Origin: Methylobacter sp. BlB1
Lineage (GTDB): Bacteria; Pseudomonadota; Gammaproteobacteria; Methylococcales; Methylomonadaceae
Length of the DNA: 50,366 nt
Assembly (NCBI RefSeq): GCF_015476545.1
Contig: NZ_JADMKV010000029.1
Span: 1-50,366, forward strand
Direction: 5' to 3'
The notes under the pieces were generated by a model. The model made no database searches and was not told the origin of the DNA. It worked only from the letters and a program-made list of their open reading frames with translations. Both the position numbers and the translations under genes were made by a program. Positions 1-50,366 of this stretch are shown piece after piece. Numbering within the stretch: position 1 is the stretch's first letter; the number at the start of each line of letters is the position of its first letter.

Positions 1-408
1 AATAGAGCAGTTTTATCACTTAAGCCACTGTCCAACTTTCTGGATCCATTTCTGAGCTTGAAAGGCAACCAACTGCTAAAAGTGGCAGTGAGGAGAAAAA
101 AACAGGTCGCAACTGTCGGATCTTGGCCTGTTCAATACCTGCTGACAACAGAAACATAAGAAAAGCCCAAGGCTGGGCTGTACATATCTAGTAAAGTGCC
201 GGAGGCTATGGAAAAATACCGCGCGCCTGCCCAATACCCGCCTGTAATTTCGCTTGCTTGTCGTTGCTGTGGAGACAATGAACAGGTTCTTAGGCCTTTA
301 TAAGCAGCCTTCAGGTAGAATACGTCGTAAGGGGACGACAGGAGGGCATTTTTCGGATTGCCCGTGTCATAACAAGGCTATACAGCCTTATTGAGTCAGG
401 AAAGTAAA
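1..408. other. Left-edge region without a recognisable gene
   Basis: I see no convincing coding region before the thioesterase. A short minus-strand stretch near 16-75 reads as about 19 residues rich in Gln, Trp and Lys before a stop and could be the tail of a lost gene, but it is too short to assign. A small inverted repeat (AGCCCA at 164-169, TGGGCT at 174-179, 4-base loop) is followed on the minus strand by TTTTC, so it could act as a weak leftward terminator. The promoter for the thioesterase-parC pair should lie between about 200 and 400, but I could not fix a clear -35/-10 pair. Confidence 0.4.
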
Positions 409-906
409 ATGGATAGACAAGAGAAGTCGTTGGCTATGACTGTGCTGATGACGCCGGATATGGCGAATTTTTCCGGCAATGTGCACGGCGGCGCGCTATT
501 AAAGCTATTGGATCAGGTGGCCTATGCCTGCGCGGCGAAGTATTGCAAAAACTATGTCGTGACTGCATCGCTGGACCATGTGTTCTTTAGGCAGATGATC
601 AAGGTTGGTGAACTGGTGACTTTCTCCGCACATGTCAATTACGTGGGACGCTCCTCGATGGAAATCGGCGTCAAGGTCGAGGCCGAGAATCTGATGACAG
701 GAGAGACGCGGCACACCAACTCCTGCTACTTTACCATGGTGGCCGTCGATGAAAACGGCAGACCTCAGGAAATACCGAAACTACAGCTAGAGACCGAAGT
801 GGAAAGAAGATTATTTAAAGCCGCAGAAATGCGCAAAAAAATGCGCCAGGAATTCATGGAAAAGAGCCGGGCGTTACATGTAGATTTACCAAAGAGTGAA
901 TTGTGA
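409..906 (+). CDS. Acyl-CoA thioesterase, hotdog fold (YciA/BACH type)
   Basis: Predicted cytoplasmic thioesterase that hydrolyses acyl-CoA to free acid and CoA. The 165-residue protein is a single hotdog domain: GNVHGG near residue 22 followed by the long helix with [10 protein letters not shown] is the family signature, the Asp being the usual catalytic residue, and the later [10 protein letters not shown] strand fits the YciA/cytosolic acyl-CoA hydrolase group. I chose ATG at 409 because AGGAAA lies 5 bases upstream; a TTG at 391 is in frame but has no ribosome site. Its stop overlaps the GTG start of parC (GTGA), so the two are probably translationally coupled. The physiological acyl-CoA substrate cannot be read from the sequence. 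Confidence 0.85.
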
Positions 907-3140
907 CTGTGGGTATACAAGAGAATTACGAACAACTGCCGTTAAAGCATTTTGCCGAGAAAGCTTACCTGGATTATTCCATGTATGTGATTTTGGACCG
1001 GGCCCTGCCGCATATTGCCGACGGCCTGAAGCCGGTGCAGCGGCGCATCGTTTATGCGATGTCGGAGCTGGGCCTGACGGCGGCGGCGAAATACAAGAAG
1101 TCGGCCAGAACGGTCGGCGACGTGCTCGGCAAGTACCATCCGCACGGCGATTCGGCCTGCTACGAAGCCATGGTGCTGATGGCGCAGGATTTTTCCTACC
1201 GTTATCCGTTGATCGACGGCCAGGGCAACTGGGGTTCGCCGGACGATCCCAAATCGTTCGCGGCCATGCGCTACACCGAATCGCGGCTGACGCCTTATGC
1301 GCAGACCTTGCTGAGTGAGCTGGGGCAGGGCACGGTCGACTGGACCGATAACTTCGACGGCACGCTGAAAGAGCCGGTTTTACTGCCGGCAAGATTGCCG
1401 AACGTGCTGCTGAACGGCACGATGGGCATCGCCGTCGGCATGGCGACCGACATTCCGCCGCACAACCTGCGCGAAGTAGCCAATGCCTGCATCGAGTTGC
1501 TGGATGATCCCGATTGTCCGCCAGACGCTATTTTCAGGCATATCAAAGGCCCCGATTATCCGACCGACGCCGAAATCATCACGCCTGCCGAAGAGATACG
1601 GAAAATGTATGTCAGCGGCGGCGGTTCGATCAAGATGCGCGCCAAATACGAGCTGGAAGACGGCAATATCGTTATCACGGCCCTGCCGCATCAAGTATCA
1701 GGTGCCAAATTGATGGAACAGATCGCGGCGCAGATGCTGGCGAAAAAACTGCCGATGATCGAGGACTTGAGGGACGAATCGGACCATGAAAATCCGACCC
1801 GCCTGTTGGTCATACCGAAATCGAAACGGCTCGATGTCGAGGCGGTCATGTCGCATTTGTTCGCGACGACGGATCTGGAAAGAAGCTATCGCGTCAATAT
1901 GAACATGATCGGCCTGGACGGCCGGCCGCAGGTCAAGGGGCTGAGGGACATCCTGGCCGAATGGCTGTCGTTCCGTACCGAAACAGTCCGGCGCAGGCTC
2001 CAGCACCGGCTCGACAAGGTGCTGGCCCGGTTGCATATTCTGGACGGCTTACTAATCGCCTATCTGAACATCGATGAAGTCATCGCCATTATCCGCAATG
2101 AAGACAATCCCAAGCCGGTGCTGATGGCAAGGTTCGGGCTCAGCGACCTGCAGGCCGAGGCGATTCTCGAATTAAAGCTGAGACATCTGGCCAAGCTGGA
2201 AGAAATGAAGATCCGCGGCGAGCAGGATGAGCTGGAAAAAGAGCGGGCCGCGCTGGAGAAGACCCTCGGCTCCCAAAAATTGCTGAACCGCCTGATCAGG
2301 AAGGAACTCGAACGCGACGCCGAGAAATACGGCGACGACCGCCGTTCGCCGATCGTCGCAAGGCAGGCCGCGCAGGCGCTGGATACGACCGAGCTGATAG
2401 CCAATGAGCCGTTGACGGTGATTCTGTCGCAGAAAGGCTGGATCAGGGCGGCCAAGGGCCACGACATCGACGTGAGCAGCCTGAGCTACCGCTCCGGCGA
2501 CGGTTTTCTCGATGCGGTCAGGACCCGAACGACCCAGCCGGTTTATCTGCTCGATTCGACCGGCCGGGCTTACAGCACGTCGGCGCATGATCTGCCGTCG
2601 GCCCGAACCCAGGGCGAGCCGCTGACCGGGCGCCTTAATCCGCCGGCCGGCGCCTACTTCACGCATCTGCTCGCCGGCAATCCCGATGACTGGTTTGTGC
2701 TGGCCAGCAACGCCGGCTACGGCTTCCGTGTGCAGCTCAAGGAACTGTTCAGCAAGAACAAGGCCGGCAAGTCACTGATTGCGCTGCCGGATGGCGCCAA
2801 GGTGTTGAAGCCGGCACGGGTAGCCAACGAATCCGACCTGCTTGCGGCCGTTACGATGCAGGGCCGTTTGTTGGTCTTTCCGGTGGCCGAACTGCCGGCG
2901 CTGGCGAAGGGCAAGGGCAACAAGCTGATCCAGATCCTGGCTTCGGATCTGGCCGCCGGCAAGGATGAAGTGATCGCGGTGATTACGCTGCCGGAAAACG
3001 GTCAGCTGAAAGTGCTGGCCGGAAAGCGCCATTTGACGCTGAAACCGTCTGATATCGAGCATTATTCAGGCAGCCGCGCCAATAGAGGATCGGCTTTGCC
3101 GAGAGGCTTTCAGCGGGTTGATGGTTTGGAGTGTGAGTAA
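903..3140 (+). CDS. parC: DNA topoisomerase IV subunit A
   Basis: Catalytic breakage-reunion subunit of topoisomerase IV, which decatenates daughter chromosomes together with ParE. The protein is 745 residues, close to the E. coli length of about 750. The N-terminal domain carries the winged-helix stretch [14 protein letters not shown] and the catalytic tyrosine in [10 protein letters not shown] (Tyr124). The quinolone-resistance positions are the sensitive-type Ser84 and Glu88 (Ser80/Glu84 in E. coli). A coiled-coil tower follows around residues 370-480, then a C-terminal beta-pinwheel region. That it is ParC and not GyrA is judged from the short C-terminal domain and the N-terminus. Start is GTG at 903, overlapping the thioesterase stop. 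parE is not in the window. Confidence 0.96.
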
Positions 3141-3169
3141 GTTCGCTGCCTAAAACATGAAACCTGAAA

Positions 3170-3208
3170 CCACGAGGACGCGAAGTTCTATTCTTCGTGT
3201 CCTCGTGG
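3170..3208. terminator. Long hairpin between convergent parC and the membrane-protein gene
   Basis: CCACGAGGACGCGAAG (3170-3185) pairs with CTTCGTGTCCTCGTGG (3193-3208) over 16 bp with one G-U pair and a 7-base loop. It lies between two convergent genes, which suits a bidirectional terminator, although there is no long T-run. The motif resembles a dispersed palindromic repeat type that I recall from many bacterial genomes, so it may also be a repeat copy. Confidence 0.6.
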
Positions 3209-3225
3209 CAGATGAATTTTTGCAG

Positions 3226-3999
3226 TTAATACCTTCGGTTATTTCTGACCGGTGTGATGGCAAACATGATCAGAAATCCGATACCGGCAAAGAGAGTCAG
3301 CCATTTTGTCATGCCATATAACCGGCGCAGCTTGCGGTTGGCTTTCTTGATAATCTTGAATTCGTCCAGATAAATCGTTTCACAAGCGCCGTTGCCGGTG
3401 TCGTCCCGGATGACGCTGGTGCCGCGCTGAAAGCCGCTGGCTTTATTGGAATAGCTCGCCAGGACACCTTTCAGCCGGATATGATCGCCGGGTTCGGCAC
3501 TCATCAGGGCTGTTTTGACTGCGTCATCATCGGTCAGCAGATGATTGTTGGACAGTGCATTCATTTTGAAAAGCGCACCGATTGAGGCATCGGGCCAGGA
3601 CGCCCAGCAGGTCCAGCTGTCATTGCTGAACGTCATGCTTTTGTAAACGCCTGACTCGACATTCTCGCCCCAGATTACGCAGAGATCACGCAGATTGATG
3701 AAATCCTTCCAACGTTTGTGATGCCAGATATCACTGAAATCATCGGCATCATGATAGCCGACAACGACGCCGTCGAGCTCATAGCTGAATTTGGGATTGA
3801 TTGTGTATTCCTGTCCATTGACCTGCAGCGTGAAAGCCTGATCGGAAGCCGGCGTTTGCACCGGTTCTTCGAGCTGATCCAGATCGTAATACGAAGGATC
3901 AGGCAACGTGTCCTTATAAAAATAAGTCGCTCCCATCACCAATACGCTGAGCATGAAAAGCCATTTGAACAGGGATTCAAAAACGGAAGAGAGGAGCAT
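3226..3999 (-). CDS. Unknown protein with a transmembrane segment at each end
   Basis: I do not recognise a family. The 257-residue product has a hydrophobic segment at about residues 8-26 and another at about 230-248, leaving a central soluble domain of about 200 residues. The central part is rich in Trp and contains three Cys residues (in DLCVIW, WTCWAS and GACETIY), and has a segment with EPGDHIRLKGVL that looks like a small beta-barrel/OB-like strand pattern. This suggests an inner-membrane protein with a periplasmic or cytoplasmic domain held between two anchors. It begins 32 bases after the lpdA stop on the same strand, so it may be the last gene of that transcript. Function not inferred. 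Confidence 0.7.
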   Translation of the reverse strand: MLLSSVFESLFKWLFMLSVLVMGATYFYKDTLPDPSYYDLDQLEEPVQTPASDQAFTLQVNGQEYTINPKFSYELDGVVVGYHDADDFSDIWHHKRWKDFINLRDLCVIWGENVESGVYKSMTFSNDSWTCWASWPDASIGALFKMNALSNNHLLTDDDAVKTALMSAEPGDHIRLKGVLASYSNKASGFQRGTSVIRDDTGNGACETIYLDEFKIIKKANRKLRRLYGMTKWLTLFAGIGFLIMFAITPVRNNRRY

Positions 4000-4031
4000 A
4001 TTGGATTTCTGTATTAGAGGAACCGGATTTC

Positions 4032-5486
4032 TTATGATGCCAGTGTGCCCACTGGCAAATGCAATGCCCGTTTCTCAAGAGACAGCGCCGCTTCATGCAA
4101 GGCTTCTGAGATGGTCGGGTGTGCGTGTATGGTTCTGGCCAGATCTTCGCCGCTGGCCGAGAATTCCATAGCCAGTGCGGCTTCGGCAATCAGCTCGGAG
4201 GCATGGGCGCCAATGATATGAACGCCAAGTATGGCATCGGTTTCGGCATGGGCAATGATCTTAACCATCCCCTCAGAAATGCCCATGGCATGAGACCGGG
4301 CGGCCGCGCTTAACGGGAAAGTTCCGATCTTGATGCGCTCACCTATGGCTCTTAAAGCCTGTTCGGTCTGGCCGACCCAGGCAACTTCAGGTTCGGTATA
4401 AATAACGCAGGGCAGGAGTTCGTAATTGATCGGGTTGTGAACGCCGGCAATCTGTTCGGCGACGAAGACGCCTTCCTCTATGCCCTTATGGGCCAGCATG
4501 GGGCCGAGCGAAGTCAAATCACCTATCGCATAAACACCAGGCAGGGTGGTTCTGCAGTTTTCATCGACATGCACGAAGCCATTTTCATCGAGCATTAAAT
4601 TGGCTTCCGCGGCGATCAGGTTTTCGGTATTGGGTTTTCTTCCCGAGGCAACAAGCAGTTTGTCTACACGCAGGCAATGCAGACCTTCACTATCCTGATA
4701 TTCGACAGTAACTTTTTTATGGCCTTTTTTGGTGGAAATGACCCGCGCTCCCAAACGCATTTCCAGTCCTTGTTGCGTATAGATGCGATAGGCTTCGCGT
4801 GAGATTTGCTGGTCGGGCAGCGTTAAAAAATTTTCCTGCGCTTCCAGCATAACGATTTCGGAGCCGAGTTTCTTCCAAATGCAGGCAAGCTCCAGACCTA
4901 TGACACCGGCGCCGATAATGCCCAGCTTTTTGGGTGCGCTGTCAAGGCTTAAGGCGGTTGTGGAGTCAATGATGAATTCATTATCGATCGGGGCGCAGGG
5001 TAGACAGATCGGGGATGAGCCGGCGGCCAGGATAATATTTTTGGCCTTAATGATGGACGATGACGAAGGGTCTACAGGGGTAATTTCCACTTCGCAGGCA
5101 TTGAGCAATTTTGCCTGGGCATGGATACGGGTAATTTTGTGATGGTTAAATATATCGACGATTTTATTGCTGAGCGTTTCGATGATTTTGTCCTTGCGTC
5201 GCATCATCTGGGAGATGTCCACTGAAATATTTTCAGCATGAATGCCATGTCTGCTCATCTCATGGTTCAGCAGATGATAAATTTTTGCCGACTCGAGAAG
5301 GGCTATAGCGGGGACACAGCCGGCATTAAGATAAGTGCCGCCCAGGCTGCTCTGGCGTTTGTTATTGCTCCAGTTATCGACGCAGGCCGTTTTCAAGCCG
5401 AGCTGCGCGCATCGGATGGCGCTGACATAACCAGCCGGCCCTGCGCCAATGACGACGACATCGTAATGAGATTGTAGCTTTGACAT
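4032..5486 (-). CDS. lpdA: Dihydrolipoamide dehydrogenase (E3) with a missing redox cysteine
   Basis: Belongs to the FAD-dependent pyridine nucleotide-disulfide oxidoreductases and is the expected E3 of the adjacent 2-oxoglutarate dehydrogenase, which normally reoxidises dihydrolipoyl groups with NAD+. Visible parts: FAD-binding VVVIGAGPAGY (residues 10-20), NAD-binding GIIGAGVIGLEL near 190, the second FAD contact YAIGDL, and the C-terminal dimerisation domain with the His456-Glu461 pair (HPTISE). The expected redox motif GGTCLNxGCxPSKALL reads GGTYLNAGCVPAIALL: Tyr52 replaces the first cysteine (codon TAT at 5331-5333), Cys57 remains, and SK has become AI. With one cysteine it should not form the catalytic disulfide, so normal E3 activity is doubtful. 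The length (484) and every other motif are normal. It lies 356 bp downstream of sucB, behind a repeat. Family assignment is firm; activity is uncertain. Confidence 0.9.
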   Translation of the reverse strand: MSKLQSHYDVVVIGAGPAGYVSAIRCAQLGLKTACVDNWSNNKRQSSLGGTYLNAGCVPAIALLESAKIYHLLNHEMSRHGIHAENISVDISQMMRRKDKIIETLSNKIVDIFNHHKITRIHAQAKLLNACEVEITPVDPSSSSIIKAKNIILAAGSSPICLPCAPIDNEFIIDSTTALSLDSAPKKLGIIGAGVIGLELACIWKKLGSEIVMLEAQENFLTLPDQQISREAYRIYTQQGLEMRLGARVISTKKGHKKVTVEYQDSEGLHCLRVDKLLVASGRKPNTENLIAAEANLMLDENGFVHVDENCRTTLPGVYAIGDLTSLGPMLAHKGIEEGVFVAEQIAGVHNPINYELLPCVIYTEPEVAWVGQTEQALRAIGERIKIGTFPLSAAARSHAMGISEGMVKIIAHAETDAILGVHIIGAHASELIAEAALAMEFSASGEDLARTIHAHPTISEALHEAALSLEKRALHLPVGTLAS

Positions 5487-5842
5487 AATAAAGCCTTCTT
5501 AAATATTAACTGATGTTACGCAGTAAGTTGAATACAGATCGGTTTGGCTAAAGTATCGCTAGCGCGAAGGTTTGGTTTAATCGGGTTTATCGCACCCGAG
5601 GGCGAGTGCCTTTCTTTTGCGTCGCCTCGGCAATTGCTCCTGCATTTCCTCGCTCCCACGCTCCTGCGTGGGAACGTATACCGGGCTTGGATACGACGTG
5701 CCGCTCTCAAAGCTCGGTATCGGTTCCTACGGAGGACCATGGGAACCAGGGACCCAGCGTTGGCGGCGTCGAATGCTGGGTGTTCTCGCCGAAAGCTGCG
5801 GTGCTCGGCGCGGCAAACGGGATAAAATCGTCCGACATAACA
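5487..5842. other. Gap between sucB and lpdA containing a palindromic repeat
   Basis: No gene is visible in these 356 bases; overlapping open frames on both strands are short and look non-coding. The segment breaks what is normally a compact sucA-sucB-lpd operon. It is GC-richer than the lpdA leader and holds the palindrome at 5651-5676. Next to lpdA, AGAAGG sits 7 bases before the ATG as a ribosome site. No convincing lpdA promoter was identified. Confidence 0.55.
5651..5676. repeat. Palindromic intergenic repeat
   Basis: CCCACGC (5655-5661) and GCGTGGG (5666-5672) form a perfect 7-bp stem with loop TCCT, extended outward to CG...CG with one mismatch. The form CGTTCCCACGC...GCGTGGGAACG matches a dispersed repeat I recall from several gammaproteobacterial genomes. 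No second full copy is present in this window, so repeat status rests on general knowledge. Confidence 0.55.
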
Positions 5843-7126
5843 TCAGATATTAAGAAGCAGATGGGCGGGAGCTTCCAGGCATTCTTTAATCGTCACTAAA
5901 AACTGCACGGCATCGCGTCCGTCGACCAGGCGGTGATCGTAGGACAAAGCCAGATACATGATTGGCCGGATGACAATCTGGCCGTTTTCGACAATCGGGC
6001 GCTCCTTGATGGCATGCATGCCCAATATGGCGCACTGCGGCGGATTCAATATCGGCGTTGACAGCATGGAACCGAAAATACCGCCATTGGTAATGGTGAA
6101 TGTGCCGCCTTTCAGGTCCTCGTAGCCCAGTGTGCCGTTACGCGCTTTTTCTCCGTAATCGGCGATGCTTCTCTCAATGCCGGCGAAATCGAGCTGATCG
6201 GCATCGCGCAGAACCGGTACGATCAGGCCGCGCTCTGTCGTAACAGCGATGCCAATGTCATAGTAGCCGTGATATATAATATCGTTATCGTCAATGGAAG
6301 CGTTCACAGCCGGAAAACGCTTCAAGGCTTCGATGGAAGCCTTGACGAAAAATGACATGAAGCCCAGCTTGATATGGTGCTTTTCTTCGAAACGGGCTTT
6401 GTACTGATTGCGAAGATCAATAACGTTTTGCATATTGACTTCATTGAAGGTCGTCAGCATGGCTGCATTTTGCTGGGCCTGCAGCAGGCGCTCGGCAATC
6501 CTCGCTCTCAAACGCGTCATTGGAACTCGTTGTTCCGGACGTAGATTCATAGCAGGCATTGCCGGCTCGGCTGGCTTGACTATCTCTGGTTTAGCCGTTG
6601 TTTCCTGCCTGATGGGCTCTACGGGCGCGGTTTCCGGTTTTGACGGTTCGATTTCAGCTGCAGGCGGTTTGTGGCTTTCCAGATAATCTAGCACGTCGGT
6701 TTTAGTGATGCGGCCATTTTTGCCCGTGCCTTTTATGCCAACGGGATCGATATTATTTTCCAGAATCAGTCGACGTACCGAAGGGCTGAGCGCAGGATGC
6801 GCTTCACTGCCAGGTGCGCGTGTTTCAGGTTCGGCCATTTCAATATCCTCAACGGCCTGTATTTTGCCGGCTGTCTGTGCTTGAGCGGCTTGAGGCTCGA
6901 GCACGGCCAGTACTTCGCCGGCAACGACTATCGAGCCGTCTTTCTTGCGTATTTCACGCAGAATGCCTGAGTCCGGCGCGGGTACCTCAAGAACCACTTT
7001 ATCCGTTTCCAGATCGACCAGGTTTTCGTTTTTATCGACCAAATCGCCGGGGCGCTTGTGCCAGGTAGCCAGTGTGGCGTCTGAAACCGATTCGGGCAGG
7101 TTGGGGACTAGGACTTCAATGCTCAT
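5843..7126 (-). CDS. sucB: 2-oxoglutarate dehydrogenase E2, dihydrolipoyl succinyltransferase
   Basis: Core of the 2-oxoglutarate dehydrogenase complex; transfers succinyl from lipoamide to CoA. Order along the 427 residues: lipoyl domain (1-78) with lipoylated Lys43 in [10 protein letters not shown]; a Pro/Ala/Glu-rich linker; the peripheral subunit-binding domain at about 112-150, including [10 protein letters not shown], which docks E1 or E3; another linker; and the catalytic domain from about 200 with the active-site His398 and Asp402 in SYDHRLVDG. All functional residues are present. The ATG lies one base after the sucA stop, with AGGA inside the last sucA codons as ribosome site, so translation is coupled to sucA. 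One lipoyl domain, as usual for SucB. Confidence 0.96.
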
Positions 7127-7127
7127 G

Positions 7128-9959
7128 TTATTTTCCTGATGACTTACTGTATAAGGCCGATTCTACGACGGCTTTTTGTTGTTCTATGTGGACGCGGAAA
7201 TTCCCCACCGCAGGGGCTGCAGACGCCTCTCTGCCACTGTAACTCATAGTGACATGCGCAGGCAGACTATCTGCGAAATGATGTTTGGATTGATACCAGA
7301 CGCCTTGATTCTGAGGCTCCTCCTGACACCAGACGAATTCTTTCATGGCCGGATACTTCGTCAGTTCCGCTCTGAAGGCTTCGATGGGGAAAGGATACAA
7401 TTGTTCTATGCGCGTGATGGCTACATGTTTCAGATTGTCTTTGTCCTTGCGGCGCGCTTCGAGCAGATCATAGTAAACCTTGCCGGAGCATAAGATAAAG
7501 CGCGTAACTTTTTTCGGATTGATCGGGTCCTGTTCGCCGATGATAGTCTGAAATTGCCCATCGGTCAGGTCTTCCAGCGTGGAAACGGCGAATTTATGCC
7601 TGAGCAGGCTTTTGGGCGTCATGACAATCAGCGGCTTTCTGTAAGGCCTGATCAATTGCCGGCGCAGCAAATGAAATATCTGTGCCGGCGTGGTCGGATT
7701 GCAGACCTGAATGTTGTGTTCGGCACACAGCTGCAGATAGCGTTCAAGTCGGGCGGATGAGTGTTCAGGTCCCTGGCCTTCGAAACCGTGCGGCAGAAAC
7801 ATGACCAGACCGCTCAGCCGGCCCCATTTGGTTTCTCCGGAACTGATGAACTGATCGATGACGACTTGCGCGCCATTGGCAAAATCGCCGAACTGCGCTT
7901 CCCAGATGACCAGTGTATTCGGTACGGTGGAACTGTAGCCGTATTCGAATCCCAATACGGCCGCTTCGGACAGCAATGAATCGAAAATCTGCGTCTGGCC
8001 CTGATCCTTGTCCAGATGTTTCAGCGGCGTGTGGGTTTTGCCGTTGAGCTGATTATGCAAGACGGCATGGCGATGGAAGAATGTGCCCCGGCCGACATCC
8101 TGGCCGGTCAGGCGGACATTATATTTTTCCATCAGCAAGGTCGCATAAGCCATGTTCTCGGCAAATCCCCAGTCCAGAGGCATGGCGCCGGCAGCCATTT
8201 TACGGCGGTTATCCATAATTTTAGCGACGCGCGGATGTAGTTCAAAGCCGGCCGGCAGCCGCTGCATGCGATCGTTGCAGAAGCGAATGTGGTCTATCGA
8301 AACGGAAGTGTCGCAGGGGGTGTCCCATTTTCCGTGCAGGAACTGATTCCATTGCGTGGTATATGAGTAATGGTTGTGGTCCAGCACAGGCCGGGAAACA
8401 ACCTGGCCGGCATCAAGCTGCTTCTGATACTGCTCTTCCATTTCGGCAGCCTGTTCCTCCGTAATGACGCCTTCACTGATCAGGCGGTCCGCATAAAGCC
8501 GCCGCGTGGTTTTGAGTTTGCGGATTTTCTTGTACATGCGCGGCTGAGTGGCCGAGGGCTCATCGGCTTCGTTGTGGCCGAGGCGACGGTAGCAAATCAG
8601 GTCGATGACGACATCTCTGTTGAAAGTCATTCTGAAATCAAGCGCCATTTTAGTGACAAAAATGACGGCTTCGGGGTCGTCTCCATTGACGTGGAAAACC
8701 GGCGCCTGAATCATGCTGGCCACATCGGTGCAATAGAGGGTGGAACGCGCGTCCTGCGGATTGCTGGTGGTAAAGCCGATCTGGTTGTTGATGACGATAT
8801 GAATCGTGCCGCCGGTAGAAAAGGCCCGGGTTTGCGACATGTTCAGCGTTTCCATGATGATGCCTTGTCCCGAAAACGCGGCATCGCCGTGGATCAGCAC
8901 TGGGATGACCGCTTTTTCGCCGTCCGCGCCGGCCCTGTCCTGACGTGCTTTTACCGAGCCTTCCACGACCGGATCGATGATCTCAAGGTGCGACGGGTTG
9001 AAAGCCAGCGTCAAATGCAGCGGTCCGCCAGGCGTGGCAATGTTGGATGAAAACCCCATGTGATATTTGACGTCGCCGGAAATGACACCGGGCGATAGCT
9101 TGGGCAGGCCGGCGAATTCGTCGAATAAAATGGCGGGACTTTTGCCGAGGACATTGATCAGCACATTCAGCCGGCCTCTATGCGCCATGCCGATCACGAC
9201 TTCTTTAACGCCTTTTTCCCCGGCTCTCTGGACGAGTTCGTCGAGAACCGTAATCAGCGATTCGCCGCCTTCCAGTGAGAAGCGCTTTTGGCCGACAAAT
9301 CGTGTATGCAGATAGTTTTCTATGCCTTCAGCTGCAGTCAGCAGCTTCAACAGCCAGCGCTTTTTTTCGGGTTCTATCGCTAAAGTCGATTTCGGGCTTT
9401 CCAGATGATTTCTTATCCAGCGTTTGATTGTCGTATCGACAATATGCATGTATTCGGTGCCAATGCTGCCGCAGTAAATCTCTTTCAGGCTGGTTATGAT
9501 GTCGCGCAGCGGTAACCGGTCAATGCCCCGCAGCATGTCGGCATCGAACAGAGTATCCATGTCGGGCGCGGACAGTCCGTAATAAGCTGGATCAAAATCG
9601 GGAGGCGGGGGCGTTGTTTTTCCCAGCGGATTGTTTTGAGCGATTTGATGCCCGCGGACGCGGTAATGGTTGATGAGCCGGGCAGCGGCTGATTGCTTTT
9701 TGACGCTTTCTTCCGTGAACCCTTGCAATTCGGCCAGCCTGCCTTGAGATTTAATCGCGAGCTGTGCAAAGCGTTTTACGATGGGACTGTGGGCCGCTTC
9801 ATATTCGACACCGTCGTGAATGGCGCTGAATTCTTTCTGCCAGCTGGGGTCGACCGACTCAGGGTCTTCCAGAAACTTTTCATACAGACTTTCAATGAAA
9901 CTGGCATTGCTGCCATAGAGGCCGGAAGAATCTTGAAAAAGTTTTAGCAGCTTACTCAT
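7128..9959 (-). CDS. sucA: 2-oxoglutarate dehydrogenase E1 component
   Basis: Thiamine-diphosphate enzyme that decarboxylates 2-oxoglutarate and succinylates the lipoyl arm of SucB; TCA cycle step. The 943 residues match the usual length (about 930-945). The N-terminus has the short E2-binding helix region typical of SucA. AHRGRLN near residue 260 and the diphosphate/Mg motif spanning GDAAFSGQG to NNQIGFTT are intact, and the C-terminal transketolase-like half is complete ([10 protein letters not shown] near 880). The ATG at 9959 has GGAT 7 bases upstream. It is first in the sucA-sucB pair. Upstream is a long AT-rich gene-poor stretch that must hold the promoter. Type I methanotrophs were long reported to lack this activity; the gene itself looks intact. 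Confidence 0.96.
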
Positions 9960-10185
9960 TAGTATTATCCAATTTATTCAAAACGGGTTTTTAAATTTCC
10001 ACCCTATCCGCAGTGGTATAGTACTTGGTTAGATATTGTCTAGCCAAAGTATGGTTCATTTTATTAGTGGCAAAGGCAATCATAAAGTTTCATCTGCTTG
10101 TTGTTGAGATAAAAATATGAGAGACAGAAAATATGGTAATTAGAGTTCATTATTCAAAATCGGAAAGCATGTCTCTGTGCCTGAG
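9960..10185. other. AT-rich leader between sucA and the DUF2914 relic
   Basis: No gene is seen. The stretch should contain the minus-strand sucA promoter, but no clear -35/-10 pair stands out. It runs into the decayed gene starting near 10186. Confidence 0.4.
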
Positions 10186-10835
10186 ATGATAACAGTGCGG
10201 CATGCCAAGCGAATATTATTAATTGTCAGCATTGTAATCGTCCTGCTTTCAAGTGGGCTGTACTTTTCATAAAGCCGGATGTCAAAAAGACGGATGCGCC
10301 ACTGTCTGATGCAAACGTTAATGCTTCAGCTAAAGCGGAAATAATAGATGAATATACACAAAGAGCAGCCAGTAATAATTGAGCCTGTGGACTTGTCCAA
10401 AGTTGTTAATAATACGATCGGGCCAGAAGCTAAAACCAACCGGCTAGTATTAAAGTTAAGGGGAAAGTAAAAAGGCAACCAATAATAGTTAAACAAAAAG
10501 CGCAACAAAAAACAGCATGTCCCAATTGTTAATAAAAATGTTTCCCGTGCTTTATCGACTCATGGGGTTAATAATAAGTCTGTCGGAGAACTAAATCTAC
10601 TGGTTAGTGTCAATAAAACAAAAGCAGTAGGCATTTATTATTTTACTGAATTAAACGAATTAAAAGGTCGGACGCTCTGTCATGAATGGCTAGATAATAG
10701 AAAGACTGCTTTAATAACGGATAAATATCTTAGGTAATAGATGGAGGGCAACCAGCAGCAAGTTATTTACTGATAAAAATGCAGGTAATTGAGGCGTTAG
10801 ACTTAATTGATGAGCTAGGGCATATATTAAATTAA
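10186..10835 (+). pseudogene. Decayed DUF2914-domain gene
   Basis: Several short reading frames line up as one broken protein. From ATG 10186 a hydrophobic N-terminal anchor can be read (MITVRHAKRILLIVSIVIVL and on) to a stop at about 10267. After a frame change comes a Lys/Ala/Asp-rich linker, then more frame changes, and at 10501-10737 a frame containing SRALSTHGVNNKSVGELN, then GIYYFTELNELKGRTLCHEW. A further shift gives RWRATSSKLFTDKNAGN from 10739, followed by TGA where a Trp codon is expected. The order (membrane anchor, linker, TELxxLxGxTxxHEW, RWRxxSSK, AGNW) is that of DUF2914 proteins. At least four frameshifts or stops make it non-functional. The product's original role is unknown. 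Confidence 0.75.
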
Positions 10836-10932
10836 AAAAGCTTTAAGATTATTATTAACTTAGTGTTGCAGGCTAAGAATTAAAAAATTATAGGGTTATA
10901 AATGATTATTTAAGATTAATCTAAGTAATTCT

Positions 10933-10967
10933 TACTATTTATAGTATTAGGTAATCATGATATGATT
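10933..10967. promoter_or_regulatory. Two short inverted repeats in front of the H-NS-like gene
   Basis: TACTATTTATAGTA (10933-10946) is a perfect palindrome, and AATCAT-GAT-ATGATT (10953-10967) a second dyad, in very AT-rich DNA 30-60 bases before the start codon. TATGAT at 10961-10966 could serve as a -10 box. They may bind a regulator, or simply reflect AT-rich sequence that H-NS itself favours; autoregulation is common in that family. Confidence 0.35.
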
Positions 10968-10996
10968 GCAATATATTTTTATTATTAGGAGCTAAA

Positions 10997-11341
10997 ATGA
11001 CCCAATCCCAGTATCAGAATCTTAAAACGACAGAGTATCAAAATCTCACTGAAAATGAATTGCAGACTCTTATTGAAAAAGCCGAAAAAGCATTAAAGAC
11101 TAAGCAGGCAAATAAACGTAAGGAAGTTATCGCTCAGATAAAAGAACTGGCGGCATCAATTGATGTTGCCGTTGAAATTTATGAAGGTGATAAAAGGTCT
11201 GCTCGCAAAGGCGTTAAGGTGCCTGTTAAATACCGTCATCCCCAAGATCCTGAAAAAACATGGACTGGCCGTGGAGTGACGCCAAAATGGATGCAGACTT
11301 TGATCGATGCCGGCCATGATCGTTCTGAATTTGAAGTTTGA
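10997..11341 (+). CDS. H-NS family nucleoid-associated protein
   Basis: Small DNA-binding protein (114 residues) of the H-NS histone family, expected to coat and silence AT-rich DNA. The first 65 residues are charged and helical (coiled-coil oligomerisation region), and the C-terminal part carries the DNA-binding core KYRHPQDPEKTWTGRG followed by TPKWM, the AT-minor-groove motif of this family. AGGAG sits 5 bases before the ATG. It is a single gene, flanked by the DUF2914 relic upstream and a strong hairpin terminator downstream. Compared with enteric H-NS it is slightly short and belongs to the broader proteobacterial group. The family is clear; its regulon cannot be inferred. Confidence 0.9.
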   Translation: MTQSQYQNLKTTEYQNLTENELQTLIEKAEKALKTKQANKRKEVIAQIKELAASIDVAVEIYEGDKRSARKGVKVPVKYRHPQDPEKTWTGRGVTPKWMQTLIDAGHDRSEFEV

Positions 11342-11375
11342 TTATCCAAGTTCAGGCAGATATTTTCCGGTCCGG

Positions 11376-11412
11376 GGCACAAGGCAAAATAGCGCGGTTT
11401 TTGCCTTGTGCC
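11376..11412. terminator. Bidirectional terminator between the H-NS-like gene and aguB
   Basis: GGCACAAGGCAAAA (11376-11389) pairs perfectly with TTTTGCCTTGTGCC (11399-11412) over 14 bp with a 9-base loop. The A-rich and T-rich arms let it work on either strand, matching the convergent genes around it. Confidence 0.85.
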
Positions 11413-11419
11413 AGTGGTT

Positions 11420-12304
11420 TTAATCAATAAAACGTTTTGTTAAATCCCCATAATCATCAATTCTTCGGTCGCGCAAATAAGGCCATATTCGTCTGACGCG
11501 CTCAACTCTTGAGCTGTCAAGATCGGCGGTCAGCAGCTTTATCTCCGATTCGTTGGCATGAGTGATTATTTCCCCTTGGGGGCCTGCGATAAAGCTATTG
11601 CCCCAGAAATTTATGCCTTTATCCGAATCAGGCGCTTTCTCAAAGCCGATGCGATTGCAGGATATGACCGGAATGCCATTGGCTACAGCGTGCGCGCGTT
11701 GAACGGTGACCCAGGCATCCAGTTGGCGCTTGTGTTCTTCAGGCGTATCCAGAGGGTCCCAGCCTATTGCGGTAGGATAGATCAATAGTTCTGCGCCAGC
11801 CAGAGCCATCAGTCTTGCCGCTTCGGGAAACCATTGATCCCAGCAGATCAATACGCCTAGTTTGCCGATTGAAGTCTGGATCGGTTTGAAACCAATATCG
11901 CCTGGCGTGAAATAATATTTCTCATAGAAGCCAGGATCGTCGGGAATATGCATTTTCCGGTATTTACCGGCGATACTGCCGTCCTTATCAAAAACAACAG
12001 CGGTGTTGTGATAAAGTCCCGGCGCTCTTTCTTCAAAGATGGTTGAAACGATAACGATCTCCAGCTTTTTAGCCACTGCCGATAGGACTTCGGTTGTGGG
12101 GCCGGGAATAGGCTGGGCAAGAGCGAAGGTATTATGATCTTCGTTCTGGCAGAAATAAGGCCCCAGATGCAGTTCCGGCAGTACGGCCAGGTCTGCGCCT
12201 GCAGCGGCCGCCTCATGGATTTTCTCAATGGAAAATTCAAGGTTAGTCTGTCTGTCTTCATTGCAGGGCTGTTGAACAGCGCTGACGATTAATTTTGATT
12301 TCAT
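11420..12304 (-). CDS. aguB: N-carbamoylputrescine amidase
   Basis: Carbon-nitrogen hydrolase that releases putrescine, CO2 and ammonia from N-carbamoylputrescine, the last step from agmatine. The 294-residue protein has the nitrilase triad Glu44 (VLPELHLGPYFCQ), Lys117 (YRKMHIPDDPGF) and Cys154 (LICWDQWFPEAARL). The stretches YFTPGD and YPTAIGWDP are typical of the AguB branch. The partner aguA is present on the same strand at 13535-14563, separated by two unrelated genes, so the pathway is complete here. A strong hairpin follows the stop. The start is the first ATG, giving the normal family N-terminus. Confidence 0.93.
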   Translation of the reverse strand: MKSKLIVSAVQQPCNEDRQTNLEFSIEKIHEAAAAGADLAVLPELHLGPYFCQNEDHNTFALAQPIPGPTTEVLSAVAKKLEIVIVSTIFEERAPGLYHNTAVVFDKDGSIAGKYRKMHIPDDPGFYEKYYFTPGDIGFKPIQTSIGKLGVLICWDQWFPEAARLMALAGAELLIYPTAIGWDPLDTPEEHKRQLDAWVTVQRAHAVANGIPVISCNRIGFEKAPDSDKGINFWGNSFIAGPQGEIITHANESEIKLLTADLDSSRVERVRRIWPYLRDRRIDDYGDLTKRFID

Positions 12305-12403
12305 GATGAATAAATTTGAATGGGTTTTGACAATAGTATTATTTTACAACGATTTAAAAATAGGCAGTAGCGCTATTCGGGCTCAGTGAAAGCCGAAAGG
12401 TCA

Positions 12404-13015
12404 CTAAGGCAAAGGTTGTCCTGCGGCAATTTTGCTTATTTGACGGTCATGAAGACGGCTTAACGTTACGATTGCCGAAACTGCGCCGGCCAACGCGAAA
12501 GCCATGTCGGACTGCGTATCCCACATATAACCTTGTGTGCCTAAAAATGATTCGGCAGCTTCTTTGCTGACTAAGGCAACGAACCATTCAATAAGTTCGT
12601 AAAATGCCGATATGGCTAAACAGATACAGATAATGAGGAAGTTTAGCCATTTACGACCTGCCACGACTTGATTCCTGATTAATATCTCGCGGGCTACAAT
12701 GGCCGGGATAAAACCTTGGGCCAGATGGCCGAGTTTATCGTAATTATTGCGTTCCAATTCGAAGGTCACTTTTAGCCAATTAAATAGCGGAACTTCGGCA
12801 TAAGTATAATGGGCGCCTATCATCAGGATAATGCTGTGGATCAAAATCAGGTTGTAGGTGAGGCGAGTCAAAGGGAAACGCCGGCGTGTCGCGATAAGAA
12901 TGATCAAGGCGATCAGAGCGGGTGCGGTTTCAAGTAGCCAGGTAAAATAATCTTTGGGATTGATAGCCGACCAGATCAGTACCGAAAAGAATATTGCCAT
13001 CCAGGTTTTAGTCAT
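12404..13015 (-). CDS. DUF2238 (YjdF-like) membrane protein
   Basis: Polytopic inner-membrane protein of 203 residues with about six hydrophobic segments. Recognised by the family pattern: NNYDKLGHLAQGF in the middle, the conserved ELIEW helix, and FLGTQGYMWDTQSDM near the C-terminus. Conserved His, Glu and Asp residues inside the membrane region suggest metal or proton involvement, but the family function is unknown. Its start overlaps the end of the upstream nucleotidyltransferase by 8 bases, so the two are probably co-translated. Confidence 0.85.
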   Translation of the reverse strand: MTKTWMAIFFSVLIWSAINPKDYFTWLLETAPALIALIILIATRRRFPLTRLTYNLILIHSIILMIGAHYTYAEVPLFNWLKVTFELERNNYDKLGHLAQGFIPAIVAREILIRNQVVAGRKWLNFLIICICLAISAFYELIEWFVALVSKEAAESFLGTQGYMWDTQSDMAFALAGAVSAIVTLSRLHDRQISKIAAGQPLP

Positions 13016-13352
13016 GGCTGGAGTTTTGTCTATCTAAATGCGGTACATTTGCAGATTCATAAAAAATGACGCCTATATGATTAATATGATCAATAAGATG
13101 GGCATTATTTATTCGACTGAAGAGTGAAATATCAAAACAATAAGGTAAAAACAGGTCTTCGAGCTCAAAATTTACCCTGTCAATAACGCTTGAATTTAAT
13201 TTATGCCCTTTTAACGCAAGATCGATATCCGAGCTGTCTTTATAATTGCCTTTCGCCCGAGAGCCGTAGAGTATGACCTGTTCTATTTCAGGATGGCCGG
13301 CAAAAACGGCATTTATCTGTGCTATGGTTTGTTTTTTGAGACCGTACTTCAT
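13008..13352 (-). CDS. Minimal nucleotidyltransferase (MNT, MntA type)
   Basis: Small polymerase-beta-fold nucleotidyltransferase domain of 114 residues. The diagnostic GSRAKGNYKDSSDIDLAL gives the Gly-Ser pair and the Asp-x-Asp metal ligands. Such proteins usually act as the antitoxin half of HEPN-MNT modules, AMPylating or otherwise modifying the HEPN RNase partner. Here no intact HEPN gene flanks it. Upstream there is only a 27-codon reading frame whose stop overlaps this ATG (see 13349-13432), and downstream it overlaps a DUF2238 gene. It may be an orphan antitoxin or have another partner. The third catalytic Asp is likely in CFDISLF, the position seen in this family. Confidence 0.85.
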   Translation of the reverse strand: MKYGLKKQTIAQINAVFAGHPEIEQVILYGSRAKGNYKDSSDIDLALKGHKLNSSVIDRVNFELEDLFLPYCFDISLFSRINNAHLIDHINHIGVIFYESANVPHLDRQNSSHD

Positions 13353-13432
13353 GTTTTATGATTGTGCCTTAAATAAACTCGCTCATATAAAGTATTTATG
13401 GCTTTGAATGAGCTCTTGTACTTCAAGTTCAT
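13349..13432 (-). pseudogene. 27-codon reading frame overlapping the MNT start, possible HEPN relic
   Basis: A short frame from ATG 13432 ends in TGA that overlaps the MNT start as ATGA. The beginning (MNLKYKSSFKAINTLYERVY) loosely resembles the first helix of HEPN substrate-binding partners of MNT proteins, and the stop-start overlap is the usual arrangement of such pairs. It is far too short to be a HEPN domain (about 110-140 residues). It could equally be chance or a short leader peptide. Weak call. Confidence 0.25.
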
Positions 13433-13472
13433 TTAAATCGTTTTATTATGTAACGGGCTTCATCAATAATAT

Positions 13473-13499
13473 AAGCATCCGAATATATATCGGACGCTT
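13473..13499 (-). terminator. Hairpin downstream of aguA
   Basis: AAGCATCCGA (13473-13482) and TCGGACGCTT (13490-13499) pair with one A-C mismatch and a 7-base loop, 36 bases beyond the aguA stop on the minus strand. The following minus-strand sequence is AT-rich but lacks a clean T-run. Confidence 0.5.
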
Positions 13500-13534
13500 A
13501 TACTTAATTACCGCTGAGAATTACGGTTTGAGCA

Positions 13535-14563
13535 TTAGCCGATAACAGCAAACGCTTTTTCAGGAAACTGCATGGTCATGCAATGCAAGCTGCCGTATTG
13601 ATGCACCAGCGGCCGGCATGGCGTGGCGATAATCTTGTGATGCGGAAAACAGCCGGCCAGCCGTTCCAGGGCAACGGCATCCATCGGGTCGTCATAGACA
13701 GGCGCCATGAGGGCATGATTGATAATCAGGAAATTGGCGTAATTGGCCGGCAGGCGCTGGCCTTCTTCGTCAAAGATCGGTTTAGGCATCGGTAGCGGCA
13801 CCAGATTATAGGCTTCATTTGCTTGCGTGCGGAAAGCCTGCAGCTGAGATTCCATGTTTTTCAAACTTGCGTAATGCTTGTCTTCAGGATCATTGCTGCT
13901 GGTATAGGCGATAGTCGTGGCTGAGCAGAAACGAGCCAGTGTATCAATATGGGCGTCAGTATCGTCGCCGGACAGATTTTCCTGGTCCACCCATAATATT
14001 CTTTCGGCGCCGAAGTACTGTAACAGTCGCTGTTCAATGTCCTGTTGCGACAGTTCTTTGTTTCTGTTCGGGTTCAACAGGCATTGGCGCGTGGTCATGA
14101 TCGTGTCAATGCCATCGCTTTCAACGCTGCCGCCTTCGAGGATGAAGTCTATGTCGGCATAATCCGCATTCTTGAACGGACTGTAGTTTAATAAGGCATG
14201 GTTCAGCGCGTTATCGCGCTGGTGCGGGTATTTGCCGCCCCAGCCGTTGAATCTGAAGTTGAGCAATTTCGGGTGGTTGTTTTCTTCTACGGTCAGAAAA
14301 ACGGTATCCCTGACCCAGATGTCATTTACCTCGGCGTGAAGGAAGATGATATTGCCGTTGTTTTTGATTAAAGACTGAATATGCTGCTGATGGGCGTCAT
14401 CCTTGCAGACGATAAATAAGCGCTGATACTGGCTGATCGTTTCGGCAATAAAACCGTAGCTTTGTTCGACAGCATCGAGACGATTGCTGAAGTCGCCGGT
14501 TGCATGCGGCCAGGCGATTAATACGGCGGACTGTTTTTCCCATTCGGCTGGAAAGCGGATCAT
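13535..14563 (-). CDS. aguA: Agmatine deiminase
   Basis: Converts agmatine to N-carbamoylputrescine and ammonia; peptidyl-arginine-deiminase-like fold with five repeated blades. The 342-residue protein shows NDIWVRDT (substrate Asp/Arg region), LEGGSVESDG, the catalytic His in DDTDAHIDTLARF, and the nucleophile Cys328 in YGSLHCMTMQFP close to the C-terminus. With aguB at 11420-12304 it makes putrescine from agmatine. It starts 36 bases after the recN stop on the same strand and ends before a hairpin, so it may be the last gene of a nadK-recN-aguA transcript. Confidence 0.94.
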   Translation of the reverse strand: MIRFPAEWEKQSAVLIAWPHATGDFSNRLDAVEQSYGFIAETISQYQRLFIVCKDDAHQQHIQSLIKNNGNIIFLHAEVNDIWVRDTVFLTVEENNHPKLLNFRFNGWGGKYPHQRDNALNHALLNYSPFKNADYADIDFILEGGSVESDGIDTIMTTRQCLLNPNRNKELSQQDIEQRLLQYFGAERILWVDQENLSGDDTDAHIDTLARFCSATTIAYTSSNDPEDKHYASLKNMESQLQAFRTQANEAYNLVPLPMPKPIFDEEGQRLPANYANFLIINHALMAPVYDDPMDAVALERLAGCFPHHKIIATPCRPLVHQYGSLHCMTMQFPEKAFAVIG

Positions 14564-14599
14564 TGATTTTGGTACCTTGTGGTTGTGTGCGCCGGCCGA

Positions 14600-16279
14600 T
14601 TAATGGCTGGCAGCGGATTGAAATAACATTTCTTTGGCGTGGGCCAGCGTGTTGGCGGTGATGTTGACGCCGCCCAGCATTCTGGCGATTTCCTGAACGC
14701 GTTCCTCGTCATTCAGTACTCTGACATTGGACGATGTGATATCGGCCTTGTTGTTTTTCTCAACATAGAGATGCGTGTGCGCTTGCGATGCGACCTGCGG
14801 CAAATGCGTCACGCACATGACCTGGCGGTTCTGGCTCAGGCTGCGCAGTTTTTGCCCGACAATCTCTGCGATGCCGCCGCCGATGCCGGTATCGACTTCG
14901 TCGAAAATCATGGTCGGCGTGGTTTTATCGCTGCTGGTCGTGACCTGGATAGCCAGACTGATGCGCGATAATTCGCCGCCCGAGGCGACTTTGGCTAGTG
15001 GCTTGGCCGGCAGGCCCGGGTTGGCGCTGACCAGGAATTCGATCTTGTCCCGGCCGTTCAGCTTGGGCGCCTCCAGGTCCAGCGCTGTGACATTGACCAG
15101 AAACTCACCTTGCGGCATGCCCAGTTCCTTTATCATGGCTGAAATCTGTCGCGCCAGATTTTTGCTGGCCTGTTTGCGCTGCTGCGACAATTGCGCTGCT
15201 AGTTGATCGTATTGCTCGAGCAATTTTGCCGTGCTGATCTTTAATGCTTCGATTCGCTCGCTGCTATGAGTCAGTCCGTCCAGTTCCTGCTCGAGGTTTT
15301 CTGCCAGTTCCGGCAGTTCGTCCGGCTTGACATGATGCTTGCGGCTCAGGTTCTGAATGACAGCGATCTGGTTTTCCAGTATGTCCATGCGCTGCGGATC
15401 GGCTTCCTGGGATTCAAGGAAACGGCGTAATTGCTGTGCCGCTTCTTCGGCCTGAATCTGCGCTTCCGACAACAGCGAACAGATTTCGTTTAATTCCGGT
15501 GCAAAGCGGGCGATATGCGTGATTTCATTCAGGCTATGGCCCAGCATCTGGCTGACTGATTGCTCGTCGTTTTCATAGAGAATATCAACCTGGCTTTGGC
15601 CCACCGCTAAAATCTGGCCCAGATTGGCCAGTTTGCTGTGTTCTTCCGACAAGGCCGCGTAATTGAAGTTTTGCAGATCAAGTTGTTGCAGTTCTTCAAT
15701 CTGGTAGCGCAATAATTCTTCGCGTTCGGTTTTGTCCTTGCCGGCTTTGATCAGTGTTTCCAGTTCCTTGTTGGCTTGCTGCCATTGCCGGTAACAGGCG
15801 TTGACTTGATCCAGAAGCGGTTGGTCTTTTGCGTAGGCATCCAACAGGCGGCGTTGTTCGTCGCTGTTGAGCAGGGTTAAATGCGCATGCTGGCCGTGAA
15901 TTTCTACCAGTTTCTCGCTGAGCGTCTGTAACGTCTGTAGTGTGATCGGCCGGTTATTAATATAGGCTTTGGAGCGCCCGTCCTGATTGACTATGCGCCG
16001 AATCAGGCAGTGATGGTCGTCATCGAGATCGTTTTCTTTCAGCCAGCGCTGGGCCTCCGGCGCATCGGCCAGATCAAACTCCAGGTTGATTTCGGCGCGT
16101 TTGGCTTCGGGGCGCACATAGCCTGAGTCGGCCCGGTCGCCCAGGGCAAGCCCTAATGCGGTCAATAAAATGGATTTGCCGGCTCCTGTCTCGCCGGTAA
16201 GCACGGACATACCTTTTTCAAGGTCCAGGTCCAGCGATTTGACAACCGCAAGGTCGATGATATTAAGGTTCAATAGCAT
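14600..16279 (-). CDS. recN: DNA repair protein RecN
   Basis: SMC-like ATPase that helps gather and repair double-strand breaks. The 559-residue protein has an N-terminal Walker A (GETGAGKS, residues 29-36), a long central coiled coil (about 155-380), and the C-terminal ABC half with the signature VASGGELSRISLAIQ, Walker B IFDEVDTGIGG, and the His switch in CVTHLPQVA. The length is typical. It starts 5 bases after the nadK stop, the common nadK-recN pairing in gammaproteobacteria, so the two are co-transcribed. No LexA box was identified in front of nadK by eye. Confidence 0.96.
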   Translation of the reverse strand: MLLNLNIIDLAVVKSLDLDLEKGMSVLTGETGAGKSILLTALGLALGDRADSGYVRPEAKRAEINLEFDLADAPEAQRWLKENDLDDDHHCLIRRIVNQDGRSKAYINNRPITLQTLQTLSEKLVEIHGQHAHLTLLNSDEQRRLLDAYAKDQPLLDQVNACYRQWQQANKELETLIKAGKDKTEREELLRYQIEELQQLDLQNFNYAALSEEHSKLANLGQILAVGQSQVDILYENDEQSVSQMLGHSLNEITHIARFAPELNEICSLLSEAQIQAEEAAQQLRRFLESQEADPQRMDILENQIAVIQNLSRKHHVKPDELPELAENLEQELDGLTHSSERIEALKISTAKLLEQYDQLAAQLSQQRKQASKNLARQISAMIKELGMPQGEFLVNVTALDLEAPKLNGRDKIEFLVSANPGLPAKPLAKVASGGELSRISLAIQVTTSSDKTTPTMIFDEVDTGIGGGIAEIVGQKLRSLSQNRQVMCVTHLPQVASQAHTHLYVEKNNKADITSSNVRVLNDEERVQEIARMLGGVNITANTLAHAKEMLFQSAASH

Positions 16280-16284
16280 AAGGA

Positions 16285-17166
16285 TTAAGTATGATAACCA
16301 CTGCTCCAGTTTAATTTGCCCCGCAGTATCTGAAAGAAGTCATGGTCTTCGGGGTGCAGAATTCTAATCGGTTTCGGATCTTTTTTGATCAAAATTTTAT
16401 CGCTGATCAGCACGGCCGGAATTTCAATTTGATCGCAGGTAACCAGTGCGTTGATTTGCTTGGTCTGGCAGAAGCTGATTTCGATTTCAGCGGAATCATC
16501 GATGACGATCGGGCGATTGGTCAGGGTATGGGGGTTGAGCGGCACCAATACCAGCGCATTTAACGACGGATGCAGAATCGGGCCCCCTGCGGACAGGGAG
16601 TAGGCGGTCGAACCGGTGGGCGTGGAAACAATCAAGCCGTCGGAGCGTTGAGAATTGAGAAAGACGCCGTCAATCTTGGTAACGATTTCAATCATGCTGG
16701 GCGTCACCCAGCGATGAATCACCACTTCATTGACGGCTGTTTCTTCGTGAATGACTTGTTCGTCACGGACGATTTTGGTCCGCAATAAGCAGCGTTTTTC
16801 TTCAATATAGTGGCCCTGGAGCATGCGGTGTAATCTGTCCGGCAGTTCGTTGGGCGATATGTCGACCAGAAAACCGAGACGCCCCAGATTGATGCCAATC
16901 AAAGGAATATCATATTCGGCAATGGCCCGTGCGGCGGTCAAAAAAGTACCATCGCCGCCAACCGCGATAACCAGATCGCAATATTGGCCTAGTTTGTCCA
17001 TAGGGCGGGATTCGGGCTGGTTATGAATAAACCGGGCGCTGTCCTTGGCAACCAGGACAGTGAATTGCCGGCTTTTTAAAAAATCATAAAGAATTGACAG
17101 GGGCTCAGCAATGCTGGGGTCACTGGGTTTGCCTATGAGGCCAATGGTTTTGAAAGGGCTCTGCAT
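16285..17166 (-). CDS. nadK: NAD kinase
   Basis: Phosphorylates NAD+ to NADP+ with ATP. Family motifs are VGGDGTFLTAAR with the conserved Asp, LGRLGFLVD, the NE pair in TAVNEVVIHR, and VSTPTGSTAYSLSAGGP. I chose ATG at 17166 (MQSPFKTIGLIG), giving 293 residues, the normal length. A longer in-frame start at 17319 would add 51 residues unlike the family and would run into the hrcA promoter. The gene is divergent from hrcA, and the 140 bases between its start and the hrcA -35 box must hold its own promoter. It is followed by recN after 5 bases. Confidence 0.95.
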   Translation of the reverse strand: MQSPFKTIGLIGKPSDPSIAEPLSILYDFLKSRQFTVLVAKDSARFIHNQPESRPMDKLGQYCDLVIAVGGDGTFLTAARAIAEYDIPLIGINLGRLGFLVDISPNELPDRLHRMLQGHYIEEKRCLLRTKIVRDEQVIHEETAVNEVVIHRWVTPSMIEIVTKIDGVFLNSQRSDGLIVSTPTGSTAYSLSAGGPILHPSLNALVLVPLNPHTLTNRPIVIDDSAEIEISFCQTKQINALVTCDQIEIPAVLISDKILIKKDPKPIRILHPEDHDFFQILRGKLNWSSGYHT

Positions 17167-17309
17167 TGCCGGATACAAGTCAAAATGAATTGGATTATAC
17201 AAAAACCTCAGTAAACCAACCAGTTTTACTGGCAGAAGATGTTTGGGGTTCTCATGAGGGATGGCGAAAGACCTTCTTTTAATAGACAGTTTTAAGAAAA
17301 AGGGTTTTA

Positions 17310-17338
17310 TTGACAACAAACCGTTGAGCTGATATTTT
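17310..17338 (+). promoter_or_regulatory. Sigma70-like promoter of the hrcA operon
   Basis: A consensus -35 box TTGACA (17310-17315) is followed after 17 bases by TATTTT (17333-17338). Transcription would start at about 17345, exactly where the CIRCE operator begins. Confidence 0.7.
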
Positions 17339-17344
17339 GCGGCG

Positions 17345-17371
17345 CTGGCACTCGCTTGGGTGGAGTGCTAA
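17345..17371 (+). promoter_or_regulatory. CIRCE operator for HrcA
   Basis: CTGGCACTC, 9 bases, GAGTGCTAA. The right half is the exact consensus of the CIRCE element (TTAGCACTC-N9-GAGTGCTAA) and the left half differs at two positions. It lies at the expected transcription start and 23 bases before the hrcA GTG, so HrcA should repress its own operon (hrcA-grpE-dnaK-dnaJ) until heat stress inactivates it. Confidence 0.9.
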
Positions 17372-17393
17372 TTATGATCTTTTAGAGGTTGAT

Positions 17394-18449
17394 GTGAGTA
17401 CTGGTCAAGTTTTAAACGAAAGGTCGCTGCAATTGCTGAAAACGCTGGTTGAGCGTTATATCAGTGACGGTCAGCCGGTGGGCTCAAGGGTTTTATCAAA
17501 AGACTCGGGCTTAAACTTGAGTCCGGCAACCATCCGCAACGTTATGGCCGATCTTGAAGAGTTGGGGCTGGTGCATTCGCCGCATACCTCGGCTGGACGC
17601 GTGCCCACAGTCAGCGGTTATCGCTTGTTCGTAGACAGCCTGTTGACAGTCAAGCCCTTGAAATCGGAAGAATTGGCTCGATTGCAGCAGGGTTTATCAG
17701 TCACTGATAATAATGGTGATGTTATCGGCGTCGCCTCTCGTCTGCTGTCGGAATTGACCCGTATGGCCGGGGTCGTGACTTTGCCTAGGCGGGAAATGCT
17801 CTGCCTTAGGCATATTGAATTTTTGCCTTTATCCAATACGCGTGTATTGGTGATTTTTGTTACCAATGAGCAGGAAGTCCATAACAAAATCATTCATACT
17901 GCGAAGGCGTTTAGCGCTGCTGAATTGCAGCAGGCGGCCAATTATTTGAATTCAATTTATTGCGGCCGCAGTCTGGTTTCAGTGCGGCAAGCGGTTTTTG
18001 AAGAGTTGAAGGAAGATCAGGCGCGCATGAATCAGGGCATGCTTGATGCGATCAAAATGGCGCAGCTGACTTTCGAACAGGACAGTGAAAAAGAAGATTA
18101 CGTGCTAACCGGCGAAACCAATTTAATGGGTTTCTCAGAGTTGGCGGATATGGACCGGCTGAAAAAATTATTTGAAGCATTCAGTCAAAAACAGGATGTG
18201 ATTCATTTGCTGGATCAATGTATGAATGCAGAAGGCGTGCAGATTTTTATCGGCGAAGAATCCGGCTATCAGGCATTCGATCACTGCAGCCTGGTTACAT
18301 CATCTTATTCGATTAGTGATGAGGTGGTGGGTGTGCTGGGCGTCATCGGGCCGACACGCATGGCTTATGAGAAAGTTATCCCCTATGTCGATATTACGGC
18401 AAAATTATTAGGCGCCGCCTTGAATCCAAAATCATCGTCCCCATCATAA
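17394..18449 (+). CDS. hrcA: Heat-inducible transcription repressor HrcA
   Basis: Binds CIRCE and represses chaperone genes; its folding depends on GroE in studied species. I chose GTG at 17394, with AGAGG 6 bases upstream, giving 351 residues, typical for HrcA; a longer frame from 17337 would start inside the CIRCE-promoter region. The N-terminal winged helix contains GSRVLSKDSGLNLSPATIRN and the wing with SPHTSAGRVPT. The C-terminal GAF-like domain ends with VGVLGVIGPTRMAYEKVIPYV, the family hallmark. First gene of hrcA-grpE-dnaK-dnaJ. Confidence 0.95.
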   Translation: MSTGQVLNERSLQLLKTLVERYISDGQPVGSRVLSKDSGLNLSPATIRNVMADLEELGLVHSPHTSAGRVPTVSGYRLFVDSLLTVKPLKSEELARLQQGLSVTDNNGDVIGVASRLLSELTRMAGVVTLPRREMLCLRHIEFLPLSNTRVLVIFVTNEQEVHNKIIHTAKAFSAAELQQAANYLNSIYCGRSLVSVRQAVFEELKEDQARMNQGMLDAIKMAQLTFEQDSEKEDYVLTGETNLMGFSELADMDRLKKLFEAFSQKQDVIHLLDQCMNAEGVQIFIGEESGYQAFDHCSLVTSSYSISDEVVGVLGVIGPTRMAYEKVIPYVDITAKLLGAALNPKSSSPS

Positions 18450-18519
18450 CTGGCATCTGTTTTTCTTTCGTGCGATTAGGCGCGATAACCCATTTTTATA
18501 TTTTGAGGAGCTATAGCGA

Positions 18520-19140
18520 ATGAGTAATGATCAGGAAGTGCCTGAATCTCAGGTTGAAACCGAGGCTAAAAATGAAGAGCCAGTTGGTGAAGTTGTCAGC
18601 GAAGAGCAGTTGTTGCAAGAGCCAACTCTTGAAGAACTGAATCAGCAATTGGCGCAGGCCGAGCAGAAAGCCCAGGAAAACTGGGATAAGGCAGTTCGTG
18701 CCCAAGCGGAGATGGAAAACCTGAAGAGAAGGACGCAGAAAGATCTGGAGAGCGCGCATAAATTTGCGTTGGAAGGGTTTGCCAAAGAGTTGCTGCCGGT
18801 ATTGGACAGTCTGACATTAGGATTACAGGCAGCGACTGGCGATAGCCCTGAAGTGGAGAAGTTTCGCGTTGGCAGCGAATTGACGATCAAACAATTCGAA
18901 TCGGTGTTCGCCAAATTTAACATTGAAACGATTGATCCGGTCGGCCAGCCTTTTAATCCCGAGCACCATCAAGCTATGGCCATGCAGGTCGTAGAGGGCG
19001 TCGAGCCTAATACCGTGGTCAATGTTTTTCAAAAAGGCTATTTACTGAACGGACGTTTGTTGCGCCCTGCCATGGTCGTGGTTGCCAAAGCCTCCGAAAA
19101 ACCGGCAGAAGATACACCAAGCAATAATAAACAGGCTTGA
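18520..19140 (+). CDS. grpE: Nucleotide exchange factor GrpE
   Basis: Releases ADP from DnaK. The 206-residue protein has an acidic flexible N-terminus, a long dimeric helix (about 35-95, with KAVRAQAEMENLKRR), and a C-terminal beta domain with GQPFNPEHHQAMAM and VFQKGYLLNGRLLRPAMVVV, both family signatures. TGAGGAGC sits 11-18 bases before the ATG. It lies 70 bases after hrcA and 68 before dnaK in the heat-shock operon. Confidence 0.96.
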   Translation: MSNDQEVPESQVETEAKNEEPVGEVVSEEQLLQEPTLEELNQQLAQAEQKAQENWDKAVRAQAEMENLKRRTQKDLESAHKFALEGFAKELLPVLDSLTLGLQAATGDSPEVEKFRVGSELTIKQFESVFAKFNIETIDPVGQPFNPEHHQAMAMQVVEGVEPNTVVNVFQKGYLLNGRLLRPAMVVVAKASEKPAEDTPSNNKQA

Positions 19141-19208
19141 AGAAGATAAAACAATCCCCATATTAAGAACAACTTTTAACATTTACATATTCAAGTCTGG
19201 AGACTTCA

Positions 19209-21134
19209 ATGGCTAAAATAATTGGAATTGACTTAGGAACTACAAACTCTTGCGTTGCGGTTTTAGAAAACGGCGTAGCGAGAGTGATCGAGAACAGCGA
19301 AGGCGCTCGCACGACACCGTCAATCATCGCTTTTACCAGTGATGACGAAGTATTGGTAGGTCAATCGGCTAAACGTCAGGCCGTAACCAATCCTAAAAAT
19401 ACGCTGTTTGCCATCAAGCGTCTGATCGGTCGCCGTTTCAAAGATGATGTCGTGCAAAAAGACATCAAAATGGTGCCTTATAAAATTGTCGAAGCTGAAA
19501 ACGGCGATGCCTGGGTTGAGGTGCACGGCAAGAAAATGGCGGCGCCTGAAGTTTCAGCACGTGTTTTGATGAAACTGAAAAAAGACGCCGAGGCTTATCT
19601 GGGCGAAGAAGTCACCGAAGCCGTTATCACGGTGCCTGCTTACTTTAACGATTCACAACGTCAGGCGACTAAAGATGCCGGCCGTATTGCCGGGCTGGAT
19701 GTAAAGCGTATCATCAACGAGCCGACTGCCTCGGCACTGGCTTTCGGTATGGACAAGCCTAAAGGCGATACCAAAATTGCCGTATATGACCTCGGTGGCG
19801 GTACATTCGATATTTCCATCATCGAAATTGCCGAGATAGAAGGCGAGCATCAGTTTGAGGTATTGTCGACTAACGGTGACACTTTCCTCGGCGGCGAAGA
19901 TTTCGACTTGAGAGTCATTGAATATCTGGCGTCAGAATTCAAGAAAGAAAGCGGCGTTGACCTGCATAATGATCCTTTGGCGCTACAACGTTTGAAAGAA
20001 GCGGCGGAAAAAGCCAAGATCGAGCTGTCTTCAGCCCAGCAAACCGATGTTAACCTGCCTTACATCACTGCTGATGCAACAGGTCCTAAACATTTAAACG
20101 TTAAACTGACCCGCGCAAAACTGGAATCGCTGGTTGAAGAGTTGATCAATCGCACGAAAGGTCCTTGCGAAATAGCGCTTAAAGACGCCGGCTTGTCTGC
20201 ATCTGAAATTGATGACGTGATCCTAGTGGGCGGTCAAACCCGTATGCCGAAAGTACAGGAAATGGTAAAAAACATTTTCGGTAAAGAGCCGCGCAAAGAC
20301 GTTAACCCGGATGAAGCGGTGGCCTTGGGGGCGGCGATTCAGGCCGGTGTTCTGGGGGGCGAAGTCAAAGACGTGCTGTTGCTGGACGTTATTCCGTTGT
20401 CTTTGGGTATCGAAACCATGGGCGGCGTCATGACCAAGCTGATCGAGAAAAACACCACGATTCCAACCAATGCTTCACAGGTTTTTTCTACGGCCGATGA
20501 CAACCAGACTGCGGTAACGGTTCATGTGTTGCAGGGTGAGCGTGAGATGGCATCTGCCAATAAATCATTGGGACGTTTTGATCTGTCTGACATTCCGCCT
20601 GCTCCACGCGGCATTCCGCAGATCGAGGTGGCATTCGATATCGATGCCAACGGCATTCTGAATGTATCGGCCAAAGATAAGGCAACCGGTAAAAAACAAT
20701 CTATTGTCATTAAAGCGTCCAGCGGTTTATCAGATGAAGAAGTTCAACGCATGATCAAAGATGCTGAGGCTCATGCTGATGAAGACCGCAAACTGGCGGA
20801 ACTGGTGGCGGCGCGCAATCATGCCGATGGTATGATCCATGCTACGGAGAAGTCGCTGAAAGAGCTGGGTGATCAGGTCGGTGCCGATGAAAGAAGCGCG
20901 ATCGAGAATGCGGTCAATGCGCTGAAAGACGCCGTTAAAGGCGATGACAAAGCTGAGATCGAAGCGAAAACCAATGCCTTGACAGAATTGTCTGGCAAAC
21001 TGGCTGAGCGCGTTTATGCTCAGAAAGCCGGCGCTGCAGGCGGCGAGTCTGCTGGCGCGGGCGCTTCTGAGCATGCCGCTGATGAAGGCGTTGTTGATGC
21101 CGAGTTTGAAGAAGTCAAGGACGACAAAAAGTAA
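19209..21134 (+). CDS. dnaK: Molecular chaperone DnaK (Hsp70)
   Basis: ATP-driven chaperone, 641 residues. Nucleotide-binding domain: [13 protein letters not shown] at the N-terminus, [11 protein letters not shown] near 195, and [11 protein letters not shown] near 340. The linker [15 protein letters not shown] leads into the beta-sandwich substrate domain and helical lid. The C-terminus ends [10 protein letters not shown], the acidic tail that binds partners. GGAGAC sits 6 bases before the ATG. It works with GrpE upstream and DnaJ downstream, all under the CIRCE-controlled promoter. Confidence 0.98.
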
Positions 21135-21151
21135 TTAAAACATAGTTCATG

Positions 21152-21171
21152 CCGCGCCTTTAACGGCGCGG
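21152..21171 (+). terminator. GC-rich hairpin between dnaK and dnaJ
   Basis: CCGCGCC (21152-21158) and GGCGCGG (21165-21171) form a perfect 7-bp stem with a 6-base loop. Only a weak T-tract follows (TTCCTGA), so it is more likely a partial terminator or mRNA-stability element that keeps dnaK message above dnaJ. Confidence 0.5.
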
Positions 21172-21261
21172 TTCCTGATAACTTTATGGCAATGCTTGCA
21201 CTCCTGAGTAAGTCCTCGGGAATGGATTTAAGCGAAGCAAGACGAAACTAACGATTGGAAC

Positions 21262-23228
<1,967 letters not shown>

Positions 23229-23259
23229 CTCGTAAAATAAGCAGAATTTTGTTTTTTAT

Positions 23260-23291
23260 AACGGGGTGAGTCCTTACGGGTTCATCCCGTT
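23260..23291 (+). terminator. Leader hairpin upstream of carA
   Basis: AACGGGGTGA (23260-23269) pairs with TCATCCCGTT (23282-23291) through 10 bp with one G-U pair and a 12-base loop, followed by TTT. It lies between the candidate promoter and the carA start, so it may be an attenuator of carAB or the terminator of the dnaJ-dapB message. Confidence 0.5.
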
Positions 23292-23313
23292 TTGCACATT
23301 TGAGGTGACGTGT

Positions 23314-24444
23314 TTGAGTAAGCCTGCGTTGTTAGTGTTGGAAGACGGAACAGTATTCAATGGCGTATCCATAGGCGCCGATGGTTGTTCCGTGGGAGAA
23401 GTCGTATTTAATACCTCTATGACCGGATATCAGGAAATCCTCAGTGATCCGTCTTATGCCCGGCAAATTGTTACATTAACATACCCGCATGTCGGTAATG
23501 TCGGCACAACGGACGAAGATGACGAGGCTACCGGCGTTTTTGCCAGCGGGTTAGTCATCAGAGATCTGCCATTGCTGGCCAGTAACTGGCGCTGTGAAAA
23601 AACTCTGCAGCAATATCTGATCGACAATAACGTCGTCGCTATCGCCGATGTCGATACGCGCAAATTAACGCGCCTGTTGCGTGATAAAGGCGCGCAACGC
23701 GGCTGCATTATGGCCGGGGAATCAGTGGATGTAGAGGAAGCTAGAGCGGCAATCGATACTTTCCCGGGACTGCAAGGCATGGACTTGGCGAAAGACGTTA
23801 CCGTCGCCGAGCCTTATGAGTGGATTGAAAATGTCTGGCATCTGCGAGACGGCCACACTAAAGCTGAAAACCTGACCCGGCATGTTGTCGCTTATGACTT
23901 CGGTGTTAAGCGCAATATCCTGAGATTATTGGCAAATCGGGGCTGCCGCATTACAGTCGTGTCTGCAACCACGCCCGCGGAAACCGTGCTGGCGATGAAT
24001 CCCGATGGCGTATTTTTATCCAACGGCCCTGGCGATCCGGAGCCATGCACTTACGCCATAGAAGCGATCAAAGTATTTTTAGCCAGGAAAATCCCGGTAT
24101 TCGGCATTTGCCTCGGGCATCAGTTATTGGCTTTAGCCAGCGGGGCTAAAACCGAAAAAATGAAATTCGGCCATCACGGCGGCAACCACCCTGTACAGGA
24201 AAAATCTACAGGCCGCGTGATGATCAGCAGCCAGAATCATGGCTTCGCGGTTAATGAAGCATCGCTTCCCGCTAACTTGATCGCAACCTATCATTCTTTA
24301 TTTGACGGCAGTTTGCAGGGCATCAAGCGGACCGATTGCCCCGCCATGAGCTTTCAGGGACATCCTGAAGCAAGTCCAGGTCCTCATGATGTGCAATCAT
24401 TGTTTGATGATTTCATCAAGATGATGGATCAGGTCAGCAAGTAA
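23314..24444 (+). CDS. carA: Carbamoyl phosphate synthase small (glutaminase) chain
   Basis: Hydrolyses glutamine and passes ammonia to CarB for carbamoyl phosphate synthesis (arginine and pyrimidines). I chose TTG at 23314 (reading [13 protein letters not shown]), with GAGGTG 6 bases upstream; a GTG at 23266 is in frame but lies inside the leader hairpin. This gives 376 residues, the usual length. The N-terminal domain has [11 protein letters not shown], and the C-terminal class I amidotransferase domain has the nucleophile Cys in [13 protein letters not shown] and the His-Glu pair in [13 protein letters not shown]. carB follows after 36 bases. Confidence 0.96.
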
Positions 24445-24480
24445 CAAGCCAGTCAATAATCAGCAAAGCAAAACAACGAA

Positions 24481-27699
<3,219 letters not shown>

Positions 27700-27780
27700 T
27701 TAATGATCGATCTGCCTTAGGCAGGTTTTGAATTCCCAGGTTAAGGGATGGATGAATAATATTTTTGGAGTTGTAACAGA

Positions 27781-28257
27781 ATGAATAAAGTACCGCTTAC
27801 CGTGAAGGGTGCAGAAAAATTGCGTGAGGAATTGGACGAATTGAAATCAGTAGTTCGTCCGCGCATTATTGCGTCTATAGCCTCTGCGCGTGAGCACGGC
27901 GATTTAAAGGAAAATGCGGAATATCATGCTGCGCGTGAGCAACAAAGTTTCGCAGAAGGACGTATTGCCGAAATTGAGGCTAAATTATCCAATGCCCAAA
28001 TTATTGATGTCACTAAACTGGATGCGAATGGAAAGGTGGTTTTCGGTGCGACAGTTGAAATAGAAGATATAGAATCGGAAAAGAAAGTGACGTATCAAAT
28101 TGTCGGTGAAGATGAAGCCAACATTAAGGATGGTCGCATCTCAATCGGATCGCCTATCGCGCGGGCGCTAATTGGTAAAGAAGCTGGAGATATTGTTACG
28201 GTTAAGGCGCCGGGCGGCAATGTCGAATACGAAATCCTTTCGGTCAAGTATATTTAA
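27781..28257 (+). CDS. greA: Transcription elongation factor GreA
   Basis: Binds the RNA polymerase secondary channel and stimulates cleavage of backtracked RNA. The 158-residue protein has the N-terminal coiled coil with the acidic tip ([18 protein letters not shown], residues 39-56) and the C-terminal FKBP-like domain ending in [16 protein letters not shown] lies 12 bases before the ATG. Typical neighbour of carAB. A strong bidirectional hairpin follows. Confidence 0.97.
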
Positions 28258-28265
28258 TTGAGCCT

Positions 28266-28310
28266 CAAGGCTAAAAATATAAGCCATGGCGCTTCCTATT
28301 TTTAGCCTTG
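28266..28310. terminator. Bidirectional terminator between greA and yhbY
   Basis: CAAGGCTAAAAATA (28266-28279) pairs perfectly with TATTTTTAGCCTTG (28297-28310) over 14 bp, loop 17 bases. The A/T-rich inner arms and the convergent flanking genes support use in both directions. Confidence 0.75.
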
Positions 28311-28317
28311 GTTTGAG

Positions 28318-28584
28318 TTATTTGTCGGGGTTTACTCTGTAAATGACAGCAATCTGGCCAATAGTTTGAATGAGCGCCGCTCCTGTATCCATGCAGATTT
28401 TATCGCTAATTTGCTTGCGATCTTCCCGTTCGGCACGTATTCTTACCTTTATAAGCTCGTGGCTGTCGAGCGCTAGCTCTATTTCTGCCATCACTGCTGC
28501 CGTCAGCCCGGATTGGCCGATCATGATTACGGGTTTTAAGCTATGAGCCTGCGCTCGGAGTTTTTTCTTATCTGCAGAATTCAC
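28318..28584 (-). CDS. yhbY: YhbY/CRM-domain RNA-binding protein
   Basis: Small (88 residues) RNA-binding protein associated with pre-50S ribosome assembly. The single CRM domain carries the family loop GQSGLT (GxxG motif) and HELIKVRI. It is divergent from rlmE, the usual gammaproteobacterial arrangement in which yhbY faces away from rlmE-ftsH. Confidence 0.93.
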   Translation of the reverse strand: MNSADKKKLRAQAHSLKPVIMIGQSGLTAAVMAEIELALDSHELIKVRIRAEREDRKQISDKICMDTGAALIQTIGQIAVIYRVNPDK

Positions 28585-28630
28585 TCTTTATTCCTAAATC
28601 AAAAACTTAATTTTACACTAAAAATTGGCA

Positions 28631-29248
28631 ATGGGACGAAGTAAAAGTAGCAACCGCTGGATGCAGGAACATTTCAGTGACGAATATGTCAAAATGGCTC
28701 AAGTGAAGGGCTATAGATCGCGCGCGGTTTTTAAACTGAATGAGATTCAGGATAAGGATCAAATTATTAAGCCAGGGATGAATATTATCGATTTAGGCGC
28801 GGCCCCGGGCGGATGGTCGCAGTTTGCACGAGAGATCATCGGTAAAAAGAATAAGATTATTGCATTGGATATTTTGCCGATGGAGCCGATTGAAGGTGTT
28901 GACTTTATACAGGGAGATTTCCGCGAACAAGCTGTTCTGGATGAGTTATATGCCGTTCTCGATGGAGCAGAGGTTAATTTGGTGATGTCGGATATGGCGC
29001 CGAATATGAGCGGCAACAAAGCTGTAGACCAGCCGCGCTCCATTTACTTGGGAGAACTGGCTTTGGAAACGGCCAAGGCGGTGCTGGCAAAAGGCGGTAC
29101 TTTTCTGGTTAAGCTGTTCCATGGCGAAGGCTTTGAGCAGTTTTATCAAGAAGTGCAGAAATCTTTTTCAAGGGTAGTCATTAGAAAACCAAAAGCTTCA
29201 AGACCAAGAAGTAATGAAGTATATATTTTGGCCAAAGGGTTTAAATAA
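28631..29248 (+). CDS. rlmE: 23S rRNA 2'-O-ribose U2552 methyltransferase
   Basis: Also called FtsJ/RrmJ; methylates U2552 in the A-loop of the 50S subunit late in assembly. The 205-residue protein has SAM motif [12 protein letters not shown] and the conserved catalytic K-D-K-E set, seen as Lys in YRSRAVFKL, Asp in [11 protein letters not shown], Lys in [11 protein letters not shown], and Glu in [13 protein letters not shown] 28631 is chosen; a TTG at 28625 adds two residues and neither has a good ribosome site. It is followed by ftsH with its own promoter. Confidence 0.95.
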
Positions 29249-29341
29249 TCATTTATAGCCCTTAGTATTTAGATAATAAGGAGATTACTAGGTGTGGTGG
29301 AAATTTTATTTTCATAGCTGGTGAATTCCAGATAAATAGGC

Positions 29342-29370
29342 ACTGTCAAAAAGATTATTCCTGATATAAT
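29342..29370 (+). promoter_or_regulatory. Candidate ftsH promoter with extended -10
   Basis: TGATATAAT at 29362-29370 is an extended -10 (TG, one base, TATAAT). The region 17 bases upstream (ACTGTC) is a poor -35, as often seen with extended -10 promoters. No clear sigma32 consensus was seen. Confidence 0.5.
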
Positions 29371-29417
29371 TAGTCAGTTTTTTAAACCGTGAGCCGTTCG
29401 GCCCTAGGGTGTGCAAA

Positions 29418-31334
29418 TTGAACGATATGATTAAAAATATAATCCTGTGGGGCGTCATTATTGTTGTATTGATGTCCATCTTTAATAATTTTGGTCCGCA
29501 GAGCGACCGGGGCGATTCATCGCTATCATATTCGCAGTTCATTGAGTCGGTAAAATCGGGCCAGGTTCAGCAAGTTATGATTGACGATAACGTTATCAAA
29601 GGCAAAATGCAGGGAGGTGAGAGGTTTAAAACCTATGCACCGGAAGACCCGCATTTAGTTGATGACTTGTTGGCAAACGGCGTCGAAATCAAAGCTATAC
29701 CACCCGAACAGCCTTCAATGCTCATGCAGTTGCTGGTGTCCTTTGGGCCGATGCTGTTGCTTATTGCTGTTTGGGTATTTTTCATGCGGCAAATGCAGGG
29801 CGGCGCTGGCGGTGGCCGCGGTGCAATGACTTTTGGAAAGAGCAAAGCCCGCATGCTTGAAGAAGATCAGATTAAAGTGACCTTTGCCGATGTGGCCGGC
29901 TGCGATGAAGCCAAGGAAGAGGTTGTCGAGATGGTCGACTTCCTGAGAGATCCTGCCAAATATCAGAAATTAGGCGGCAAAATTCCTCGCGGCGCACTGA
30001 TGATTGGTCCTCCCGGTACAGGTAAAACATTACTTGCCAGAGCCATTGCCGGCGAAGCTAAAGTTCCGTTTTTCACTATTTCCGGCTCGGACTTTGTGGA
30101 AATGTTCGTGGGTGTAGGTGCATCGCGCGTACGCGATATGTTTGATCAAGCTAAAAAGCACGCACCTTGCATTATCTTCATTGATGAGATCGATGCGGTT
30201 GGTCGTCAACGGGGCGCCGGCCTGGGCGGCGGAAATGATGAGCGCGAGCAAACATTGAACCAATTGCTCGTGGAAATGGATGGTTTTGAGGGTAATGAAG
30301 GCATTATCGTAATTGCAGCAACAAACCGTCCCGACGTATTGGATCAGGCTTTGTTGCGTCCGGGCAGGTTTGATCGTCAAATAACGGTGGGTCTGCCTGA
30401 TGTAAGAGGCCGTGAACAGATTCTTAATGTACATCTAAAGAAAGTGCCTACGGCTGATGATGTTGAAGTTAAATATATAGCCCAGGGTACGCCAGGTTTT
30501 TCAGGCGCCGATTTGGCCAACCTGGTTAATGAGGCGGCTTTGTTTGCAGCCAGATCGAATAAACGCCTGGTGAATATGGCGGATCTGGAAAAAGCCAAGG
30601 ATAAGTTGATCATGGGTGCTGAAAGACGCTCCATGGTTATGGGCGAGAAGGAAAAAAAGATGACGGCCTATCACGAGGCTGGCCATGCTATCGTCGGAAG
30701 GCTTGTTCCTGAGCATGACCCTGTTTACAAAGTCAGTATCATGCCGCGGGGACGTGCGTTGGGTGTTACCATGTTCTTGCCGGAAAGGGATCAATACAGC
30801 GCCAGCAAACAAAAATTGGATAGCATGATCTCCAGTTTATATGGCGGTCGTATTGCCGAAGAAATGATCTTTGGTTGGGAGCAGGTTAGCACCGGTGCCT
30901 CCAATGATATCGAGAGAGCCACTGAGTTAGCCAGAAACATGGTGACTAAATGGGGATTATCTCAACGTTTAGGGCCGTTGGCATACAGTGAAGAGGAAGG
31001 TGAAGTTTTTCTGGGACGCTCGGTAACGCAGCATAAGACAGTTGCGGAAGAAACTTCTCATACGATTGATGAAGAGATTCGTTCTTTCATTGATCGGAAC
31101 TATGAGCGTGCGGAGAAAATTCTTAAGGAAAATATTGACATTCTGCATGCCATGGCGGAAGCGTTAATGAAGTATGAGACTATCGATAAATATCAGATTG
31201 ACGATTTGATGGCCCGTAAACCGGTCAGAGAGCCTCAAGGTTGGGATGACACGCCTCCTCATGCTGATGTTAAGGCAGATGATTCCAAAGGAGCGACGGA
31301 GAAGCCGATTGGCGGCACAGCCGAGCAGATCTAG
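29418..31334 (+). CDS. ftsH: ATP-dependent zinc metalloprotease FtsH
   Basis: Membrane-anchored AAA+ protease that degrades damaged membrane proteins and regulators. I chose TTG at 29418 ([12 protein letters not shown]), because AGGGTG lies 6 bases upstream; this gives 638 residues. There are two membrane segments (about 4-22 and 97-117) around a small periplasmic domain. The AAA domain has Walker A GPPGTGKT (about 197), Walker B IIFIDEID, and the second region of homology. The zinc protease site is HEAGH (about 419). A perfect terminator follows, and folP, its usual neighbour, is absent. Confidence 0.97.
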
Positions 31335-31349
31335 CAATTCTCTAGCTTG

Positions 31350-31383
31350 AAAAAAAGGAGAGATTGATATCTCTCCTTTTTTT
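31350..31383 (+). terminator. Rho-independent terminator after ftsH
   Basis: AAAAAAAGGAGAGAT (31350-31364) pairs perfectly with ATCTCTCCTTTTTTT (31369-31383) with a 4-base loop, 15 bases after the ftsH stop; the stem ends in seven T. Confidence 0.95.
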
Positions 31384-31510
31384 ATGCGTAATTTTTGGCA
31401 AGGAATGCGATAAAGTGAACTGAATTCGAGAATAATGCATGTTTTTATCGCATAATAATCTATGAAAGCATTAATGCTTCCATATTTTTCAGGTAGAGGT
31501 TTGTAGGATT

Positions 31511-32851
31511 ATGACAAAAAAATATTTTGGGACTGATGGTATCAGAGGCAGAGTAGGGGATGCCCCCATCACGGCAGATTTTTTGCTGAAGCTGGGTTGG
31601 GCTACCGGACGTGTTTTTGCAGAGGAAGGGCACGGCTTTGTTTTGGTTGGAAAGGATACTCGTATTTCAGGCTACATGTTTGAATCCGCGTTGGAAGCGG
31701 GCTTGACTGCGGCAGGTGTCGATACTCGGCTATTGGGCCCTATGCCTACGCCGGGTATAGCCTACTTAACTCGTACATTGAGAGCGAGTGCAGGCATTGT
31801 TATTAGTGCTTCTCACAATCCCTATTACGATAATGGCGTAAAGTTTTTCTCGGTGCAAGGCACAAAATTGCCTGATGAAATAGAGAAAAAAATAGAACAT
31901 TACATTGACTCGTCGATGACTACGGTAGAGTCCTCAAAATTAGGCAAAGCAAAACGATTGGTCGATGCGGCCGGCCGTTATATTGAGTTTTGCAAGGCAA
32001 GTGTTCCTTCTGGGCTTGATTTTAAAGGATTGCGGATTGTAATCGACTGCGCTCATGGGGCAACTTATCATATAGCGCCTCATGTGTTTAGCGAGGTAGG
32101 CGCAGAAGTTGTCACGATTGGCGCAGAGCCGGATGGGCTTAATATTAATGATGAATGCGGATCGACCAGGCCGGAGAAGTTAGCTGAGACTGTTCTGGAG
32201 TACAGAGCAGATTTAGGCATCGCATTTGATGGCGATGGTGACCGTGTAATAATGGTGGATCATAAAGGTGAAATCGTTGACGGTGATGAACTCATTTATA
32301 TTATCGCTAAATCAAGACTGAAGTCAGGCCAATTGTCCGGTCCTGTAGTCGGTACATTAATGACAAATCTGGGCATGGAGCACGGTTTGAAAAAACTGGG
32401 CATAGATCTGATGAGGGCGAAAGTAGGCGACCGGTACGTCATGGAAATGTTGACAATCAATAATGGCATATTAGGCGGGGAAAATTCTGGTCATATTATT
32501 TGCCTGGATAGAACGACAACAGGGGATGGTATCATTGCGGCGCTACAAGTTATGGCGGAGATGCAAAGCAGCGGGAAAAATTTGTACGAATTGAAATCCG
32601 GAATGCAAAAATATCCCCAAGTTCTAGTGAATGTCAAAACAAGCAAAAAAGTAGATCCGGATAAGGATGAGTCCATACAAAAAGCAGTGAAGTCCATTGA
32701 GAAGAAACTGGGCGATACCGGTCGAGTGTTGTTAAGAGCTTCAGGGACAGAACCCCTGATTCGTGTAATGGTAGAAGGACAAAGCGAAGGCTTGGTAAAA
32801 GAGTATGCAAATTACTTGGCCGGTGATGTCAAGAAGGCAATAGGAGCTTGA
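31511..32851 (+). CDS. glmM: Phosphoglucosamine mutase
   Basis: Interconverts glucosamine 6- and 1-phosphate on the way to UDP-GlcNAc for peptidoglycan and LPS. The 446 residues contain [10 protein letters not shown] at the N-terminus, the phosphoserine Ser101 in [15 protein letters not shown], the metal loop [12 protein letters not shown], the sugar-binding GGENSGHI, and the phosphate loop [12 protein letters not shown]. It usually follows folP in this block; here it follows ftsH directly after 176 bases that hold only the terminator and a leader. Confidence 0.97.
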
Positions 32852-33170
32852 ACTATAAGTAATTAGCATATATTATACGTCGTTTATTTCCTGCTTGAGC
32901 GTAGAAATGCTCCAGTCTCTGGTTGTGAGAATTTTAAGAAACAGCAACGGATGAGCGGACTCAATCCCTAAGATCAACAGTTATAACTGGAAAGATAAGG
33001 ACATTACCGATGCGAAATGCAATTATAAGTATGTTGAGGTAGTGTTAAGCCGGATAGGGAAAAGACTTGCTTGTCATGAGAATATTGATAGCAGCTTAAT
33101 AGGTGAGGCTTCGCAGGATGCGGGTCCTTTTACAGATTTATCATTCGACTTAGAGTAGTTTAGACTTTTT
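32852..33170. other. Gap between glmM and secG where tpiA would be expected
   Basis: No intact gene is seen in these 319 bases. In Pseudomonas this is the position of tpiA. A 68-codon open frame at 32955-33158 (separate entry) resembles the end of TpiA. The secG leader should also lie here, but I saw no strong ribosome site directly before its ATG. Confidence 0.5.
32955..33158 (+). pseudogene. Possible remnant of triosephosphate isomerase (tpiA)
   Basis: A 68-codon frame bounded by stops and without a good start. Its end reads ENIDSSLIGEASQDAGPF, which fits the C-terminal signature of TpiA (IDGxLVGGASLxAxxF) at most key positions, and an NWK appears near the beginning as in the TpiA N-terminus. 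TpiA is about 250 residues, so most of the gene would be gone. The position between glmM and secG is exactly where tpiA lies in Pseudomonas. Similarity is short, so this is a suggestion supported mainly by position. Confidence 0.4.
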
Positions 33171-33599
33171 ATGTATCAGGTAATCATTGTTGTTCATGTG
33201 TTGTTGGGTATAGGCGTTGTTGGATTAGTTCTAATGCAGCAAGGAAAAGGCGCAGATGCGGGCGCGGCTTTTGGTTCCGGCTCTTCAGGTTCCGTTTTTG
33301 GTGCTCAGGGCGCTGCTTCATTCTTGTCTCGGGCAACAGCAATTTTGGCAACTTTGTTTTTTACGACCAGCTTAGGGCTCGCTGTATTAAGTGGTCAACA
33401 GGGCAAAACTACTGATCTGATGAGTACTCCTGAAGTAGAGGATACTTCCGGTATTCCTAAAGTGGATGGAGCCACAGATATGAAGAGTGTTCCCGTTATA
33501 CCTGAGGCCGGATCAGAAAAAGCGCCAGTGGCACCAGCGCCAGCGGCAACGCCTGCTGAAAAGCCAGTTGATCAAACTAAAGATAAAGTGGAAAAATAA
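33171..33599 (+). CDS. secG: Protein translocase subunit SecG
   Basis: Small subunit of the SecYEG channel. The 142-residue protein has two membrane helices (about 3-22 and 55-74) joined by the conserved loop MQQGKGADAGAAFG with SGSVFGAQGA. A Pro/Ala/Lys-rich tail from residue 85 on makes it longer than enteric SecG (about 110). It is followed 40 bases later by tRNA-Leu, the same order as secG-leuU in E. coli. Confidence 0.94.
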   Translation: MYQVIIVVHVLLGIGVVGLVLMQQGKGADAGAAFGSGSSGSVFGAQGAASFLSRATAILATLFFTTSLGLAVLSGQQGKTTDLMSTPEVEDTSGIPKVDGATDMKSVPVIPEAGSEKAPVAPAPAATPAEKPVDQTKDKVEK

Positions 33600-33639
33600 T
33601 TCAAAACAGTGTTTAATATGGCATTCTGATGATTTCTTA

Positions 33640-33724
33640 GCCGATGTGGTGAAATTGGTAGACACGCCATCTTGAGGGGGTGGTGACGCAAGTCGTGTCG
33701 GTTCAAATCCGACCATCGGCACCA
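33640..33724 (+). tRNA. tRNA-Leu, anticodon GAG
   Basis: An 85-base tRNA gene with encoded CCA. The acceptor arms GCCGATG (33640-33646) and CATCGGC (33714-33720) pair; the anticodon loop TTGAGGG between CCATC and GGTGG gives GAG, reading CUC/CUU leucine codons. A long variable arm and the GGTTCAAATCC T-loop confirm class II tRNA-Leu. Its placement after secG mirrors leuU of E. coli. Confidence 0.97.
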
Positions 33725-33755
33725 ATCATGGGTTCAACGAGACCCACCAAAGTTC

Positions 33756-33790
33756 AAAAACCCGCAAGTTATCTGGCTTAGCGGGTTTTT
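33756..33790 (+). terminator. Terminator after tRNA-Leu
   Basis: AAAAACCCGC (33756-33765) pairs with GCGGGTTTTT (33781-33790), 15-base loop with further partial pairing, followed by T-rich sequence, 31 bases past the tRNA. Confidence 0.85.
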
Positions 33791-34680
33791 TATTGTCCAG
33801 CAAAATAGGCTGGCTCGGTAAGCCCCAATGTTTTTTATTGTAATTTTTTACAGTTACTCAAGAAGTAATAAAAAAATTACTGCATCACAGATACAAACCA
33901 AAGTGGTAGTTCAGTTTATTTAATCACGTTAGCCGGTAAGTAGCCGGGTAATTTTTTGAAATACAGTTCCAGTCTTGTAATAGCCTGCGGTTAATGGTTT
34001 TAATTATTGAGTCGCCGGATTTCTTTGCTTTGGCCTTAATCATTAGTAATGAAGCGTCATTTAAAATTGAAATCTGTTTATCGCCAAGGGACTACCTTGT
34101 CCAGTTTCACTGATAAAAAGTTTTGTGCCGCTAAAATGCAGTTATAGATCCGGCAACATGAAATTTTAACTTTTTTCAGGCTACTAATGCCCATAGCCGG
34201 CGTATTTATTGGTCTCCGGCCAAGACTGCAGAAAAAATATTCAAACTTCAAAGGGCCGGAGCAATATTTTTGCAGACCTGTAAGGGAGAGGAATCAATTG
34301 TCTCAAGAGATCCTACGGTCCTACGCGAACTTTAGGAAAAGCACGATTCAGTAGAGCAGAAATTTTAATAGCGAATATTTCCGAATATGTTTTTGATAAA
34401 GCGACTCAAAGATACCGCAGGCTGATAGATTACAATGCAACAACTGAGCATTGCGCCCATAATTCATGCAATGTATAGATTTCACCATTTATCAATTATT
34501 TTTTGTGTAATGCCGGATAAATGTCTAGCAAAAATCATCTATATTGCAGAGATACGTATTAATTTCATGGTTAGCGGGTTTTTTGAGGAAATGACACGGT
34601 GGAAATCCATGCTTTTTCTGCTTTTACAAAAAAATCTGCCTGCTTTCCTTATCCTGAACAGAGGCTAAGGTAACACTCAT
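33791..34680. other. Gene-poor stretch after tRNA-Leu
   Basis: No convincing gene in about 890 bases. In related genomes rimP-nusA-infB or other genes follow; none is present. Short frames exist (for example about 50 residues around 34190-34350 and 77 codons at 34435-34668), but they have no ribosome site or recognisable composition. The sequence is AT-rich and looks like decayed DNA. The promoter of the small gene at 34681 should be near its right end. Confidence 0.5.
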
Positions 34681-34998
34681 ATGAAAATAAAAATTCTGGT
34701 TCTCGCTATTGTGATGCTAGAGATGACGAACATAGCGCATGCTCAAAATGAGCAGCCTCCAGTAGTCGCTCTGATCGATGTTATTTTATACAGGCCATTA
34801 GGTCTTGTCGCGACTGTGGTTGGTTCAGCTACTTTTGTGGCTATTAGCCCGCTTACGGCCTTCGCGGCGATTTCTCCACCGCACGATGCATTTGAAAAAA
34901 CGGCTGATCTGTTAATCATGAAGCCAGCCAAATACACCTTCGACCGGCCTTTGGATGTGTATTACCCGGATAATGACGGAGAATATCGTCGTCACTAA
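34681..34998 (+). CDS. Small exported protein of unknown function
   Basis: 105 residues with a clear Sec signal peptide (Lys-rich start, hydrophobic core, cleavage after AHA at about residue 21). The mature part has YRPLGLVATVVGSATFVAI, a hydrophobic Gly-containing segment, then SPPHDAFEKTADLLIMKPAKYTFDRPLD. I recall similar proteins of about 100 residues (RPLG...KPAKYTFxRPLG) in many proteobacteria, sometimes loosely labelled multidrug transporter; that label is not supported by this sequence. Probably a periplasmic or membrane-associated protein. AAGG lies 8 bases before the ATG. Isolated gene. Confidence 0.7.
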   Translation: MKIKILVLAIVMLEMTNIAHAQNEQPPVVALIDVILYRPLGLVATVVGSATFVAISPLTAFAAISPPHDAFEKTADLLIMKPAKYTFDRPLDVYYPDNDGEYRRH

Positions 34999-35146
34999 AG
35001 TAGACGTCTTCTGCATGATCAAGTTTTAAAGGCTGACGCCACAAATGGTTTCTGAGTTGGTTGAAGCATTACAGGCAGGTATCGCCTTTTATTCATCAAA
35101 AATTCATTGGTTGGCGGATATCTCATATCAAGGCGGGCTTTTACCA

Positions 35147-35662
35147 TCACAATCGATTTGTCAGGTGTTGTTCGAGATAACTTGTTAAAGCAAAGCGTAT
35201 GATCAGGAGGGTCATCATGATCGGAAACAACAGGAAATGCTGATGCAATGCAAGGCTCACCAAAACGCCCGCCATCACAAGCCAAGGCGGCAGTTTGTAC
35301 TTGCGGGAAACATATTTTATATAGCGAAAAGTGTCATAGTCGATGACTTGGGGCCTCTGGATAAAAAACAACGATACAAAGGCCATCATAAAGGCGAAAT
35401 AAAGCGGATAGAAGAAAAATATCGGCGAATCATCATTAAACAAAGGTTTCCAATAGCTAAACCAAGCCAATAATGCGCCGCTGGCAAATACGTCATAGCA
35501 GATTTTCGGCGGCAATTTTTTCAAAACAATCCCTGCAATACTGCAGACAGCTAATGTTATGCCAGTGTAATTGAATGTCGTAGATTCCAGCAGGCTTTGT
35601 AGTGGGCTGGCGCTTTGCACTATAAAACTGAAGGCGAGGCTTAACGAAATAAACAATGGCAT
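35147..35662 (-). CDS. Unknown polytopic membrane protein
   Basis: I do not recognise a family. The 171-residue product has about five hydrophobic segments (roughly 1-18, 31-48, 56-70, 79-100 and 125-158), separated by short charged loops such as QRPQVIDYDTFRYIKYVSRKYK. Hydrophobic pattern and codon use look genuine. No neighbour on the same strand suggests a pathway. The start is the first ATG; upstream on this strand is the AT-rich region with DnaA-box matches. Confidence 0.6.
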   Translation of the reverse strand: MPLFISLSLAFSFIVQSASPLQSLLESTTFNYTGITLAVCSIAGIVLKKLPPKICYDVFASGALLAWFSYWKPLFNDDSPIFFFYPLYFAFMMAFVSLFFIQRPQVIDYDTFRYIKYVSRKYKLPPWLVMAGVLVSLALHQHFLLFPIMMTLLIIRFALTSYLEQHLTNRL

Positions 35663-35724
35663 GGTCTGAAGTAACGCTAAAAATGCTTGACATGAAGTGT
35701 TTTCATAAGCTTAACATGATCTAT

Positions 35725-35935
35725 TTATGCACAGATAATTTTATAGTGTCGATATGGCAGTCGATTCCAAAAATAGACATTATTTATCAAGATTGTTTTT
35801 TATAAGCTATTGATAAGTAAATATAATTATTTTTGTATAAAAACGCTACAATCTAATAAAAGCATAGGCAGGGCAGGGCCTGAAAGCAGTTATTTAGTTG
35901 TTATGCACAGGGTTATCCACAGGATTTGTGGATAA
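35725..35935. promoter_or_regulatory. Cluster of DnaA-box matches
   Basis: Four matches to TTATNCACA: TTATGCACA at 35725-35733 and 35901-35909, TTATCCACA at 35913-35921, and the reverse form TGTGGATAA at 35927-35935. The last three fall in 35 bases, with the first two exactly 12 bases apart and the last two forming an inverted pair. The AT-rich stretch 35740-35870 lies between the first box and the cluster, and GATCTATTT at 35719-35727 recalls the left 13-mers of E. coli oriC. No dnaA, dnaN, gidA or parAB gene is nearby, so this may be an origin, a DnaA-titration site or a DnaA-regulated promoter. Confidence 0.55.
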
Positions 35936-35986
35936 AACTGTATGTGCTTGATTGTTAAATTTGAACTGGAAGTCAAGCGGAAAATC

Positions 35987-36023
35987 AAAAAAAGGGAGCT
36001 TAAATATAGATGATTAAGCTCCC
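35987..36023 (-). terminator. Intrinsic terminator facing left
   Basis: GGGAGCTTAA (35994-36003) pairs perfectly with TTAAGCTCCC (36014-36023), 10-base loop. On the minus strand the stem is followed by seven T; on the plus strand no T-run follows, which fixes the direction. Confidence 0.85.
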
Positions 36024-36082
36024 TGCTCAAAGCCGAAGGCAAGTAAGAGCGCATACTAATATGCTAGCAACGCCTTGAGGGA
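35987..36082 (-). ncRNA. Candidate small RNA upstream of and divergent from ppsA
   Basis: Read on the minus strand from about 36082, the sequence folds: CTCAAGGC pairs with GCTTTGAG (one G-U), enclosing a GCATA-TTAG-TATGC hairpin and a GCCTTCGGC hairpin. It ends in a perfect 10-bp terminator stem and seven T (35987-36023). No minus-strand gene lies upstream that would need this terminator, since ppsA runs the other way. TATCAT (minus strand, 36083-36088) could be the -10, with only a weak -35. I know no named family with this sequence. Confidence 0.4.
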
Positions 36083-36089
36083 ATGATAA

Positions 36090-36106
36090 TGTGGCAAATT
36101 GTCACA
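36090..36106. promoter_or_regulatory. Operator-like palindrome in front of ppsA
   Basis: TGTGGCAAATTGTCACA is a 17-base dyad with one mismatched position pair, centred about 130 bases before the ppsA start and just upstream of the candidate sRNA -10. Its size and symmetry fit a dimeric regulator site. The regulator is unknown. Confidence 0.45.
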
Positions 36107-36227
36107 CAATTTTTTTAAGGTTTTTCTTTGCAGACAAAATTATTGGCTGAAGCCGGTAAATGCTGTACCTTCTTTACAACCCACGTCACAAGGCAGCAGG
36201 GGAATATGCTAAAGGAGAATAAACATA

Positions 36228-38642
36228 ATGACTGAACAAACAAACTACATCCGCTGGTTTAATGAATTAACTATCGATGATGTACCTCTGGTTGGCGGCA
36301 AAAACGCATCGCTGGGCGAGATGTATCGCGAATTGACGCCGCAAGGCATTAAGATTCCCAACGGTTTTGCCATTACGGCGGAAGCTTATCGTTATGTGCT
36401 GGATCAGGCCAATGCCTGGCGGCCTCTCCATGAAGCATTGGATGATCTTGATCCGGACAATGTCGCCGATCTTGCCAAACGGGCGCGCAAGGCGCGCGAT
36501 ATCATTTATGGCGCGCCTCTGCCGGAGGATCTTGAAAGTCAGATTCTGAATGCATTCGCACAGTTGCAGCAGGAATATGGCGAGGATTTGAGCGTTGCGG
36601 TACGCAGTTCGGCGACGGCCGAGGATTTGCCGACTGCCAGTTTCGCCGGACAGCAGGATACTTATCTGAATATACGTGGAGATCAGGCTTTATTGGATGC
36701 CTGCAAACGCTGTTTTGCCAGCTTGTTTACCGATCGGGCCATTCATTATCGGATAGACCAAGGCTTCGATCATTTCAAACTGGCGCTGTCGATAGGCGTC
36801 ATGAAAATGGTGCGATCCGACCTGGATGCCAGTGGCGTTATGTTTTCGTTGGATACCGAATCCGGTTTCAGCGATGTGGTTTTCATTACCGCCGCTTATG
36901 GTCTAGGCGAAAATGTCGTGCAGGGTGCCGTGGATCCGGACGAATTTTATGTACATAAACCGACTTTTGAGCAGGGCCATCGGGCGGTGCTAAGGCGCAC
37001 GCTCGGGGCGAAAAAAATCAAAATGGTTTACAGCGAGGGGCGGACGCGCGAACCGATACGCAACATCGTCACATCGGCCCTGGAGCGCGGGCATTTTTGC
37101 ATTAACGATCAGGATGTCCTGACGCTGGCCGATTACGCCATCAAAATCGAAAAACACTACAGCGCCAAGGTCGGGCAGACGCGGCCCATGGATATGGAGT
37201 GGGCCAAGGACGGTATCGACGGCCAGCTGTATATTGTTCAGGCCCGGCCTGAGACTGTGGAATCACAAAAGCGCGGCATGGTGCTGGAACAATATACGCT
37301 TAAACAAAAAGCCGATCCGATCGTTACGGGACGTTCGGTGGGGGCCAAGATTGCCGTTGGCAATGCCCGCGTTATCGAGAAACTCGAGCAGTTGTCCGAG
37401 TTTAAGCCCGGTGATGTGCTGGTGTCAGACACTACCACGCCCGATTGGGAGCCTGTCATGAAAATCGCCTCGGCGATAGTCACCAACCGCGGCGGACGCA
37501 CATGCCATGCGGCGATTATTGCGCGGGAATTGGGCGTGCCGGCTGTGATCGGTTGCGATAATGCCACGACTGCCATCAAAAACAATATGCTGGTGACCGT
37601 ATCCTGTGCCGAGGGCGACACTGGCAAGATTTATGAAGGTCGGCTTGATTTCGAGATAACCAGCACGGACCTATCCGGTTTGCAGCGGCCGCAAACCAAA
37701 ATCATGCTGAATATCGGCAATCCCGAGCTGGCCTTCAAGACCAGTTTTTTGCCTAACGACGGCGTCGGCCTGGCGCGCATGGAATTCATCATTACCGAAT
37801 ATATCAAAGCGCATCCGATGGCGCTGTTGCATCCCGACAAAGTTCAGGATTCGGGCGAGCGCGAGCAGCTCAAGCAGTTAATTGGGCCTTATGATACAGG
37901 CGAAGAGTTTTTTATCCGGCAACTGTCGGAGGGCGTGGGCACGATTGCAGCAGCGTTCTATCCAAAGCCTGTCGTCGTGCGCATGTCGGATTTCAAAACC
38001 AACGAATACGCTACCTTACTGGGCGGGCGCCGGTTTGAATTCGATGAGGCCAATCCGATGATCGGTTTCCGGGGCGCTTCGCGTTATACGCATCCGGCCT
38101 ATGCCGAAGGCTTTGCGCTGGAATGCGCGGCCATGAAGCGCGTGCGCGACGAGATGGGGCTGACCAACGTCATCCTGATGATTCCATTCTGCCGGCGCGT
38201 GCAGGAAGCTCGGCGCGTACTCGAGTATATGGCGCAGCTCGGCTTGAAGCGCGGCGAGAACGGTCTCAAAATCTACGTGATGTGCGAGATCCCCAATAAC
38301 GTCATCCAGCTTGATGCCTTTGCCGAACACTTTGACGGTTTTTCGATAGGATCGAACGATCTGACCCAGCTTACTCTGGGCGTGGACCGCGATTCGGAAA
38401 TTGTCGCAGAAGATTTTGACGAGCGCGATCCCGGCGTAAAAGAAATGATACGTCTGGCTGTTGAAGGTGCGCGGCGAACCGGAAGCCACTCCGGTCTTTG
38501 CGGCCAGGCGCCGTCGGATTATCCAGAAATGGCCGAGTTTCTGGTGGAAATCGGGATCGATTCGATGAGCCTGAATCCCGATACCGTTCTCAAAACCACG
38601 CAACTGGTGCTGGAAACCGAACAGCGGCTTGGCAAACATTAA
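36228..38642 (+). CDS. ppsA: Phosphoenolpyruvate synthase
   Basis: Makes PEP from pyruvate and ATP (giving AMP and phosphate); gluconeogenic. The 804 residues compare with about 792 in E. coli. The N-terminal ATP-binding domain has VGGKNASLGEMYREL and AVRSSATAEDLPTASFAGQQ; the central swivelling domain has the phosphorylated His427 in GGRTCHAAIIARELG; the C-terminal PEP domain has SIGSNDLTQLTLGVDRDS and the catalytic Cys in SGLCGQAPSDYPE. AAAGGAGA lies 9 bases before the ATG. The stop overlaps that of the convergent queG within TTAA. The palindrome at 36090 may control it. Confidence 0.97.
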   Translation: MTEQTNYIRWFNELTIDDVPLVGGKNASLGEMYRELTPQGIKIPNGFAITAEAYRYVLDQANAWRPLHEALDDLDPDNVADLAKRARKARDIIYGAPLPEDLESQILNAFAQLQQEYGEDLSVAVRSSATAEDLPTASFAGQQDTYLNIRGDQALLDACKRCFASLFTDRAIHYRIDQGFDHFKLALSIGVMKMVRSDLDASGVMFSLDTESGFSDVVFITAAYGLGENVVQGAVDPDEFYVHKPTFEQGHRAVLRRTLGAKKIKMVYSEGRTREPIRNIVTSALERGHFCINDQDVLTLADYAIKIEKHYSAKVGQTRPMDMEWAKDGIDGQLYIVQARPETVESQKRGMVLEQYTLKQKADPIVTGRSVGAKIAVGNARVIEKLEQLSEFKPGDVLVSDTTTPDWEPVMKIASAIVTNRGGRTCHAAIIARELGVPAVIGCDNATTAIKNNMLVTVSCAEGDTGKIYEGRLDFEITSTDLSGLQRPQTKIMLNIGNPELAFKTSFLPNDGVGLARMEFIITEYIKAHPMALLHPDKVQDSGEREQLKQLIGPYDTGEEFFIRQLSEGVGTIAAAFYPKPVVVRMSDFKTNEYATLLGGRRFEFDEANPMIGFRGASRYTHPAYAEGFALECAAMKRVRDEMGLTNVILMIPFCRRVQEARRVLEYMAQLGLKRGENGLKIYVMCEIPNNVIQLDAFAEHFDGFSIGSNDLTQLTLGVDRDSEIVAEDFDERDPGVKEMIRLAVEGARRTGSHSGLCGQAPSDYPEMAEFLVEIGIDSMSLNPDTVLKTTQLVLETEQRLGKH

Positions 38643-39718
38643 TCGGTCGATAACCGGTCCATCTGTCTGTCCAAAGCCCACCGGACATGTTCTCTTACTA
38701 GTTCCGAAGGATGAGAGAGCATGGCCTTTAAGGCGTCAATGACAGGCTGAGAGGCCGGCGCATTGCCCAGAGCAACGGCAATGTTTCTTAGCCAGCGCTC
38801 ATGGCCGATCCGGCGTATGGCCGAACCTTCCGTTTTGGTCAGGAATTCCTCTTCGTTCCAGGCGAAGACAGTGAGCAATTGCTGGGTATTCAACCGATGT
38901 CGGGGATGAAAATCCTTTTCACCGGTTAGTTTGGCAAAACGGTTCCACGGACAGATCAGCTGACAATCGTCGCAGCCGTAGATTCGGTTGCCGATCAGCG
39001 GCCTGAACGGCTCGGGAATCGATCCGTGCAGTTCAATCGTCAGATAGGATATGCAGCGTCTGGCATCTACCCGGTAGGGCGAGACAATCGCCTGCGTCGG
39101 ACAGACGTCCATGCAGGCCGAGCAGCTGCCGCAATGCGATGCGGCCTTGGAGTCGGCCGGCAGCGGCAGATCGGTATAAATTTCGCCAAGGAAAAACCAC
39201 GACCCCGCTTTGCTGTTAATCAGGTTCGAATGCTTGCCTATCCAGCCCAGCCCCGCTTTTTCGGCCAGCGCTTTTTCCAGGACCGGGGCGCTGTCGACAA
39301 AAGCCCGGTAACCGAACGGGCCATACTCCTGTTGAATTTTATCGGCCAGTTTCTGCAAGCGGTTGCGCAACACTTTGTGATAATCGCGGCCGAGTGCATA
39401 GCGAGAAATGTAGGCTGAACAAGGCTCTTCAAGCGTCTTATGCAGGGCTTCAGCCGGTTCGGGCAGATAATCCATGCGTACCGAAATCACGCTGACGGTT
39501 CCCGGCTGCAGTAAAGCAGGTCTGCTACGTTTATCGCCGTGGCGCTGCATATAGTCCATGCCGCCATGAAAGTGATCGGCGAGCCAGTTTTGCAGGTGGG
39601 CTTCCGCATCCGTTAGATCGGTGTCGGTAATGCCCACTTGCTGGAAGCCCAATTCCTGCCCCCATTGTTTGATTTGCCTGGCGAGGGCAGCCATTTTTTC
39701 AGCGCTGGTTGTGTCCAT
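38639..39718 (-). CDS. queG: Epoxyqueuosine reductase
   Basis: Cobalamin-dependent iron-sulfur enzyme that reduces epoxyqueuosine to queuosine in the wobble base of some tRNAs. I chose ATG 39718 (MDTTSAEKMAALARQIK), giving 359 residues; a longer frame from 39790 adds a non-conserved hydrophobic stretch. Seen: LGFQQVGITD at the N-terminus, the catalytic Asp142 in FVDSAPVLEKALAEKAG with GWIGKHSNLI, two [4Fe-4S] clusters from CGSCSACMDVCP (196-206) and GCDDCQLICPWN (249-256), and a C-terminal HEAT-like repeat region. It is divergent from nnr, as in many gammaproteobacteria. Confidence 0.95.
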   Translation of the reverse strand: MDTTSAEKMAALARQIKQWGQELGFQQVGITDTDLTDAEAHLQNWLADHFHGGMDYMQRHGDKRSRPALLQPGTVSVISVRMDYLPEPAEALHKTLEEPCSAYISRYALGRDYHKVLRNRLQKLADKIQQEYGPFGYRAFVDSAPVLEKALAEKAGLGWIGKHSNLINSKAGSWFFLGEIYTDLPLPADSKAASHCGSCSACMDVCPTQAIVSPYRVDARRCISYLTIELHGSIPEPFRPLIGNRIYGCDDCQLICPWNRFAKLTGEKDFHPRHRLNTQQLLTVFAWNEEEFLTKTEGSAIRRIGHERWLRNIAVALGNAPASQPVIDALKAMLSHPSELVREHVRWALDRQMDRLSTD

Positions 39719-39827
39719 CGACGAATACAGGAAATATAATAGATGAGGTACAAAATATACGGTTATGGGAAATTCTTTATGATTGCGCACTCAAATGCAA
39801 GTGGTAAGCTTTTTGGAGCTTGATGAC

Positions 39828-41294
39828 ATGCATAAATTACCAATAAAACTCTATCGGGCTGCGCAAGTCAGGGAACTTGACCGGATCGCCATTCAGGAAC
39901 GCGGCATTCCCGGCTTTGAATTGATGAGTCGGGCCGGATACGCCGTATTTCAGTGCCTTCGCAACAAATGGCCTTATGCCCGTTCTGCGGCGGTTTTTTG
40001 CGGCTCCGGCAATAACGCGGGCGATGGCTATATTATTGCCAGACTGGCGCGGGAAGCCGGGCTCAGCGTGACCGTTTACTCTGTGTCGGACCCTGAGAAG
40101 CTCACAGGCGATGCTCTGACGGCCTACCGGAAGTTTGCCGAAGCCAAGGGGACGGTGGTTCCATTTCAGTCCGATCTGGACATCGAAACCGATGTAACTG
40201 TCGATGCACTCTTGGGCACCGGACTGGACAGACCGGTAACAGGCGCTTATGCAGAAGCCATCGCATTCATCAATAAAAATCAAAAACATGTTATTGCCGT
40301 CGATATCCCTTCGGGCCTGAATGCCGACACTGGCAATATAATGGCTTGCGCCGTAAAGGCGGATTGTACGGTTTCCTTTATCGGCTTGAAGCAGGGCTTG
40401 TTTACCGGGCAGGCGGCTGATTATTGCGGCGAGATTTTCTATGCATCTCTGGCGGTGCCTGACGATGTGTTTGAAGCGGTGCCGTCAAGGACCGTTCGAG
40501 TCGTTAAAACACGCCTTCCCAATCGCGAGAGCTATTCGCACAAGGGCAATTACGGACATGTGCTGATAATCGGCGGCGATCTGGGATATACCGGAGCCGC
40601 CAGAATGGCCGGCGAGGCGGCCTTGCGCGTCGGCTCGGGACTGGTCAGCATTGCAACGCGGCCAGAGCATGCCGGACTCATGAATTTGAACAGGCCGGAG
40701 CTGATGTGTCATGGCGTGGAAAATGCCGGGCAACTGCAGGCATTACTGGAAAAAGCCGATGTCATCGTTATAGGGCCGGGGCTGGGGCAAAGCGAGTGGG
40801 CTAGCGATCTGTTCAGCGCTGCCGTGAATTCCCCAAAGCCGCTGGTTATTGATGCCGATGGCCTGAATCTGCTGGCCCGTGCGCCTTTTGTAAAGCCCAA
40901 CTGGATTTTGACGCCGCATCCCGGCGAAGCCGGGCGCTTATTGCAATGCTCCACTACCGAGGTGCAACAGGACAGATTTGCCTCGGCCACGGCACTTCAA
41001 GCCAAATTCGGCGGTGTCGCCATTCTGAAAGGCTCCGGCACTTTGGTCGCTTCAGATCATGAATTGGCCGTTTCGACCTCGGGAAATCCGGGCATGGCTT
41101 CGGGCGGAATGGGTGATGTGCTCTCCGGCGTGATTGCAGGATTGCTGGCTCAGAGGCTGGCGTTGAAGGACGCGGCTCAACAGGGTGTTCATATACATGG
41201 TCTGGCGGCGGATCTGGCAGTGGAAAAAGACGGAGAAAGAGGCCTGTTGGCCGGCGATCTGATGGAGCCTCTCAGGCAATTGGTAAATTCATGA
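39828..41294 (+). CDS. nnr: Bifunctional NAD(P)H-hydrate epimerase/dehydratase
   Basis: Repairs damaged (hydrated) NADH and NADPH. The 488-residue YjeF-type fusion has the NnrE epimerase domain (about 1-210; CGSGNNAGDGYIIARL, LLGTGLDRPV, DIPSGLNADTG) and the ADP/ATP-dependent NnrD dehydratase domain (about 225-485; HKGNYGHVLIIGGDLGYTGA, TPHPGEAGRLL, and NPGMASGGMGDVLSG, with the catalytic Asp). Start ATG 39828 has GGAG 9 bases upstream; an in-frame start at 39783 adds 15 unlikely residues. Its end overlaps tsaE by 4 bases (ATGA). Confidence 0.96.
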   Translation: MHKLPIKLYRAAQVRELDRIAIQERGIPGFELMSRAGYAVFQCLRNKWPYARSAAVFCGSGNNAGDGYIIARLAREAGLSVTVYSVSDPEKLTGDALTAYRKFAEAKGTVVPFQSDLDIETDVTVDALLGTGLDRPVTGAYAEAIAFINKNQKHVIAVDIPSGLNADTGNIMACAVKADCTVSFIGLKQGLFTGQAADYCGEIFYASLAVPDDVFEAVPSRTVRVVKTRLPNRESYSHKGNYGHVLIIGGDLGYTGAARMAGEAALRVGSGLVSIATRPEHAGLMNLNRPELMCHGVENAGQLQALLEKADVIVIGPGLGQSEWASDLFSAAVNSPKPLVIDADGLNLLARAPFVKPNWILTPHPGEAGRLLQCSTTEVQQDRFASATALQAKFGGVAILKGSGTLVASDHELAVSTSGNPGMASGGMGDVLSGVIAGLLAQRLALKDAAQQGVHIHGLAADLAVEKDGERGLLAGDLMEPLRQLVNS

Positions 41295-41716
41295 AACAAC
41301 ATTTAAGCAATACTGAAGAGACAGAACAGTTCGGCGTGCAATTGTGGCAACTGTTGCCGCCGAAATGCCTGGTTTTTTTACACGGCGATTTAGGAGCGGG
41401 AAAGACCACCCTGGTCAGGGGCTTCCTGCGCGCGGCGGGTTTTTCCGGCGCGGTCAAGAGTCCTACCTATACGCTGGTGGAAGAATATGCCCTGGCCGAC
41501 CGTCAGGTATTTCATTTCGATTTATACCGGGTGGCCGATCCCGAAGAGCTGGAATGGATAGGCATCAGGGATTACTTCGATCAGAACGCCGTGTGTTTTA
41601 TCGAATGGCCTGATATGGGCGTGGGCTTCCTCCCGGAACCGGATGTGGTCATCACATTGACTCCGGAAGACAACGGCCGGTTGCTGGAACTCAAAATGAT
41701 GAAAAATAGTCTATAG
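41291..41716 (+). CDS. tsaE: tRNA threonylcarbamoyladenosine biosynthesis protein TsaE
   Basis: P-loop ATPase that works with TsaB and TsaD in making t6A37 in ANN-decoding tRNAs. The 141 residues contain Walker A GDLGAGKT (32-39), SPTYTLVEEY, HFDLYRVADPEELEWIG, and CFIEWPD, all family marks. Start overlaps the nnr stop by 4 bases, so it is translationally coupled. amiC follows, the common order nnr-tsaE-amiB/C-mutL-miaA. Confidence 0.95.
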   Translation: MKQHLSNTEETEQFGVQLWQLLPPKCLVFLHGDLGAGKTTLVRGFLRAAGFSGAVKSPTYTLVEEYALADRQVFHFDLYRVADPEELEWIGIRDYFDQNAVCFIEWPDMGVGFLPEPDVVITLTPEDNGRLLELKMMKNSL

Positions 41717-41739
41717 GGAGTGGAAAAACAAAGACATAC

Positions 41740-41748
41740 TGATATAAT
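41740..41748 (+). promoter_or_regulatory. Candidate amiC promoter (extended -10)
   Basis: TGATATAAT, an extended -10, lies 35 bases before the amiC ATG and after the tsaE stop; no good -35 is seen. Confidence 0.45.
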
Positions 41749-41782
41749 TTAAACAAGATTGTTGTCATTAGGGATCATAGCT

Positions 41783-43099
41783 ATGAAAAATTACTGGAAG
41801 GTCTTATCTATCGCTGGGTTACAGCTCCTGTCTGTATCCGGCTATGCACAGCAAATCAGCGTCAATTCATTGAATTATATTTCCGGTCCCGATCAGGCGC
41901 GCATGGTGTTTGATTTGACCTCCGCCCCTAAATACCGAATTTTTCAGCTCGAAAACCCGTCACGGTTAGTGATTGATATCCTGGATGTTCATTTAGGTCA
42001 GGCACTGAGCCAGCCTCCCGCATCGCACCCGTTGTTTCAACGGGTACGCACGGCGCTCAGAAACGATACCGATCTAAGAGTCGTTTTTGATTTAAAAAAA
42101 CAGATCGAGCCCAAAAGTTTCAAGGACGGTTCGCATCTGGTTGTGGAACTGACCGATAAAGGGCCGCTTGCCAATGCAGCCAAGCCAGGAGCAACTCCAT
42201 CTTTTGCCGGTAAAACCACCGAACCTAAAACAGTTGCCAGAAAAGCCGATATGGCTAAACCGGTTGAGCCGAAGCCGGCCATTAAGAAAGCCGTTGAAGG
42301 TAAGTCGGCCGGGCTGATAAAAGTCGCGAACAGATCGCTCAAAACAAAGATGGCTGCCCATAAAAGTAAGGGCATTGTCATTGCCATAGACGCCGGACAT
42401 GGCGGCAAAGACATTGGCGCCCAAGGATATAGCGGCACCCAGGAGAAGGACGTGGTATTTTCGATAGCCCGCCGCCTTAAAACATTGATCGACAGACAGC
42501 CGGGCATGAATGCGGTCATGGTGCGCAATGGCGACTACTTCGTCAATCTGCGCGAAAGAATGAAAATCGCCCGCGCGGCTAAAGCTGACCTGTTTATTTC
42601 CATACACGCCGATGCCTTTGAAGATCCCAACGTTAAAGGCGCTTCAGTATTCACCTTATCGCAAAAAGGCGCATCCAGCGAAGCCGCGCGCTGGCTGGCC
42701 AACAGCGAGAATGCCTCCGATCTGGTGGGCGGCGTCAAGCTCCATGACAAAGACGATGTTTTGGCATCGGTATTGCTGGATTTGTCTCAGACCGCCACAC
42801 AAGATGCTAGCGTAGACCTGGCGGCGAACGTACTGGAGAATTTCGGAAAAATCGGCGTACTGCATCATGATGCGGTGCAGAAGGCCGGATTCATGGTGCT
42901 GAAATCGCCCGATATTCCGTCCATTCTGGTTGAAACCGCCTATATCTCGAATCCGTCGGAAGAACAGAAATTACGCAACAGCGCGCATCAATCGAAGATG
43001 GCGATGGCTATCTTTAAAGGAATCGTGAGCTATTTCAGCCAGCAGCATACGCCGATCAATACCCATATGGCTGAAGCCGATACTGAGCTAAACATGTAA
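41783..43099 (+). CDS. N-acetylmuramoyl-L-alanine amidase (AmiB/AmiC type)
   Basis: Periplasmic zinc amidase that splits septal peptidoglycan during daughter cell separation. ATG 41783 gives 438 residues with a signal peptide (MKNYWKVLSIAGLQLLSVSG, cleavage near YAQ); a TTG at 41759 is in frame but less likely. An AMIN targeting domain (about 22-120) is followed by a Lys/Ala/Pro-rich linker (about 120-195) and the Amidase_3 domain with zinc ligands in IDAGHGGKDIGAQG (His), GTQEKDVVF (Glu) and SIHADAF (His), and the catalytic Glu in ILVETAYISNPSEE. There is no C-terminal LysM domain. It needs a LytM activator such as EnvC/NlpD, not seen here. Confidence 0.93.
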   Translation: MKNYWKVLSIAGLQLLSVSGYAQQISVNSLNYISGPDQARMVFDLTSAPKYRIFQLENPSRLVIDILDVHLGQALSQPPASHPLFQRVRTALRNDTDLRVVFDLKKQIEPKSFKDGSHLVVELTDKGPLANAAKPGATPSFAGKTTEPKTVARKADMAKPVEPKPAIKKAVEGKSAGLIKVANRSLKTKMAAHKSKGIVIAIDAGHGGKDIGAQGYSGTQEKDVVFSIARRLKTLIDRQPGMNAVMVRNGDYFVNLRERMKIARAAKADLFISIHADAFEDPNVKGASVFTLSQKGASSEAARWLANSENASDLVGGVKLHDKDDVLASVLLDLSQTATQDASVDLAANVLENFGKIGVLHHDAVQKAGFMVLKSPDIPSILVETAYISNPSEEQKLRNSAHQSKMAMAIFKGIVSYFSQQHTPINTHMAEADTELNM

Positions 43100-43222
43100 C
43101 GAGCCTGGCATAAGGGCGGCCACGAAGTCGCCCAAGTTCTCCAATGGCGTGAATTCAGCCGTCGAAATTTCCCCAGCCAATGCTCAAGTCATATAAAATA
43201 CGACTTTTATTTTGTGTTGGCT

Positions 43223-45046
43223 ATGCGTATTCATTCTCTTCCCACTCAACTCGTCAACCAGATTGCCGCCGGTGAAGTCGTTGAAAGGCCTTCGTCTGTT
43301 GTCAAGGAACTGGTTGAAAACTGTTTTGATGCGGGCGCCCGGCAAATATCGATTGATATAGAGCAGGGCGGTACCCGCCTGATTAAAATCAGGGATGACG
43401 GCTGCGGCATAGTAAAAGAAGACTTGCCGCTGGCGCTGTCGCGGCACGCGACCAGCAAAATCGCCACGCTAGAAGACCTGGAACATGTCGTCAGCATGGG
43501 GTTTCGCGGCGAAGCGCTGCCCAGCATCAGTTCCGTGGCCAGATTGACATTGATTTCACGCACGGCCGGCGCCGATTGCGCCTGGCGCGTCGATGCCGAC
43601 GGCACGGAGCGGAATTTTGACCCGCAGCCTGACCCGCACCCTGAAGGCACGACGATCGAAGTGCGTGACTTGTTCTATAACACGCCGGCCCGGCGCAAAT
43701 TTTTAAAAGCCGAAAAAACTGAATTCGCGCATATTGAAACCCTGGTGCAAAGGATGGCGCTGAGCCGCTTTGATATCGGCTTCAAGCTCACGCACAACCA
43801 GCGGGAAATCCTGAACCTGAAACCGGCATCCACCGAAATCGAGCAGGAACGCCGGATCGCCGGCATCTGCGGATCGGCTTTCATCGAGAATTCCGTCAAA
43901 ATCGACTTCGAATCATCCGGCTTGCATTTAACCGGCTGGGTAGGCTTGCCGACGTTCTCACGCAGTCAGCAGGACATGCAGTTCTTCTACGTCAACGGCC
44001 GCCTGATCAAGGACAAGCTTGTCGCCCACGCCGTGAAGCAGGCTTATCAGGACGTGCTGTTCCACGGGCGGCATCCGGTCTTTGTTCTGTTCCTGACACT
44101 GGACCCGGCGCTGGTCGATGTCAATGCGCATCCGGCAAAACTGGAAGTCAGATTCAGGGAAGGACGGCTGGTGCATGATTTCCTGTTTTCGGCACTGCAT
44201 CGCTCGCTGGCTGATTTAAGGCCGGGGCATCAGGAGCAGACTTCGACGCTGGTGCAGGAGTTTGCACCCCAGCCGCAGGCGAAACCTGTCGAAGGCTATA
44301 GACCGGAAAGCCATAAACCGGCCTATAGCCCCAGACTGCCTCAGCAAGAGGCGTTGCCTTTGAATGTAGAGGAAACGATACAGGCGTATGCCGCGCTGTA
44401 TTCAAAACCCGAGCCCGTGCAAAAACCGGCGCAGACGCAACCGGCAGCACAGACAAAAGGTACGCCGCCGCTGGGTTATGCCATTGCGCATCTGCACAGT
44501 ATTTATATTCTGTCCGAGACGCCAAACGGCATTATTTTGGTCGATGCCCATGCAGCGCATGAGCGTGTGACCTATGAACGCCTGAAGAAGCAGTATCACA
44601 GTGGCAATGTGCCAAGCCAGCCGCTGCTGCTGCCTATCAAGATAAAAGTCAGCCCGGCTGAAGCGGATCTGGCCGAGCAGGAACACGAGTTCTTCATGTC
44701 GCTGGGCTTCGATCTGAACCGTTCAGGCCCTGAAACGGTCATCCTGCGCTCGACGCCGGCGTTGCTGAACAATGCCGATATGGAGACATTGATACGCGAT
44801 GTGCTGGCCGACATCATCGAACACGGCGTGAGCACCCGGGTGCAGGAACAGATCAACGAACTGCTGGCTACGATGGCCTGCCATGGCGCCGTGCGCGCGC
44901 ATCGCCGCCTGACGGTCGATGAAATGAACGCCTTGCTGCGCGAGATGGAACAGACCGAGCGAATAGGCCAATGCAATCACGGCCGGCCGACCTGGATAGA
45001 GCTGTCGACCCATGAGCTCGACAAATTCTTCCTGCGCGGGCAATAA
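43223..45046 (+). CDS. mutL: DNA mismatch repair protein MutL
   Basis: Couples mismatch recognition by MutS to strand incision. ATG 43223 gives 607 residues. The N-terminal GHKL ATPase has [26 protein letters not shown], and [10 protein letters not shown]; the second domain has VNGRLIKD and [13 protein letters not shown]; a Pro/Gln-rich linker spans about 345-410. The C-terminal domain contains [12 protein letters not shown] from residue 441 (the DxHAxxExxxxE endonuclease motif, with Ala in place of the usual Gln/Met), plus [12 protein letters not shown] and CNHGRPTW. The motif suggests a nicking MutL, as in Pseudomonas, and not an E. coli-type MutL that relies on MutH. Confidence 0.96.
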
Positions 45047-45063
45047 AATTTATTTTAGGTACT

Positions 45064-46002
45064 ATGCAAAAAAACACGCATCCCCCGGCTATTTTCCTGA
45101 TGGGGCCCACGGCCTCGGGGAAAACCGCCCTGGCCGTGCAGCTGGCTCAAACGCTCAATGGCGAAATCATCAGCGTTGATTCGGCGCTCGTGTATAAAGG
45201 TATGGATATAGGCACCGCCAAGCCCACGCTCGCGGAAAGAGGCGGAATTCCTCACTACCTGATAGACATTCTGGACCCGGCGGAATCGTTCTCGACCGGC
45301 CAGTTCAGAGACAAGGCCCTGGCCTTGATGGCCGATATTACTGAACGCGGCAAGCTGCCGATACTGGTCGGCGGCACCATGCTGTATTTCAACGCCCTGA
45401 ACAGCGGACTGGCTGTGCTGCCCGAGGCCGATGAAGCCGTCAGGGCAAAGCTCGATCAGGAACTGGAGCAGTTCGGCAAAGAGGCCCTGCATGCGCGGTT
45501 GGCCCAAGTCGACCCCGAAGCGGCGGCCCGAATTCACCCCAACGATCCTCAGCGCATACAGCGCGCATTGGAAGTCTACGAGATCAGCGGCAGGCCGATG
45601 ACTTCTTTCTTCGAAGAAGGCCAGGTGCAAGATATTCCCTACCGAAAAATCAAGCTGATCATCGCTCCGCCGGACAGAAAAATCCTGCACGATATCATCG
45701 CCCAGCGTTTCAGAAAAATGTTGGAGCAGGGCTTGGTTGCTGAAGTGGAAGCGCTGTTCAAGCGCGGCGATTTGATGGAAAAAATGCCCTCGATCCGGGC
45801 GGTCGGCTATCGCCAGGTCTGGTCCTATCTGTCGGGCGAATACGATTACGACACCATGGTCGAGAAAGGCATCGTCGCCACGCGGCAGCTGGCCAAGCGC
45901 CAGTTTACCTGGCTGCGCAGGGAAATTGACGCGGCCAATTTTGAGACCGGGCAGCCGGACTTGCTGGAGAAGGTGCTTGCTGAAGTCAGACAGCATTTAT
46001 AG
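45064..46002 (+). CDS. miaA: tRNA dimethylallyltransferase
   Basis: Adds the dimethylallyl group to A37 of tRNAs reading UNN codons. The 312-residue protein starts with the P-loop [16 protein letters not shown], then [36 protein letters not shown], and [10 protein letters not shown] near the C-terminus, all typical. It follows mutL by 17 bases, as in E. coli mutL-miaA. hfq, often next, is not present here; cstA follows instead. Confidence 0.97.
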
Positions 46003-46063
46003 TAGCGGCCAGCTCCGGCCCGTGCTCAAGAAGAATAAAACGACAATAACCTGATAAAAAGCT

Positions 46064-48133
46064 ATGAATAACTTATTGAAAAACTCCATCTGGCTACTCA
46101 TTGCTATCCTGGGTGCGGCAGCGGTCGGCGGCATCGCCCTGAACCGCGGCGAGAGCATCAACGCGCTATGGTTCATTACCGCGGCGCTGTGCGTCTATGC
46201 GATCGCCTACCGCTTTTATGCGGCATGGGTTGCCGCGTCCGTGCTGGTCGTCGACCAGACGCGCGCGACGCCGGCCGAACGCCTCGACAATGGCCGCGAT
46301 TTCGTGCCGACCAACAAATGGATCGTCTTCGGTCATCATTTTGCGGCGATTGCAGGCCCAGGCCCGCTGGTCGGGCCGACGCTGGCCGCGCAGTTCGGCT
46401 ATCTGCCCGGCACGCTGTGGCTGTTGTTCGGCTCGGTGCTGGGCGGCTGCGTGCAGGATATGGTGACGCTGTTTCTGTCCACGCGCCGCAATGCTAAAAG
46501 CCTGGGACAGATGGCGCGCGACGAGCTCGGGCCTCTGGGCGGCACGGCTGCTTTGATCGGTACGTTTTCCATCATGATCATCCTGATTGCCGTGCTCGGG
46601 CTGGTGGTCGTCAATGCCATGAAGCACAGCCCCTGGGCGACTTCCACGGTGGCGGCGACGATCCCGATTGCAATGATCGTCGGCCTTTACATGCGCCATC
46701 TTCGTCCCGGCCAGGTGCTGGAAGCATCGGCCTTGGGCGTGACGCTGCTGCTGCTGTCGGTTGCGGGCGGCGGCTGGATCGACGGCAATGAGACATTGCG
46801 CGGTTTGTTCGATCATGAAGGACTGATGTTGGCCTGGTGGGTCATGGCGTACGGCTTCGCGGCAGCCATTCTGCCGGTCTGGCTGCTGCTGGCGCCGCGC
46901 GATTATCTGTCGACCTTTATGAAACTGGGCACTATCACGCTGCTGGCCGTGGCGATCGTCGTGCTGCAGCCGGACGTGAAAATGCCGGCCGTGACGCAAT
47001 TCATCGACGGCACGGGGCCGGTCTTCGGCGGCAAGCTGTTTCCGTTCGTGTTCATCACCATCGCCTGCGGCGCGATCTCGGGTTTCCATGCCCTGGTGTC
47101 TTCCGGCACAACGCCGAAACTGCTGACCAATGAACGCGACATCCGCATGATCGGCTATGGCGGCATGGTGCTGGAGTCGTTCGTGGCGGTCATGGCCATG
47201 ATCGCGGCAACGGTACTCGATCCGGGCGTGTATTTCGCCATCAACAGCCCGGCCGGCGTGATCGGCAAGGAAGCGGCCGCGGCCGTTGCAACAATTTCTT
47301 CATGGGGCTTTCCGGTATCCGTGGAGCAGATGCAGGCATTGGCCAGTAAAATGGGCGAGGCCAGCCTGTTCGCGCGCACGGGCGGCGCGCCGTCGCTGGC
47401 CGTCGGCATGGCCAGCATTTTCGGCAGCGCGTTCGGCGACGGGCTGCTGGCCTTGTGGTATCACTTCGCCATCATGTTCGAGGCCATCTTCATCCTGACC
47501 ACGCTGGATGCCGGCACGCGCGTGGGCCGGTTCATGCTGCAGGACATGCTCGGCAATATCTGGCCGAAAATGGCGGAGACCTCGTGGGCGCCTTCGGTCA
47601 TCCTGACCAGCGCGCTGGTCGTGGGCGGCTGGGGCTATTTCCTCTATATCGGCGTCATCGACCCGAACGGCGGCGTCAACATCCTGTGGCCGCTGTTCGG
47701 CATCGCCAACCAGATGCTGGCGGCTATCGCCCTGTGCGTGGCGACGGGCATCCTGATCAAATCCGGCAAATTCAACTATGCCTGGGTGACCGGCCTGCCG
47801 CTGTCGTGGCTGATCATTATCACCAGCACCGCCTCGTGGCAAAAGATCACCAGTGATGACATTCGCATCGGCTTTTTTTCGGCCGCGAATGATCTGTCCG
47901 ACAAGCTGGCCGCCGGCACGCTGCCGCCCGAGAAAGCCGCCATCGCGCCGCAACTGATCTTCAACCTACACCTGGACGCCTATCTGACGCTGTTTTTCGT
48001 CGCACTGCTGTGGACGATCGTGTTCGACATGGTGCGCGTATGCGCTCTCCATCTGGCTGGCAAGCCGGTGCGGCCGCTGACCGAAGCGCCGCATAGCCCA
48101 AGCCGGCTGGTGGAAGAATGGGCGCGAGATTGA
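46064..48133 (+). CDS. cstA: Carbon starvation protein A (CstA family transporter)
   Basis: Inner-membrane transporter of the CstA/BtsT family, linked to peptide or pyruvate uptake. The 689 residues contain about 16 hydrophobic helices. Family marks include GRDFVPTNKWIVFGHHFAAIAGPGPLVGP (split here as GRDFVPTNKW and GHHFAAIAGPGPLVGP), GGCVQDMVTL, and FHALVSSGTTPK. It is noticeably GC-richer than the genes around 48450 and followed by a YbdD-like small gene, the usual partner. Start ATG 46064 is 61 bases after miaA. The substrate cannot be told from sequence. Confidence 0.94.
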   Translation: MNNLLKNSIWLLIAILGAAAVGGIALNRGESINALWFITAALCVYAIAYRFYAAWVAASVLVVDQTRATPAERLDNGRDFVPTNKWIVFGHHFAAIAGPGPLVGPTLAAQFGYLPGTLWLLFGSVLGGCVQDMVTLFLSTRRNAKSLGQMARDELGPLGGTAALIGTFSIMIILIAVLGLVVVNAMKHSPWATSTVAATIPIAMIVGLYMRHLRPGQVLEASALGVTLLLLSVAGGGWIDGNETLRGLFDHEGLMLAWWVMAYGFAAAILPVWLLLAPRDYLSTFMKLGTITLLAVAIVVLQPDVKMPAVTQFIDGTGPVFGGKLFPFVFITIACGAISGFHALVSSGTTPKLLTNERDIRMIGYGGMVLESFVAVMAMIAATVLDPGVYFAINSPAGVIGKEAAAAVATISSWGFPVSVEQMQALASKMGEASLFARTGGAPSLAVGMASIFGSAFGDGLLALWYHFAIMFEAIFILTTLDAGTRVGRFMLQDMLGNIWPKMAETSWAPSVILTSALVVGGWGYFLYIGVIDPNGGVNILWPLFGIANQMLAAIALCVATGILIKSGKFNYAWVTGLPLSWLIIITSTASWQKITSDDIRIGFFSAANDLSDKLAAGTLPPEKAAIAPQLIFNLHLDAYLTLFFVALLWTIVFDMVRVCALHLAGKPVRPLTEAPHSPSRLVEEWARD

Positions 48134-48330
48134 TGATCAGTCGGCTCAAGTCATTCTGGCAGATCGTGCGTCATCTCTCCGGCGACGACGCCTATGAGCG
48201 CTACCTGAAACACCATGCCATGCATCATCAAGCCGACTCAGATCATGTTCATTGCCAGCCGCTGAGCAAAAAGGAGTTTTTCAAGCAGTGGCAGGATGAG
48301 AAGTGGCGGGGTGTGAAGCGTTGTTGTTAG
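48133..48330 (+). CDS. YbdD/YjiX family small protein (DUF466)
   Basis: A 65-residue protein with the family layout GDDAYERYLKHHAMHH near the N-terminus and PLSKKEFFKQWQDEKW near the C-terminus. Genes of this family nearly always follow cstA or btsT; the role is not known but is presumed to support the transporter. ATG 48133 overlaps the cstA stop by one base (TGATG). An in-frame GTG at 48118 is less likely. Confidence 0.88.
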   Translation: MISRLKSFWQIVRHLSGDDAYERYLKHHAMHHQADSDHVHCQPLSKKEFFKQWQDEKWRGVKRCC

Positions 48331-48449
48331 GAAGGACGATTTCGATGTATGTCATCATTAGTTAGGAACGATGGCGCATCGCTGAATTTTTCAAGCACGA
48401 ATAGTGGACGTTGATAATCGCTTGATTATCTATTAAGGATAGGAAGAAT

Positions 48450-48818
48450 ATGTTGATTTTACGACCTGAACAACGATTAGCATTGCTTAATGACCTCAGA
48501 GCTAGGCGGAATAATGAGCTTGCTAAAATGATCTGCGATGAGTTGCTGTCACAGGCTAACGAAACAATGAAAAATTATGATCCCGATAAAATAGAGCAAG
48601 TTGTTTTTGAAGTCATTGACCAATGTCACAGTAGAGATATTGTTCATGCAGACCAGATTCTCAATCTGTGTTATATACGATTTATTACCAATGCGGACGT
48701 ATTTTCAATGGATGCGTTTTCTGATTTATTGAACGATGATCTTATGCATCCTTATGCTAAAGCCAGGCATCTGATAATGTCATTTTTTGAAATTAATAAC
48801 TTAGTTAAAGGGCAATAG
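48450..48818 (+). CDS. Small helical protein, first gene of a toxin-like cassette
   Basis: 122 residues, predicted all-helical, beginning LRPEQRLALLNDLRARR and with conserved-looking VVFEVIDQCHSRDIVHADQILNL. It resembles, as I recall, small proteins of 120-150 residues encoded beside PAAR-like or type VI effector genes, whose exact role (adaptor or chaperone) is unclear. AGGAAG sits 5 bases before the ATG. It is followed after one base by the next gene, so translation is coupled. AT-richer than cstA upstream. Family assignment is tentative. Confidence 0.6.
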   Translation: MLILRPEQRLALLNDLRARRNNELAKMICDELLSQANETMKNYDPDKIEQVVFEVIDQCHSRDIVHADQILNLCYIRFITNADVFSMDAFSDLLNDDLMHPYAKARHLIMSFFEINNLVKGQ

Positions 48819-48819
48819 G

Positions 48820-49326
48820 ATGGGGACTCTAGTAGCTGGTGCGCCTTTGTTGGCAGCCGGCCCGCCGGGTTGGGCGGCCTATGCCGCTCTTGCTGCTGGT
48901 ACGGTAGTTGTTGGCGGTGTAATTTATATGTCTTCATCAACAACCAATGAAGAAGCTAAAACTGATACGAGTACTAAATCAGATACCCAAACTTGCCGTA
49001 ATCGCGATTGGTCGGTTCATAGTCATGCCCAAGGCACCGATATAGGTGGCACTACCAAATCAACTATTGGGGCTCCTACGGTGGTGTCGTGTAATCCGAT
49101 TCCTGTTTCCATGGGTACAGCTAATGCCAATGCAACTTACGCCATGCTGAAGAAAATTCAAGCCAAGAACAGGGCTGAAGCCTACGCCAAGGCATTAAAA
49201 TGGCTGTCGAATCTCCCTGCTAATGGTGGCTTTCTTGGCCAAAAATCCTTCGAAAATTATAAAGTATCAGGAGGTATTCGCTTCGACATAGATTCCTATG
49301 GTCCATCCAACAACTTTATCTATTGA
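48820..49326 (+). CDS. Putative secreted toxin/effector with hydrophobic N-terminus
   Basis: 168 residues. The first 37 are Gly/Ala-rich and hydrophobic (GTLVAGAPLLAAGPPGW, then a membrane-type helix), followed by a Thr/Ser/Asp linker. From about residue 60 a compact domain carries WSVHSHAQGTDIGGT, STIGAPTVVSCNPIPVSMG, a helical middle (NRAEAYAKALKWL), and the C-terminal GGFLGQKSFENY and RFDIDSYGPSNNFI. The combination of motif-rich C-terminal domain, hydrophobic head and tight coupling to the two flanking small genes resembles polymorphic-toxin/T6SS effector cassettes. No catalytic class can be named. The tail RFDIDSYG could hold acidic active-site residues. Confidence 0.55.
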   Translation: MGTLVAGAPLLAAGPPGWAAYAALAAGTVVVGGVIYMSSSTTNEEAKTDTSTKSDTQTCRNRDWSVHSHAQGTDIGGTTKSTIGAPTVVSCNPIPVSMGTANANATYAMLKKIQAKNRAEAYAKALKWLSNLPANGGFLGQKSFENYKVSGGIRFDIDSYGPSNNFIY

Positions 49327-49332
49327 AATATT

Positions 49333-49848
49333 ATGAATCTTGAGCAATTACGTAATCATCCTGCTTTTCCTTTTGTCAATTTTGAAAAAAATGACCTGGA
49401 ATTTCTGTTGCTGGAGATGTTTTGGATTGAATTGTTTCGTTCCTGCTTTAGCGAACAAAAGCAGATAGATCAATGGCATCCCCTTTATCCTGCTGAGCGT
49501 GATGCATCCCCAATTCTTATTATGGCTAATGATACTCTTAATCGGGCGGTACGTGTTCATTTGCGCATAAATGAAGACAACAGTCCTTTATATTCCGCTC
49601 CTGCTACAGTAGTGGGAGATAATGGTTTTTTGCCTTTTGATTTGTGGTTGAATGATATTTTTGAATCCTCGGGACAGAGAATCTATTCCGGATTGGTGCT
49701 ATCAACAGAGATGTCCGCACAAGCTTTAATTTTTACTGAAAAAGCAATGACTCTCTTTTGTCATGATCTGGTTCCAGAAGAAAAAATACAGGAAATAATC
49801 GACAAATATTATGCAATTTTAGAAGAACGAGGTTATTACTGGCGGTAG
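49333..49848 (+). CDS. Putative immunity or partner protein
   Basis: 171 residues, acidic, no signal peptide or membrane segment; starts 6 bases after the preceding gene's stop. Aromatic-rich N-terminal part (NFEKNDLEFLLLEMFWIELF) and a C-terminal helix (EEKIQEIIDKYYAILEERGYYW). I recognise no family. Position (last of three tightly spaced genes after a toxin-like protein), size and acidity fit an immunity protein. Inference from context only. Confidence 0.55.
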   Translation: MNLEQLRNHPAFPFVNFEKNDLEFLLLEMFWIELFRSCFSEQKQIDQWHPLYPAERDASPILIMANDTLNRAVRVHLRINEDNSPLYSAPATVVGDNGFLPFDLWLNDIFESSGQRIYSGLVLSTEMSAQALIFTEKAMTLFCHDLVPEEKIQEIIDKYYAILEERGYYWR

Positions 49849-50027
49849 CGTTTATATTCGGGATGTTGCCTCAAAAGAACTCGGTAAGGCGCAATCTTTA
49901 ATGCGATGAGGTGTAATCCGTAACGTATTAAAGATCATCCAGCGCATTACGCTGACGAGACTGTGAAAGAATTCAGTCGCCATATTTGGTATAATATTGT
50001 TAGTTATCCTATTGATTTAAAAAAAGA
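49849..50027. other. Gap between the cassette and the transposase relic
   Basis: 179 bases without a gene. TATAAT near 49993 with a weak upstream -35 could be the transposase promoter. The IS left terminal repeat should be here if the element were complete, but I could not define it. Confidence 0.35.
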
Positions 50028-50270
50028 ATGACTAATCGACGCTATAAGATAGGGCAAAATCGATACCAGACTGTACTATGGCCATCCAGTATTGATGAAT
50101 ATGTGTCCGAGAATAATCCAGTGCGTGCCATTGATGCCTACGTTGAAACACTCGATTTGGCGAATTTGGCTATCCAAAACAGCTGTTCAGGTCTTACGGC
50201 AGGGCAACCTTTGCGCAGGACGGGGTTTGTAACCCCGTCCTTAACGTTTAACACTGACGTTCTTGATTAA
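50028..50270 (+). pseudogene. Truncated IS1182-type transposase
   Basis: The first 60 or so residues (RYKIGQNRYQTVLWPSSIDE, then VSENNPVRAIDAYVETLDLA and SGLTAGQP) match the N-terminus of IS1182-family DDE transposases. The match stops at about 50207, where SGLTxGQP should continue into the PAY(H)P region; instead the sequence becomes the palindrome at 50217-50241 and a stop follows at 50268. The catalytic DDE core is not in this frame. The gene is therefore interrupted, probably by a small palindromic insertion, though the right edge of the window prevents seeing whether the transposase resumes. Confidence 0.8.
50217..50241. repeat. Perfect palindrome interrupting the transposase
   Basis: AGGACGGGG (50217-50225), loop TTTGTAA, CCCCGTCCT (50233-50241). 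A 9-bp perfect stem exactly where similarity to IS1182 transposase ends, suggesting a mobile palindromic repeat or the end of a small non-autonomous element that continues to the right. Confidence 0.6.
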
Positions 50271-50366
50271 TATATGAGAAAGGAAACACACATACCCCAC
50301 AACCAAATTAGGGCATTGTTAATTAAGTATAGTATCCAATTCACCGTTCCATTTAAGCATCAAAAG

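Follow-up and report, generated by a model that had tools for sequence, protein, structure and literature searches.

The gene behind sucA and sucB in the Methylobacter sp. BlB1 DNA analyzed here (50,366 nucleotides, hereafter the window) appears from its sequence to encode a retained flavoprotein, derived from the E3 of the 2-oxoglutarate dehydrogenase (OGDH) complex, that lacks dithiol chemistry. We draw this conclusion because our tree requires a single loss of the first redox cysteine, five sampled cofactor residues are unchanged on it, and dN/dS is low. The TCA cycle of type I methanotrophs has posed a puzzle for decades, with OGDH genes present and the activity missing or undetected in the accounts consulted (PMC5023229, PMC517821, PMC5802761), and a lineage-wide, selected loss of a redox cysteine in the E3 that belongs to the operon provides a concrete protein for that puzzle. 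The loss, seen in most examined genera of the family, may bear on OGDH activity so frequently going undetected, and metabolic models may credit the OGDH operon with an E3 that it does not supply. The listings and passages of open-licence papers that we consulted contained no report of such a cysteine loss.

An E3-like protein without the redox disulfide

E3 needs both of its redox cysteines, and the Lys of its PSK motif sits beside the flavin. The window homologue, which lies 3' of sucA and sucB (Table 1), reads LGGTYLNAGCVPAIALLE, with Tyr52 and Ile61, and the translation of its open reading frame contains GGTYLNAGCVPAIALLE. Of the features that define a TIGR01350-type E3, the CxxxxC redox disulfide is absent (Tyr52-x4-Cys57 stands in its place) and the PSK Lys is Ile61; the catalytic His-Glu pair is present. 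An earlier note on this DNA had reported a TAT codon for the first cysteine and a change of SK to AI, and both observations hold, the latter as S60A and K61I, with Lys61 in 0 of 99 distinct homologues. Its statement that the FAD, NAD, and His-Glu motifs are intact is likewise borne out in the window copy by GAGPAG and YAIGD, by GAGVIGLE and LLEAQ, and by HPTISE (H456 and E461), respectively. The alignment with close relatives that the note had proposed finds the same Tyr in a second genome, whose protein is 96% identical (L022), and in two more genomes of the genus (L023 and L024).

The window protein scores 484.5 bits against the TIGR01350 (dihydrolipoyl dehydrogenase) profile, over the cut-off of 408.8, and annotation by this model would therefore call it a working dihydrolipoyl dehydrogenase. 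Because the defining disulfide was tested for and is absent, we regard the protein as E3-like and, judging from these residues, would not class it as a working E3. Membership in three related enzyme families was rejected on their curated cut-offs: soluble transhydrogenase SthA (NF003585; 310.5 bits, below the cut-off of 465, with a YxxxxC and not a CxxxxT motif), NAD(P)H-quinone dehydrogenase (NF005883, which we take to be the family of Mycobacterium tuberculosis LpdA; 245.9 bits, below 479), and mercuric reductase (TIGR02053; 314.5 bits, below 454.45).

Table 1. Positions of the sucA-sucB locus and of the altered active-site codons in the window
Feature	Position	Strand	Remarks
E3-derived flavoprotein without redox disulfide (annotatable as lpdA; 484 aa)	4032..5486	(-)	
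Tyr52 codon TAT, where the first cysteine is expected	5331..5333	(-)	ata on the + strand
Cys57 codon (second cysteine; present in the window copy)	5316..5318	(-)	
Ala60-Ile61 codons for canonical Ser-Lys (S60A, K61I)	5304..5309	(-)	
sucB, dihydrolipoyllysine succinyltransferase (E2)	5843..7126	(-)	over NCBIfam cut-off; lipoyl ETDK, subunit-binding-domain, and DHRLVDG motifs
sucA, 2-oxoglutarate dehydrogenase E1	7128..9959	(-)	over NCBIfam cut-off

Active-site residues across homologues

We read the active site in 99 distinct sequences. They come from 135 rows, each matched over at least 400 query residues, after removal of rows that duplicate another across 100 residues near the N-terminus. 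Position 52 is Tyr in 56, His in 28, Phe in 14, and Asn in one, and never Cys, so that an aromatic residue (Tyr, His, or Phe) occupies it in 98 of the 99. Position 57 is Cys in 77, Gly in 11, Ser in 10, and Asp in one (non-Cys in 22 of 99), while position 61 is Met in 39, Ile in 36, Leu in 20, and Val in four, and Lys in none. His456 and/or Glu461 are changed in 40 of 99; Cys57, His456, and Glu461 are all present in 53, the window copy included. The cofactor residues are not all invariant, with Gly at G156 in 92 of 99 and Arg at R283 in 94. Among 88 sites that are invariant in the canonical set, most clade members lack the canonical residue at 11 (C52, I58, P59, K61, S67, G108, L112, G123, G201, S202, and V211), so that the change extends beyond the active site.

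Individual sequences depart further. The smaller clade of L035, L047, L050, and L059 has Arg for the catalytic His, and 14 of the 15 sequences without His456 among the 99 also lack Cys57, possibly a coupled change. Four distant copies were tallied separately from the 99: at position 52, L180 (f5) has Tyr, L181 (f2) Phe, and the f6 copies L184 and L185 Ser; position 61 is Leu in the first two and remains Lys in the other two; and His456 and Glu461 are absent from all four.

The clade conserves segment 434-444 of the C-terminal domain, like some other segments (for example, 315-325), more strongly than canonical E3s do; as a sign of binding to the subunit-binding domain this is only suggestive. 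Two contacts of E3 with that domain, taken from a Bacillus structure, align by eye to N354 and E441; at these eye-matched positions the cysteine-less and canonical groups are similar.

Distribution, ancestry, and selection

Of 201 genomes of the family, 148, from 25 of 29 genera, have a close homologue of the gene (E at most 3e-139), a count of sequence matches, the active site having been read in the 99 distinct sequences. None was found in genera g12 (20 of 20 genomes), g14 (18 of 18), and g22 (5 of 5) or in 10 scattered genomes, among which several are incomplete and two (G064 and G008) have partial or broken copies. Carriers among the best 80 loci include Methylobacter luteus, M. marinus, M. 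tundripaludum, Methylovulum psychrotolerans, Crenothrix polyspora, and Methylotuvimicrobium buryatense 5G. The f4 genomes searched gave no close match to the gene.

Families f7 and f8, which belong to the same order, have a canonical E3 in the same sucA-sucB-lpd place in all six copies read, which come from 4 of 12 f7 genomes and 2 of 2 f8 genomes. A class-wide search of 140 genomes with an f7 E3 as query returned canonical proteins in all of its best 30 matches, a result that the query, itself canonical, favors, with cysteine-less forms possible lower in the list. C52, C57, K61, H456, and E461 are present in 36 of the 36 OGDH-type E3s read outside the clade.

Our tree of 86 sequences, from which active-site columns were excluded, was searched only briefly, is supported by SH-aLRT values alone, and has 25 weak inner branches. 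The cysteine-less forms make up one clade on it (SH-aLRT 99; 35 sequences from f1, one from f5, one from f2, and two from f6), sister to the canonical E3s of f7 and f8 (SH-aLRT 95 for the pair). Counted on the same tree with the PDH outgroup removed (75 rows), the residues need one change at C52, six at C57, five at P59, two at K61, four at H456, and five at E461; the FAD and NAD residues G16, G194, E199, D323, and H333 need none.

The dN/dS of the E3-like gene is 0.036-0.137 in nine pairs, a tenth pair being saturated; that of its neighbors, where estimable, is 0.071-0.123 (sucB) and 0.021-0.072 (sucA). These values point to purifying selection and, with the presence of the gene in 148 genomes, agree with the suggestion of the earlier note that this is a kept, full-length protein and not a product of decay. 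Mean pairwise identity in carriers is 0.67 for the E3-like protein, 0.76 for SucB, and 0.77 for SucA (a sample of 40 of the 96 loci holding all three genes), and the order is reversed in six canonical loci, at 0.83 for E3, 0.78 for SucB, and 0.80 for SucA. Since the E3-like protein is more variable than SucA and SucB in carriers and E3 is the least variable of the three in canonical loci, selection on the gene is somewhat loosened, yet it persists. In L084 (7700-9176), the copy 3' of sucB is broken by frame changes, through natural loss or an assembly error.

Linkage to sucB

Among 111 carrier loci, a set in which some genomes are counted twice, 101 have the E3-like gene on the strand of sucB, starting 6-60 bp past the sucB match. 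The gap is 203-426 bp in seven loci, and three have no sucB; two of these end at a contig boundary, and in L061 the genes are truly apart. L061, from an f1 genome, has its cysteine-less E3 at 6954-8387 and neither sucA nor sucB in the 15.5 kb fetched. Linkage extends to the distant copies L180 and L181, where sucB and a cysteine-less E3 adjoin and the sole sucA found is on another contig, in draft genomes in which a second sucA may have been missed. The f6 loci L184 and L185 have a cysteine-less E3 away from sucAB. In L184 (6285-8083), the copy reads GGTSLLNGCIPAKILL, with Lys kept, and lies 3' of small cupredoxin-like and citramalate-synthase-like genes, names that we gave by eye.

The earlier note had judged that sucA and sucB look functional; in the window both score above their NCBIfam cut-offs, and SucB has the lipoyl ETDK, subunit-binding-domain, and DHRLVDG motifs. 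Across carriers, the lipoyl motif of SucB is present in 99 of 102 loci and the catalytic motif in 101 of 102, and SucB looks competent by these motifs. The subunit-binding-domain pattern was found in 73 of 102 carriers, in 5 of 11 loci of a mixed group that has no E3-like gene beside sucB, and in 7 of 35 canonical loci, numbers too small for a comparison of carriers with non-carriers; the misses probably reflect the strictness of the pattern.

Several further observations concern the window itself. The gap between sucB and the E3-like gene (5487-5842) is 356 bp, versus 16-17 bp in the near relatives L077, L096, and L097, and contains a palindromic element, CACGCTCCTGCGTGGGAACG, at 5657-5676, whose exact 20-mer occurs twice in the genome. 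After the E3-like gene, at 3226-3999 (-), lies a gene for a 257-aa protein that by eye has hydrophobic ends; it has no NCBIfam or Pfam match, and homologues of it lie 3' of the E3-like gene in L068, L091, L097, L098, and L148. Rfam at gathering thresholds returned tRNA only, and a promoter and terminator scan gave counts close to those of shuffled sequence.

A second E3 and possible bypasses

The earlier note had advised looking for a second lpd with a pdh operon, and one is there: the window's own genome carries an aceE-aceF-lpd row (L092) whose lpd is canonical (GGVCLNVGCIPSKALL). Of the 201 family genomes, 187 have a close homologue of this lpd (E at most 1e-100), as do 153 of the 159 good-quality genomes. 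In principle, the pyruvate dehydrogenase E3 could serve SucB.

Among 22 genomes searched, the TIGR03710 2-oxoacid:acceptor oxidoreductase exceeded the cut-off in G010 (M. buryatense), G037 (M. alcaliphilum 20Z), and G207 (f8), and the 2-oxoglutarate step could therefore bypass OGDH in G010 and G037. The window genome and two others of the genus had no TIGR03710 match over the cut-off. Other possible routes named for strain 20Z are a ferredoxin-linked enzyme and the GABA shunt (PMC5802761).

OGDH activity in methanotrophs

The earlier note had made its argument conditional on the organism being a type I methanotroph, and its genome indeed has a homologue of the pMMO A subunit, its nearest named relatives being Methylobacter. 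A pMMO/AMO A subunit match was found in 40 of 50 genomes searched; the ten without one include the distant carriers G201, G204, and G228. The best match reaches at least 382 bits wherever present in f1, f2, f3, f4, and f6 and only 227-368 bits in the canonical-E3 families f7 and f8; G044 (f1) has two lesser matches besides, an additional copy (346 bits) and a fragment (185 bits). This pattern by family fits an E3 change that came with methanotrophy, the families being few.

The note had also described OGDH activity as long reported missing from such organisms. M. alcaliphilum 20Z, which we identified as G037 from a contig identical to plasmid NC_016108.1 over the 15,000 bases compared, carries the Tyr form GGTYINAGCVSSMALLES 3' of sucAB (L238). 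In the available passages on this strain, pyruvate dehydrogenase activity was 120 (methane) and 290 (methanol) nmol/min/mg and OGDH was not detected, both enzymes being assayed via NADH formation at 340 nm (PMC5802761). A 2015 paper states that gammaproteobacterial methanotrophs have OGDH genes and that the activity had never been demonstrated (PMC5023229, as excerpted). 13C labelling of M. buryatense on methane is said to show a full oxidative TCA cycle (PMC6456754, citing Fu et al. 2017).

Methylomonas corresponds to g12 (LL1, koyamae, and AM2-LC were identified by their plasmids), in which none of the 20 genomes had a close match to the gene; three other g12 genomes (L079, L080, and L085) have sucAB and no third gene. 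In Methylomonas sp. DH-1, succinate built up in a mutant of succinate dehydrogenase, with data not shown in that paper, whose authors found no alternative route in the genome (PMC6373157, in the passages available). This indirect evidence suggests OGDH activity in one Methylomonas strain. The pattern of activity fits a lock that is absent from Methylomonas, in a comparison of few strains and unlike assays and with the gene content of DH-1 taken from its genus.

We assume that M. capsulatus belongs to family f4. Three f4 sucAB loci (L226, L227, and L233) have no third gene or E3 3' of them, and the Tyr form would therefore not explain the missing activity in M. capsulatus, reported without OGDH activity despite MCA1952 and MCA1953 (PMC517821, as excerpted). 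Loss of a dedicated E3, through either gene loss or cysteine loss, may be the wider pattern.

What the protein might do

We tentatively favor, with rather less than even confidence, a SucB-bound, non-catalytic E3 that limits the OGDH complex. The gene would be an ancient derivative of a normal, dedicated E3 of the OGDH operon, whose first redox cysteine would have been lost once, in the ancestor of several families of the order. Judged by comparison, the protein kept the fold and the FAD and NAD(H) sites, and dithiol-disulfide exchange should be impossible; it presumably cannot oxidize dihydrolipoamide. NADH can probably still reduce its FAD, as happens in yeast Irc15p. The derivative most likely would still bind the peripheral subunit-binding domain of SucB and fill the place of E3, so that NAD-linked oxidation of 2-oxoglutarate would be limited or gated, perhaps with NADH sensed through the retained NAD and FAD sites. 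Residual turnover would use the canonical E3 of the pyruvate dehydrogenase operon. A more specific proposal, in which the pseudo-E3 is an NADH-responsive lock on SucB that blocks NAD+ reduction, yields conditionally to the pyruvate dehydrogenase E3, and causes the missing activity in carriers, we consider doubtful; if true, it would make the pseudo-E3 the molecular cause of the missing NAD-linked OGDH activity in carrier methanotrophs.

The single clade beside canonical E3s of the same operon place, the unchanged cofactor residues, the low dN/dS, the tight linkage to sucB, the pairing in L180 and L181, the intact motifs of SucB, the conservation of segment 434-444, and the 20Z assay together with the absence of the gene from Methylomonas speak for the SucB-bound E3. 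Against it stand the copies apart from sucAB in L184, L185, and L061, which make a role outside the complex possible, as well as the wide gap in the window, the greater variability relative to SucA and SucB, and the reported lack of activity in M. capsulatus, which probably lacks the gene. The gene is also dispensable, because it is absent from whole genera (g12, g14, and g22). The separate L061 copy and the reversed order of variation shifted our weight slightly from the SucB-bound E3 toward an oxidoreductase and a relic.

Nearly as likely, and only slightly behind the SucB-bound E3 in our estimation, is a repurposed NADH oxidoreductase that passes electrons from NADH via FAD to an acceptor other than a disulfide, such as quinone or oxygen, with a position behind sucAB that is inherited and not functional. 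The FAD and NAD residues are largely retained (the five sampled on the tree unchanged), the near-universal aromatic residue at position 52 suggests a new constraint, copies occur off sucAB in L184, L185, and L061, and Irc15p and M. tuberculosis LpdA provide analogues (PMC6296175). The position within 60 bp behind sucB in most loci, and with sucB but without sucA in L180 and L181, argues against it, and among neighbors viewed unsystematically we noticed no acceptor gene beside the E3-like gene.

That the gene is instead a decaying relic on its way out, its E3 having lost constraint as OGDH flux fell in methanotrophs, is improbable. The absence from three f1 genera and of close matches in the f4 genomes searched, the broken (perhaps misassembled) copy in L084, and the lower identity relative to SucA and SucB would suit such a history; low dN/dS, occurrence in most family genomes, near-invariant cofactor sites, and the aromatic constraint at position 52 run counter to it. 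A working E3 that reoxidizes dihydrolipoamide via Cys57 alone or another thiol is more improbable still: Cys57, His456, and Glu461 do occur together in 53 of 99 sequences, the window copy among them, but Cys57 is missing from 22, His456 or Glu461 is changed in 40, Lys61 is missing from all 99, and E3 requires both cysteines. The lack of lipoamide activity in Irc15p agrees with this (PMC6296175). The weakest alternative, that a sequencing or assembly error at 5331-5333 produced Tyr52, as the earlier note had allowed, has a negligible chance of being right, given that three further genomes of the genus share the residue and that Cys52 is absent from all 99 distinct homologues.

Comparison with known systems

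Among the closest known systems is Pseudomonas aeruginosa LpdG (PDB 5u8u), the E3 of 2-oxoglutarate dehydrogenase. Compared with OGDH E3s such as LpdG, the 99 distinct homologues lack CxxxxC and Lys61, and 40 of them have a changed His456 or Glu461. M. tuberculosis LpdA, a quinone reductase, is alike in missing one cysteine and in not reducing disulfides (PMC6296175), although its His-Glu pair is missing too, unlike that of the window copy. SthA, with its CxxxxT motif, is alike as a member of the same superfamily in which one cysteine is replaced and flavin chemistry proceeds with nicotinamides (PMC9460512); it keeps the first Cys and has Thr as the second, whereas the window protein has the first replaced.

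Yeast Irc15p is likewise an E3 paralogue without redox cysteines that remains active with FAD and NADH: NADH reduces it, and it shows both diaphorase and menadione reductase activity, and the passages available report no lipoamide activity (PMC6296175). Irc15p is eukaryotic, microtubule-associated, and found beside a normal Lpd1p, and its likeness to the window protein is by description only. Unlike Irc15p, the window protein is encoded in the OGDH operon, where it takes the place of that operon's dedicated E3.
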